Source: Saprospiraceae bacterium
Lineage (GTDB): Bacteria; Bacteroidota; Bacteroidia; Chitinophagales; Saprospiraceae
NCBI GenBank assembly: GCA_026985735.1
Contig: JALSPW010000097.1
Span: 1-47,992, forward strand
Direction of reading: 5' to 3'
Length of the DNA stretch: 47,992 nucleotides
In this document: in pieces, positions 1 through 47,992 of the stretch
Layout: each line of letters begins with the position of its first letter
Position numbering within the stretch: position 1 is the stretch's first letter
Notes under the pieces: model-generated
Told to the model about the DNA's origin: nothing
The model's database searches: none
The model's input: only the letters and a program-made list of their open reading frames with translations
Translations under genes and position numbers: made by a program

Positions 1-21
1 CTATACCATGAGACCACAGGC

Positions 22-60
22 AAAAGTTCAAAGTTCAAAGGCAAAAGTTTAAAAGTTTGG
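22..60 (+). repeat. AAAGTTCAAAG-type reiterated repeat, copy 1
   Basis: The stretch consists of tandem, slightly varied units built on AAAGTTCAAAG, followed by GTTTAAAAGTTTGGAAGAT-like sequence. Related copies occur at 235-288 and 3326-3416, and inverted at 42935-42954. It is intergenic and not translated in any sensible frame. The role is unknown. Confidence 0.7.
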
Positions 61-116
61 AAGATAAAAGAAATTAATGATGAATTATGAATGGTGAATT
101 ACGAATTAAAAATTAC

Positions 117-150
117 GAATTACGGATTGGATAGAAGAGATTGATATATT
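117..150 (+). repeat. 34-base direct repeat, left copy
   Basis: This segment, starting GAATTACGGATTG and ending in a GATTGAT.TATT tail, recurs at 305-338 with two mismatches (bases 130 and 145-146 region). The two copies are 188 bases apart and bracket the GC-richer folded island. A degenerate relative lies near 16494-16540. Confidence 0.75.
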
Positions 151-174
151 GAATTTGGGGTATGTGCGGGATGG

Positions 175-225
175 AGCTACTCCGGTTTCGGAGCGTGCGA
201 AGAAACAGGAGGCTGGGAGGTAGCT
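175..225. repeat. GC-richer island with inverted repeats
   Basis: AGCTAC at 175-180 can pair with GTAGCT at 220-225. Inside it, CTCCG (180-184) and CGGAG (189-193) form a tight hairpin with a GTTT loop, competing for base 180. The base composition is clearly richer in G and C than the surroundings. It sits between two copies of a 34-base direct repeat, so it may be a small inserted or structured element. It does not look like a protein-coding remnant that I can name. Confidence 0.45.
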
Positions 226-304
226 TGGCTAGGAAAGTTCAAAGGATAAAGTGGAAAGATAAAAGATAAAAGTATAAAGATAAAGGGGAGTAATGGTGAA
301 TTAT

Positions 305-338
305 GAATTACGGATTGTATAGAAGAGATTGATTTATT
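305..338 (+). repeat. 34-base direct repeat, right copy
   Basis: This is the second copy of the GAATTACGGATTG unit found at 117-150, with two base differences. It directly precedes the AT-rich leader of the chitinase-like gene. Confidence 0.75.
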
Positions 339-562
339 ATTGTTTTTTTTATAGATTTTTCTCAGAAAAATGTTAAAATTTATTAATTTTGAACTTTATT
401 CAGTGAAATGAAATCAGAGATTTTTGCAAATATATTTCACGGAGTTAATCCCGATTTACAAATTGAGCAGTTGTTCTGAATTTAAAAAATAAATATGAAA
501 AATAAAGAATATAATATTTATACAATACTTGATAAGAAAAAATAAATAAAAAAAAATTTAAA

Positions 563-1771
563 ATGAGAAATCTATTTATTTTTGTTGCTTTCTTCTTTCT
601 TATTGAGGTGAGTGCTCAAAAGACGGATATACTGGGATATCTACCGGATTACAGATTTTAAAATGTTGGAGAAGGTAAAAATTTTATTGATTTTTCTAAA
701 GTGACTCATGTTAATATAGCGTTTGCAAATCCGGATTCTTTCGGTAAACTGGGGATTCCAAATGAAGATTTTTATCAAGTTGTAAAATTTTTAAAGAAAA
801 AAGGGATCATTGTTTATGTCTCAGTTGGTGGTGCGGGAGTAACAGGTCAACTTGCTTTAAATTGGAAAAAATATATGCACCGTTCGCGTAGAAGTGAATT
901 TATTCATAATATTAAATCGTTTTGTGTTGAATATGGGTTTGACGGATTGGATATGGATTTGGAATGGGACAATGTGACATCATTGTACAGTGGTTTTGTG
1001 CTGGAGTTAAATGATACCTTGAAAGCTTACAATATAGGTTTCACCGCTGCTTTACCCGGTTCATTCAGATATCAGGAATTAAGTGATGAGGCATTAAAAG
1101 TTTTTGATGTTATTAATATTATGGCTTATGACTATACAGGTCCCTGGGATCCTTCTCATCCCGGGCAGCATTCTTCTTATGAAAAAGCTATAGAAGCTAT
1201 TGATTTTTGGAAAAGTCAAGGTGTGGAAAGCCGAAGATTGAGATTGGGAGTTCCTTTTTACGGATATGATTTTATGGATTTGACTAATATTACTTCATTT
1301 TCGTATAGTGATATTGTGAAAGAAAATAAAGATTACGCGTATTTGGATAGAGTAGGAGAGAAATATTATAATGGTATTAATACAATAAACAAGAAAACGG
1401 AATTAGCAAAAGAAAATAATCTTAAAGGTATTATGATCTGGGAGCTTGGGCAGGATACTTTTTATCCTGATGAAGATTATTCATTGCTTAAAGCTATAAA
1501 TTCCGTTTTAACTGCTGATAAGGATTTGGAGATAAATAATGAATTTATTATTTATCCAAATCCCTTTAACGATAAGATTGTACTTGATATTTCTGATAAT
1601 CAATTGTCAAATGGTGTTGAGTTGGAGTTGTTTGATATTTTTGGGAGGAAAGTGTATGATGAAATTATTCATTCCGAAAAGATTGATTTGAGTTATCTTT
1701 CCAATGGAGTATATTTTTGTAAATTATATTTTAATAGTTATAGTCAAACGGGAAAGATAATAAAAATGTGA
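563..1771 (+). pseudogene. GH18 chitinase-like T9SS protein, interrupted by an in-frame TAA
   Basis: The reading frame starts at ATG 563 with a signal peptide (MRNLFIFVAFFFLIEVSAQ), then the first GH18 barrel strand (GYLPDYRF). TAA at 659-661 (codon 33) stops it. The same frame continues unbroken to 1771, giving NVGEGKNFIDFSKVTHVNIAF and the rest of a GH18 barrel. The catalytic DxxDxDxE motif is intact (DGLDMDLE; D127, D130, D132, E134 counting through the stop). Substrate-cleft motifs MAYDYTGPW and a T9SS type A sorting domain (about the last 75 residues, starting IIYPNPFND) are also intact. A restart at GTG 701 would give a 356-residue protein without a signal peptide or the first strand. 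GH18 enzymes cleave chitin or related N-acetylglucosamine polymers; this one would be secreted and surface-attached. The single stop with an otherwise clean frame suggests a recent nonsense mutation or a sequencing error. Confidence 0.75.
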
Positions 1772-1799
1772 TTTGACTTTATATTTTTTATTTTTATTT

Positions 1800-1807
1800 T
1801 ATCTTTG
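1800..1807 (+). promoter_or_regulatory. -7 box TATCTTTG of the tRNA-Leu/lpdA unit
   Basis: TATCTTTG matches the Bacteroidota -7 consensus TAnnTTTG and ends 15 bases before the tRNA 5' end. No good TTTG lies at the usual 19-21 base distance upstream (the nearest, 1772-1775, is 24 bases away), so the -33 part is weak. Confidence 0.55.
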
Positions 1808-1822
1808 TAATTCAATTAATTT

Positions 1823-1906
1823 GCCGCAGTGGTGGAATTGGTAGACACGCACGTTTCAGGGGCGTGTGGTAGCGATACCGTGCGGGTTCGAGTCCCGCCT
1901 GCGGCA
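1823..1906 (+). tRNA. tRNA-Leu (anticodon CAG)
   Basis: The acceptor strands GCCGCAG (1823-1829) and CTGCGGC (1899-1905) pair perfectly, followed by discriminator A1906. The T arm reads GCGGG-TTCGAGT-CCCGC. The anticodon stem CACGT/GCGTG encloses loop TTCAGGG, with anticodon CAG at 1857-1859, reading CUG leucine codons. A variable arm longer than in class I tRNAs (GTGGTAGCGATACC region) fits leucine tRNA. The 3' CCA is not encoded and must be added after transcription. The next gene, lpdA, starts only 14 bases downstream, so the two are probably co-transcribed. Confidence 0.95.
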
Positions 1907-1919
1907 CAAAAAACATTAT

Positions 1920-3323
1920 ATGGGAAATAAGTTTGATATTATAATTGTCGGTTCGGGACCCGGAGGGTATGTCGCAGCAATTCGAGCAGCGCAACTGGGG
2001 TTTAATGTGGCTGTTGTGGAAAAAGAATCTCTTGGAGGTATATGTTTAAATTGGGGTTGTATTCCAACAAAGGCTTTACTCAAAAGCGCTCAAGTATATA
2101 ATAATATGAAGCATGTTGCCGATTATGGACTTGAAGCCGGAAATATAGGTTTTGATTTTGAAGCTATAATCAAAAGGAGTAGAGGAGTAGCCGGTAAAAT
2201 GAGTAAAGGGGTAGAGTTTTTATTTAGAAAAAATAAAATTACGGTTATAAAAGGAACAGGAAGCTTGACTGCTGATAAAAAGGTTCTCGTTAAAGATAAT
2301 GAAGGAAATGTAGAAAGCTATGAGTCTAATTATATAATTTTGGCAACTGGAGCTAGAGCTAAACAATTGCCGAATTTACAAATTGACGGGAAAAAAATAA
2401 TAGGTTATAGACAAGCTATGACTCTTGATAAAATACCGGAAAAACTTTTGGTTGTCGGTGGAGGTGCTATCGGAGTTGAATTTGCATATTTTTACAATTC
2501 ACTCGGAACTGATGTTACTATAGTTGAATTTTTAAAACAAGGTCTTCTTCCAAGAGAAGACAAAGAAGTCTCCAGGGTTTTGTCGAGATCATTCAAAAAA
2601 CAGGGTATAAAGGTTTTAGCATCCACTTCCGTTGAAAATGTGGAAATAAATGACGGTAAGTGCAATGTTCTAATCAAAAATCTCAAGAAAGATTCAATAG
2701 ATAATCTTACGGTTGACACTGTTTTATCTGCTGTAGGTGTTACACCCAATACGGAGAATCTCGGTTTGGATGATCTGGGAATAAATACGGAAAGAGGTTT
2801 TGTTATTGTTGATGATTATTACCATACTAATGTTGAAGGTATTTATGCTATCGGTGATATAATACCTACTCCTGCATTGGCCCATGTCGCAAGTGCTGAG
2901 GGTATTACTTGTGTGGAAAAAATAGCGGGTTTGGATGTAGCTCCTATTGATTACAATAATATTCCTTCAAATACTTATTGTAGTCCGGAAGTCGCTTCTG
3001 TTGGCTATACCGAGGAACAGGCTAAAGAGAAATACGGAGATATAAAAATAGGTAAATTTCCTTTTACGGCATCTGGAAAAGCTAGTGCTGCAGGCGAAAA
3101 TGACGGTTTTGTAAAATTAATATTTGAAACTGAATTTGGTGAACTTGTAGGTGCGCACCTTATTGGATATAATGTCACAGAGATGATTGCTGAACTCGTG
3201 GTAGCAAAAAAACTTGAAGCTACCGGACATGAACTGATTAAATCCATACATCCTCATCCCACTATGAGTGAGGGGATTATGGAAGCTGCAGCAGCTGCTT
3301 ATGATGAAGTGATACATTTGTGA
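1920..3323 (+). CDS. lpdA: Dihydrolipoyl dehydrogenase (E3)
   Basis: This 467-residue flavoprotein reoxidises dihydrolipoyl groups of 2-oxo acid dehydrogenase complexes and the glycine cleavage system, passing electrons via FAD to NAD+. The FAD-binding motif GSGPGG is at residues 11-16. The redox-active disulfide CLNWGC has cysteines 42 and 47. The NAD-binding motif GGGAIG is mid-protein. The C-terminal interface carries the catalytic pair in HPHPTMSE (H446, E451). The length is normal for the family. ATG 1920 is chosen because earlier in-frame starts lie inside the tRNA gene and would add residues unlike any family member. No other subunit of a dehydrogenase complex is in the window, so the partner complex cannot be told. 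The gene is followed by a repeat patch rather than a terminator. Confidence 0.96.
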   Translation: MGNKFDIIIVGSGPGGYVAAIRAAQLGFNVAVVEKESLGGICLNWGCIPTKALLKSAQVYNNMKHVADYGLEAGNIGFDFEAIIKRSRGVAGKMSKGVEFLFRKNKITVIKGTGSLTADKKVLVKDNEGNVESYESNYIILATGARAKQLPNLQIDGKKIIGYRQAMTLDKIPEKLLVVGGGAIGVEFAYFYNSLGTDVTIVEFLKQGLLPREDKEVSRVLSRSFKKQGIKVLASTSVENVEINDGKCNVLIKNLKKDSIDNLTVDTVLSAVGVTPNTENLGLDDLGINTERGFVIVDDYYHTNVEGIYAIGDIIPTPALAHVASAEGITCVEKIAGLDVAPIDYNNIPSNTYCSPEVASVGYTEEQAKEKYGDIKIGKFPFTASGKASAAGENDGFVKLIFETEFGELVGAHLIGYNVTEMIAELVVAKKLEATGHELIKSIHPHPTMSEGIMEAAAAAYDEVIHL

Positions 3324-3325
3324 AT

Positions 3326-3416
3326 AAAGTTCAAAGTATAAAGGACAAAGTTCAAAGTATAAAGTATAAAGTTCAAAGGCAAAAGTTCAAAGTTTGAGGT
3401 TTAAAGTTCCAAAGTT
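3326..3416 (+). repeat. AAAGTTCAAAG-type reiterated repeat, copy 2
   Basis: This patch begins three bases after the lpdA stop. It alternates AAAGTTCAAAG, TATAAAG and GGCAAAAG units for about 90 bases with irregular spacing. The same units occur at 22-60 and 235-288, and on the other strand at 42935-42954. The irregular unit length and lack of conserved spacers exclude a CRISPR array. Confidence 0.75.
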
Positions 3417-3435
3417 GGTCTGATTTTATTAATTA

Positions 3436-3469
3436 TTTGAATAATTATTGATAAATTGTTTTATATTTG
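3436..3469 (+). promoter_or_regulatory. Candidate promoter of the LigD-type polymerase gene
   Basis: TTTG at 3436-3439 and TATATTTG at 3462-3469 (TAnnTTTG) are separated by 22 bases, slightly longer than usual. The box ends 16 bases before ATG 3486, so the transcript leader would be very short. Confidence 0.45.
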
Positions 3470-3485
3470 AATATAATTATTAGAA

Positions 3486-4355
3486 ATGTATGATTTTAAA
3501 ATAAGTCATCCGGGAAAAATATTAATATATCAATCCGGTATCACTAAAAATGATTTGATAGAATATTATAAAGGTGTTGCCCGGCCACTTCTTAAATATG
3601 CATCAAGGCGTGCCATTTCGTTCAAAAGATATCCTAATGGTTTTCCTGGAATAAGTTTTTTTCAAAGAAACAAACCGAAATATGCTCCGTCCTGGATTAA
3701 ATATGAATCTCTTGGAATAAAGAAAAAGGCAAATTACATAATTCCTGATAAAATTGAAGATTTTTTGTGGTTGGTAAATATAGATACTTTGGAATTTCAT
3801 ATTACCCAAACTTGTGTTCCTGATTTGATGAAACCCGATATGTTAGTATTTGACCTTGATCCGCCATATAAAAAGGGAGATCCTTTGTATAAAAATTTTA
3901 AAATGATTAGGGATTTGGCTTTAAGAATAAAACCTATAATAGAAAGTTTTGGTTATAATGTGTTTCCGAAAACATCCGGTAAAAAAGGGGTACATATATT
4001 TTGTCCTGTTATACCTGAAAATACTTATGATGAAGTGTTTGCTGCTGCGGAGGAAATAGGAAAAGAAATAGTTGCAAAAATCAGGAATGTAACATTGAGA
4101 ATAGCAAAAGAAAAGCGCATGGACAAAACATTAATCGATATTTACCGCAATCATACCTTACAGTCCATGTCCATGCCTTATGGAATGAGAGCTACGGATA
4201 AAGGAAATGTTTCTATGCCTCTGACATGGGAAAGGTTGGCGATGACGGAATCTCCTGAAGAATTTACTATTAGGACAGTTAATGATTTTTTAAAGGACTT
4301 CGGCGATGCATGGAATGATATTGCAAATAATAGAGTGATATTGCATACTAAATAA
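3486..4355 (+). CDS. LigD-type polymerase/primase domain protein (stand-alone)
   Basis: The 289 residues match the polymerase domain (archaeo-eukaryotic primase fold) of bacterial NHEJ ligase LigD, an enzyme that adds ribonucleotides or deoxynucleotides at DNA ends. Visible motifs are LEFH (residues 102-105) and the metal-binding pair FDLDPP (D123, D125). The nucleotide-binding SGKKGVHIF loop (S164-H170) is followed by the third acidic residue in LIDIYRN (D218). The SMPYGMRA and NVSMPLTWE segments near the end are typical. There is no ATP-dependent ligase or nuclease domain attached, and no ku gene nearby. A bidirectional terminator (4359-4382) separates it from the convergent next gene. In other genomes such a gene often sits with ku and a ligase; here it seems to be a single-gene unit. 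Participation in end joining is inferred only. Confidence 0.85.
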   Translation: MYDFKISHPGKILIYQSGITKNDLIEYYKGVARPLLKYASRRAISFKRYPNGFPGISFFQRNKPKYAPSWIKYESLGIKKKANYIIPDKIEDFLWLVNIDTLEFHITQTCVPDLMKPDMLVFDLDPPYKKGDPLYKNFKMIRDLALRIKPIIESFGYNVFPKTSGKKGVHIFCPVIPENTYDEVFAAAEEIGKEIVAKIRNVTLRIAKEKRMDKTLIDIYRNHTLQSMSMPYGMRATDKGNVSMPLTWERLAMTESPEEFTIRTVNDFLKDFGDAWNDIANNRVILHTK

Positions 4356-4358
4356 AAA

Positions 4359-4382
4359 ACCCGGAAAATAAATTTCCCGGGT
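4359..4382. terminator. Bidirectional terminator between convergent genes
   Basis: ACCCGG (4359-4364) pairs with CCGGGT (4377-4382) around an AT-rich loop. An AAA/TTT extension is possible with one bulged C. The stem has an A-run before it, giving a T-run on the minus strand. It lies between the ends of the polymerase gene (4355, plus) and the T9SS protein gene (4407, minus). Confidence 0.65.
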
Positions 4383-4406
4383 CCTTATTATGAAAAAGAT
4401 TATTTA

Positions 4407-5519
4407 TTACCTGGATAAGATTAGTTTTTTATAATACTTATTACCTTTATTGTCAGAGATAATCACATGGTACATACCTGCTTTAATACTCTGTTTAGCA
4501 TTGTCAATAAGTAAATTGTTGTTCAGTTTGTAGTTTTGCTCTTTTTTCATTATCAATTTACCGGTACTGTCAAAAATATTTATATCCAAATTGCTTCCGG
4601 ATTCTATATTTGTAAGGTTGAAATATACTTTTTCGGATGAAGGGTTAGGGAAAAGCATTAGTTTGGCAATACCTTTTGAAGTATTAAATAAGACATTTTC
4701 CACCTTCGAATATCTCCAACCTCCATCCAAATCAAGCATCTTGAGTCTGTAAAAGAAAGTTTGTTCACCATTTCCATCATATACATCTTTATCTACAAAG
4801 GAGTAATCATTGCTTCGGGAGAAAGCAAAAGATTTAACTTCTCCGATACCACTCCAGTTTTTGCTGTCGGTACTCCTTTCTACAATAAATTTGTCAAAAT
4901 TAATTTCATTTGCAGTTGTCCATGCCAGATATGATGATGTGGGGTTGTATTTACGAACAGTAAATTCTTTTAATTTTATTGGTAATGTGGTCAATGTAAT
5001 ACTACCAACAGACGTGAGTTGATTGGTTGAAATTCTATTCACTTCACTACCAACAACAGGATCAGTATCTTTTAATGTCATGTAAACAGTCATCGAACCA
5101 GACATTCCATTGAATTTCAAACTGAGGTATGTCGAATTTGGTCCTAAACTTGTAGGGCAATCATGAAGGTCCCAATCAGCAACCCCGGCTGAGAAATATA
5201 GATAATGATAACCATTGGCATCATCCCACTCAGAATCCGGACCTCCTGAATTACCCATGTCTAAAGGATTATCTACCATTGAAACACTGGTTATATTTGC
5301 AGCATCCCATTCTGTTTGAAGAATTCTATAGACAAAAATAGTAGGACTGGCAGCAGATCCGCTTGCGTATTGAGATGAAGCGGTTAATGTTGTAGTCATA
5401 TCTGATGATGCATCACTTCCGTATAATCCTCCATCATATAACTCACCTGATATTGATTGTGCATTAATAAAATGAAAATAATAAAAAATAAAAATGATAA
5501 ATAATAGTGTCTTCCTCAT
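4407..5519 (-). CDS. Exported protein with T9SS type A sorting domain
   Basis: The protein has 370 residues from ATG 5519. The in-frame upstream extension overlaps the neighbouring gene's end and lacks signal-peptide character, whereas MRKTLLFIIFIFYYFHFINA is a good signal peptide. A beta-rich unknown domain covers about residues 21-170. An FN3-like segment follows (LPIKLKEFTV..., then LAWTTANEINFDKFIVERS, ending FFYRLKMLDLDGGWRYSKV), which commonly precedes sorting domains in Bacteroidota. The final approximately 85 residues are a T9SS type A domain (MLFPNPSSEKVYF ... GMYHVIISDNKG). The protein should therefore be secreted across the outer membrane and fixed to the surface. It lies 22 bases downstream of the dockerin-like gene and is probably co-transcribed with it. 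The N-terminal domain is not one I recognise; a role in binding the neighbour is speculation. Confidence 0.85.
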   Translation of the reverse strand: MRKTLLFIIFIFYYFHFINAQSISGELYDGGLYGSDASSDMTTTLTASSQYASGSAASPTIFVYRILQTEWDAANITSVSMVDNPLDMGNSGGPDSEWDDANGYHYLYFSAGVADWDLHDCPTSLGPNSTYLSLKFNGMSGSMTVYMTLKDTDPVVGSEVNRISTNQLTSVGSITLTTLPIKLKEFTVRKYNPTSSYLAWTTANEINFDKFIVERSTDSKNWSGIGEVKSFAFSRSNDYSFVDKDVYDGNGEQTFFYRLKMLDLDGGWRYSKVENVLFNTSKGIAKLMLFPNPSSEKVYFNLTNIESGSNLDINIFDSTGKLIMKKEQNYKLNNNLLIDNAKQSIKAGMYHVIISDNKGNKYYKKLILSR

Positions 5520-5541
5520 TGTAAAAATGTTTAAAATATTT

Positions 5542-7164
5542 TTATAATTGTTCATCTTTTTGACCGTTTGCATTTCCCCCCAATACATCATTAAGAATGA
5601 AATCTCTGTCTGATTTAATAGTTGTTGAAGGAGGAATAAATGTTTGTTTTGCTCTTACATGTCCATCCATATTTACATCTCCTGAATTATATGTATCTGA
5701 TTGTCCATTAGTATCCCCACCCAATACATCGTTAAGGATATAATCCCTATCAGAATAAATTGTTGTTGAAGGCGGTATGAATGTTTGTTTCGCTCTAACA
5801 TAAGCATCTTGATTTGCATTTCCACCCCACATAGCCCAAACACCACTGGCAACTTCTTTCATCGGATCCGTGCCATAAGCCTGGGATGATGCTGTTGTGA
5901 AATCATGTGAAGGATTTGCTGTGAAATCCAATGTGGAACTTGTTCTTATGCCAAGATGATTTCTATGTCTTATTGCAATATATCCTGATGTGGGTGCATC
6001 TTTAAATTTTGGAGTACTAGTCCCGTCCAGCTCATATATTTGTCCGTCTTTGTTGATAAATTTGCTATACGATTTTAATATGTTTGATGCATCGGCAGCA
6101 TCCCGGATTTCAATTTTTATCCAATCAGTAATATTTGCATTTGGAATGGAGCTTACGCTTTCTCCTGTGCCATAAGGTGAAGTAAGCGGTAATAAACTCG
6201 AGCTGTTCAATGTCGTAGTCATTTCAGTACCGCTATACGCTCCTTGCAAAAATGCTTTTAACGAAGCCATTTTTCCATAAAAATTCATGCCACTAAAATC
6301 TGTACTTGACGTAACATCTCCGGTGACGGTGTTATTGGTATCATCATTGCCGGCATTGGCAAAACTCCAATCGGATGTGTAGCTAGCACCTTTGATATTT
6401 GTTTCCGTACCTGTAATATCAGCGTCGGTATATGTTCCGGTCAAAGTTGCAGAATATCCTGTTATGTCTGTAACATCAACATTCCAATATCTTGTAAGAT
6501 AAGCATTTGCATCAGAATATAAATTGGGATGAACGGCATCGACAACATTGATAGCAACTTTGGCTGCAGATCCGTAAGAAGTGGCTGAAACATTAGCCGT
6601 GACAGGAGAATACTCATCACTGTCACCGATATTGTACGTAAATGAGCCATCTGCCGAAAATCTTTTTTCTACAACTCCCGCACCATCTGCCTGGATGTAA
6701 TGAGTTGCATCGGCATTTGTAATGGTTGCACCTGAAGCAAAAGCAAGATTATTGGCTCCAAGTATAAGTTTATTGTTATTTGCGGGTGTGAAATCCAGAT
6801 TAGTTGTGATTTCCATAGCATCGGTTAAAGTCATGTTAACAGCATCATCTTTATTCAAAAGGATTTTGCCAAAGTCATCTCCTCCGGATTTTATATTTTT
6901 ACTTGCAGAACCAAAAAATTTCACTGTAGAGTTAGCATCAGCATCAAATGAAGCTGCAGTTTCACTTGTGAAATCTCCGCTCACCTCCAATGTGGCATTT
7001 GATTCCAATTGAAGTGTGCCGGTAGTATTTGTTACATCACTATCCACATGGAGAGTCGCTCCGTTTTTGACAATGATAGTTGCTCCGTTATTTACTAATT
7101 GTGCGTATGTCCAAGTAGTAAAAAGGAAAGATAAGAATAAAATAATCATAAACCTTTTTTGCAT
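5542..7164 (-). CDS. Exported surface protein with two C-terminal dockerin-like repeats
   Basis: The 540-residue protein starts with a signal peptide (MQKRFMIILFLSFLFTTWTYAQ). Residues 22-90 hold beta-helix-like repeats (NNGATIIVKNGATLHV, then LQLESNATLEVSGDF). Residues 160-300 resemble segments of large Bacteroidota adhesin/hemagglutinin-type proteins. About 302-445 is a domain I recognise from the same class of proteins (DWIKIEIRDA ... GYIAIRHRNHLGI). The C-terminus carries two near-identical units, about 448-483 and 495-530. Each has an Asp/Asn-rich loop (GNANQDAYV; GDVNMDGHV), then VRAKQTFIPPSTTI, SDRD and ILNDVLGG. These look like calcium-binding dockerin-type loops. There is no T9SS sorting domain after them. 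A good promoter (7201-7231) precedes the gene, and the sorting-domain protein at 4407-5519 follows. Confidence 0.8.
   Translation of the reverse strand: MQKRFMIILFLSFLFTTWTYAQLVNNGATIIVKNGATLHVDSDVTNTTGTLQLESNATLEVSGDFTSETAASFDADANSTVKFFGSASKNIKSGGDDFGKILLNKDDAVNMTLTDAMEITTNLDFTPANNNKLILGANNLAFASGATITNADATHYIQADGAGVVEKRFSADGSFTYNIGDSDEYSPVTANVSATSYGSAAKVAINVVDAVHPNLYSDANAYLTRYWNVDVTDITGYSATLTGTYTDADITGTETNIKGASYTSDWSFANAGNDDTNNTVTGDVTSSTDFSGMNFYGKMASLKAFLQGAYSGTEMTTTLNSSSLLPLTSPYGTGESVSSIPNANITDWIKIEIRDAADASNILKSYSKFINKDGQIYELDGTSTPKFKDAPTSGYIAIRHRNHLGIRTSSTLDFTANPSHDFTTASSQAYGTDPMKEVASGVWAMWGGNANQDAYVRAKQTFIPPSTTIYSDRDYILNDVLGGDTNGQSDTYNSGDVNMDGHVRAKQTFIPPSTTIKSDRDFILNDVLGGNANGQKDEQL
5577..5810 (-). 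repeat. Tandem dockerin-like coding repeat
   Basis: Two units of about 90 bases (about 5577-5670 and 5718-5810) encode almost the same peptide, differing at only a few residues over the VRAKQTFIPPSTTI to ILNDVLGG stretch. At the DNA level they differ at many synonymous positions. That pattern indicates an old duplication held by selection on the protein, not a recent copying event. Confidence 0.75.
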
Positions 7165-7200
7165 AACTCAAGTATTTTGGTTTTTATTAATTAATTTTAA

Positions 7201-7231
7201 CAAAGTTAAACAATTTATATGAAATATTCAA
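7201..7231 (-). promoter_or_regulatory. Promoter of the dockerin-like surface protein gene
   Basis: On the minus strand TTG (7231-7229) is followed after 20 bases by TAACTTTG (7208-7201), a full match to TTG-N20-TAnnTTTG. The box ends 37 bases before the ATG at 7164. Confidence 0.7.
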
Positions 7232-7339
7232 TACTTAATATTAAATAAATTATAAAAAATTAGTATTTTGTTCGTTTAAGCTTTTAATTTACTTATTTTT
7301 TATTATTAAATGTAATTCTCAAAACTTTTTATTATTGTT

Positions 7340-10300
7340 TTATTGATTTTGTATATTCAATGTGCCATTTATTATCAAATGTGCTCCCGAATCTAAAATT
7401 ACTTTTTTTGCATTTGCAGAAGTCCCTGTATCTATAATCGGTTGATTAGTCGTGTTAGGGATTAGTACTTCAAAATTTAAAGACGGTATTTTTCCTACAT
7501 CCCAATTTGATGATACATTCCAAATGTTATCTGCTGCACCTGTCCAGGTAAATTTGTCTTTTGTGTCAACAGTGTAGTCTTCTACTTCGCCCCAACTACC
7601 GGTAGAACAAGGACCTGCACCTGTTCCCCAGTTTCCTCTTACTCGTAGAAGGTGTTTTCCTAAATTGTATCCGGTAGGCATAGTGATTTGTGTTGTGCTT
7701 AATTGATTGGCAGGACAATAAAAGTCAGACAATACTTTTTCAGAACTTTCGAATTCCTGATTGTCATTCCAGTCTATCCAAATGCTAACGCTTAGTCCAT
7801 TATATGACATTTTAATACTTGTATTGTATACGCTATCCGGTAATATCGCAGTAGTAATGTCAGTAAAATCAGAATAATGTGAAGCGCCGCTGCTATTGTC
7901 AATTTGATTCAAAACAAATCTTTTAATATGAGTACCTACATCTCCATTGGTAAATTCAGGTCTGCAATAAGTGATTTGAGAAGCCGGATTGTTAATTCCG
8001 GGTGCTGTATTATAAACGGTACTTGAGCCATTTCCGGTATAATCATACACAATAAAAAAATATTCCGTTGAAGGTTGCAAATTTGTAACTTCTACTTCAG
8101 TATTGCCGGGGCCATTATAAATGACTTGCTCTCCTCCACCATAAACAGTATTTCCCGGTGGATCGGAACCATCTGTGGGAGGAGTGAAATTATTTTCGGT
8201 ATTTATTTTTACAACTCTGTTTGTTCCTGTTCCATTTGTCCAACTAACACTAGTTTTATCAGTTGTAGTATTTGAAAAAATAATATCTCTGGACTGATTA
8301 ACATCCGGTGGTAATGTAGTAAATGATTTTTCATCCCCGTAAGATATTGTGAAATTATTTCGGGCATAGGCTCGTACGTAATAGGTAGTATTTGGAAATA
8401 ATTGTGACAAATTACTGGTGAATGTCCCTGTACCGTTACCATCGGAGGTAAAACCAATATTTTTACTAAAGCTTGGATTGGATACGGTATCCCAAACTAC
8501 TCCCCTGCTTGTTATTGATCTGCCTCCGTCATCTGTAATGTTTCCACCGGAGGTAGCGGAAAAATATCCTATATCTGTTATGTTATTTGTTGTCAGGGAT
8601 GGAGAGGCAGAAAGTGTTGTGAAATTTTCTACTTGACCATAATTTGTTCCGTCATCGTTTATAGCATAAGATCTCACATAATAGTCGGTATTCGGATCAA
8701 GATTATTCATTTGACTTATATAATTTCCTATTCCCGGACCTTCATCGGTAAATCCCCAATTATTATCCAATGTGGGATTTTGGTTTTTACTCCAAACTAT
8801 ACCTTTATGAGTGACGGATGAAGATCCTTGTGAAGAAATATTTCCTCCGCTTTGTGCAGATGTGGTGCCGATATTGCTTACCGCTGTTGTTGTTAATTCC
8901 GGTAAATCTTTAAATATTATACCATAATCTTCTGCCTGTCCATATCCCGGGTTAGTACATGAACCGGATAATGAATAATAATCACAAATAATTCTCATCC
9001 TTAACAATTGATTGAAAACAGGATTCGAAATTGTTGTAATGTCAATATTTTGGACTCCGGATACTTTTGAAGGTGCAGTATATACTTCTTCGCCGGTATC
9101 TTCAAAATCTCCATCGTTGTTATAATCAATATAAACATTCCAATATTCGGTATATCCGGTACCTAATTCAACAGTTAAATTGTAAGTGGTATTCGTTTCT
9201 AACTTTGTGTAATCGGAATTTATAAAATTCATATAACCTTTCGGAGGATCCGGGTTATCTTGGTATGGTTGTCCTGATAACTTATTAATCGATTCAAGTA
9301 CCACATGATAAATCCCCATTCCATAATTTCCAAGATTCTGTGTAGCAGGAGTGCAATCGGGAGAAACGATATTATATACACTGATATAAGAATAGATGGT
9401 TTTAGAATCATTTCCATTAGTATTTGAGGCTTGTAATGTAATGTCATAATTCCCACTCGAAGTAAATTTAATGTGTGGGTGTTGGGAAGTTGCATTAGTT
9501 CCATCGACGAATAAATATGAGGAAGGTGAAATTGTCCAAGTCCATGAAGTAGGAAAATTGCTTGAAAGGTCTTCAAAGAAGATAGTGTCTCCATTATTAA
9601 TAGTCGTTTTATTTGCTTTAAAATTTACCATAGGTACAGCATTTTTATCTTGGTGAATCGGCGATTCCCATAGACCTCTGCCGAAAGTAGCTGCTCTCAA
9701 CCTGCTATCAGTGTATCCGTAATAAATTTCAAGTTCAGTTACATTGACAACAGGTAGGTCTCCATCATAGGGTATCCAATCAGACATAGATGCGTCTTTA
9801 TAAAATACTCCGGTTTTAGTGCCTACGAAGATTCCTTCGTCGGAATTTTTATCATATACCATACAATTTAAATCTGTAGATGACGGGATGGTTCCTGATA
9901 TATCAGTCCATGTATTTCCGCTATCTATTGATTTATAGATTCTATTGGATTGGATTATATAAACTATTTCCGGATCTGAAGGATGACAAATTACATCGTC
10001 TATCCAGCCGGAGTTTGGTAATTTTGAAGTTAGATTTTTCCAGGAAGGTGATGTGTCATTGATATTATCACTTCTGAATAGGGAATGGTCTTTTCTTACG
10101 CCGTAAAATATATCGATATTTGCGGGAGATTGAGCAATAGCTTGATAATTACTTGAATTGCTTCCTCCGAGATTGTTGGATATTTTCGTCCATGTAGGTG
10201 GATCATTCCTCACATTATTCGTTCTCCAAATGTTTTTATATCCGAAAAACATAGTATTTGGGTCGGTTAAATGTAGCATATAAGGAATTACCCATGCACC

Positions 10301-11959
10301 ACTCTCATCAATTCCGTTTACTCCGTTTGCTGCGATTGTTTTCCAATTACCATAACCTTGACTAGTGGATCGTTTTATTTTGTCAATATACGTAGAATAG
10401 GCGTAAGTTTTATCATCATAGTCAAATGCGGATTCCATACCATCACCTCCCAATACAGTAGTGAATTTGCCATTATCATAATTTGCCGAGCCATTGTCTT
10501 GATAACCATTGATTACCAAATCTCTGTTTTGTGCCGCTTGACCAAGCCGGTATGCTTGAGCAATATTCAAGCCATCACTCAGTTGACCAAATGTATCAAA
10601 CCAATCATCCGAATAATAGAGCCCTCCATCATTTCCTATGTAAATTCTACCGTTTAATTTATTTTGCCACAGAGTGTGTTGGTCTGCATGAACTTGTGTG
10701 CTCCAATGCGTTTTTTTTGTAAAATTTACTCCGCCGTCAGTACTTTCGTGGATATTTATCGAGCCTACTAAAATATGATCTATATTTGATGTGTCAACCA
10801 ACATACATAAATCATATCCTGCTTGTGATTTGTCATCTCCGTCATTATATCCCAATATATTTGGATGATCCTCAGAGGTTATTCTTGTGAAACTTTGACC
10901 GTAATCAGTTGATTTAAATATTCCTTGAAATGTTTGAGAACCACCGGTTAACAAACATAAAACGGAATTTGGCTCGTCTTTACTGACACCGATTACTAAT
11001 CTGTTGCAAGGAATTAATCCTTGTGTTATTTTTGACCAAGAGTCTCCCCCGTCAGTAGATCTGTAAAAATCACCATTCGCTGTTGCATAAACATAATCCG
11101 GATTTGTAGGGTGTAATTTTATATCTCGATAGTTGTTATTATTTGATGAAACTAATATCCAGCTAGATGCAGCGTTTGTAGATTTATAAATACCACCACT
11201 TGTCGCAGCAATTAAAATATTTTTATTTGTAGGATGCATAACCATCATTCCTACTTTTTTATTGCCCATTCCGGAATTTGACTGCAACCATGTTAATCCT
11301 CCGTCAGTGGACTTATAAACTCCGAGGCCAGGTGAATTACCACTATCACGGTCACCGGTACCGATATACATTGAATCAGGGTGGGCAGGATTTATTATTA
11401 TGCTGGATACTCCTAATGTAGGCATTTGGTCTGTATTGCTTGAATAAGAGCTTCCTCCGTCAGTTGTTAACCACAAACCTCCATTTGGCGCTCCTACCCA
11501 ATATTTATTTGCATTGAACGGGTCAAAGGCAATGGCATTAACCCTGCCTTTTCCCGTTACTTGACCTGTATTGTTTGTGGGATATTCCAAAGGTCCGATT
11601 TCTTTCCATTTTCCGGCATTTGTTCCCGGACCTCTTGATTTTATAAGTTTTTTATAACGATAATAAGCTTTGCTGATTTTGTCAGGTGCAGGTAAGTTAC
11701 CATTTATATCTACTGAACCCTCATTTAGCCATGCCCATTTTTCAAATTCTTTGTATCCGGTTCCCTTTTCTTTTTTATGGTTTTCAAAATATAAATCATA
11801 AGCTCTTTTAACTTCAAAAAAATTAGGTCTGTTGCCCTGCAGCATTTCCAGCCAGTACGGCTGCTTTTTTAATTCTTCATCGCTTATTTTTATGCCTTGT
11901 CCTAATATATTATGGATAAATATAATATAAGTAAAAAGTAGGATAAATGATTTCTTCAT
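7340..11959 (-). CDS. Giant exported multidomain protein (beta-propeller, PKD, GEVED, FN3)
   Basis: The protein has 1539 residues with signal peptide MKKSFILLFTYIIFIHNILG. Residues about 115-765 form a sialidase/VPS10-like propeller. It contains Asp-box motifs such as STDGGLTW (217-224), STDGGDSW (301-308) and SIDSGNTW (677-684). No glycosidase active-site pattern is obvious, so this is probably a binding scaffold. A PKD domain follows at about 775-862. A GEVED domain at about 870-1015 includes NVYIDYNNDGDFEDTGEEVY. Two FN3-like repeats span about 1020-1215 (each with AxSGGNI and TxYYVRxYA), and a further FN3 about 1220-1330. A second GEVED spans about 1335-1465 (IWIDWNDNQEFE). The last 70 residues (FTWTGAADNIWNVSSNWDVG to LNIQNQ) resemble the start of a beta-helical region and simply stop. 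No T9SS sorting domain is present, which is unusual for such an architecture. It has its own promoter at 12061-12092. Confidence 0.85.
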   Translation of the reverse strand: MKKSFILLFTYIIFIHNILGQGIKISDEELKKQPYWLEMLQGNRPNFFEVKRAYDLYFENHKKEKGTGYKEFEKWAWLNEGSVDINGNLPAPDKISKAYYRYKKLIKSRGPGTNAGKWKEIGPLEYPTNNTGQVTGKGRVNAIAFDPFNANKYWVGAPNGGLWLTTDGGSSYSSNTDQMPTLGVSSIIINPAHPDSMYIGTGDRDSGNSPGLGVYKSTDGGLTWLQSNSGMGNKKVGMMVMHPTNKNILIAATSGGIYKSTNAASSWILVSSNNNNYRDIKLHPTNPDYVYATANGDFYRSTDGGDSWSKITQGLIPCNRLVIGVSKDEPNSVLCLLTGGSQTFQGIFKSTDYGQSFTRITSEDHPNILGYNDGDDKSQAGYDLCMLVDTSNIDHILVGSINIHESTDGGVNFTKKTHWSTQVHADQHTLWQNKLNGRIYIGNDGGLYYSDDWFDTFGQLSDGLNIAQAYRLGQAAQNRDLVINGYQDNGSANYDNGKFTTVLGGDGMESAFDYDDKTYAYSTYIDKIKRSTSQGYGNWKTIAANGVNGIDESGAWVIPYMLHLTDPNTMFFGYKNIWRTNNVRNDPPTWTKISNNLGGSNSSNYQAIAQSPANIDIFYGVRKDHSLFRSDNINDTSPSWKNLTSKLPNSGWIDDVICHPSDPEIVYIIQSNRIYKSIDSGNTWTDISGTIPSSTDLNCMVYDKNSDEGIFVGTKTGVFYKDASMSDWIPYDGDLPVVNVTELEIYYGYTDSRLRAATFGRGLWESPIHQDKNAVPMVNFKANKTTINNGDTIFFEDLSSNFPTSWTWTISPSSYLFVDGTNATSQHPHIKFTSSGNYDITLQASNTNGNDSKTIYSYISVYNIVSPDCTPATQNLGNYGMGIYHVVLESINKLSGQPYQDNPDPPKGYMNFINSDYTKLETNTTYNLTVELGTGYTEYWNVYIDYNNDGDFEDTGEEVYTAPSKVSGVQNIDITTISNPVFNQLLRMRIICDYYSLSGSCTNPGYGQAEDYGIIFKDLPELTTTAVSNIGTTSAQSGGNISSQGSSSVTHKGIVWSKNQNPTLDNNWGFTDEGPGIGNYISQMNNLDPNTDYYVRSYAINDDGTNYGQVENFTTLSASPSLTTNNITDIGYFSATSGGNITDDGGRSITSRGVVWDTVSNPSFSKNIGFTSDGNGTGTFTSNLSQLFPNTTYYVRAYARNNFTISYGDEKSFTTLPPDVNQSRDIIFSNTTTDKTSVSWTNGTGTNRVVKINTENNFTPPTDGSDPPGNTVYGGGEQVIYNGPGNTEVEVTNLQPSTEYFFIVYDYTGNGSSTVYNTAPGINNPASQITYCRPEFTNGDVGTHIKRFVLNQIDNSSGASHYSDFTDITTAILPDSVYNTSIKMSYNGLSVSIWIDWNDNQEFESSEKVLSDFYCPANQLSTTQITMPTGYNLGKHLLRVRGNWGTGAGPCSTGSWGEVEDYTVDTKDKFTWTGAADNIWNVSSNWDVGKIPSLNFEVLIPNTTNQPIIDTGTSANAKKVILDSGAHLIINGTLNIQNQ

Positions 11960-12270
11960 GGCTAAAATTTATGTTTATTTTGAATGAAAGGAATAATGAT
12001 AAAATTAGTACTTGGATGATATGATATAGCAATGTAAAAATGGGATTATATATTACATAACAAAATTAATAATTATTTTTTAGTAATCCAAAAATATACT
12101 GATTTTATTCAAAATAATTTTACTTCGGTGGTTACAAAAAATTATAGTTACTAAATTTTGGCACTAAAGAATCATATTTAGCGTTACAATATTAAAGTAT
12201 TTTTTTTAATCTTATGATTTCAAAAGTTGTCTGTTTGTGTACAGGCATTGTAAAATAATATAAAATATTT
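11960..12270. other. Intergenic region between divergent exported-protein genes
   Basis: This AT-rich stretch contains the minus-strand promoter of the 1539-residue protein (12061-12092) and a segment TACTTCGGTGGTTACAAAAA (12121-12140) that resembles sequences near 34586 and 47038. I found no convincing promoter for the plus-strand gene at 12271 and no small ORF worth calling. Confidence 0.6.
12061..12092 (-). promoter_or_regulatory. Promoter of the 1539-residue exported protein gene
   Basis: On the minus strand TTTG (12092-12089, within a longer T-run) is followed after 20 bases by TAATTTTG (12068-12061). This fits the Bacteroidota promoter. The predicted leader is about 95 bases. Confidence 0.7.
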
Positions 12271-13125
12271 ATGAATAGATTATTTTTTGCTATAGTATTT
12301 ACCGCTTTTGCAATATCGGTATCATGTCAACCGGAGTTTGGAGAATATGAAAAAAAATTAGCTCGATACAATGATTATTTTGTCAATGCGGATCAGTGGG
12401 AACATCGAAAAGCTGCTCATGATAATTTTAAACCTCTTTTTGAGAGTACATTAAAAAAAGACAGTTCGTTTTATTATCCATTTGATTCTTTGAAGTGGAT
12501 ATCTAAATTAATTCCGCCGGATTCTTCTTTTAGGGTGTTTTCATGGCAGTTGACGAAGTCTGATAGTATAAATTATTATTTTGGTTATTTGCAAAAAAAA
12601 GATGGTAGACTATACGAATTAAAAGATAATAAGGAATTTTTTTCAGATTTGGAATATGAAGTTTTTACCAATGACGATTGGTACGGGCAATTATATTACA
12701 ATCTGTACAGCTATAGAAATCGGAATAAAAACGAATATATCCTGTTTGGTTATAAAAGATTGAATAAATATGATAAAATCAAGATTGCCGCCCCTGTATT
12801 TTTTGAAGATGGAAATGTTTATTTTGGAAAAGAAGTTTTTCAGGATACTTTACGGCAAGGAGGATTGAAAAACAGGGTTATTCTTGAAACTGCAAATGAA
12901 GCTGCATCAAAATTGAATTATGATGAAGATCTGGGTATTATTATTTATGATCATACTATAATAATTCCATTGAAACGACCGAGCTGGATGCATCCTCCTA
13001 TGGTTCCCGATGGTTCATATCACGGTTATAAATGGGATGGGGAAAAATGGAAATTTATAAATAAAGTCTTTAATCAAAAATATGATAAAAATTCTATTCC
13101 GGGAAGAATTAAAAGGAATAAATGA
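12271..13125 (+). CDS. Exported protein of unknown function
   Basis: The 284-residue protein begins MNRLFFAIVFTAFAISVSCQPEFG. The hydrophobic stretch ends at a cysteine (C20), so it may be a lipoprotein, although the residues before the cysteine (ISVS) are a poor lipobox. The mature part is rich in Tyr, Asp, Asn and Lys, with segments such as DSSFRVFSWQLTKSDSINYYFGYLQKKDGRLYEL and a C-terminal region IIIYDHTIIIPLKRPSW then GSYHGYKWDGEKWKFINKVF, the latter typical of beta-rich Bacteroidota proteins of no known function. I cannot name a family with confidence. It is transcribed divergently from the giant surface protein and convergently with the radical SAM gene, so it stands alone. Confidence 0.75.
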   Translation: MNRLFFAIVFTAFAISVSCQPEFGEYEKKLARYNDYFVNADQWEHRKAAHDNFKPLFESTLKKDSSFYYPFDSLKWISKLIPPDSSFRVFSWQLTKSDSINYYFGYLQKKDGRLYELKDNKEFFSDLEYEVFTNDDWYGQLYYNLYSYRNRNKNEYILFGYKRLNKYDKIKIAAPVFFEDGNVYFGKEVFQDTLRQGGLKNRVILETANEAASKLNYDEDLGIIIYDHTIIIPLKRPSWMHPPMVPDGSYHGYKWDGEKWKFINKVFNQKYDKNSIPGRIKRNK

Positions 13126-13279
13126 AAATAAATCTTTTTAAGTGAAATTACTTGTTTTTGATTCCACATTCCAACTTTTATGTTTTGATAAGACAAAACT
13201 AAAAGTATAAACAAGGTTTAAGGGAGAATTGTGAATTCCTGCTGATAGGAGATTAAAAGCTGAATATTGAAAATTAAGG

Positions 13280-13292
13280 TTGGGCACCCCAA
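13280..13292. terminator. Small hairpin between convergent genes
   Basis: TTGGG (13280-13284) and CCCAA (13288-13292) flank a three-base loop between two convergent genes. The T-run that a classical terminator needs is missing, so this is only a weak candidate. Confidence 0.3.
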
Positions 13293-13334
13293 TATATTGC
13301 GAGTCTGTTGTTTTGATATTATTAATCAATTATA

Positions 13335-14270
13335 TTAAATCCTAAAGTTTTTCCCTTGCCATAGATTTTTTTCTTCTAACTTTTTATCGATTTTAGCTAC
13401 AATTTCAAAATTTTTCAATCCGTTCCATCTTGGTGCTATCAGCATGTTCAAAGGTGATTCGCTAATAAACCTTTCAATAACAATATCCGGTCTTAATAAG
13501 GATATAAACTCACATATAAAATCAACATATTCTTCTACTGTAAATAATTGAAAAATTTCTGGAGTTTCATTTAGTTGTTTAGCCATTTTTGTTCCTCTTA
13601 CTATTTGAAGATGATGCATTTTCAATGACGAAATTGGCAATTTTGATAATTTTGTAGCATGTTCTAATATTTCTGTTCTTGTTTCTCCCGGTAATCCTAA
13701 AATTATATGTGCGCCTAGATTGATACCTCTTCCTTTAGCCATTTCATAGGCATTTATGGTCTCTTGGTAAGTATGACATCTGTTTACAAATTTCAATGTT
13801 TTATCTAAAGTACTTTCAACTCCAAATTCGAGCGAAATATAATACTCCTTTGCCAAATTTTCCAGAAAATCCAATAATTCCTCACTGATACAATCCGGTC
13901 TGGTACCTATTACCAAACCTATGACATCAGGGTGACTTACTGCTTGACTATATAAATCTTTTACCAATTGGATTTCAGCATAGGTATTGGTGTATGCCTG
14001 AAAATATGCAAGATATTTTTGTGCTTTGTATTTAGTTGAAAAAAAAGATATACCTTCATTTAACTGTTGAATAATACTTTTTTTAGGGCGACAATAACTT
14101 GGGCTGAAAGAGCTTATATTGCAGTATGTACATCCCCCGGTTCCTTTAGTGCCATCTCTGTTAGGGCACGAAAAACCGGTATTGACCGATATTTTTTGTA
14201 CTCTTTTGCCAAATGTTTTTTTTATGTAAGTAGTATAATTGTTATACCTTTTGCTCCCTCTGAAATCCAT
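13335..14270 (-). CDS. TIGR01212/YhcC family radical SAM protein
   Basis: The 311-residue protein has the family's characteristic start (YNNYTTYIKKTFGKRVQKISV) and the [4Fe-4S] cluster motif CPNRDGTKGTGGCTYC (C35, C47, C50), whose spacing is the YhcC variant rather than the classical CxxxCxxC. AYFQAYTNTYAEI, VIGTRPDCI, LEFGVES and GAHIILGLPGE are conserved barrel segments of this family. YhcC-type proteins are cytosolic S-adenosylmethionine-dependent enzymes related to tRNA-modifying Elp3-like proteins; the reaction is not settled. The gene is monocistronic, with a TAGCTTTG box upstream at 14298-14291. Confidence 0.9.
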   Translation of the reverse strand: MDFRGSKRYNNYTTYIKKTFGKRVQKISVNTGFSCPNRDGTKGTGGCTYCNISSFSPSYCRPKKSIIQQLNEGISFFSTKYKAQKYLAYFQAYTNTYAEIQLVKDLYSQAVSHPDVIGLVIGTRPDCISEELLDFLENLAKEYYISLEFGVESTLDKTLKFVNRCHTYQETINAYEMAKGRGINLGAHIILGLPGETRTEILEHATKLSKLPISSLKMHHLQIVRGTKMAKQLNETPEIFQLFTVEEYVDFICEFISLLRPDIVIERFISESPLNMLIAPRWNGLKNFEIVAKIDKKLEEKNLWQGKNFRI

Positions 14271-14290
14271 ATTTTATTTTAAATTTATCG

Positions 14291-14298
14291 CAAAGCTA
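14291..14298 (-). promoter_or_regulatory. -7 box TAGCTTTG of the radical SAM gene
   Basis: TAGCTTTG on the minus strand ends 20 bases before the ATG at 14270. No TTG is seen at the expected -33 distance, so only the -7 part is supported. Confidence 0.5.
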
Positions 14299-14553
14299 TA
14301 TGATTATTTTATATATAACTATTCATAGGTTTAAATTTTTTAATTAAGAGAAAATATAGCTATTCCAAAATTTATGCATATATATAATCTGTCTATAAAA
14401 TCATTAATATTTAAAAATAATCGTTTGCTTTCACATAATTTTTTTAATCACTAAATCGGGTTCATTCTAATTTCCAACGGTGTCGGTTGTTTTGATATAA
14501 GTATGGAATATATGAATGATTTTTTCTTAGATATCAGTAGCATTAAATAAAAA

Positions 14554-14581
14554 GACGCCTGTCCGGGGAAAGACAAGCGTC
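14554..14581 (-). terminator. Rho-independent terminator of htrA
   Basis: GACGCCTGTC (14554-14563) and GACAAGCGTC (14572-14581) pair except for one central mismatch. On the minus strand the stem is followed by TCTTTTTATTTAAT. It lies 28 bases after the htrA stop. Confidence 0.8.
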
Positions 14582-14608
14582 ATAAACAAAACGAAAAACC
14601 AACTTTTA

Positions 14609-15769
14609 CTATAAACTCTGCTTTAATTTAACTCTTAGGTTAATATATTTATTGTCTCTAAAGATTTTAAAATTTAAAATATCTCCAATTTTTACAAAAT
14701 TTAATATTTCCCTTAAGTCTTCAAATTTTCTAATTTCTTTCCCATCTGCTCCAACAATAATATCACCGGGGAGAATACCGGCAAATTCAGCTGAACTTCC
14801 TGTCATTACCTCATCAATATAAACACCTGAATCTAATTTTAAGTTCAATTTCTTTTTGATTTCTTTGTCAATTGTCGCTGCTGAGACACCAAGACTTGGT
14901 TTTAGTGATAAATCACCTCCGTTTTCTATTATCTTATCAGCTACTTTTTTCATTAAATTGGAAGGGATCGCAAATGAATATCCGGCATAAGAACCTGTAG
15001 GAGTCGCAATTGCAGAAGTAATACCCAGAAGATTCCCGTTTGCGTCAAGTAATGCTCCTCCACTGTTACCCGGATTGACAGCTGCATCTGTTTGGATAAA
15101 TTCTTCCAATGCATGATCATCCCTTATTATATTGATATTTCTTCCTATGGCACTTATTATTCCCGCTGTAACAGATGAAGTCAGATAATCAAATGGATTT
15201 CCTACGGCAACTACCCATTCACCAAGTTTTGCTTTATCCGAGTCAGCCAATGGAACTACCGGTAAATTGGTTTCATCTATTTTGATAACAGCAAGATCCG
15301 TAGAGGGATCAGTACCGATTTTTCTTGCTTTATATTCTCTTTTATCTGGTAGCGTTACCAATATGTCATCTGCAAAATCAACGACATGGTTATTTGTTAT
15401 AATATATCCGTCTTTTGAATATATTACTCCCGAACCTCCTCCTTTCATTCTGTAAAATTCATGATTATTGCCAAAATCAAATATGTCGGGAAAGTAACCT
15501 CCCCAAGGATCTTTTCTAAGTCGTTTTCTTGCCTTTTGAGCACTTTCTTCAGCTCTGATATGAACTACAACTTTAGTGCCTGCATCTGCAGCCTTAGTCA
15601 AATTAAACGGGTATTTGGGATTTGAATAATTGATGTTCTTTGCAGGAGTATTCTTATCTACAAATACATAATTTTTATCGGGGAAAAAATATTTTGTTCC
15701 TGCAATTGTTACAATGCCTCCTAATATCCCCGCTATTAAAATTGAAAAGAAAAATTTTTTATTTCCCAT
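14609..15769 (-). CDS. htrA: HtrA/DegQ-type periplasmic serine protease
   Basis: The 386-residue protease starts with a membrane anchor or uncleaved signal (FFFSILIAGILGGIVTIAGT, about residues 6-25). The trypsin-like domain has the full catalytic triad: H128 in TNNHVVD, D158 in STDLAVIKID and S236 in PGNSGGALL. One PDZ domain follows (about 290-380; LGVSAATIDKEIKKK, then GILPGDIIVGADGKEI). Family members with two PDZ domains are about 470-500 residues, so this is the short, single-PDZ form. Such proteases degrade or refold damaged envelope proteins. An 8-base inverted repeat just upstream (15799-15823) could be an operator, and a terminator follows the gene, so it appears to be a single-gene unit. 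Confidence 0.93.
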   Translation of the reverse strand: MGNKKFFFSILIAGILGGIVTIAGTKYFFPDKNYVFVDKNTPAKNINYSNPKYPFNLTKAADAGTKVVVHIRAEESAQKARKRLRKDPWGGYFPDIFDFGNNHEFYRMKGGGSGVIYSKDGYIITNNHVVDFADDILVTLPDKREYKARKIGTDPSTDLAVIKIDETNLPVVPLADSDKAKLGEWVVAVGNPFDYLTSSVTAGIISAIGRNINIIRDDHALEEFIQTDAAVNPGNSGGALLDANGNLLGITSAIATPTGSYAGYSFAIPSNLMKKVADKIIENGGDLSLKPSLGVSAATIDKEIKKKLNLKLDSGVYIDEVMTGSSAEFAGILPGDIIVGADGKEIRKFEDLREILNFVKIGDILNFKIFRDNKYINLRVKLKQSL

Positions 15770-15798
15770 AACTGTTCTTTTTATTGAGTAACTATATA

Positions 15799-15823
15799 AA
15801 CAGAATCAATAAACTATTCTGTT
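15799..15823. promoter_or_regulatory. Inverted repeat upstream of htrA, candidate operator
   Basis: AACAGAAT (15799-15806) and ATTCTGTT (15816-15823) form a perfect 8-base inverted repeat with a 9-base spacer, centred about 42 bases before the htrA start. Its arm spacing fits a dimeric transcription factor. No regulator can be named. Confidence 0.45.
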
Positions 15824-15936
15824 CGCATGTTATCTCTAATTTAATAACAGTGAGAAAAACGTATTTTTCACTTAAAAGTATTTATTTAACCGGATTTTAA
15901 CAAAAATTTAACTTTTTGTTAAAATTGATACCGGAA

Positions 15937-16269
15937 TTACTTCTTTTTTAATTTTTCAAGTTCTTCTTTTTGTTGCTTTATTAATTCTTCCAGTTTCTTG
16001 ATTTTTTTATTGAGAAATTTAATTTCTTCATCTTTAAGTTCAAGTTCTTTTTTTAGAGTAGATTCATTTTTAACGGGAGCATTAATATTTTTAAGATTAT
16101 CATCAGCTGAATCTTTGTCTTTATTTGTTTTGAAAATTTCAATTTCTTTTATTTTGGCAAACGGATCAACGTTATTGTAATAACTAGCCCCAATATAAGC
16201 AAGAGGAACAGCAATAATAAGGAAGATGAAGAATTTTGCACAACCGGTCATTTTATATTTCTGGGCCAT
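15937..16269 (-). CDS. Small membrane-anchored coiled-coil protein
   Basis: The 110-residue protein has a transmembrane helix at about residues 13-30 (FFIFLIIAVPLAYIGASYY), a charged linker (about 31-68), and a C-terminal Lys/Glu-rich heptad region (about 70-110) that should form a coiled coil. It starts at ATG 16269; the leading residues MAQKYKMTGCAK are short and positive, suggesting a cytoplasmic N-terminus and a coiled coil outside the inner membrane. I do not recognise a named family. It lies upstream of htrA on the same strand with a 167-base gap. Its relation to the protease is unknown. Confidence 0.7.
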   Translation of the reverse strand: MAQKYKMTGCAKFFIFLIIAVPLAYIGASYYNNVDPFAKIKEIEIFKTNKDKDSADDNLKNINAPVKNESTLKKELELKDEEIKFLNKKIKKLEELIKQQKEELEKLKKK

Positions 16270-16392
16270 AATTGAAAATTTATTTTAATAAATAAAGTAT
16301 TAATATAATTACTTAGACAAACAATAATTATTTTATTATTACACAAATGTACACTATTTTTTTTTAATTTAAAATTTCATACTGATGAATGT

Positions 16393-16436
16393 AAAAAGGA
16401 ATTAAGGCATATATTTTTTATAGGCGCTTCCTTTTT
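16393..16436. terminator. 9-base inverted repeat between divergent genes
   Basis: AAAAAGGAA (16393-16401) pairs with TTCCTTTTT (16428-16436) around a 26-base loop. The arm ends in T-runs on either strand. It may stop antisense or stray transcription. The large loop makes it weaker than a classical terminator. Confidence 0.4.
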
Positions 16437-16686
16437 GATAATAACAGCATTGTAAAAATTCTGAAAGATAAAAGGGGATTTAGTTATAATTGGTAAATTA
16501 TGAATTACTAAAGTGATTGAAAAGATATTGATTTTCGGGTTATTTTAGTTCTATGGGGTAGTTGTTTTAAATTTCACAAATAAGTTAATAAATTTAAACT
16601 TTTAATTTTTGAAAGGTACTAATAAATGCTTATTTTGAAAAAAAGTCAATGAAATGATAAAAAAAAATAAATATTCTTAAATTTCT

Positions 16687-16718
16687 TTTGATTATAAATA
16701 AAAATAAACATATCTTTG
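16687..16718 (+). promoter_or_regulatory. Main promoter of the str/S10/spc ribosomal block
   Basis: TTTG (16687-16690), 20 bases, then TATCTTTG (16711-16718) give a full match to the Bacteroidota housekeeping promoter. The box is followed by CAGCTC, which also follows the box before rpsJ. The leader to the rpsL ATG is about 75 bases. Confidence 0.85.
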
Positions 16719-16797
16719 CAGCTCTTTTTGGGGCAGGGTGTGTCCTGAAGGTAAAAAAACAATAATAATTTTAATAAATTTAAAGAAAAATTTGGTT

Positions 16798-17172
16798 ATG
16801 CCAACAATTAATCAATTAGTAAGAAAAGGGAGAAAACAAATAATATCCAAAAGTAAATCAAAAGCTTTGCAGGGAAATCCACAAAGACGGGGTGTTTGTA
16901 CCAGGGTTTATACTACAACACCGAAGAAACCTAACTCGGCTTTGAGAAAAGTAACTAAGGTGAGATTGACTAACGGATTGGAAGTAATTGCATATATCCC
17001 CGGAGAGGGCCATAATTTGCAAGAGCACTCAATTGTACTGGTTAGAGGAGGAAGAGTGAAAGATTTACCCGGAGTGAGATATACTATTGTTAGGGGAGCA
17101 CTTGATACGGCAGGAGTATCGGATAGAAAACAATCCAGATCAAAGTATGGAACAAAAAGACCAAAAAAATAA
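16798..17172 (+). CDS. rpsL: 30S ribosomal protein S12
   Basis: The 124-residue protein matches S12 from the first residue ([12 protein letters not shown]), so ATG 16798 is preferred over an upstream in-frame start at 16738 in the leader. S12 lines the decoding centre. [13 protein letters not shown] and [17 protein letters not shown] are intact. Lysines 43 and 88, positions at which streptomycin resistance substitutions are known, are wild type. D89 is the residue that is methylthiolated in some bacteria. It is the first gene of the ribosomal block, 18 bases ahead of rpsG. Confidence 0.98.
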
Positions 17173-17190
17173 TAAAATCAATAATTCATT

Positions 17191-17658
17191 ATGAGAAAAA
17201 GAAAACCAAAAAAGCGTCCTATTATGCCGGATCCCAGATTTGGCGATGTAATGGTTACACAATTTGTTAACAATTTGATGTGGGAAGGCAAAAAAGCGGT
17301 AGCTTATAGAATATTTTACGATGCAATGGATATAATTGCAGAGAAAACAGGAGAGAATCCTCATGAAGTATGGAAAAAAGCTTTAAGCAATGCAATGCCT
17401 CAGGTAGAGGTTAGAAGTAAAAGGATTGGTGGTGCTACATTTCAAATTCCTACTGAAATTTATCAATCGAGAAAAATTTCAAATGGGATGAAGTGGTTGA
17501 TCAAATTTGCAAGGGCAAGAAGTGGTAAAGGAATGGCTGATAAATTATCGGCTGAATTAATTGCTGCAAGTAAGGGAGAAGGAGCAGCTGTGAAGAAAAA
17601 GGAAGACACTCATAGAATGGCAGAAGCAAACAGAGCTTTTGCTCATTTTAAAGCGTAA
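17191..17658 (+). CDS. rpsG: 30S ribosomal protein S7
   Basis: The 155-residue S7 nucleates assembly of the 30S head by binding the 3' major domain of 16S rRNA. Conserved segments are [38 protein letters not shown] and [18 protein letters not shown]. It sits between rpsL and fusA, with a 20-base gap to fusA, as in the classical str operon. Confidence 0.98.
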
Positions 17659-17678
17659 ATTTTTAATAAAAATATCAA

Positions 17679-19814
17679 ATGGCAAGAGATTTAAGTTTAG
17701 TTCGAAATATCGGAATTGCAGCTCATATTGATGCTGGAAAAACAACAACAACAGAAAGGGTACTTTATTATACCGGTTTAAGTCATAAAATAGGAGAAGT
17801 GCATGACGGAGCTGCTACTATGGACTGGATGGAACAAGAGCAGGAAAGAGGAATTACAATTACTTCTGCTGCAACAAGGACAAAATGGCCTTGGCACGAT
17901 AAAGAATATACCATTAATATAATAGATACACCCGGACACGTTGACTTTACCGTAGAAGTAGAAAGGTCTTTGAGGGTTTTGGATGGGACAGTAGCATTGT
18001 TTTGTGCCGTTTCCGGAGTTGAGCCTCAATCCGAAACAGTATGGAGGCAAGCGGATAAATATAAAGTTCCCAGAATTGCATTTGTGAATAAAATGGATAG
18101 AACAGGTGCTGATTTTTTTAATGTTGTAAATGATATTAAAGAGAAGTTGGGTGCTAATGCTGTTCCGATTCAAGTACCCATCGGTGCCGAGGATGATTTT
18201 AAAGGTATAGTGGATTTGATAACAAATGAGGCGATTATATGGAATGAAGATGATAAGGGTATGACTTATGAGGTAATTGACATTCCGGAAGATTTGGTAG
18301 ATATTGTTTCAGAGTATAGAGAAAAATTGGTTGAGGCATTAGCCGAGATAGATGATTCTTTGATGGAGAAATATTTTGAGGATCCCGATTCGATTACGGA
18401 AGAAGAGATGATAAATGTGATAAGGGAAGCCACAGTCGGAATGGTGATGACCCCGGTAATGGCTGGCTCTGCGTTTAAAAACAAGGGAGTTCAGGCTCTT
18501 TTAGATGCTGTTTGTGCATTCTTACCTTCGCCTTTGGATAAAGATATGATAGAAGGAATCAATCCTAAAACAGAAGAAGTTGAATATAGAAAACCTGATG
18601 TAAATGATCATTTTTCCGCTTTAGCTTTTAAAATTGCAACAGATCCTTATGTAGGAAGATTGTCATTTATGAGAGTTTATTCGGGAAAATTGAATGCGGG
18701 TTCCTATGTTTTAAATACAAGATCGGGAAAGAAAGAAAGAATTTCAAGATTGTATCAAATGCATTCCAATAAGCAAAATCCTATCGATTTCGTTGAAGCT
18801 GGTGATATTGCTGCAGGTGTAGGGTTTAAAGATATTAGAACAGGAGATACTTTGTGTGATGAGAAGCATCCTATTGTTTTCGAGTCTATGACATTTCCTG
18901 ATCCTGTGATTAGTCTTGCCGTAGAACCTAAAAGTCAAAAAGATGTTGATAAATTAGGCATGGCATTGGCGAAATTGTCAGAAGAAGATCCAACATTTAA
19001 AGTTAGGTTTGATGAAAATACAAATCAAACGGTAATAAGCGGTATGGGAGAGTTGCATTTGGAAATACTAGTTGATAGATTGAAAAGGGAATTTAATGTT
19101 GAATGCAATCAAGGCCAACCGCAGGTAAACTATAAAGAAGCTTTAACAGCAACGGTAGATCATACAGAGAAACTTAAAAAACAATCCGGTGGATCAGGTT
19201 TGTTTGCACAGGTATCTTTTGAGATAGGACCGGCAGATGAAGAGTTTTTAAACAGTGAAGATTTTAAAGACGGTAAGGTTAAAATGCAATTTATCAATGA
19301 TATTTTCGGTGGTTCCATTCCAAGAGAATTGATACCACCTACGCAAAAAGGTTTTGAATCAATGATGAATAGCGGTGTTCTTGCCGGATATAGTCTCGAT
19401 AGCATGAAAGTGAGAATTTACGATGGAAGAACTCACCCCGTGGATTCTAAACCTATAGCATTTGAATTGTGTGCTAAAGAAGGATTTAGAGCTGCAGCTA
19501 AAAAAGCAAAACCAATTATTTTGGAACCGATAATGAAATTGGAAGTGGTTACACCTGAAGAATATGTCGGGAATGTAATTGGTGATTTAAACAGGAGAAG
19601 AGGAATTCCTAAGAGTCAGGATATGGCAACTGGTGGTGTTGTTGTTGTGAAAGCAGATGTGCCGCTGTCTGAGATGTTTGGATATGTAACACAATTGAGG
19701 ACATTAACGTCAGGTAGGGCGAGCAGTACTATGGAGTTTTCTCATTATGCACCTCTTCCGGATAGCCTGGCAAAAGAAATAGTAGAAAAATCTAAAGGAA
19801 ATTTAAATAATTAA
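17679..19814 (+). CDS. fusA: Elongation factor G
   Basis: The 711-residue translocation GTPase has the P-loop AHIDAGKT (residues 15-22), switch I with [11 protein letters not shown], switch [11 protein letters not shown] and the NKMDR guanine-specificity motif. Domains III-V follow, including [14 protein letters not shown] and the C-terminal [19 protein letters not shown]. The length and motifs are those of the elongation-type EF-G. Unlike in Escherichia coli, no tuf gene follows; the next gene is rpsJ after a 78-base gap holding an additional promoter. Confidence 0.98.
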
Positions 19815-19825
19815 TAAAAAAATAC

Positions 19826-19855
19826 TTGTTTTTTTAAAATATAGTTGTACCTTTG
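19826..19855 (+). promoter_or_regulatory. Internal promoter before rpsJ
   Basis: TTG (19826-19828), 19 bases, then TACCTTTG (19848-19855) match the housekeeping promoter. The stretch TTGTACCTTTGCAGCTC shares TTGTACCTTTGC with elements before rplP and infA. An AT hairpin (CAATTT/AAATTG, 19861-19875) follows in the leader. Confidence 0.8.
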
Positions 19856-19892
19856 CAGCTCAATTTAAAAAATTGGTATAGAATTAAAGGTT

Positions 19893-20201
19893 ATGAATCA
19901 AAAAATCAGGATAAAACTTCGTTCTTATGATCACAATTTAGTTGATAAATCAACGGAGAAAATAGTGAAAGCCGTGCGAAATAGTGGTGCGGTTGTTATG
20001 GGTCCGATTCCGCTGCCAACCAAGAGAGAAGTGTTTACAGTGTTGCGATCACCACATGTCAACAAGAAGTCTCGGGAGCAGTTTCAATTGAGAACCCACA
20101 AGCGTTTAATTGAAATTTATACACCTACTCCGAGAACTGTAGATGCTCTATCGAAGTTAGAGCTACCTAGCGGAGTCGATATTCAAGTTAAATTAACTTA
20201 A
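19893..20201 (+). CDS. rpsJ: 30S ribosomal protein S10
   Basis: The 102-residue S10, a component of the 30S head and the transcription antitermination factor NusE, starts [18 protein letters not shown]. The central loop [25 protein letters not shown] and the following [10 protein letters not shown] are conserved. It opens the S10 cluster under the promoter at 19826-19855. Confidence 0.98.
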
Positions 20202-20285
20202 AAAGGCATAATATTATTCGAAATTTCTTAAAATTTTATGGTTTTATGAAATTTTGTGGATAAGTATGCTATCAAAAAATTAGTC

Positions 20286-20906
20286 ATGAACGGAATAATT
20301 GGGAAAAAAGTCGGAATGACAAGTATATATGATGATAATGGTAAATATGTTGCTGTTACCGTCATTGAAGCCGAACCTAATATCGTAACTCAGGTTAAAA
20401 CCGAGGATACCGAAAATTATAATGCTTTGCAAGTAGGAGTTGGAAAAGCTAAAGAAAAAAATACTACAAAACCATTAATGGGGCATTTTAAAAAAGCCAA
20501 TTCCGGCTCGTTAAAAAAATTGGTCGAATTTAGAGATTTTCAAATAGATAAAAATCTTGGTGATTCTATCAAAGTGGAAGAGGTTTTTGAAGAAGGTGAT
20601 GTTGTCAGTGCAATAGGGATTTCCAAAGGTAAAGGATTTCAAGGTGTTGTTAAAAGACATGGATTTCATGGTGTTGGAGATAAAACTCACGGACAAAAAG
20701 ATAGATTGAGAGCTCCGGGTTCTATTGGAGCGGCATCATATCCGGCAAGGGTTTTTAAAGGTATGAGAATGGCCGGTCGTACCGGAGGAAAAAGAGTGAA
20801 AGTTTTAAATTTGAAAGTGGTAAAGATATTACCTGAAAAAAATCTTATTTTGATTGGAGGGGCTGTTCCCGGTCATAAAGGTTCTTATGTAATAATCGAA
20901 AAGTAA
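20286..20906 (+). CDS. rplC: 50S ribosomal protein L3
   Basis: The 206-residue L3 lies near the peptidyl transferase centre and initiates 50S assembly. ATG 20286 gives [17 protein letters not shown], the family start; an in-frame GTG at 20256 would add ten non-conserved residues. The conserved [29 protein letters not shown] and [12 protein letters not shown] segments are present. rplD follows after 5 bases. Confidence 0.97.
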
Positions 20907-20911
20907 TTAAG

Positions 20912-21535
20912 ATGAAAATTAATGTAGTAGATACCAACGGTAAAGAAACAGGAAGACAAGTTGATCTTCCGGATTCATTGTTTGGAATTGAACCAAATGA
21001 ACATGTAGTGTATTTGGCGGTAAAACAATATTTGGCCAATCAGAGACAGGGAACTCATAGTTCTAGGGAAAGAGGAGAAATACGAGGTTCTACCAGGAAA
21101 TTGAAAAGACAGAAAGGAACGGGAACCGCGCGAGCTGGTTCGATTAAGAATCCATTGTTCAGAAAGGGAGGAAGAGTTTTTGGTCCAAGGCCTAGAAGCT
21201 ATGAAATAAAACTTAATAAGAAAGTGAAGAGTTTGGCAAGAGCTTCTGCATTGTCAGCTAAAGCTAAATCAAACTCAATCGTAGTTTTGGAAGATTTCTC
21301 TTTTGATAAGCCAAAGACTAAAGAATATATTAATGTATTGCGTAATTTGGGTATTGAAGGTAAAAAAGTATTGCACCTAATTGGTGAACCTGATAAAATT
21401 TTGTTTTTATCTTCAAGAAATATTCAAAAAACAAATTTAAAAGAAGTCAGACAATTAAATACTTACGAGATTTTAAATTCTGATAAGCTTGTGTTTTTTG
21501 AGAGTGCAGTAGAAAAAATAAAAGAATTATTTTAA
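20912..21535 (+). CDS. rplD: 50S ribosomal protein L4
   Basis: The 207-residue L4 lines the upper peptide exit tunnel. The tunnel loop is visible in the RQGTHSSRERGEIRGSTRKL and KGTGTARAGSIKNPLFRKGG region, followed by VFGPRPRSYEIKLNKKVK. In some bacteria L4 represses its own operon; I see no leader structure here that proves this. It lies between rplC and rplW with short gaps. Confidence 0.98.
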   Translation: MKINVVDTNGKETGRQVDLPDSLFGIEPNEHVVYLAVKQYLANQRQGTHSSRERGEIRGSTRKLKRQKGTGTARAGSIKNPLFRKGGRVFGPRPRSYEIKLNKKVKSLARASALSAKAKSNSIVVLEDFSFDKPKTKEYINVLRNLGIEGKKVLHLIGEPDKILFLSSRNIQKTNLKEVRQLNTYEILNSDKLVFFESAVEKIKELF

Positions 21536-21545
21536 ATTATCAATT

Positions 21546-21836
21546 ATGGAAATTTTAATAAAACCGGTAATTACGGAGAAAGCTGAAACATTAGCTGAAG
21601 AAAGAAATAAATATACTTTCGTGGTTAATAAAAAAGCTAATAAAATACAGATTAAAAAAGCTGTAGAGGATATGTATAATGTGAATGTTACTGATGTTAA
21701 TACTTCAATTGTACCCGGTAAAGTAAAGGTACGAGGAACCAGATCCGGCTATCAAATAGGTAAGATGTCTTCATACAAGAAAGCTGTTGTTTCAGTTGAG
21801 GAAGGAGAAGTGATTGATATTTATGGTAATGTGTAA
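21546..21836 (+). CDS. rplW: 50S ribosomal protein L23
   Basis: The 96-residue L23 sits at the tunnel exit and docks trigger factor and signal recognition particle. MEILIKPVITEKAE, NKYTFVVNKKANKIQIKKAV and the C-terminal KKAVVSVEEGE are family-typical. The start is 10 bases after the rplD stop. Confidence 0.97.
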   Translation: MEILIKPVITEKAETLAEERNKYTFVVNKKANKIQIKKAVEDMYNVNVTDVNTSIVPGKVKVRGTRSGYQIGKMSSYKKAVVSVEEGEVIDIYGNV

Positions 21837-21867
21837 TAAATTTTGGTAATAAGTAAAAATATAAAAA

Positions 21868-22692
21868 ATGCCAATTAAGAAATTTAAACCGATAACTCCC
21901 GGCTTGCGATTCAGAACTGGATTGGATTATTCTGAAATATCAGATAACAATCCTGAAAAATCATTGATCGCAAAGCATAAGAAATCCGGGGGTAGAAATA
22001 GTAAAGGAAGAATGACCATTAGACAAAGAGGAGGTGGTCACAAAAAAAGATATAGGGTAATAGATTTTAAAAGAGATAAAGAAGGTATTCCTGCAAAGGT
22101 TAAATCTATTGAATACGATCCTAATAGAACTGCGTTTATTGCATTGCTTGTTTATGCCGATGGTGCTAAGAGATATATTATTGCTCCGAAAGGGCTGAAA
22201 CCCGGTGATAATGTAATTTCAGGTAAAGGAATTGCTCCTGATGTTGGTAATAGTTTGTATTTGAGTGAAATTCCTTTGGGTACGACAATTCATGCTATTG
22301 AAATGAATCCAGGGAAAGGAGCTGTTATTGCCAGAAGTGCCGGAACTAATGGAGTTTTGGTGGGAAGAGAAGGGAAATATGCTATTATAAAAATGCCATC
22401 CGGTGAAATGAGAAAGGTGTTTTTGGATTGTAAGGCTACTATTGGAAGTACATCAAATGGAGATCATTTTTTGATAAATTCCGGTAAAGCCGGAAGAAGC
22501 AGATGGCTGGGTAGAAGGCCGAGAGTAAGAGGAGTTGCAATGAATCCGGTAGATCACCCGATGGGTGGTGGTGAAGGAAGGTCTTCAGGAGGACATCCAA
22601 AATCAAGGACAGGTATTTTTGCAAAGGGACAAAAAACAAGGAATCCTAAAAAGAAATCGAGTAAATTGATTATTTCTAAAAGGAAAAAATAA
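21868..22692 (+). CDS. rplB: 50S ribosomal protein L2
   Basis: The 274-residue L2 is needed for subunit joining and peptidyl transfer. The start ([15 protein letters not shown]) and conserved segments [34 protein letters not shown] and GGHPKSRTG are intact, including the histidine in the DHPMGGGEG loop that lies close to the catalytic centre. rpsS follows after 7 bases. Confidence 0.98.
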
Positions 22693-22699
22693 AATTTGA

Positions 22700-22966
22700 A
22701 TGGCTAGATCAATAAAAAAAGGACCATTTGTCTATCATAAACTTTTAAAAAAAGTTGATAAGGCAAGAGAAGAAAACAGGAAAACTGTTATTAGAACTTA
22801 CTCAAGGGCATCAATGATTATCCCTGATATGGTGGGATTGACTATTGCAGTTCATAATGGGAAAACATTTGTTCCTGTATTTATAACTGAAAATATGGTT
22901 GGGCATAAATTGGGAGAGTTTTCTCCTACTCGATTATTTAGAGGACATGCCGGAAATAGAAAGTAA
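22700..22966 (+). CDS. rpsS: 30S ribosomal protein S19
   Basis: The 88-residue S19 is in the 30S head and bridges to the 50S subunit together with S13. [40 protein letters not shown] and [18 protein letters not shown] are typical of the family. It starts 7 bases after rplB. Confidence 0.98.
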
Positions 22967-22995
22967 AATTAGTATAATAGTATAATATAGATAAT

Positions 22996-23370
22996 ATGGA
23001 AGCTATTGCAAAATTAAAAAACTGCCCGATGTCACCCAGAAAAATGAGAATGGTGGCTGATGCTATCAGAGGAAAATCTGTTGAAGAGGCATTGAGTATT
23101 TTAAAATTTAATAAAAGAGAAGGTTCATTTTGGCTTGAAAAATTGCTTCTGTCTGCTATTGCAAATTGGGAATATAAGACAGAAATGACTAAAAGTGCTG
23201 ATGAATATGGCTTGGTGGTAAAAAGAATTTGGGTTGACGGTGGAACTAGTTTGAAGAGATTTAGACCTGCTCCACATGGAAGGGCTAATCCTATTAAGAA
23301 AAGGACGAATCATGTTACTCTTATTGTTGAGAGTACCGTTCCTTTTGAAGAAACTGAAAATGTTGAATAA
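22996..23370 (+). CDS. rplV: 50S ribosomal protein L22
   Basis: The 124-residue L22 extends a beta-hairpin into the exit tunnel. [20 protein letters not shown] and the hairpin region [20 protein letters not shown] are intact. The hairpin's conserved length argues against the macrolide-resistance insertions or deletions known in other species. Confidence 0.97.
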
Positions 23371-23390
23371 TTAATTAATAAATTGTTATA

Positions 23391-24110
23391 ATGGGTCAAA
23401 AGACAAATCCGATTGGTAACAGATTAGGAATCATCAAAGGCTGGGATTCCAACTGGTTTGGTGGAAGAGATTTTGCATCAAAATTGGTTCAAGATGTTGA
23501 AATTAGAAATTATATCCGGGCTAGAATTTTTAAAGGAGGAATTTCGAAAATCGTAATTGAAAGAACTCTGAAAAGAATTACAGTTACAATACATACTTCA
23601 AGACCTGGAATCATCATTGGAAAAGGTGGACAGGAAGTAGACAGGTTGAGAGAGGAGTTGAAGAAACTGACTGGAATGGATGTTCAGATAAATATTATTG
23701 AAATTAGAAAGCCTGAATTGGATGCCTATATCGTTGGAGAAAATGTTGCTAAGCAATTGGAATCAAGGATAAATTATCGTAGAGCTGTTAAAATGGCAAT
23801 TCAATCTTCGATGAGAGCAGGCGCAGAAGGTATTAAGATCAGAGTTTCCGGTAGATTGAACGGTGCGGAGATGGCTAGATCTGAAGAATTTAAAGATGGT
23901 AGAATTCCTTTGCATACATTTAGAGCTGATATTGATTATGCACTTGTGGAAGCTCAGACTATTTATGGTAAAATTGGGGTCAAAGTGTGGATTTTTAAAG
24001 GAGAAGTGTTAGGAAAAAGAGATTTGTCACCAAATATTGGAGCCAAAGGTAAATCAGGAAGAGGTGATCATAGAAGAGGCAATAATAGAGGAAGAAGAAA
24101 TAGAAGGTAA
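23391..24110 (+). CDS. rpsC: 30S ribosomal protein S3
   Basis: The 239-residue S3 contributes to the mRNA entry channel helicase. It has [13 protein letters not shown] at the start, a type II KH domain with [11 protein letters not shown], and a C-terminal domain with [18 protein letters not shown]. The basic Gly/Arg-rich tail ([20 protein letters not shown]) is typical of Bacteroidota. It is followed by a 67-base gap that holds an internal promoter. Confidence 0.98.
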
Positions 24111-24136
24111 AAATTAATATTAATAATAAAAAATTG

Positions 24137-24144
24137 TACCTTTG
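24137..24144 (+). promoter_or_regulatory. Internal -7 box before rplP
   Basis: TACCTTTG inside TTGTACCTTTGCA is the same element as before rpsJ and infA, 33 bases ahead of the rplP start. A -33 TTG is not evident. It lies in the largest gap of the S10 cluster, between rpsC and rplP. Confidence 0.6.
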
Positions 24145-24177
24145 CAAAACTTTTGAAAAAAGCAAAAATTATTTAAA

Positions 24178-24597
24178 ATGTTACAACCTAAAAGAACAAA
24201 ATACAGAAAGCAACAAAAGGGTAAAAACCGTGGAATTGCTACCAGAGGGCATAATGTGTCTTTCGGTAGTTTTGGGATGAAGGCTATGGAGTATGGTTTT
24301 ATTACAAGTAGACAGATAGAGGCTGCAAGGATTGCTTTGACTAGATATATGAAAAGGGAAGGTAAGGTTTGGATTAGGATTTTTCCTGATAAACCTATTA
24401 CGTCTAAACCTTTGGAAGTTAGGATGGGTAAAGGAAAAGGAGCATTGGATCATTATGTTGCCAGAGTGCAACCCGGAAGGATTATGTTTGAGATAGATGG
24501 AGTTTCTGAAGAAAGAGCAAGGGAAGCATTGAGATTGGGTTCTCAAAAAATGCCTATTAAAACAAAATTTGTTATAAGACCGGATTACGAAAAATAA
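24178..24597 (+). CDS. rplP: 50S ribosomal protein L16
   Basis: The 139-residue L16 helps to place the A-site t[22 protein letters not shown], the segment after [20 protein letters not shown], and [14 protein letters not shown] are conserved. It is the first gene after the internal promoter element at 24137-24144. Confidence 0.98.
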
Positions 24598-24609
24598 AAA
24601 AAGAAAAAA

Positions 24610-24876
24610 ATGGCTACTAAGAAATTTTTAGAATTACAGGAATTTACCGATGTGGACTTGGAAAATGAGTTGAATGAGGCACAGGTAGAATACAGAAAGT
24701 TGAAATTTGATCATGCTGTTGCCGGACTGGAAAATCCACTTGTTTTAAGAACACTGCGTAGAGATATTGCAAGGATTAAAACAGAGATGAAAAGAAGGGA
24801 ACTTGCTGCTATGACTAGTGAAGAAATAGCAAAAAGAGATAGAATCAGATTGAGAAGAAAACTTAACAAAAAATAA
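24610..24876 (+). CDS. rpmC: 50S ribosomal protein L29
   Basis: The 88-residue L29 has the helical hairpin at about residues 10-65 (LENELNEAQVEYRKLKFDHAV, then VLRTLRRDIARIKTEMKRRE). L29 is usually about 65 residues; the last approximately 20 (MTSEEIAKRDRIRLRRKLNKK) are an extension with a basic end. It sits at the tunnel exit next to L23. Confidence 0.95.
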   Translation: MATKKFLELQEFTDVDLENELNEAQVEYRKLKFDHAVAGLENPLVLRTLRRDIARIKTEMKRRELAAMTSEEIAKRDRIRLRRKLNKK

Positions 24877-24889
24877 ATTCTATTAAATT

Positions 24890-25147
24890 ATGACTGATAG
24901 AAAAAATAGGAAACAAAGAAATGGTGTGGTTGTTAGCAATCGCATGGATAAGAGTATTACTGTTTTGGTTGAAAGAAAACTTAAGCATCCGTTATATGGT
25001 AAATTCGTTAAAATGAGTAAGAAATTTATGGCTCATGATGAAAAAAACGAAGCTAATATCGGGGATAAAGTAAGAATTATGGAAACAAGACCATTAAGTA
25101 AGAAAAAGAGGTGGAGATTAGTTGAAATATTGGAAAAAGCCAAGTAA
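24890..25147 (+). CDS. rpsQ: 30S ribosomal protein S17
   Basis: The 85-residue S17 binds 16S rRNA early in assembly. [20 protein letters not shown] and the OB-fold segments [19 protein letters not shown] and [16 protein letters not shown] are conserved. It lies 13 bases after rpmC. Confidence 0.97.
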
Positions 25148-25179
25148 TATTCCGGTTTAATATTAAAAAGTAAATAATC

Positions 25180-25545
25180 ATGATACAACAAGAATCTAGA
25201 TTGAAAGTAGCTGATAATAGTGGTGCGAAAGAAGTACTTTGTATTAAAGTATTAGGTGGTACAAGAAGAAGGTATGCCTATGTAGGTGATGAAATAGTAG
25301 TTACGGTTAAAAGTTCTACTCCGACAGGAATAAAAAAAGGGACTGTTTCAAGAGCGGTAGTAGTAAGAACCAAAAAAGAAATAAGAAGAAAAGATGGTTC
25401 ATATATCAAATTTGATGATAATGCAGTAGTTTTACTAAATGCCGGTGGAGAACCTCGAGGAACTCGTATTTTTGGTCCTGTAGCCAGGGAATTAAGGGAA
25501 AAAGATTATATGAAAATTGTTTCATTGGCACCTGAAGTATTATAA
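25180..25545 (+). CDS. rplN: 50S ribosomal protein L14
   Basis: The 121-residue L14 contacts the 30S subunit and is the docking site of the silencing factor Rsf[41 protein letters not shown] and the C-terminal [10 protein letters not shown] are family signatures. Confidence 0.98.
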
Positions 25546-25564
25546 AATAAAATAAATTTAAATT

Positions 25565-25897
25565 ATGGCAACTAAGAGATTTGCTCCAAAAATGCGGATA
25601 AAAAAAGGTGATCAGGTAATGGTTACCGAAGGAGCATATAAAGGGAAAAAGGGTAGAGTGTTGGAAGTATATCCGGCAAAGTCAAGAGTGTTGGTTGAAG
25701 GAGTTAATATTGTGAAAAAACATCAAAAACCTACAAATGACAACCCCGGAGGAATTATTAGCCGGGAAGCTCCAATTCATATTTCCAATTTGATGCTTGT
25801 TGATCCTAAAACAGGTGAACCTACTAGAATTGGAAGAAAATTGGTAGATGGAAAATTGGTACGTTATTCTAAAAAATCAGGAGAAATTATTAAGTGA
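25565..25897 (+). CDS. rplX: 50S ribosomal protein L24
   Basis: The 110-residue L24 has a KOW motif in [20 protein letters not shown] and the segment [20 protein letters not shown]. It is a 50S assembly initiator near the tunnel exit. Its TGA stop shares a base with the rplE start codon, indicating translational coupling. Confidence 0.97.
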
Positions 25898-26457
25898 TGA
25901 GTTATAAACCTAGATTACAGACATATTATAAAGAGGAGATAATTCCTAAGATGATGGAAGAATTTAATTATAAATCCATCATGCAAGTTCCTAAATTAGT
26001 AAAAATAAACCTTAATCAAGGGCTTGGAGCTGCAACACAGGATAAGAAAATTATCGATGATGCTTTAAAAGATCTTACTTTAATCGCCGGTCAGAAAGCC
26101 GTTCCTATTAAAGCAAAAAGATCCGTTTCCAATTTTAAATTAAGAGAAGGAATGCCTATTGCTGTGAAAGTAACTTTACGACATGAGCAAATGTATGAAT
26201 TTCTTGACAGATTAATTTCAGTTGCACTACCAAGGGTAAAGGATTTTCGTGGAATTAATGATAAGAGTTTTGACGGTAGAGGGAATTATTCAATGGGAAT
26301 ACAAGAGCACATTATTTTTCCTGAGATAGAAATGGATAAAATATCAAGAATTTTGGGAATGGATATTACTTTTGTTACGACAGCAAAAACTGATGCGGAA
26401 GCATTATCCTTGCTAAAATATTTTGGAATGCCTTTTAAAAATCAAAGAAATCAATAA
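25897..26457 (+). CDS. rplE: 50S ribosomal protein L5
   Basis: The 186-residue L5 binds 5S rRNA and the P-site tRNA. ATG 25897 overlaps the rplX stop as TGATG; an in-frame GTG one codon earlier is less likely. [39 protein letters not shown] and [16 protein letters not shown] are conserved. Confidence 0.97.
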
Positions 26458-26459
26458 TT

Positions 26460-26729
26460 ATGGCAAGAAAATCGCTAATAGCTAGAGAAGCAAAAAGAAG
26501 GAAATTAGTAGAAAAATATGCTGAGAAGAGAAAAAAACTTAAAGCAGAAGGAAATTGGGAAGAATTGGATAAATTGCCCAGAAACTCAAATCCGGTAAGA
26601 TTACACAATAGATGTGGATTGACCGGAAGGCCAAAAGGATATATTCGCAGGTTTGGTATTTGCAGGGTGAAATTTAGAGAAATGGCTAATGATGGAAAAA
26701 TTCCAGGTGTAACAAAAGCCAGTTGGTAA
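26460..26729 (+). CDS. rpsN: 30S ribosomal protein S14 (zinc-free type)
   Basis: The 89-residue S14 begins 2 bases after the rplE stop. [20 protein letters not shown] and the C-terminal PGVTKASW are typical. The protein lacks the pair of CxxC motifs of the short zinc-binding form, so it is the zinc-independent type. Confidence 0.97.
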
Positions 26730-26749
26730 AAATATATAATAAAAGAATT

Positions 26750-27151
26750 ATGATAGTAACAGATCCGATAGCAGATTATTTGACTCGCATTAGAAATGCG
26801 CAGATGGCAGGTCATAGGATGGTTGTGATTCCCGGTTCAAAAATGAAAAGGAAAATCACTGAAATTTTATATGATCAAGGTTATATTTTGAAATACAAAT
26901 TTGAAGAAGATAATAAATCAGGTAAAATTTATATCGCATTAAAATATGACCCGTTGACCAATCAACCTGTTATAAAGAAAATGAAAAGGTTGAGTAAACC
27001 GGGATTGAGACAGTATTTTTCTGTTGATAAATTACCTAAAGTAATTAATGGATATGGTATAGCCATTGTTTCCACCTCCAAAGGAGTTATGACTGATAAA
27101 GATGCCAGAAAGAATAATGTAGGTGGAGAAGTATTGTGTTACGTTTATTAA
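26750..27151 (+). CDS. rpsH: 30S ribosomal protein S8
   Basis: The 133-residue S8 binds helix 21 of 16S rRNA and in some bacteria represses the spc operon. ATG 26750 gives [20 protein letters not shown], the family start; an earlier frame start would overlap rps[21 protein letters not shown] and GGEVLCYVY at the end are conserved. Confidence 0.97.
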
Positions 27152-27168
27152 TATATAAATTTTAAGAA

Positions 27169-27723
27169 ATGTCAAGAATAGGAAAATCACCAATAAATTT
27201 ACCTCAGGGAGTGACTGTTGAAGTTTCCAAAGGTAATCTTGTTACTGTTAAAGGTCCGAAGGGCACTTTGACTCAACAGGTGGATCCGGATATATCTGTA
27301 AAGATTGATGATGGTGTTGTCACTTTGGAAAGGCCTACCGAGTCGATTAGACATAGATCTTTTCACGGATTATATAGATCTTTGCTTAATAATATGGTGG
27401 AAGGTGTAACAAAAGGATTTGAAAAGGAATTAGAATTAGTCGGGGTTGGATTTAGAGCCTCCAATACAGGTAATTTGTTAGAATTGCAACTCGGATTTTC
27501 TCACCCGATTTATTTTTATATTCCGGATGATCTTCAATTGGAAACAGTAACTGAGAAAGGAAAAAATCCTTTGATTAAAATTTCGGGAATAGATAAACAA
27601 TTGGTAGGACAAGTTGCTGCTAAAATTAAATCATTCCGTAAGCCTGAACCATATAAAGGTAAAGGAGTTAGATATAAAGGTGAAGAAATCAGAAGAAAAG
27701 TCGGTAAAACGGCTGGCGCTTAA
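27169..27723 (+). CDS. rplF: 50S ribosomal protein L6
   Basis: The 184-residue L6 lies near the factor-binding stalk base. [35 protein letters not shown] and the C-terminal [20 protein letters not shown] are intact. rplR follows after 19 bases. Confidence 0.98.
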
Positions 27724-27742
27724 TTTTATAAATGATATAATT

Positions 27743-28108
27743 ATGAAAATGAAAAAGGCTACAAGTATAAAGATTAAAAGACGTCGTAAAATACGCTTAG
27801 GAATCAGAAAAAAAATAAAAGGGACTTCTGATATGCCGAGATTATCGGTTTATAAAAGCAATAAAGGAATTTATGCTCAATTAATAGATGATGTCAATGC
27901 AAATACTTTGGTAAGTGCCTCTTACAGGGATAAAGGTATTAATCCCGGAACTAAAAGTGAGGTTGCCAAGCAAGTTGGTACACTTATAGCAAAAAGGGCA
28001 GTAGAAAATAATATTGAGAGTGTAGTTTTTGATAGAAGTGGATATAAATTCCACGGTATTATAAAATCACTTGCCGACGGTGCTAGAGAAGGAGGATTGA
28101 AATTTTAA
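27743..28108 (+). CDS. rplR: 50S ribosomal protein L18
   Basis: The 121-residue L18 binds 5S rRNA with L5. ATG 27743 ([20 protein letters not shown]) is chosen because earlier in-frame starts lie within rpl[19 protein letters not shown], and [20 protein letters not shown] and AREGGLKF at the end, are conserved. Confidence 0.97.
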
Positions 28109-28125
28109 AAATTAGAAGAACTAAG

Positions 28126-28647
28126 ATGAGAAATACTAAAAAAAGTAGAGTTAAACCTACGGAAATAAACGAACTTAAAGAAAAATTAGTTACGTTAAAC
28201 AGAGTAACTAAAGTTACCAAAGGTGGTAGAACATTCAGCTTTGCAGCTCTTGTAGTAGTTGGAGATGGCAATGGTATTGTCGGATATGGACTGGGTAAAT
28301 CCAGAGATGTCACGGAGGCTATTGGTAAGGCTACTGAAGTTGCTAAGAAAAGCCTCATGAAAGTGCCTATTATAAGAGGAACTATTCCTCATGAGCAAAG
28401 AGGAAAATATGGAGGAGGAAAAGTTCTGATAAAACCGGCAGCTGAAGGTACAGGTGTTATTGCAGGTGGTGCGATGAGGGCGGTTTTGGAAACTGCGGGT
28501 TATCATAATGTTTTGGCAAAATCTCAAGGCTCTTCGAATCCTCATAATGTTATTAAAGCTACATTGGATGCCCTAAATCAATTGAGAGATCCTTATGAGA
28601 TTGTAAAGCAAAGAGGGATTGAACTTGATAAATTATTTAACGGTTAA
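28126..28647 (+). CDS. rpsE: 30S ribosomal protein S5
   Basis: The 173-residue S5 contributes to decoding fidelity and the mRNA entry site. It has the dsRNA-binding-like domain ([19 protein letters not shown]) and [20 protein letters not shown]. The C-terminal segment [20 protein letters not shown] is intact. Confidence 0.98.
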
Positions 28648-28658
28648 AAACGAAATAA

Positions 28659-28838
28659 ATGTCAAAGATTAAGATTACACAAATAAAAAGTTCGATTAAA
28701 AAATCTCAAAAACAAAAGGCAACTTTAATAGCTTTGGGTTTGAGGGGTATTGGAAAAAGTGTTGAAAAAGAAGTTAACGACCAGATACAAGGAATGGTTG
28801 ATAAAGTATCTCATTTGGTTAAAGTTGAAGAGGTTTAA
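28659..28838 (+). CDS. rpmD: 50S ribosomal protein L30
   Basis: A short frame from ATG 28659 encodes 59 residues beginning [20 protein letters not shown], with the family segment [20 protein letters not shown] and end [10 protein letters not shown]. Position (between rpsE and rplO), length and sequence all fit L30. It starts 11 bases after the rpsE stop. Confidence 0.96.
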
Positions 28839-28856
28839 TTTAGAAAAATATAAGAT

Positions 28857-29306
28857 ATGGAATTGCATAATTTAAAACCGGCTAAAGGTTCTGTTAAAAA
28901 ATCAAAAAAAATTATCGGAAGAGGACAAGGATCCGGAAAAGGAGGTACTGCCACCAGAGGGCATAAGGGGGCTCAATCCCGTTCGGGATATAAGAGAAAA
29001 CGTAATTATGAAGGAGGACAAACTCCACTTCAGATGCGTTTGCCTAAAAGAGGATTTAACAATAAATTCAGAAAGGAGTATGTTGCTATCAATGTTAGCA
29101 GATTGCAGGAAATTGGAGAAAAATATTCAGTAGCTGAAATTAATCCCGAATTTTTAGTGTCAAAAGGTATTGTGAATAAAAAAGATTTAATAAAAATTTT
29201 GGGAAATGGGGAATTGAATATGGCAATGACTGTTATTGCGCATAAATGTTCAAATTCTGCAAAAGAAAAAATTGAAGCGAAAGGTGGTTCTATTACATTA
29301 GTATAA
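28857..29306 (+). CDS. rplO: 50S ribosomal protein L15
   Basis: The 149-residue L15 starts MELHNLKPAKGSVKKSKKI. The Gly-rich RNA-binding tail GRGQGSGKGGTATRGHKGA and the region GYKRKRNYEGGQTPLQMRLP are typical, as is the C-terminal SNSAKEKIEAKGGSITLV. It precedes secY by 10 bases. Confidence 0.98.
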   Translation: MELHNLKPAKGSVKKSKKIIGRGQGSGKGGTATRGHKGAQSRSGYKRKRNYEGGQTPLQMRLPKRGFNNKFRKEYVAINVSRLQEIGEKYSVAEINPEFLVSKGIVNKKDLIKILGNGELNMAMTVIAHKCSNSAKEKIEAKGGSITLV

Positions 29307-29316
29307 ATTATAATTG

Positions 29317-30690
29317 ATGAAAGATTTTATTGAAACTATAAAGAATATTTGGAAAATTACGGAACTACGTAAGAGAATTTTGTTTACTGTTGCAATGATT
29401 GCAATATACAGATTTGGCGCTTATGTTGTTTTGCCCGGAGTTATTCCCGATGCTTTATCCAAAGCGGTTGCTAATCGTGGGGCTAACGATATTTTAGGTT
29501 TATTGAATACTTTTACAGGAGGAGCTTTATTTAAAGCTTCTATTTTTGCTTTGGGTATTATGCCTTATATCACGGCTTCCATTATAGTTCAATTGTTGGG
29601 TTTTGCTGTTCCTTATTTCCAAAGACTACAGGAAAAAGAAGGTGAGTCCGGAAGAAATAAGATTAATCAGATTACCAGGTATCTTACTGTTTTGATTACT
29701 TTGGTACAAGGAGGTGGTTATCTGACAACTATCGTTTCTGCCGGAGCGAATGACCCGTCTGTTAGTCCATATGTTTTTTGGATAACCAATATTATTATTC
29801 TTTCTACCGGTACCGTTTTTGCTATGTGGCTTGGAGAGAAGATAACGGATCGAGGAATTGGTAATGGTATATCTTTGTTGATTATGATTGGTATTATTGC
29901 CAGATTGCCTCAGTCTTTCTTTGGAGAGATTCAAGGACAATTGGCTAAAAGCGGTGGATTAATTGTTTTTGTGATAGAATTGGTAGCAATGTTTTTGATA
30001 ATATTATTGACCGTTTTAATTACACAGGGAGTGAGGAAAATACCAGTTCAATTTGCTAAAAAAATGGTTGGTAAAGGTAATAGTCAAATACCTGTTGCAG
30101 GGGCAAGGGATTATATACCTGTGAAGGTGAATGCAGCTGGAGTTATGCCGATTATTTTCGCACAAGCTATTATGTTTTTACCAGTTACCGTTATGCAATG
30201 GGTTACAAAGTCAGGTGGTGGAGCAGGAAGTTTTTTAATGTCGTTGAACAGGTGGGATTCACCTGCATATAATATTATATTTTTCTTTCTCGTTGTTATA
30301 TTTACTTATGTCTATACAGCTTTGATCGTCAATCCAAAACAATATGCTGATTATTTAAAAAGAATGAATGCTTTTATTCCCGGTGTTAAACCGGGTAAGT
30401 CTACAGAAGAATATATTGATTCTGTTGTAACAAAAATAACATTACCGGGATCTATATTTTTAGGATTTATATCAATATTTCCTTCATTTGTAGCAGCATT
30501 TGGTGTTAATCAGGCTTTTGCACTATTTTTTGGAGGAACATCATTATTGATTTTGGTAGGCGTGGTACTTGATACTATGCAACAAGTGGAAAGCCATTTG
30601 TTGATGAGAAAATATGACGGTTTGGTTAAATCAGGAAAGCTTAAAGGAAGAAATACCGGAGGATTGAATCCTATTGGTTCTGGTATGTAA
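29317..30690 (+). CDS. secY: Protein translocase subunit SecY
   Basis: The 457-residue inner-membrane channel has ten hydrophobic segments. It carries the plug/TM2 signature (GLLNTFTGGALFKASIFALG) and GIMPYITASIIVQLL. The cytosolic loops GQGVRKIPVQFAKKM-like (TQGVRKIPVQFAKKMVGKG) and PGVKPGKSTEEYI bind SecA and the ribosome. ATG 29317 follows a TTG and is preferred. It lies in its usual place after rplO. secE and secG are not in the window. Confidence 0.98.
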   Translation: MKDFIETIKNIWKITELRKRILFTVAMIAIYRFGAYVVLPGVIPDALSKAVANRGANDILGLLNTFTGGALFKASIFALGIMPYITASIIVQLLGFAVPYFQRLQEKEGESGRNKINQITRYLTVLITLVQGGGYLTTIVSAGANDPSVSPYVFWITNIIILSTGTVFAMWLGEKITDRGIGNGISLLIMIGIIARLPQSFFGEIQGQLAKSGGLIVFVIELVAMFLIILLTVLITQGVRKIPVQFAKKMVGKGNSQIPVAGARDYIPVKVNAAGVMPIIFAQAIMFLPVTVMQWVTKSGGGAGSFLMSLNRWDSPAYNIIFFFLVVIFTYVYTALIVNPKQYADYLKRMNAFIPGVKPGKSTEEYIDSVVTKITLPGSIFLGFISIFPSFVAAFGVNQAFALFFGGTSLLILVGVVLDTMQQVESHLLMRKYDGLVKSGKLKGRNTGGLNPIGSGM

Positions 30691-30700
30691 ATTTAATATA

Positions 30701-31510
30701 GTGGGAAAAGGGGTTATTATAAAAACGGAAGAGGAAATTGAATTACTTCGTTTATCTGATTTAATGGTTTCTGAAACTTTAGCTTTGATGGGAGAGATAT
30801 TAAAGCCCGGAGTGAAATCAATAGATTTGGATAAAAAGGCTGAGGAATATATCAGGGATAATGGTGGGATTCCTTCTTTTAAAGGTTATGAAGGTTTTCC
30901 TGCAAGTTTATGTATTTCTATAAATGAAGCTGTTGTTCACGGTATTCCTTCCGATTATGAAATAAAAGATGGTGATATCGTGTCAATTGATTGTGGAGTA
31001 TATAAAAATGGATTTCATGGAGATGCAGCATATACATTTGCAGTTGGAGATGTGGACGAAGATACGATGGAGTTATTAAGAGCTACAAATGAAAGTTTAT
31101 ATTTAGGTATTGAAATGGCTGTTGTGGGAAATAGGGTAGGTGATATAGGATATGCTATCCAGCATTATACGGAAAAACAATTTGGTTTCGGAGTTGTTAG
31201 AGAAATGGTAGGCCATGGAGTAGGAAGGGATTTACATGAGGATCCTGAAGTTCCAAATTTTGGAAGGAGAGGAAGAGGGATAAAATTGAAAGAAAATATG
31301 ACTATTGCAATAGAACCGATGGTCAATATGGGGACAAAGAGAGTTAAAGTTTTAAGAGATGGCTGGACGATTGTAACCCGGGACGGAAAGCCTTCAGCTC
31401 ATTTTGAACATTCACTGGTGGTAAAAAAAGGTAAACCTGATTTGCTGTCAGATCATAAAATCATAGAAGAAACAATTAAAAATAATATAAATATTAAAAA
31501 TTTAAAATAA
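30701..31510 (+). CDS. map: Methionine aminopeptidase, type I
   Basis: The 269-residue enzyme removes the initiator methionine from new proteins. Numbered from GTG 30701, the five metal ligands are D97 and D108 (IDCGVYKNGFHGDAAYTF), H172 (GHGVGRDLHE), E205 (IEPMV) and E236 (FEHSLVV), with substrate-contacting H80. GTG is chosen because no ATG lies at the family-typical start (VIIKTEEEIELL); an earlier in-frame start would overlap secY. The usual neighbour adk is absent, as in other Bacteroidota. Confidence 0.95.
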   Translation: MGKGVIIKTEEEIELLRLSDLMVSETLALMGEILKPGVKSIDLDKKAEEYIRDNGGIPSFKGYEGFPASLCISINEAVVHGIPSDYEIKDGDIVSIDCGVYKNGFHGDAAYTFAVGDVDEDTMELLRATNESLYLGIEMAVVGNRVGDIGYAIQHYTEKQFGFGVVREMVGHGVGRDLHEDPEVPNFGRRGRGIKLKENMTIAIEPMVNMGTKRVKVLRDGWTIVTRDGKPSAHFEHSLVVKKGKPDLLSDHKIIEETIKNNINIKNLK

Positions 31511-31516
31511 AAATTG

Positions 31517-31524
31517 TACCTTTG
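31517..31524 (+). promoter_or_regulatory. Internal -7 box before infA
   Basis: TACCTTTG in the context TTGTACCTTTGC is the third copy of the element seen before rpsJ and rplP. It starts 6 bases after the map stop and ends 16 bases before the infA ATG. No clear -33 TTG is seen. Confidence 0.6.
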
Positions 31525-31540
31525 CGCTCCAATTTGAATT

Positions 31541-31759
31541 ATGGCAAAACAAAAATTAATAGAACAGGATGGTATTATTGAAGAAGCACTCTCAAATGCT
31601 ATGTTTAGAGTGAGGCTACAGAATAATCATTTGATAATTGCGACGATTTCGGGAAAAATGCGTATGCATTATATACGAATATTACCGGGAGATAAAGTAA
31701 AGGTGGAAATTTCTCCTTATGATTTATCGAGAGGGAGAATCACATATAGATATAAATAA
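31541..31759 (+). CDS. infA: Translation initiation factor IF-1
   Basis: The 72-residue OB-fold protein blocks the ribosomal A site during initiation. [40 protein letters not shown] and the end [13 protein letters not shown] match the family over full length. It follows map and may start a separately promoted sub-operon with rpmJ and rpsM. Confidence 0.98.
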
Positions 31760-31795
31760 TAGATTAAAGTAGAATCATAGATAAAATTTTGAATA

Positions 31796-31912
31796 ATGAA
31801 AGTTAAAGCATCAATTAAAAAACGATCTGCTGATTGCAAGATAGTGAGAAGGAAGGGAAAATTATATGTTATTAATAAAAAGAATCCGAAGTTTAAACAA
31901 CGTCAAGGATAA
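31796..31912 (+). CDS. rpmJ: 50S ribosomal protein L36 (zinc-free type)
   Basis: A short frame encodes 38 residues: [20 protein letters not shown], then [18 protein letters not shown]. Only one of the zinc ligands of the classical form remains (C14); the usual C11, C27 and H33 positions hold S, N and K. This is therefore the zinc-independent type. Position between infA and rpsM is canonical. Confidence 0.96.
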
Positions 31913-31927
31913 TAAAATAATTATATT

Positions 31928-32305
31928 ATGGCAAGAATTACAGGAGTTGACATTCCAAAAAATAAAAGGGGAGTTATTGGTTTAACCTATATTTACGGTA
32001 TTGGTAGAAGCAGGGCAAAAGATATTCTTACTGCTGCCGGTATTGATCCTGATACAAAAGTAAACCAATGGTCAGATGAAAATATCAGGGAAATTGTTAG
32101 AATTATTCAAAATGAATATAAAGTTGAAGGGGAACTGCGTTCTGAAGTTCAGCTTAATATAAAAAGACTTATGGATATCGCGAGTTATAGAGGATTGCGA
32201 CATCGAAAGGGTTTACCTGTCAGGGGGCAAAGAACCAGAACAAATGCGAGAACCCGTAAAGGAAGAAAGAAAACTGTTGCAAATAAAAAGAAAGCAACTA
32301 AATAA
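31928..32305 (+). CDS. rpsM: 30S ribosomal protein S13
   Basis: The 125-residue S13 forms head-to-50S bridges and contacts the P-site t[37 protein letters not shown] and the tail [20 protein letters not shown] are conserved. It starts 15 bases after rpmJ. Confidence 0.98.
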
Positions 32306-32338
32306 TATTATTAGTAAATTTTTATATGAATTAGAAAT

Positions 32339-32728
32339 ATGGCTAAACCTAGAAAACATAAAAAAACCAGAAAGGTCACAGTTGAACCTAAAGGAAAGGC
32401 TTATATCCAAGCTACTTTTAATAATGTGATTGTGACTTTAACAAATTCAAGAGGTCAAGTTATCTCTTGGTCTTCAGCCGGGAAAGCAGGATTTAAAGGC
32501 TCAAAGAAAAATACACCTTTTGCTGCTCAAATCGCAGCAAAGCAAGCGGCTGTTGATGCTTATGATGCAGGAATGCGATCAGCTGAAGTATTTGTTAAGG
32601 GGCCTGGTGCAGGCAGGGAAGCAGCAATCAGGGAAATTGATGGAAATGGAATAAAAGTTACGAAAATTGTTGATGTAACTCCGGTTCCTCATAATGGTTG
32701 CAGACCACCTAAGAAAAGAAGAGTTTAA
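32339..32728 (+). CDS. rpsK: 30S ribosomal protein S11
   Basis: The 129-residue S11 lies in the platform near the E site. [40 protein letters not shown] and the end [17 protein letters not shown] are the family signatures. It lies between rpsM and rpsD. Confidence 0.98.
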
Positions 32729-32757
32729 TTTTAAATCAAGTATAATAATAATTTAAT

Positions 32758-33369
32758 ATGGCTAGATATACCGGACCGACAACTAGAATTGCCAGAAAAT
32801 TTGGAGAAGCTATTTTTGGACCAGATAGAGCATTTGAAAAGAGGAAATATCCTCCCGGATCTCACGGTCCAAATCGAAGAAGAAAACAAAAATCGGATTA
32901 TGCAATTCAGTTGGAGGAAAAACAAAAAGCAAAATACACATATGGTCTTCTTGAAAGACAATTTCGTAATTTATTTGTAAAAGCCAGTCGCAAAGGTGGT
33001 ATTACAGGTAATGTTTTATTGCAGTTGTTGGAATCAAGATTGGATAATACTGTTTTTAGACTGGGATTAGCTCCTACAAGAAGAGCTGCTCGTCAGCTGG
33101 TTACACATAGACATATTGCTCTCAACGGGGAGATTAATAATATTCCTTCTACTTTATTGAAGCCCGGGGATATTGTTGGTATAAAAGCAAAATCAAGAGA
33201 TTTGGAGATAGTAAAAAACTCAATTGGAGCGCATCCTGAAGTTAAGAACTTCGGTTGGCTGGAATTGAATCCCGAACAAATGTCTGGTAAGTTTCTTGCT
33301 TATCCTGAAGTAGATAAAATTCCTGAGAACATTAACGTTCAGCTTATTGTTGAACTTTATTCTAAATAA
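32758..33369 (+). CDS. rpsD: 30S ribosomal protein S4 (zinc-free type)
   Basis: The 203-residue S4 nucleates 30S body assembly. [20 protein letters not shown] starts it; an S4 RNA-binding domain covers about 94-160 ([20 protein letters not shown], then [12 protein letters not shown]). There is no cysteine cluster in the first 40 residues, so it is the zinc-free type. S4 represses the alpha operon in enterobacteria; a stem-loop immediately downstream (33386-33423) is of interest in that light. Confidence 0.98.
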
Positions 33370-33385
33370 GTTTTTTATTTGGTTT

Positions 33386-33423
33386 TGCAATAATGTTCCC
33401 AAAGGGGAACTTATAAAATTGCA
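33386..33423 (+). promoter_or_regulatory. Two-part stem-loop between rpsD and rpoA
   Basis: GTTCCC (33395-33400) and GGGAAC (33405-33410) pair with a four-base loop. Outside it TGCAAT (33386-33391) and ATTGCA (33418-33423) also pair. Internal loops of 3 and 7 bases separate the two helices. No T-run follows, so it is not a classical terminator. It could be a processing or regulatory structure in the rpoA leader. Confidence 0.5.
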
Positions 33424-33577
33424 TTGGAATAGAACTAAGTGATTTGAATATTGTTAAGATATAGTATGTTTTATAATAGAGAGGATGTTTTTTAACAAAA
33501 TTCAGTTTTTAATAAAAATATACACAAGATTTAAATATTATTATTTTTTGTGTTTTTAAGAATTAATAATTTCAAAT

Positions 33578-34573
33578 ATGAATATTTTAAATTTTCAAAA
33601 GCCAGATAAAATTAATTTAATCAAAGCTGATGATTATCACGGTACTTTTGAATTCAAGCCTCTTGAACCTGGATTTGGTCAAACTTTAGGAAATTCTATA
33701 AGGAGAGTATTGCTTTCTTCCTTAGAGGGATTCGCTATTTCTACTATTAGAATTGCCGGTGTTGATCACGAGTTTTCAACAATTAAAGGTGTATTTGAAG
33801 ATGTAGTCGATATTATTTTGAATATCAAGCAAATTAGACTTAAGAAAGTTATTGAGGATGAAGATGAGGAAAGCAAGATATATTTGACTATTTCAGGAAA
33901 AGACAAATTTACTGCCGGTGATTTGGAGAGCTATACCAATGTATTTAAGGTGACTAATCCTGATCTCGTTATTTGTAATATGGAAGAATTTGTTAATCTT
34001 GAAATAGAGTTAACAGTAACAAAAGGACGTGGATATGTTCCTGCTGACGAATTTAAAGGTAAAGTAATGCCAATTGGAACTATTCCTGTTGATGCTATTT
34101 ATACTCCAGTTAAGAAAGTATCCTATAAAGTATCAAATACAAGGGTTGGGCAAAAAACAGATTATGAAAAATTGGATATCGAAATTCAAACAGATGGTAC
34201 TATACATCCTGAAGAGGCAATAAAACAAGCTTCAAGAATTTTGATTCAACATTTGATGTTGATTACCGATGAAAATATTACTTTTGAAGATCCATCTAAG
34301 AAGGAAGATGATTTTGTCGATGAGCATTTATTGCACATGAGGAAGATGTTAAAAACATCTCTTGAAGATCTTGATCTCTCAGTGAGGGCTTTCAATTGTC
34401 TGAAAGCTTCAAAAGTTGATACACTTGGAGATTTAGTCCAATTGGAAAGACACGAATTATTGAAATTTAGGAATTTCGGAAAAAAATCTTTAGTTGAAAT
34501 AGAGGAGTTGTTGGAAAATAAAGATTTGACTTTTGGTATGGATTTGAGCAAATATAAGTTGAATGAAGATTAA
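33578..34573 (+). CDS. rpoA: RNA polymerase alpha subunit
   Basis: The 331-residue subunit has the assembly N-terminal domain (GYGFTLGNSLRR-like segment here FGQTLGNSIRRVLLSSLEG; GRGYVPADE) to about residue 230. A linker rich in D and E follows, then the C-terminal DNA- and regulator-binding domain (about 260-325, LEDLDLSVRAFNCLKASKVD and RNFGKKSLVEIEELL). It follows rpsD after a 208-base gap, long for this operon, that contains the stem-loop at 33386-33423. Confidence 0.98.
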   Translation: MNILNFQKPDKINLIKADDYHGTFEFKPLEPGFGQTLGNSIRRVLLSSLEGFAISTIRIAGVDHEFSTIKGVFEDVVDIILNIKQIRLKKVIEDEDEESKIYLTISGKDKFTAGDLESYTNVFKVTNPDLVICNMEEFVNLEIELTVTKGRGYVPADEFKGKVMPIGTIPVDAIYTPVKKVSYKVSNTRVGQKTDYEKLDIEIQTDGTIHPEEAIKQASRILIQHLMLITDENITFEDPSKKEDDFVDEHLLHMRKMLKTSLEDLDLSVRAFNCLKASKVDTLGDLVQLERHELLKFRNFGKKSLVEIEELLENKDLTFGMDLSKYKLNED

Positions 34574-34582
34574 ATAATAGTC

Positions 34583-34597
34583 ACTACTTTTGGTAGT
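34583..34597 (+). repeat. ACTAC/GTAGT hairpin after rpoA
   Basis: ACTAC (34583-34587) and GTAGT (34593-34597) pair around TTTTG. The sequence ACTACTTTTGGTAGTTACAA closely resembles 47035-47054 and, more loosely, 12121-12140. Confidence 0.4.
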
Positions 34598-34618
34598 TAC
34601 AAAAATATAAAAGCCGGT

Positions 34619-34647
34619 TCGAAAGAAAGTCCTCTTTCGATATTTTT
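34619..34647 (+). terminator. Terminator-like hairpin between rpoA and rplQ
   Basis: TCGAAAGA (34619-34626) pairs perfectly with TCTTTCGA (34633-34640), followed by TATTTTT (34641-34647). It is a plausible Rho-independent terminator or attenuator within the alpha operon. The 80 bases beyond it before rplQ include a GC-rich patch (about 34682-34692) that could pair with GCCGG at 34613-34617 and so compete with the hairpin. Confidence 0.65.
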
Positions 34648-34727
34648 AATAAAACGGTATTAACACGGTAGAATATTTTGATGGCCGGCGGTCGAATTTT
34701 ACTGGGTGATACATAAAATTAATATAA

Positions 34728-35207
34728 ATGAGGCACGGAAAAAAGTTTAATCATCTGGGAAGAAAAAAAGGGCATAGAGAAGCTCTTTTAAGAAATTTAG
34801 CTGCTGCTCTTATTGAGCATAAAAGGATTAATACTACTCTTGCTAAGGCAAAATCATTGAGGAGGTTTATAGAACCATTAGTTACTAAATCCAAAGATAA
34901 TACCACTCATTCGCGAAGGATTGTTTTTAAGTATTTAAACAATAAATACGCTGTTACTGAGCTATTTGATGTTGTTGCTCCTAAGGTTGGTGATAGACCG
35001 GGTGGATATACTAGAGTTATTCGAATGGGATTCAGAAAAGGAGATGGTGCTGAAATGGCTATGATTGAGTTTGTTGATTTCAATGAATTAATGTTGGCTG
35101 CAAAATCTGCTACTCCCGGTAAATCAAGAAGGAGAAGACGCAGGAGTTCTGCTAAGAAAACAACTGCTCAAGCGGTGAAAACAGATGTGAAAAAAGAAGA
35201 GGAATAG
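34728..35207 (+). CDS. rplQ: 50S ribosomal protein L17
   Basis: The 159-residue protein has the L17 core in the first approximately 115 residues ([60 protein letters not shown]). The last approximately 40 residues form a basic/Ala-Lys tail ([20 protein letters not shown], ending KKEEE). L17 is about 116-127 residues in many bacteria; long tails are common in Bacteroidota. It is the last gene of the block and is followed by a strong terminator. Confidence 0.97.
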
Positions 35208-35234
35208 ATTAACTATTTCAGATTATGAAGACGG

Positions 35235-35268
35235 AAAAGGGATATTCATTTTAATGTTTATCCCTTTT
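35235..35268 (+). terminator. Terminator of the ribosomal block
   Basis: AAAAGGGATA (35235-35244) pairs perfectly with TATCCCTTTT (35259-35268) and the stem continues into a T-run. A GAC/GTC pair can extend the base. It lies 28 bases after the rplQ stop. Confidence 0.85.
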
Positions 35269-35303
35269 TGTCTATAAAATGTTAACTTCGTCTTAATTTT
35301 TTT

Positions 35304-37808
35304 ATGATGTCAAATAAAAACATTAAAATATCCGGTATCGCAAATCTTACTTTGCATGATAATGATGACCCCAAAATAGTGCAAGATGAACAAATTGAAA
35401 TAATGAGGAATGATAAAGGGGAACTGATTTGTTATCATTGTGGAGATATTTGTCCCGATGATAATATACATCTTGGTAATAAATATTTTTGCTGCAATGG
35501 CTGTAAAACGGTTTATGAGATTCTTGATAATACCGGTATGTGTGCTTATTATGATATTGATGAAAATCCGGGCTTAAGTCTTAAAGGTCGAAAACAGGAA
35601 CAGTACAGTTGGCTGGATGATGATGACGTTATAGAAAAACTTATTGATTTTACGGATGGTAAGACAACTAAAGTTACTTTTCATTTGCCTCAAATGCATT
35701 GCGCGGCCTGTGTATGGTTACTGGAAAATCTTTACAAATTTAATGAAGGTATAAGTGTTTCCAGAGTCAATTTTACTAAAAAGGAAATATTTATCAATTA
35801 TGATAATAATATTACTTCTTTGAGAAGTGTTGTTGAGCTTTTGGACTCAATTGGATATGCTCCTTCAATTAATATGTCAAATCTTGACGATAAAACCAAG
35901 AAAATCGCTGACAAGTCTTTGTATTATAAACTTGGATTTGTTGGATTTGCATTTGGTAACGTTATGATGTTTACATTTCCGCAATATCTGGGAATGGTTA
36001 AAGAAACGGATCAGGATTTTTTTACATTCTTTAGTTATTTGAATATGATTATTTCATTACCTGTCGTTTTTTATGGTGGATCGGATTACTTAAGGTCCGC
36101 TTGGCTTGGTATTAAGAAAAGAAATTTGAATATTGATGTTCCTATTAGTCTTGGTATAATGGCCATATTTTTATGGAGTGTTTATGAAACGATATCAGGG
36201 TTAGGACATGGCTATTTTGATAGTTTGGCCGGTCTTATTTTCTTTTTATTGGTTGGAAAATGGTTTCAGCAAAAGACTTACCATTCCATAGAATTTGAAA
36301 GGGACTACAAATCATATTTTCCTATTGCCGTGACAAAAAAAAGTATAGATCCTGACAGTGCGGAAGCCATTGAGAGCACAATTGTTGTTGATAAATTGGT
36401 CCCCGGTGATACTATTGTTGTTAAAAATAATGAATTGGTACCTGCCGACGGTATATTATTAAAAGGGGAAGCAAGTATTGATTATAGTTTTGTGACCGGC
36501 GAATCCGTTCCGGTTCCTAAACAACCCGGACAAAAAATATTTGCCGGAGGTAAACAAATAGGTAGAACTATTGAGATTACGGTGACTAAGCGTGTATCCC
36601 AAAGCTATCTCACACAATTATGGAACGATAGTGCATTTGATAAAAAAGATGAAAAGCCAATGAGTGAATTGGCTGATAAAATAGGGACATCTTTTACTTA
36701 TATTGTATTGACCATTGCATTTTCTACATTGATTTATTGGTTATATACAGAACCTTCAAAAGCGATATTTGCTTTTGCTGCGGTGCTGGTAGTTGCATGT
36801 CCATGCGCTGTAGCATTGTCCATTCCTTTTACTTTTGGGAATGCATTAAGAATTTTGGGAAGAAATGATTTTTACCTAAAGAATACCGGTGTATTTGAAT
36901 CTGTACAGAAACTGGACAGGGTTGTATTTGATAAAACCGGTACATTGACTTATGCATTGAAGAATGAAGTTTTATACGAGGGAATAGAGCTGACTGAAAA
37001 TGATAAAATCTTAATAAAATCATTGACATATCATTCACAGCATCCTTTGAGTCGTCAGATATATGATAGTTTGAAATCGGAAATGATTGAATTTGATGAT
37101 TTTGAAGAAATTATTGGCAAAGGTATTTCCGGGCTAATAGGGAATCACAGAATAAAAATAGGGGCTGAGTCTTTTGTGGATAATGGGGCAAACAAAAATT
37201 CAAGTGGAGTTTTCGTTTCGATAGATGGAAATATTAAAGGGAAATTTAATATAAAGAATAAATACAGAAAGGGACTTAAAGATTTTATTGATTATTTTGC
37301 ATCCAATTATGAGTTAGCATTAATCTCAGGTGATTCCGATTCGGAAAAAGAAAATCTTAAGCAAATTTTTCCTGCTAATACCGAGATGTTGTTTAATCAG
37401 AAGCCTAAAGATAAACTTAAGTATATATCATTACAACAACAACGGGGAGAGAAGATTATGTTTTTTGGAGATGGTTTAAATGATGCCGGAGCATTGCAAA
37501 AAAGCAATGTGGGAATTGTAATAACGGAGAATATTAATAATTTCACACCTGCCAGTGATGTGATTGTCAGTGCAGCTAAATTTAATAAAATAAAAGATTT
37601 TATTGAATACATTCGACAATCACGAAAATTGATTTTTGCAGCATATATTATTGCTTTTATTTACAATATAATAGGTATTGGTTTTGCTGCTTCAGGCAAT
37701 TTATCACCATTGCTGGCTGCTATTTTAATGCCAATTAGTTCAGTTTCCGTAGTCTTGTTTGGGGTTATTAGCAGTACATTGCTCGCAAGGAGGCAAGGAA
37801 TAGTATAA
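35304..37808 (+). CDS. ccoI: CcoI/FixI-type copper-translocating P-type ATPase
   Basis: The 834-residue membrane pump has a cysteine-rich N-terminal metal-binding domain of the PF12156 type (CYHCGDIC at 43-50; FCCNGC at 62-67). A heavy-metal-associated domain with MHCAAC (131-136) follows. The transmembrane CPC motif is at 499-501, the phosphorylation site DKTGTLT has D543, the HP motif is H580-P581, and the hinge is GDGLNDAGAL. This architecture matches CcoI, which supplies copper to cbb3-type cytochrome oxidase assembly, rather than a detoxifying CopA. The usual neighbours ccoS and ccoNOP are not in the window; the next gene is convergent, ending 6 bases away. Two adjacent ATGs (35304, 35307) can start it. 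Confidence 0.88.
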   Translation: MMSNKNIKISGIANLTLHDNDDPKIVQDEQIEIMRNDKGELICYHCGDICPDDNIHLGNKYFCCNGCKTVYEILDNTGMCAYYDIDENPGLSLKGRKQEQYSWLDDDDVIEKLIDFTDGKTTKVTFHLPQMHCAACVWLLENLYKFNEGISVSRVNFTKKEIFINYDNNITSLRSVVELLDSIGYAPSINMSNLDDKTKKIADKSLYYKLGFVGFAFGNVMMFTFPQYLGMVKETDQDFFTFFSYLNMIISLPVVFYGGSDYLRSAWLGIKKRNLNIDVPISLGIMAIFLWSVYETISGLGHGYFDSLAGLIFFLLVGKWFQQKTYHSIEFERDYKSYFPIAVTKKSIDPDSAEAIESTIVVDKLVPGDTIVVKNNELVPADGILLKGEASIDYSFVTGESVPVPKQPGQKIFAGGKQIGRTIEITVTKRVSQSYLTQLWNDSAFDKKDEKPMSELADKIGTSFTYIVLTIAFSTLIYWLYTEPSKAIFAFAAVLVVACPCAVALSIPFTFGNALRILGRNDFYLKNTGVFESVQKLDRVVFDKTGTLTYALKNEVLYEGIELTENDKILIKSLTYHSQHPLSRQIYDSLKSEMIEFDDFEEIIGKGISGLIGNHRIKIGAESFVDNGANKNSSGVFVSIDGNIKGKFNIKNKYRKGLKDFIDYFASNYELALISGDSDSEKENLKQIFPANTEMLFNQKPKDKLKYISLQQQRGEKIMFFGDGLNDAGALQKSNVGIVITENINNFTPASDVIVSAAKFNKIKDFIEYIRQSRKLIFAAYIIAFIYNIIGIGFAASGNLSPLLAAILMPISSVSVVLFGVISSTLLARRQGIV

Positions 37809-37814
37809 TTTTCT

Positions 37815-39413
37815 TTAGAACCTTATTTCCATTCCTGCCATAAAGTTTAACCCCAGTGATGGATACCTATACCATCTTTGATATTTTTGAGCGAATATGT
37901 TGTTTAATTCGACAAATACGGATGAATTATTAAATAATTTATATTTAGCTACTGCACTTATATCGAAAAGAGGATCAAGTTTATAGCTGTTTCCATCTAA
38001 ACCTTGATACCAACTTTGAGAAGCAAAAAACAGTTCCCCTTTTATAAGCAATTTATCTGAAAATATATTTGATTTTGTAGTGAAATTTGCCGTAAAGTCA
38101 GGGTTGTACCATGCTTTATTAAGTTTGTCCATCTTGTAAAAATGTTTGGTTAAAGAACCGGAAATTTCTAATTGGGGGATAAATTTATAAGAAATATTAG
38201 CTTCAAGTTTGATATCCTTTCCATTATCATAAATGACATTAAATGTTTTTTTGTCGGTAGAGTTTATAAAGAATTGTTTATTATGAATTTTTTGGTATGT
38301 TGCAAAAAATTCTATTTTGGCCCCTTCCAGACTATTTCTAATTCCTCCTGAGAAATTATTAAAAACAGAAGTATTAATATATTCTTTATCAAAATTCAAG
38401 AAAGGATTTTCAATAGTTGTTAAATAATTACTATTATTATAAATGTCATTTGTTATTGATCCGAATATTTCTAAAAAGTTATGGAATATGTTCAATGACA
38501 ATTCTGCAGATGGGTATGCATAAAAGTCATCTTGCGATTTTATAATATCACCTCCTATCTTTATATTTACTAGTTTGGAGTTGAAGATAAATTTGGGTTT
38601 TGTTCCGACTAAATAATATTTTTGTTTTGAAAATATTAAATCTGCAAGTACCGGAAAAATGAAATGCATATTTTCATTTACTGAGATTTTACTTTTATTA
38701 GAAAATATGATTGTATTTTCAATTTGTCCGGAAGTATTTAATTGCAGAAATTTATAATTGAATTCAGTAGTATTCTTTAGTTTATTAAAAAGATTTTCTT
38801 TTGTAAAAAATCCATTAAGATTTCCTCTAAGAAATCTTCTTTTATTGTTTGCATAAGGTTGTAATGTATCGTCTGATTCAATAGCATAAAGATAAAAATA
38901 ATCTCCTTCTATATTGATATTTGAGCCATATTCGATATCCGATTCGTTTTTTCTGTTGAAAAAACTAAAATCAAGACCAGTTTTGGAAATTTTTTGGTCA
39001 GGAAGGGAACCTGAATTATCTGCAGATATATGATTGATTAGCAGATTGGAATTCATATTATTTTTTTTATATCCAATTGACAGTTGGGCCTTCAAGTATT
39101 TCGGGATTCCATACCCCAGTTTTATGAAATATTTCTTTGGTTGTATTCCATCTATTGATTTTAGCGCCAAAGGTCTGATTTGTGGTTTTTCATAATTTAA
39201 TTTGACCGGAACTGATCTGATTGAGTAAACATATTGACGGGATTTAAGGTCAAAAACGGGTAAAACAGGATCAATATTGATTTTATTAAAGTCTCCGAGG
39301 GTTGCGTTAAATTCCTTGATAACCTTAACATCATCAAATTTTATATTATCTTCCTGAGCCATGATTGTACCCGTGATAATAGTAAGTATAAATAAAATAA
39401 ATATGTTTTTCAT
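37815..39413 (-). CDS. Outer-membrane beta-barrel protein paired with a TPR protein
   Basis: The 532-residue protein has a signal peptide (MKNIFILFILTIITGTIMAQ). A conserved N-terminal stretch follows (VKVIKEFNATLGDFNKINID, PVLP, then YSIRSVPVKLNYEKPQIRPL). The rest, about 90-532, alternates hydrophobic and polar residues with frequent aromatic girdles, ending GLNFMAGMEIRF with a terminal phenylalanine, as in outer-membrane barrels. It resembles the C-terminal barrel of TonB-dependent receptors but has no plug domain or TonB box that I can see. It lies 21 bases after the 1033-residue TPR gene, so the two form an operon. A family of such pairs is known to me from Bacteroidota, without an assigned function. 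Confidence 0.75.
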   Translation of the reverse strand: MKNIFILFILTIITGTIMAQEDNIKFDDVKVIKEFNATLGDFNKINIDPVLPVFDLKSRQYVYSIRSVPVKLNYEKPQIRPLALKSIDGIQPKKYFIKLGYGIPKYLKAQLSIGYKKNNMNSNLLINHISADNSGSLPDQKISKTGLDFSFFNRKNESDIEYGSNINIEGDYFYLYAIESDDTLQPYANNKRRFLRGNLNGFFTKENLFNKLKNTTEFNYKFLQLNTSGQIENTIIFSNKSKISVNENMHFIFPVLADLIFSKQKYYLVGTKPKFIFNSKLVNIKIGGDIIKSQDDFYAYPSAELSLNIFHNFLEIFGSITNDIYNNSNYLTTIENPFLNFDKEYINTSVFNNFSGGIRNSLEGAKIEFFATYQKIHNKQFFINSTDKKTFNVIYDNGKDIKLEANISYKFIPQLEISGSLTKHFYKMDKLNKAWYNPDFTANFTTKSNIFSDKLLIKGELFFASQSWYQGLDGNSYKLDPLFDISAVAKYKLFNNSSVFVELNNIFAQKYQRWYRYPSLGLNFMAGMEIRF

Positions 39414-39434
39414 ATAATCTGTTTTTTTAATAAT

Positions 39435-42400
39435 TTATTTTACGGAATCTAATTTGATTGTACCATCAGGATTTTCTTTTTCCAATCGACTGTTTTTAAT
39501 TTCCAGTTTTTCCAATTCGGATAATTTATTATTGACGATTTTTAAAATATTTTTATCTTCTTTGTAATTTTCCTTTACTGCTTCCAAAGCTGCTCTTGCA
39601 TTGAATAAATCCCCGGTTTTTATGAAAATATCAGATAGGAGAATCAGACCTTTAGCGACCCAATACGGATAAGCGGAATTTCTTGAGTTTGCCTCTTTAA
39701 TAAGTTTTTTTGCTAGATTGGATTCACCTCTATTATAATATATTTTAGCGATTAAATATCGTGATTCTGCTGCAAGATTACTATTTTTATTTGCTCTTAT
39801 GACTTTATTGAGATGCAATAAAGCACTGTCGTATACTTTATTGGATTCAGCTACTTTTCCAATATAATAATGCGCGGCAGATCTCTCTTTTTCAGTAGTA
39901 AGTGTATTGTTAAGTATTTTGTTGCCATATTTTCTGACATCTTTGAAATTATTAAGTCTGAATGCAGCCCTCATTGCTCCCAATTGGACATTATATCTTT
40001 TATTTTCATCCTTGACGATTTCTTCGAGTTTTTTATAATATTTTAGAGCTTTGGAATATTTTTTTAATCTATTGAAGCTAATAATAGCGGCTTTATACAA
40101 AGATGATTCATAAAAATTATTATATCCTTGTTTGATGATATATTCATAATCCTTAAGAGCTTTGGAGTATTTTTTGTTCCTTAAATAGCTTTCGGCTCTG
40201 TAATAATGGGCATCAAGAGCATAATATCCACCATCGTATTTTTGCAGATAATCGTTGAATGAATTGATAGCCGTTCCCAGGCTATCTTCATCAAAATTAA
40301 GTTTTGCTGATACGAAATTTAAAGAGTCTTGGTATAAACTTTCAACCTTGACACCCGGAATTGTTTTTATAAATTCTATGTATTCATCCGGATTTTTTTT
40401 GTCGTTTACATATATTTCTTCAAGTGCGGTTAAAGCTTCTTTTTTCTTTTGAGCGTTAGGATTGTTATCGATTACTTTTTTATAATATCTAATAGCTGTT
40501 TCAAGGTCTCCTTTGTTATAACTTATCAAACCTATTTTCATGTATGCCTCATTGACAAGTCCGGTTTCGTTAGGAAATTCTTCAATGATTTTGTTATAGG
40601 ACTCATAAGCTTTTTCATATTGATGTATTTCATTATAAGTATTTGCCAATTCCAAATAAGTATTCGGTCTTACTCCGGAAGTTCTATATTTTTCAATAAT
40701 ATTTTCAAGAATTGCTATTTTATTGAAAAGTTTTGATTTTAATCCGTATATCATAGCTTGTTGGTAAAGTGCATAATCAACATTACCCGTATTATTTTTT
40801 ACCAGATATTGATATTCCTCAAAAGCTTTATCCAGATCTTTGTTATAATAATAACCATCTCCTGCTCTTAAATGTGCATCAGCAATTATTCTTTGACGCA
40901 GTTTTTTATCCTTTATGGGAAATCTTTTAAATGATTTTATAGTATTTAGAAATTTTTCTACGGAATAAGGGTAATTTTTTAATTTATAATAATTATAACC
41001 TTGAAGATAAAATGCAAATGGTGGTTTTGTCAAATCTTCAATATTGTCTATACCCTTGAGAAGAATAAAATACCGGTCAAGATAGTTATTGCTTTTGGTA
41101 TATTCACCTTTTCTGTGATAGAGGTCTCCAAGCCAATAATGTGTTTGAATAGCTATTTTTATATCGCGGTTTATTTTCGCAGCTTTAAGCAGGTCTTCTT
41201 CAGCTATATCATAATTCCCGTCATTTATTTCTTGCAATGCTTTATAAAATGATACGTATTGGTATGCTTGGAATAATTGAGAAGAAACATTATCCAGTTT
41301 TTCCAGAGTTTCTTGTGCTTTACTATAATCTTTTGTATTGATAAAAACGGATTTTAGCACATTTTGGGCTTCCATATAATAAGGGGAGGAATCGGGAATA
41401 GACAATAAAGAGCTTATTGCCTCCCTGTCATATCCCATTTCCGACGATAATTTGCCATAGTTCAAAAGACTCTCTTCCTTTATCATACGGTTGAAATCAA
41501 GACTTCCAGCATTTTTAAAAGCGGTTCTGGCAGATTGTTTATCATTTTGTTTGAGATAACAATCTGCAAGGTAATAATTGGAATTTTGTCCCATTTCATT
41601 TTTAAGGTTTGCAATTTCTTTAAATTCAGGTATTGCTTTTTTACACATTTTGAGTTCGTGGTAAATATATCCCAGTTGATAGAAATCTTCCTCTCTTAGT
41701 TTATCGGTGTTTTTTTCATATATTTCCAAATGGGGTAAGGCATTGGTATAATCCTTTTTCAAAAAATAAGATTGTCCGATAAGATGATGGATTTTATAAA
41801 TGTTTTTTACATCTTTTATTTTTAATTTATTTTCACCTACTTCTATTGTTTTATCATAATTACCTTGAGTGAAATATAGTTGTACGAGGTAATATGGGAC
41901 ATATTGTCTGTATTCATCAGTGTTTTGTATAATATTGAAACTGTTTATTGCCCTTTCGAAGTCATTTTTTAAGAATTGGCAAATACCGTAATAATAATTT
42001 GCTTGATAATAATATTTTCTGTTTGATAAACTTAATTCTTTGAATAAAACAGCTGCTTTTTCAAATTGCTTTTTAACAAAATAACTATAAGCCAATTTGA
42101 ATTTTACTTCATCTTCAACATAATAATTCAGACCGTCCAAATCCACTTTTTCAAAAGTGGAAATAGCGGAAGTATAGTCTTTATTTCTAAAATAATAGTT
42201 TCCTTTTGAGATATATGCATCGTTAAGTAAAATATGCGACGAATAATTTAATTCAAAATCCTTTAACATTTCTTCTGCATAATCTTGATTTGAATCAAAA
42301 GCTATTTTTATCAAATACAGCTTTGATTCAACGAGATAGAGATCGTTTTTGGAAATGTTCTTGTTTTTATCAATATATTTTTGAAACAATTGACGAGCAA

Positions 42401-42536
42401 GTTCAGTATTATTTTGAAAGTATTGTTCTTTTGCTTGTTTGAAAAGTCCTTTTGTGTCGGTATTGACACTTGTCAATTGTGCAAAATTTATATTAATAAA
42501 AAATATAAATACAATAGATAAATATATAGATCTCAT
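39435..42536 (-). CDS. Large exported tetratricopeptide-repeat protein
   Basis: The 1033-residue protein starts with a signal peptide (MRSIYLSIVFIFFININFAQ). Nearly all of the rest is TPR-like helical repeats. Examples are YFRNKDYTSAISTFEKVDLD, YYKLKNYPYSVEKFLNTI, SYNKGDLETAIRYYKKVIDN and YYNRGESNLAKKLIKEA. The C-terminus is charged (KLEIKNSRLEKENPDGTIKL). It should be periplasmic, acting as a protein-binding scaffold. It precedes the beta-barrel gene by 21 bases and they are probably translated from one transcript. Homologous pairs are often annotated as Tol-Pal or YbgF-like, which rests only on TPR similarity. A -7 box lies upstream at 42642-42635. Confidence 0.85.
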   Translation of the reverse strand: MRSIYLSIVFIFFININFAQLTSVNTDTKGLFKQAKEQYFQNNTELARQLFQKYIDKNKNISKNDLYLVESKLYLIKIAFDSNQDYAEEMLKDFELNYSSHILLNDAYISKGNYYFRNKDYTSAISTFEKVDLDGLNYYVEDEVKFKLAYSYFVKKQFEKAAVLFKELSLSNRKYYYQANYYYGICQFLKNDFERAINSFNIIQNTDEYRQYVPYYLVQLYFTQGNYDKTIEVGENKLKIKDVKNIYKIHHLIGQSYFLKKDYTNALPHLEIYEKNTDKLREEDFYQLGYIYHELKMCKKAIPEFKEIANLKNEMGQNSNYYLADCYLKQNDKQSARTAFKNAGSLDFNRMIKEESLLNYGKLSSEMGYDREAISSLLSIPDSSPYYMEAQNVLKSVFINTKDYSKAQETLEKLDNVSSQLFQAYQYVSFYKALQEINDGNYDIAEEDLLKAAKINRDIKIAIQTHYWLGDLYHRKGEYTKSNNYLDRYFILLKGIDNIEDLTKPPFAFYLQGYNYYKLKNYPYSVEKFLNTIKSFKRFPIKDKKLRQRIIADAHLRAGDGYYYNKDLDKAFEEYQYLVKNNTGNVDYALYQQAMIYGLKSKLFNKIAILENIIEKYRTSGVRPNTYLELANTYNEIHQYEKAYESYNKIIEEFPNETGLVNEAYMKIGLISYNKGDLETAIRYYKKVIDNNPNAQKKKEALTALEEIYVNDKKNPDEYIEFIKTIPGVKVESLYQDSLNFVSAKLNFDEDSLGTAINSFNDYLQKYDGGYYALDAHYYRAESYLRNKKYSKALKDYEYIIKQGYNNFYESSLYKAAIISFNRLKKYSKALKYYKKLEEIVKDENKRYNVQLGAMRAAFRLNNFKDVRKYGNKILNNTLTTEKERSAAHYYIGKVAESNKVYDSALLHLNKVIRANKNSNLAAESRYLIAKIYYNRGESNLAKKLIKEANSRNSAYPYWVAKGLILLSDIFIKTGDLFNARAALEAVKENYKEDKNILKIVNNKLSELEKLEIKNSRLEKENPDGTIKLDSVK

Positions 42537-42634
42537 TTTTATGATTTTAAATCATTTTTAAATTGTTAAATTTATTTTCTTGTCCTTTCAAATATGTTTT
42601 ATTGTGGATTCATTATAAAACGCAATGTATTAAG

Positions 42635-42642
42635 CAAAATTA
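42635..42642 (-). promoter_or_regulatory. -7 box of the TPR/beta-barrel operon
   Basis: TAATTTTG on the minus strand matches TAnnTTTG and lies 98 bases before the TPR gene start. A -33 TTG at the right distance is not clear. Confidence 0.4.
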
Positions 42643-42695
42643 TAATATAAATCTGAAAAAGGTGCATTCTTTTGATATATTTTAAAATGAAATAA

Positions 42696-42713
42696 CAAAA
42701 AAATATTTTTTTG
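42696..42713. repeat. 18-base perfect palindrome
   Basis: CAAAAAAATATTTTTTTG is a perfect palindrome in the divergent intergenic region. It may be a protein-binding or bend site, or chance in an AT-rich stretch. Confidence 0.4.
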
Positions 42714-42934
42714 CCTTTTTGCGTGAATATACTTTTTATATTTATGAATGATATTTTTATATATTACAGTGATTACTCATTCAAGGTAAAAGCATAAAAA
42801 AAATCATTAATGGATTGAATACTAAAGCGATTTTATATTCTTATTTACACCTTTGAATTTAAAAATATTTGTTGTTTTTACAGACTGCTGTTGTAGAATC
42901 AGTTTTTTTTATCTTTTGTCTTTCAAACATTGCG

Positions 42935-42954
42935 CTTTGAACTTTGAACTTTTT
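42935..42954 (-). repeat. AAAGTTCAAAG-type repeat, inverted copy
   Basis: The plus strand reads CTTTGAACTTTGAACTTTTT. On the minus strand this is the same AAAAGTTCAAAGTTCAAAG unit as at 22-40, and the following minus-strand sequence (GTTTGAAAG, then AAAAGATAAAA) also parallels 46-70. Confidence 0.7.
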
Positions 42955-42976
42955 ATTAAAAATTAAAATTAATATG

Positions 42977-42984
42977 TAGCTTTG
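42977..42984 (+). promoter_or_regulatory. -7 box of the MCE/lipoprotein operon
   Basis: TAGCTTTG, followed by CCG, matches TAnnTTTG and lies 49 bases before the ATG at 43034. The -33 partner is not clear. Confidence 0.5.
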
Positions 42985-43033
42985 CCGTTTATTTTATATT
43001 TTAAATTAATTTTGCATTTTAGTTTTGATAATA

Positions 43034-44077
43034 ATGGGAAGAGAAATAAAAATAGGAATTTTTACCGCGGGAGTTATATTTCTCCTTGTATGGGGATATA
43101 GCTTTCTTAAAGGGAAAAATTTTTTTGAGAATAATCAGGAATTTCATATCAAATATGAAAATGTAGATCAACTGGAAGTTGCCTCTCCGGTTTTTATCAG
43201 GGGTTATAAAGTCGGAAGTGTTACCAAGATTAAAATAGATCCAGATGATTATACTAAAATATTGGTTACTATCGATATAAAAGGTGGTATTAAGATACCA
43301 AAAGACACAAAAGCTATTATTGTGAGTATGGGGCTGGTTAGCGGAAAGGCGATAATACTTGATGTCAATCATGATTGTGAAGGAGATGATTGTGCTCAAA
43401 GCGGTGATTTTTTGCAAGGTGAGATGAGAGGAATGTTGGGTTCAATGATTCCCGAAAATGAATTGGATCTCTATTTGAATAAATTTAAATCCGGATTCCA
43501 AGGAATGATTGATTCCATTTCCGATGGAAATGATACAGTTGACTTTGTTAATGATTCAAAAAAAATAATTTCAAATCTTGCTTCCATCACTCAAAAACTT
43601 GATAAAATATTAGATAAAACGGATAGCAATATTGAAAATTCTATCGCAAATGTTGAAGCATTGACTCAATCGCTAAAGGCAAGTGATAAAAAGATTGAAG
43701 CAATAATAAATAATTTGGATATTATTGCCGTAAATTTAAAAAATGCAAATATCGATTCATTGATAATTAACGGAAATAACGCTGTTTCAGGATTATCTTC
43801 TTCTATTGTTGATTTGAAAAGTGTATTGGTAAAAGCGGATTCTTCTTTAAATAATATTGACAATATGGTTGTGGATATCAAAAATGGAAAGGGATCGCTT
43901 GGTAAATTAATAAAAGACGATAAAATTTATGATGAACTTGATCTTACTTTAAAACATACGAATTTACTTTTGCAGGATCTGCGTCTACATCCTGGTAGGT
44001 ATATAAATATTTCTTTATTGAAAGGAAAGAGTAAAAAATATGAGAAAGTGAACAGCGATCCGGGATTGGATAATTAG
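43034..44077 (+). CDS. mlaD: MCE-domain (MlaD-type) membrane-anchored protein
   Basis: The 347-residue protein has an N-terminal transmembrane helix (IKIGIFTAGVIFLLVWGYSF, about 5-24). A single MCE domain follows (about 35-115; VDQLEVASPVFIRGYKVGSV, then VSMGLVSGKAIILDV), and then a long helical region (about 145-300) predicted to be coiled. MlaD-type proteins bind phospholipids in the periplasm and work with the MlaE permease and MlaF ATPase, which are not adjacent here. ATG 43034 is preferred over an upstream TTG (43025) since it gives MGREIKIGIF. The gene is followed after 38 bases by a TPR lipoprotein gene, probably in the same transcript. Confidence 0.85.
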   Translation: MGREIKIGIFTAGVIFLLVWGYSFLKGKNFFENNQEFHIKYENVDQLEVASPVFIRGYKVGSVTKIKIDPDDYTKILVTIDIKGGIKIPKDTKAIIVSMGLVSGKAIILDVNHDCEGDDCAQSGDFLQGEMRGMLGSMIPENELDLYLNKFKSGFQGMIDSISDGNDTVDFVNDSKKIISNLASITQKLDKILDKTDSNIENSIANVEALTQSLKASDKKIEAIINNLDIIAVNLKNANIDSLIINGNNAVSGLSSSIVDLKSVLVKADSSLNNIDNMVVDIKNGKGSLGKLIKDDKIYDELDLTLKHTNLLLQDLRLHPGRYINISLLKGKSKKYEKVNSDPGLDN

Positions 44078-44115
44078 ATGATTCTTTTAGAATAATATAA
44101 TAAAAAAATTGAAGT

Positions 44116-45030
44116 ATGAAAACAATATTTTATTCGGTTTTGCTTGTGTTTTTTATGATTGCATGCAATAACACTTCCTATGTGCCTAAAGATATCGTGA
44201 AATTGGAAAAGACTATAAAAAAATCTCCATCCGATAAGTCGTTTTTGGAACTTAATGATAAGTATAGCGAATTGTTGAAAGGTAATAAATTGAAAGGAAA
44301 AAACAGAGAACAAGTTCTGGAAAGGGCATATAAATTCTTTTTGGAATCAGGTAAGGATACTTATGCTGTCACATATTTGACGGAATTAATTAAAGATTAT
44401 TCAGATGAAAAGACTCCTGAGAGAGTTAAAGACTTAATTGCTATTTTTGATAAAAAAGGCAATAAAGAATTGTCTAAATTGATGAAAAACCTGTATGTCA
44501 AAACATATCCTGAAGACAAAGAAGCAAAAAGCGTTTTTGGTAATCAGGTTGACAGTGTCGAATTAGATTTCGATAAGTTTTTATTGGGAGAGGGTCAAAA
44601 AATATTTGCAGATTTGGAAAAAACAGGTAAATTGAATGTGAAAGCAGCTAAGGATTATGTTAATGATTGTGAAGCATTCGTGTTGATATCTCCCAAAGAT
44701 TCATTGAGTCCTGAATATTTATTTAAGGCGGGGGAAGTTGCACATACTATTAAGTCATACAATAAAACTTTTGAATTGTACGATTGGATTCTTGAAAAAT
44801 ATCCCAATTATAGAAAGGCTCCGACAGCTTTGTTTTTAAAAGGATATATTTTGGATAATGAATTGAAGAAATATGATGATGCGAAAGAAATATACAATAG
44901 GTTTTTACAGAAATATCCGAATTCGGAATTAGTGGATGATGTTAAGACTTTGATTGAATATATGGGGAAATCGGATGAGGAAATATTAAAAATGATCGAG
45001 GCAAAAAAGAAAAAATCCACTGAGAAATAA
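44116..45030 (+). CDS. TPR lipoprotein (BamD/YbgF-like)
   Basis: The 304-residue protein starts MKTIFYSVLLVFFMIACNN, a signal peptide with lipobox MIAC, so it should be lipidated at C17. The mature part has TPR-like helical pairs in the first half (FFLESGKDTYAVTYLTELIK) and clearer ones near the end (YNKTFELYDWILEKYPNYRK; KKYDDAKEIYNRFLQKYPNS). These resemble BamD and YbgF repeat units, but the arrangement does not prove that it is BamD. It is placed after the MCE gene. Its end is 7 bases from the convergent ftsE stop. Confidence 0.8.
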   Translation: MKTIFYSVLLVFFMIACNNTSYVPKDIVKLEKTIKKSPSDKSFLELNDKYSELLKGNKLKGKNREQVLERAYKFFLESGKDTYAVTYLTELIKDYSDEKTPERVKDLIAIFDKKGNKELSKLMKNLYVKTYPEDKEAKSVFGNQVDSVELDFDKFLLGEGQKIFADLEKTGKLNVKAAKDYVNDCEAFVLISPKDSLSPEYLFKAGEVAHTIKSYNKTFELYDWILEKYPNYRKAPTALFLKGYILDNELKKYDDAKEIYNRFLQKYPNSELVDDVKTLIEYMGKSDEEILKMIEAKKKKSTEK

Positions 45031-45037
45031 GACAATT

Positions 45038-45736
45038 TTAATCAAGAGAGATGAGTTTTCCATCCTTACACATATAAGTTAGTGCCGGAAATTTATCTAC
45101 AATTCGTAAGTCATGGGTGGCGAAAATCACTGCAGTTTGGTTTTCGGTAGCAATTCTTTTTATTAAATACATCAATTCATTACCTGAATTTATATCCAGG
45201 CTTCCTGTAGGCTCATCTGCTATCAATAATTGGGGGTGATTGAGTAAGGCGCGCGCAATTGCAACGCGTTGTTGTTCTCCACCGGATAGTTCGAATATAT
45301 AGTTATTCATTTTTTTTTGTAATCCTGTATCTAAAATAATTTCTTTTATTCTGTTTTCTCTGATTTTTTTATCTGACCAATCCAAAGCTCTTAATGCATA
45401 ATCCAGATTTTGAAAAACCGTCCATGATTTTATTAAATTGAATTGTTGGAAAATCATTCCGAGATTTCTTCTGAAAAAATGTTTGGTTTTGTATTTAAGT
45501 TTGCTCAAGTCTTGACCGGCAACTATTCCGTATCCTTTTTTTAGAGGTAGTTCTCCATAGATTGTTTGAAGAAGACTGCTTTTCCCACTTCCTGTATCAC
45601 CGATAAGGTATGAGAATTCAGCTTCTTTGATATTAAGGTTTACATCTTTAAGAATAAGTTTATCACCTTGGTAAATATCTGCATTTTTTAAATCGATAAC
45701 ACTTTTTATATTTAATCCTAATATTTCCATATTCAT
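45038..45736 (-). CDS. ftsE: Cell-division ABC transporter ATPase FtsE
   Basis: The protein has 232 residues from ATG 45736. Walker A is GDTGSGKS (46-53), the signature is LSGGEQQRVAIARALL, Walker B is LLIADEPTGSLD, and the switch histidine is in FATHD. The opening VIDLKNADIYQGDKLILKDV, the segment after LGMIFQQFNLI, and SVFDNLDFAL-like WTVFQNLDYALRA match the Bacteroidota FtsE type. FtsE with FtsX activates peptidoglycan hydrolases at the septum; ftsX is not next to it here. An upstream TTG start at 45751 is rejected since it lies inside the -7 box. The gene may also start at ATG 45730. Confidence 0.88.
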   Translation of the reverse strand: MNMEILGLNIKSVIDLKNADIYQGDKLILKDVNLNIKEAEFSYLIGDTGSGKSSLLQTIYGELPLKKGYGIVAGQDLSKLKYKTKHFFRRNLGMIFQQFNLIKSWTVFQNLDYALRALDWSDKKIRENRIKEIILDTGLQKKMNNYIFELSGGEQQRVAIARALLNHPQLLIADEPTGSLDINSGNELMYLIKRIATENQTAVIFATHDLRIVDKFPALTYMCKDGKLISLD

Positions 45737-45748
45737 AATAAATAAGTA

Positions 45749-45779
45749 CAAAAGTAAAAAAATTAATAAAGTAACTCAA
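45749..45779 (-). promoter_or_regulatory. ftsE promoter with near-leaderless spacing
   Basis: On the minus strand TTG (45779-45777), 20 bases, then TACTTTTG (45756-45749) match the housekeeping promoter. The -33 part lies inside the end of the yigZ-family gene. The box ends only 12 bases before ATG 45736, so the transcript leader would be about 5-13 bases. Confidence 0.7.
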
Positions 45780-46416
45780 TACTTAATCCTTCTATTTTTT
45801 CTTTAGTTGTGATATCATTTGTATCTCTTTTTAAAATTGAGGAAAATATGCTTTTAGTAAATTCGATAGTTTTTGATTTTCGTATCTTAATTATTAATTC
45901 AGGCATTTCTTCATATTTATTCTCAGAGATATAAGCATCCGATGAATTAATTACTTTCATTATTTCTCCCGTATATTTAAAATCATATTTGATAGAAAGA
46001 GTATCTTCAATATATTTAATGATGATTTCACTTTTGTTTAAAGCGTCTATTGTTGCTTTTTTATAGGCATTTATTAGACCGGAAACCCCTAGTTTGGTTC
46101 CTCCGAAATATCTGACAACAACAATGGCGGTATTGCTTAAGTTTTTACTTTTTATTTGATTATAGATAGGTAGTCCTGCCGTGCCTGCAGGCTCTCCATC
46201 ATCATTATAGCGATATATTTCGTGTTCCGGTCCTATTGCATAGGCATAACAATGATGTCTTGCTTTGAAGTGTTCTTTCTTTATTTTGTCGAGGTGGATT
46301 TTAAAATCATTCTCGGAATTAATTTCAAAGGCATAAGCAATAAATTTACTGCCTTTGTCCTTGAATTCACCTTTTGAAAGATTTTGTATCGTACTGTATT
46401 TATCTTTTATTTCCAT
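45763..46416 (-). CDS. yigZ: YigZ/IMPACT family protein
   Basis: The 217-residue protein (from ATG 46416) has the UPF0029/IMPACT N-terminal domain. Conserved stretches are GEFKDKGSKFIAYAF, the HHCYAYAIGP segment, NDDGEPAGTAGLPI and VVVRYFGGTKLGVSGLINAY. A C-terminal ferredoxin-like domain (about 135-210) follows. The family is widespread and possibly linked to translation or nucleic-acid binding, but its role is unsettled. A TTG start at 46440 would add eight residues and is less likely. Confidence 0.9.
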   Translation of the reverse strand: MEIKDKYSTIQNLSKGEFKDKGSKFIAYAFEINSENDFKIHLDKIKKEHFKARHHCYAYAIGPEHEIYRYNDDGEPAGTAGLPIYNQIKSKNLSNTAIVVVRYFGGTKLGVSGLINAYKKATIDALNKSEIIIKYIEDTLSIKYDFKYTGEIMKVINSSDAYISENKYEEMPELIIKIRKSKTIEFTKSIFSSILKRDTNDITTKEKIEGLSIELLY

Positions 46417-46489
46417 TGCATTTTTATAAGTTTTTATCAAAATGAATTTGTCAAACTACCGGAAGTAATAATTTTCAGTCATAACGATT

Positions 46490-46843
46490 CTACATGAGAA
46501 GTTGCCGGTCTTTTTTGGATAAATTCTTAACTACCAGACTATAAGAATTGTCAATCATTTTCATAATTAAATTTCGGTCAACATCCGAATCCAGTTGTAC
46601 TGTGTTCCAATGTTTTTTATTCATGTGAAATCCAGGATTTATCCCTTCAAATTGTTCTCTGTATGCAATGTTTTCTTCAGGTGTGCCTTTCAAATTAATG
46701 GAAGGATTGTCTATTTCATCCAAAGGTAATAATGCAAACATTTTATTTGCTACTTTAAATACCAAAGTTACATCATCAAAGGGAAATGTCTCTTCGGATG
46801 CCGGCTTTGATAAGCAATAATCACGTATTTCTTCAATATTCAT
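46490..46843 (-). CDS. MmcQ/YjbR family protein
   Basis: The 117-residue protein matches the MmcQ/YjbR family (a CyaY-like fold related to double-wing DNA-binding domains). It starts MNIEEIRDYCLSKPASEETF and contains PFDDVTLVFKVANKMFAL, PGFHMNKKHWNTV and the C-terminal SYSLVVKNLSKKDRQLL. Function is unsettled; a DNA-binding role has been suggested for the family. It appears to be a short single-gene unit or the first of a run with yigZ (gap 73 bases). Confidence 0.9.
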   Translation of the reverse strand: MNIEEIRDYCLSKPASEETFPFDDVTLVFKVANKMFALLPLDEIDNPSINLKGTPEENIAYREQFEGINPGFHMNKKHWNTVQLDSDVDRNLIMKMIDNSYSLVVKNLSKKDRQLLM

Positions 46844-47034
46844 TATAGATAGTTTTAAAGCAACTACTAGTGTAGAGTCTTTTGAGATGATAAATTGTGA
46901 TTTTTCCAGTCAAAATGAATCTAAGTTCGTAGTTACAATTTTATATAAAAATAGTAAAAATTCCTGATTTATTGCACAAATAAGATTAATTTAGCATTTT
47001 ATTTAATAAAATTTTAATGACTTATTGGACATAA

Positions 47035-47049
47035 ACTACTTATGGTAGT
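47035..47049 (+). repeat. ACTAC/GTAGT hairpin upstream of the phoD-like gene
   Basis: ACTAC (47035-47039) and GTAGT (47045-47049) flank a five-base loop, 41 bases before the phosphoesterase start. The stretch matches 34583-34603 at 18 of 21 bases. Confidence 0.4.
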
Positions 47050-47089
47050 TGTAAATGTTTTTATTTGATAGATATAAAAAAAAATATTC

Positions 47090-47992
47090 ATGAAATTATC
47101 AGCACATATTTTTATCTTGTTATTCTTGGTTTTCGGTTTGCATTCTTGTAAAAAAGCAATAGTTAATTCTAAAATTGAATCGAATAAAAAATTTGTTAAA
47201 CATTTTGTACCTGACTCCAGTGAGGTATTGGAGAAAATAGCTTTTGGCTCTTGCAGCAATCAAAGGCTGGAACAAAAATATTGGGATGTAATAGCGTCAA
47301 AACATCCGGATCTGTGGATATGGATGGGTGATATAATTTATTCGGACACGGAAGATATGGACGAACATAAGAATGAATATAATAAATTTAAACATAATCC
47401 TTATTATCAAAATTTCATAAGTCAGGTTCCGGTTATTGGTGTTTGGGATGATCATGATTATGGTGTAAATGACGGTGGTACCACTTACCCTAAGAAAAAG
47501 GAAAGTAAAGAGTTACTGATGGATTTTCTTGATATTCCTTCTGATGCAAAAGTCAGAAAACATGAAGGAGCTTACAATTCGTATGAATTTGGGAAGGGGT
47601 ATAGAAAAGTGAAAATATATTTGCTGGATAACAGATATTTTAAAGATTCTCTTGAATTGGATAATGAAACGGCAAGCAGATACAAAAAAAACATGACGGG
47701 AACTATTTTGGGTAAAGAACAATGGAATTGGCTTGAAAATGAAATAAAAAGCAGTGATGCTTCTATCAATATTTTTGTAAGCGGGATACAAATAATTCCT
47801 GATGATCAGCTGTATGAAAAATGGGGGGATTTTCCAAATGAGAGGTTGAAATTTTTAAGATTACTCGAAAAATATAAGCCTAAAAATCCGGTGATTTTAA
47901 GTGGAGATCGTCATTTGGCGGAAATTTCGGAATATACCTATGAAGATTTTAGTGCTAATGTTACGGAAATAACATCAAGCGGATTAACACAT
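47090..47992 (+). CDS. PhoD-like metallophosphoesterase lipoprotein, truncated by the window edge
   Basis: The frame is open from ATG 47090 to the window end (301 codons, no stop). It starts MKLSAHIFILLFLVFGLHSC, a signal peptide with lipobox LHSC, so the product should be a lipoprotein. Metallophosphoesterase motifs of the PhoD family are visible: IAFGSCSNQR, the metal-binding WMGDIIYSD and VWDDHDYGVND, and later SGDRHLAEISEY. PhoD-type enzymes are phosphodiesterases or phosphomonoesterases acting outside the cytoplasm on lipid, teichoic or nucleotide phosphoesters; the substrate here is unknown. Bacterial PhoD-family members of this short class are about 330-350 residues, so roughly 30-50 residues are missing. 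Confidence 0.92.
   Translation, partial: MKLSAHIFILLFLVFGLHSCKKAIVNSKIESNKKFVKHFVPDSSEVLEKIAFGSCSNQRLEQKYWDVIASKHPDLWIWMGDIIYSDTEDMDEHKNEYNKFKHNPYYQNFISQVPVIGVWDDHDYGVNDGGTTYPKKKESKELLMDFLDIPSDAKVRKHEGAYNSYEFGKGYRKVKIYLLDNRYFKDSLELDNETASRYKKNMTGTILGKEQWNWLENEIKSSDASINIFVSGIQIIPDDQLYEKWGDFPNERLKFLRLLEKYKPKNPVILSGDRHLAEISEYTYEDFSANVTEITSSGLTH

Follow-up and report, generated by a model that had tools for sequence, protein, structure and literature searches.

A pair of neighbouring genes on a 47,992-nucleotide contig from a Saprospiraceae bacterium (the window, meaning the whole stretch that was analysed) probably encodes a two-component surface docking system, that is, a cohesin/dockerin-like T9SS surface anchor. 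We favour this reading because the two genes are paired well beyond this locus, the client proteins bear no sorting domain, the client's C-terminal repeats and the receptor's N-terminal domain differ jointly within the genus and co-vary across many pairs, the repeats of a relative are modelled with a dockerin fold, and the client module also occurs on multi-cohesin proteins.

Table 1. Features of the locus in window coordinates.
Feature	Position	Strand	Extent and basis
Receptor/anchor gene, 370 aa	4407..5519	-	ORF, domain search and homologues
Client (module) gene, 540 aa	5542..7164	-	ORF, domain search and homologues
1539-aa propeller/PKD/GEVED/FN3 gene, judged outside the unit	7340..11959	-	Domain search, sister locus and homologue
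T9SS type A sorting domain	4419..4655	-	Residues 289-367; PF18962 and TIGR04183
N-terminal domain, proposed socket	4983..5459	-	Residues 21-179; no database match
Haemagglutinin-like module	5838..6267	-	About residues 300-443; window protein unmatched here in Pfam/NCBIfam
Two dockerin-like repeats, proposed plug	5545..5838	-	Residues 443-540; related repeats match dockerins
Approximate exchanged cassette	5065..5814	-	Spans the repeats, the intergenic stretch, the signal peptide and the greater part of the N-terminal domain; 150-bp DNA identity blocks

All three exported proteins (370, 540 and 1539 aa) carry a signal peptide according to a simple heuristic, and the Pfam search matched PF18962 in the 370-aa protein only, in agreement with the initial annotation that just one of the three has a sorting domain. 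That annotation had also counted the 1539-aa protein as part of the cluster, which does not hold. The matching locus of the sister genome G001 (contig C40) lacks the 1539-aa gene; immediately upstream of the pair it carries a homologue of the next gene of the window (12271-13125). Because of this absence we place the 1539-aa gene outside the unit; the real unit is a pair of genes, encoding the 540-aa and 370-aa proteins, and not a trio.

The 1539-aa protein matched Sortilin, PKD, GEVED and fn3 families in Pfam/NCBIfam searches, which returned no sorting domain. Its C-terminal end looks natural, because the three forward frames downstream of the gene are broken by stops and contain no sorting domain, which led us to reject loss of such a domain by frameshift, and because a homologue in genome G004, which shares 70% identity across the 206 C-terminal residues, terminates at the same position. 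A role as a third partner was rejected on the sister locus together with the data on the G004 homologue and on signal peptides.

The 370-aa protein combines its heuristically predicted signal peptide with a C-terminal domain that scored above the cut-offs of both PF18962 (40.5 bits, cut-off 27) and TIGR04183 (39, cut-off 23), and we class it as a T9SS type A substrate. Its N-terminal domain had no cohesin match by Pfam, by PDB sequence search or when the whole genome was scanned with PF00963, and hhalign against cohesins gave an E-value of 0.02 over a terminal patch only. Profiles of the N-domains found chance-like matches only among PDB sequences. An AlphaFold2 model of the window domain, based on a five-row alignment, reached a pLDDT of 50.6 and a pTM of 0.54 and was too poor for use. 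Foldseek with this low-confidence model placed cohesin or scaffoldin entries in about 17 of the 50 rows shown, every one with E >0.02, and on both grounds we set the list aside as fold evidence.

The 540-aa client is composed, in order, of a signal peptide, a body that is beta-rich as judged by eye, a module that we label haemagglutinin-like (a name coined in the present analysis), and two dockerin-like repeats with a loop insertion; the protein ends in DEQL and has no sorting domain. No Pfam (PF00404 included) or NCBIfam family matched it up to E 1, and Pfam detected no glycoside hydrolase domain in either protein of the pair. Among its relatives, 8 of 24 alignment members matched PF00404, with a best E-value of 5e-4. 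A permissive pattern for the 12-residue calcium loop found no complete loop and one partial loop (DVNMDGHV) in the window repeats; with this pattern at least one full loop was present in 109 of 171 module ORFs, and two were present in 80.

The layout of module gene and partner is not confined to the window locus and recurs across the phylum. Of 296 genomes sampled evenly across the phylum, 38 contained the module, and we therefore rejected the idea that the pair is an oddity of one genus. A sorting-domain protein of 230-500 residues followed 39 of 57 module runs compared with 2 of 202 other genes (Fisher 7e-30), counted with sorting-domain HMMs built from the partner proteins themselves; the standard sorting-domain HMM alone gave 26 of 57 runs (9e-18). 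Tandem module copies were scored by the last copy, ORFs and neighbours truncated at an end were excluded, and so was one place (L170) that the ORF scan did not recover. PF18962 exceeded its cut-off in 10 of 10 partners checked with Pfam; a further form, a variant sorting domain, is carried by 13 partners, of which the two tested fell below that cut-off (20.9 and 14.2 bits). A partner was present in 17 of 20 hand-picked family stretches, and all four genus copies found by window-type queries were adjacent and in the same order. Co-occurrence of the genes in relatives had been named beforehand as a test, and they do co-occur. By the strict rule, 18 of the 57 runs in the even sample had no adjoining partner.

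Several of the counts bear on a different reading, in which the module and repeats form a new T9SS sorting signal and the adjacent gene encodes either a secreted protein with no relation to it or a helper specific to the substrate. This reading would fit the C-terminal position of the module in the ORFs seen and its exclusion of a normal sorting domain, which was found on none of the 69 and none of the 102 module proteins in the two sets; a short Q/K-V/L-P-like or QL-like motif at the C-terminus of 106 of 171 module proteins; module matches that reach 23-107 per genome in some genomes; and the lack, by the strict rule, of an adjoining partner for 53 of 74 runs in loci from genome contigs. However, it leaves unexplained the dockerin matches of the repeats, their joint change with the N-domain of the neighbour and the presence of the module on multi-cohesin proteins, and we consider it improbable.

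Within the genus, the joint difference in repeats and receptor N-domain covers a single unbroken stretch of about 750-900 bp, outside which both genes have remained similar. In 150-bp blocks, with correspondingly approximate boundaries, the DNA of the cassette is 36-50% identical to that of genomes G002 and G004, compared with 55-81% in the flanking blocks; relative to G002, the low-identity stretch is one block longer and extends to about 4915. At the protein level, the client body is 73 and 77% identical to its G002 and G004 counterparts, respectively, and the repeats 34 and 39%; the receptor N-domain is 17 and 24% identical (shuffled mean 19 and 21), and the remainder of the receptor 50 and 53%. 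The same pattern was seen in eight of eight cross-type comparisons (repeats 34-44%, N-domain 16-24%, body 57-82%). The two segments are contiguous in the DNA, so that linkage alone gives some co-inheritance.

Co-variation was analysed in 82 pairs; one pair with a broken module gene was skipped, and removal of one near-duplicate reduced the set from 83 to 82. Repeats and N-domain remained correlated when both flanking domains were controlled for (partial rank correlation of 0.289, 0 of 1000 permutations), and the best N-domain match was within the top three by repeats for 61 of the 82 pairs; the corresponding counts for the flanking domains were 43 and 42. Linkage without any functional coupling, with a single recombination tract that chanced to span the 3′ end of the first gene and the 5′ end of the second, would draw on the contiguity of the two segments and on the flanking domains, which co-vary somewhat too (haem-Ndom partial 0.158). 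We regard it as unlikely, given that the low-identity stretch starts and stops near domain boundaries in two genes (at 150-bp resolution), that the correlation survives the control for both flanking domains, and that the gene pairing is maintained across the phylum. Co-occurrence, the joint switch within the genus and the co-variation strongly support the initial suggestion that the N-domain of the small protein serves as the receptor of the client's dockerin-like C-terminus.

The fold evidence comes from relatives. In relative L103, both genes lie in one frame with a single stop between them, which was read as a residue for modelling. The dockerin part of this read-through model folded well and the N-domain did not (pTM 0.27); the model shows no interface, but is no guide to whether one exists. 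The L103 repeats (pLDDT 86-92) reached a Z-score of 9.1 to 2y3n_B (rmsd 2.8, 60 aligned); other dockerin rows had Z ≤4.6, five of the six rows with Z ≥2 were dockerin entries, and no cohesin row appeared in the comparison. As modelled, the repeats of this relative are a dockerin. The module profile matched 11 PDB chains, all of them cellulosomal dockerin-bearing components, with weak E-values of 0.05-0.57; the matched part of these chains is probably the dockerin.

On the receptor side, N-domain cluster C4 aligned over its full length with Pfam-verified cohesins (hhalign E 1.5e-5, probability 57%) and cluster C1 over its full length with C4 (3.6e-5, probability 44%); C1 against cohesins directly gave 0.022 over 48 residues. 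These alignments suggest a moderately supported link of some partner N-domains (C4 and C1) to cohesins, and hhalign did not link cluster C3, which includes the window domain, or clusters C2 and C6 to them. A Bacteroidales cohesin HMM was borderline on partner N-termini, with 4 of 68 below E 0.004 and 0.051 as the best of five shuffled sets, and PF00963 scored 16 bits on the L102 partner, below its cut-off of 24.1. In Bacteroidales MAGs, some proteins combine the module with as many as four cohesins. One hhalign comparison in which cohesins had no part, that of the bridge with the sorting domain, likewise reached 2.7e-5, over 19 residues where the cut between the two varies.

All five Bacteroidales MAGs that were tested contain PF00963 matches over the cut-off. 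In the window genome, where the module matched once, PF00963 matched 12 times, 11 of them over the cut-off; these are mostly single domains just before the sorting domain of large proteins, and the stretch around them contains no module gene. Of its ORFs, L267 has three cohesin-type domains, L270 two and the others one. Since 11 such domains occur in a genome in which the module matched only once, the presence of PF00963 is weakened as support, and module-rich genomes are not distinguished by it. Among 10 genomes chosen from module loci, G352 and G356 had no PF00963 match.

Export and anchoring through the T9SS is the standard role of a C-terminal sorting domain. In the docking system that we propose, the 370-aa protein would be exported and anchored by its own sorting domain and would offer a socket in the form of its N-terminal domain. 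The 540-aa protein, without a sorting domain of its own, would enter the periplasm by its signal peptide, and its C-terminal dockerin-like repeats would plug into the socket, by which the client would be held at the surface. Specificity would be set by repeats and socket, and as the repeats at the 3′ end of the first gene adjoin the socket at the 5′ start of the second, both could be exchanged in one recombination event. An overlapping reading, which we hold to be a real possibility, is that the receptor acts mainly as a secretion adaptor, so that the client crosses the T9SS only in complex with it and is then held or released. This is compatible with all the data, and clients with a signal peptide and no known outer-membrane export tag would need some such route if they are extracellular, but in many-copy genomes a small number of receptors would have to serve many clients (six receptor-type N-domains and 23 module matches in G352).

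Tentatively, the docking pair could be one case of a general plug-and-socket system in Bacteroidota and relatives, in which a cohesin-like sorting-domain adaptor carries untagged clients through the T9SS and holds them at the surface, and plug and socket are exchanged as a joint cassette; in some Bacteroidales, the plug would be present 48-107 times per genome and the adaptors would be multi-cohesin scaffoldins. A docking pair is a testable explanation of the way in which exported proteins that bear no sorting domain could arrive at the surface and be retained there, and a likely role would follow for many unannotated secreted proteins. Protein engineering would also gain naturally orthogonal plug/socket pairs.

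The closest known system is the cellulosomal cohesin-dockerin pair (PF00963/PF00404), which is alike in the modelled dockerin fold of related repeats, in the homology to cohesins, moderately supported, of some of the partner N-domains and in the occurrence of the same module on multi-cohesin proteins of Bacteroidales MAGs. It differs in that here the anchoring is by the T9SS of a diderm, the window has one socket and one client, the client has no glycoside hydrolase domain, the repeats contain a loop insertion, the socket is strongly diverged, and both domains are jointly exchanged. In the material retrieved by our literature search, we recognised no prior description of such a client/receptor pair; Peer 2009 is said to be a survey of noncellulosomal cohesins and dockerins. 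Ruminococcus albus has a Gram-positive cell. A single cohesin of this species is believed to tether isolated dockerin proteins to the cell surface (PMC6118326), which resembles the arrangement proposed here and differs in the lack of a T9SS sorting domain. A cellulosome-like complex of dockerin enzymes and a cohesin scaffoldin was inferred from MAGs of Candidatus Stygibacter (Cloacimonadota); the scaffoldin likewise has a conserved C-terminal domain for surface attachment, but is large, bears CBMs and belongs to another phylum, and the excerpts of that description make no mention of a single-socket gene pair or of co-exchange (PMC8542988). PorP-like and shuttle proteins are described, in extracts of two papers, as partners that set the final location of T9SS cargo, but that cargo bears a sorting domain and the window client does not (PMC12618676, PMC9143113). 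As excerpted, a Bacteroidetes genome study identified no cohesins or dockerins, consistent with other genomes of the phylum (PMC5831590), and a single-cell study reported dockerins in some Bacteroidales genomes and found the only cohesin in a genome of Christensenellales (PMC10266427). In the present analysis, the module is present in 38 of 296 genomes, anchors stand beside 39 of 57 runs, and cohesins exceed the Pfam cut-off in all five Bacteroidales MAGs and in the window genome.

Among the three neighbouring exported proteins that the initial annotation grouped into one cluster, only the 370-aa protein bears a sorting domain of the T9SS (residues 289-367, PF18962 at 40.5 bits), as had been claimed. 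Its signal peptide agrees with a start at 5519, and an alternative upstream ATG at 5591 would yield 394 aa. Pfam and NCBIfam searches of the 540-aa protein up to E 1 matched no family, and no convincing Pfam or NCBIfam family was found for its haemagglutinin-like module among 24 members tested. It ends in two dockerin-like repeats, the second of which keeps DVNMDGHV followed by an insertion, located at the position of the last acidic residue in a standard calcium loop.

Coordinates of features in the window and at related loci
Feature	Location	Positions	Strand	Remark
370-aa gene (receptor)	window	4407-5519	minus	
540-aa gene (client)	window	5542-7164	minus	
1539-aa gene	window	7340-11959	minus	
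GH18 chitinase-like protein	window	701-1771		with T9SS sorting domain
Haemagglutinin-like module	window	5838-6267		precedes the repeats; widespread in phylum
C-terminus of 1539-aa protein	window	7340-7550		natural end; short W-G..NW / INGTLN element; without sorting domain
Four-cohesin module protein	L202	3065-6532		
Four-cohesin module protein	L204	3073-6537		
Four-cohesin module protein	L210	3782-7261		
Four-cohesin module protein	L213	3122-6571		
Large cohesin-type protein	L269	4789-9132		
Large cohesin-type protein	L271	2012-6727		
Large cohesin-type protein	L272	1301-5770		
Large cohesin-type protein	L273	1648-6078		
Large cohesin-type protein	L274	5028-10574		
Partner with longer sorting-domain variant	L164	3112-4449		
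Partner with longer sorting-domain variant	L160	2562-3839		
Module gene in two ORFs	L053	7860-9687		adjoining partner intact
Shrunken partner	L049	6135-6590		151-aa sorting-domain fragment
Tandem module genes	L171	2892-12159		
Tandem module genes	L139	2135-10433		
Tandem module genes	L169	1-5396		
Second module protein of G003	L226 (contig C405)	2119-3732		third repeat type; contig stops right after

Two queries, the repeats and the N-terminal domain of the receptor, were searched against 60 genomes, among them the window's own. Both queries led to the identical three genomes and the identical four places, at which the genes are adjacent and in the same order every time, so that the gene pair is conserved across genomes as anticipated. 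The 1539-aa gene, however, falls outside this unit. It is missing from the sister genome G001, and because G001 keeps the neighbour beyond it, the gene was either gained in the window genome or lost from G001. In G004, a homologue with 70% identity over the C-terminal part and the same end point has a + strand gene, and no module gene, as its downstream neighbour. The proposed three-protein cluster is thus reduced to the pair. The W-G..NW / INGTLN stretch of the 1539-aa protein, also seen at L247 and L248, has matches in many ORFs of relatives.

Within the window's genus, G002 (contig of locus L068) and G004 (contig of L069), matched via contig number and position, carry the same gene pair with another putative plug (repeats) and another putative socket (receptor N-domain). 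Their client bodies share 73 and 77% identity with that of the window and their repeats 34 and 39%; the receptor N-domains are at 17 and 24% (shuffled controls: 19 and 21 on average, at most 24 and 27), and the remainder of the receptor is at 50 and 53%. The ranges over all eight cross-type comparisons were 57-82% for the body, 34-44% for the repeats, 16-24% for the N-domain and 36-66% for the rest; the seven same-type comparisons gave 67-91% for the repeats and 62-86% for the N-domains. In three cross-type DNA profiles of 150-bp blocks, identity drops to 31-50% across a single contiguous stretch of ~750-900 bp that takes in the repeats, the intergenic bases, the signal peptide and the N-domain, with both flanks at 55% or more. 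Plug and socket are neighbours in this gene order, so that a single recombination can exchange both.

Over 82 adjacent pairs, the similarity of the repeats correlates with that of the N-domains (Spearman 0.36), and the partial correlation remains 0.289 with the haemagglutinin part and the bridge plus sorting domain held constant (reached by none of 1000 permutations, the highest of which gave 0.086). As controls, the partial correlations were 0.054 for repeats with bridge/sorting domain and 0.158 for haemagglutinin part with N-domain. The repeats placed the nearest N-domain in the top three for 61 of the 82 pairs, the haemagglutinin part for 43 and the bridge/sorting domain for 42, with three expected by chance. 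Linkage of contiguous DNA may contribute to this co-variation.

To cover the phylum, 296 genomes were drawn evenly and the surroundings of all module-profile places fetched. The module profile matches in 38 of these genomes and the N-domain profile in two, the window's and G121, where N-domain and module matches lie ~120 bases apart; in a further search, G479 was the fifth genome with an N-domain match. None of the 69 module proteins with a complete C-terminal end in this sample has a sorting domain. Under a strict rule (a sorting-domain protein of 230-500 aa within 350 bp after, same strand), a partner follows 39 of 57 module-gene runs versus 2 of 202 other genes in the same stretches (Fisher 7e-30), or 26 of 57 with the standard sorting-domain HMM alone (9e-18). 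The 39 hits come from 29 of the 37 fetched genomes (16 with the standard HMM alone). Partner N-domains form several clusters plus singletons within a single common architecture: signal peptide (by a heuristic in 53 of 60 partners, both sets pooled), a domain of ~140-200 aa, often a bridge with an LPVEL-like start, and the sorting domain.

In a second set from a scan of genome contigs (best 80 loci listed, L066-L145), a sorting domain is found in 0 of 102 module proteins, and a strict partner follows 21 of 74 runs versus 3 of 290 control genes. Among the misses are five loci (L072, L074, L077, L078, L080) at which the partner has 750-773 aa and an N-domain that groups with cluster C2, as well as genomes with many scattered copies. 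The pair also occurs in 17 of 20 family stretches among the matches listed, a biased count because they were hand-picked for client ORFs about as long as the window's; two of the three stretches without it lie at contig ends. The longer sorting-domain variant, present at L164, L160 and 11 similar loci, scores under the PF18962 cut-off in the two tested and may be a separate class. The L053 and L049 copies are likely decaying or misassembled.

Module matches per genome number 107, 63 and 48 in Bacteroidales MAGs, 28 in a Flavobacteriales MAG, 23 in Segetibacter, which has six receptor-type N-domains, and two each in Dyadobacter and G001. Tandem runs hold three to four module genes, that is, several clients per locus.

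In a search for Dockerin_1 of Pfam, eight of 24 module members matched, with 5e-4 as the lowest E, and the window protein did not. The module profile found 11 PDB chains, all cellulosomal dockerin-bearing components (E 0.05-0.57). A structure model of the repeats of a relative (L103, pLDDT 86-92) aligned with dockerin 2y3n_B at Z 9.1 (rmsd 2.8, 60 residues), further dockerin rows being at Z 4.6 or less.

The interaction of the two proteins had also been proposed to be cohesin-like. In profile comparisons, partner cluster C4 matched Bacteroidales cohesins over its full length (E 1.5e-5, probability 57%) and C1 matched C4 (3.6e-5, 44%), with column-shuffled controls at 0.08 or worse. Because the window's cluster C3 reached only 0.02 over a terminal patch, its putative socket is cohesin-like via position and behaviour and not via demonstrated homology. 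PF00963 scored over cut-off in 8 of 10 genomes picked from module loci, including all five Bacteroidales MAGs; among 14 named control genomes it matched in two and exceeded the cut-off in one. With a cohesin HMM built from those same Pfam hits, we found proteins of ~1150 aa with four cohesins and the dockerin-like module at their end at four Bacteroidales loci (signal peptide flagged in three). Immediately before each of the four stands a sorting-domain gene whose match to cohesin is weaker and partial (E 5e-3 to 1e-6). Proteins of 755-795 aa combine three or four cohesins with the module (L206, L207, L209, L212, L214), and at L203 and L205 SP-cohesin proteins, 239-240 aa long and with a sorting domain flagged at the former locus but not at the latter, precede SP-cohesin-module proteins of 385-394 aa. 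The four-cohesin adaptor scaffoldins look like an undescribed cellulosome-like system; two of the MAGs bearing them have 107 and 63 module matches.

The window genome has 12 PF00963 matches, 11 over cut-off and none on the window contig. Ten stretches around them hold 11 ORFs with cohesin-type domains by HMM (one at a contig end), nine also bearing a sorting domain; L267 (1022 aa, three such domains) and L275 have none by HMM. No module gene turned up in the ten stretches. Cohesin-type domains are thus common in this genome without the module, and their mere presence says little; they might serve other clients. In very large proteins among them (~1450-1850 aa, e.g. at L269 and L271 to L274), one Pfam cohesin-type domain directly precedes the T9SS sorting domain.

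Most likely, the receptor would be exported by the T9SS and then anchored, and its N-domain would capture the client repeats; the client may cross the outer membrane either complexed with the receptor or alone. Because none of the 171 module proteins (102 from the best 80 loci listed) has a sorting domain, joint export is an attractive possibility. In PMC10994853, a fusion without the C-terminal domain serves as a T9SS-targeting control.

Such a gene pair is not described in the accessible portions of PMC8542988, PMC6118326, PMC5831590, PMC10266427, PMC4189754 and PMC10202324, most subscription literature being outside this scope. One study identified no cohesins or dockerins, in line with other Bacteroidetes genomes (PMC5831590), and dockerins are reported for Bacteroidales single-cell genomes (PMC10266427). 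Known systems that compare with the pair are that of a Cloacimonadota genus, for which dockerin enzymes and a cohesin scaffoldin attached to the surface are inferred (PMC8542988), and likely single-cohesin anchoring in R. albus (PMC6118326).
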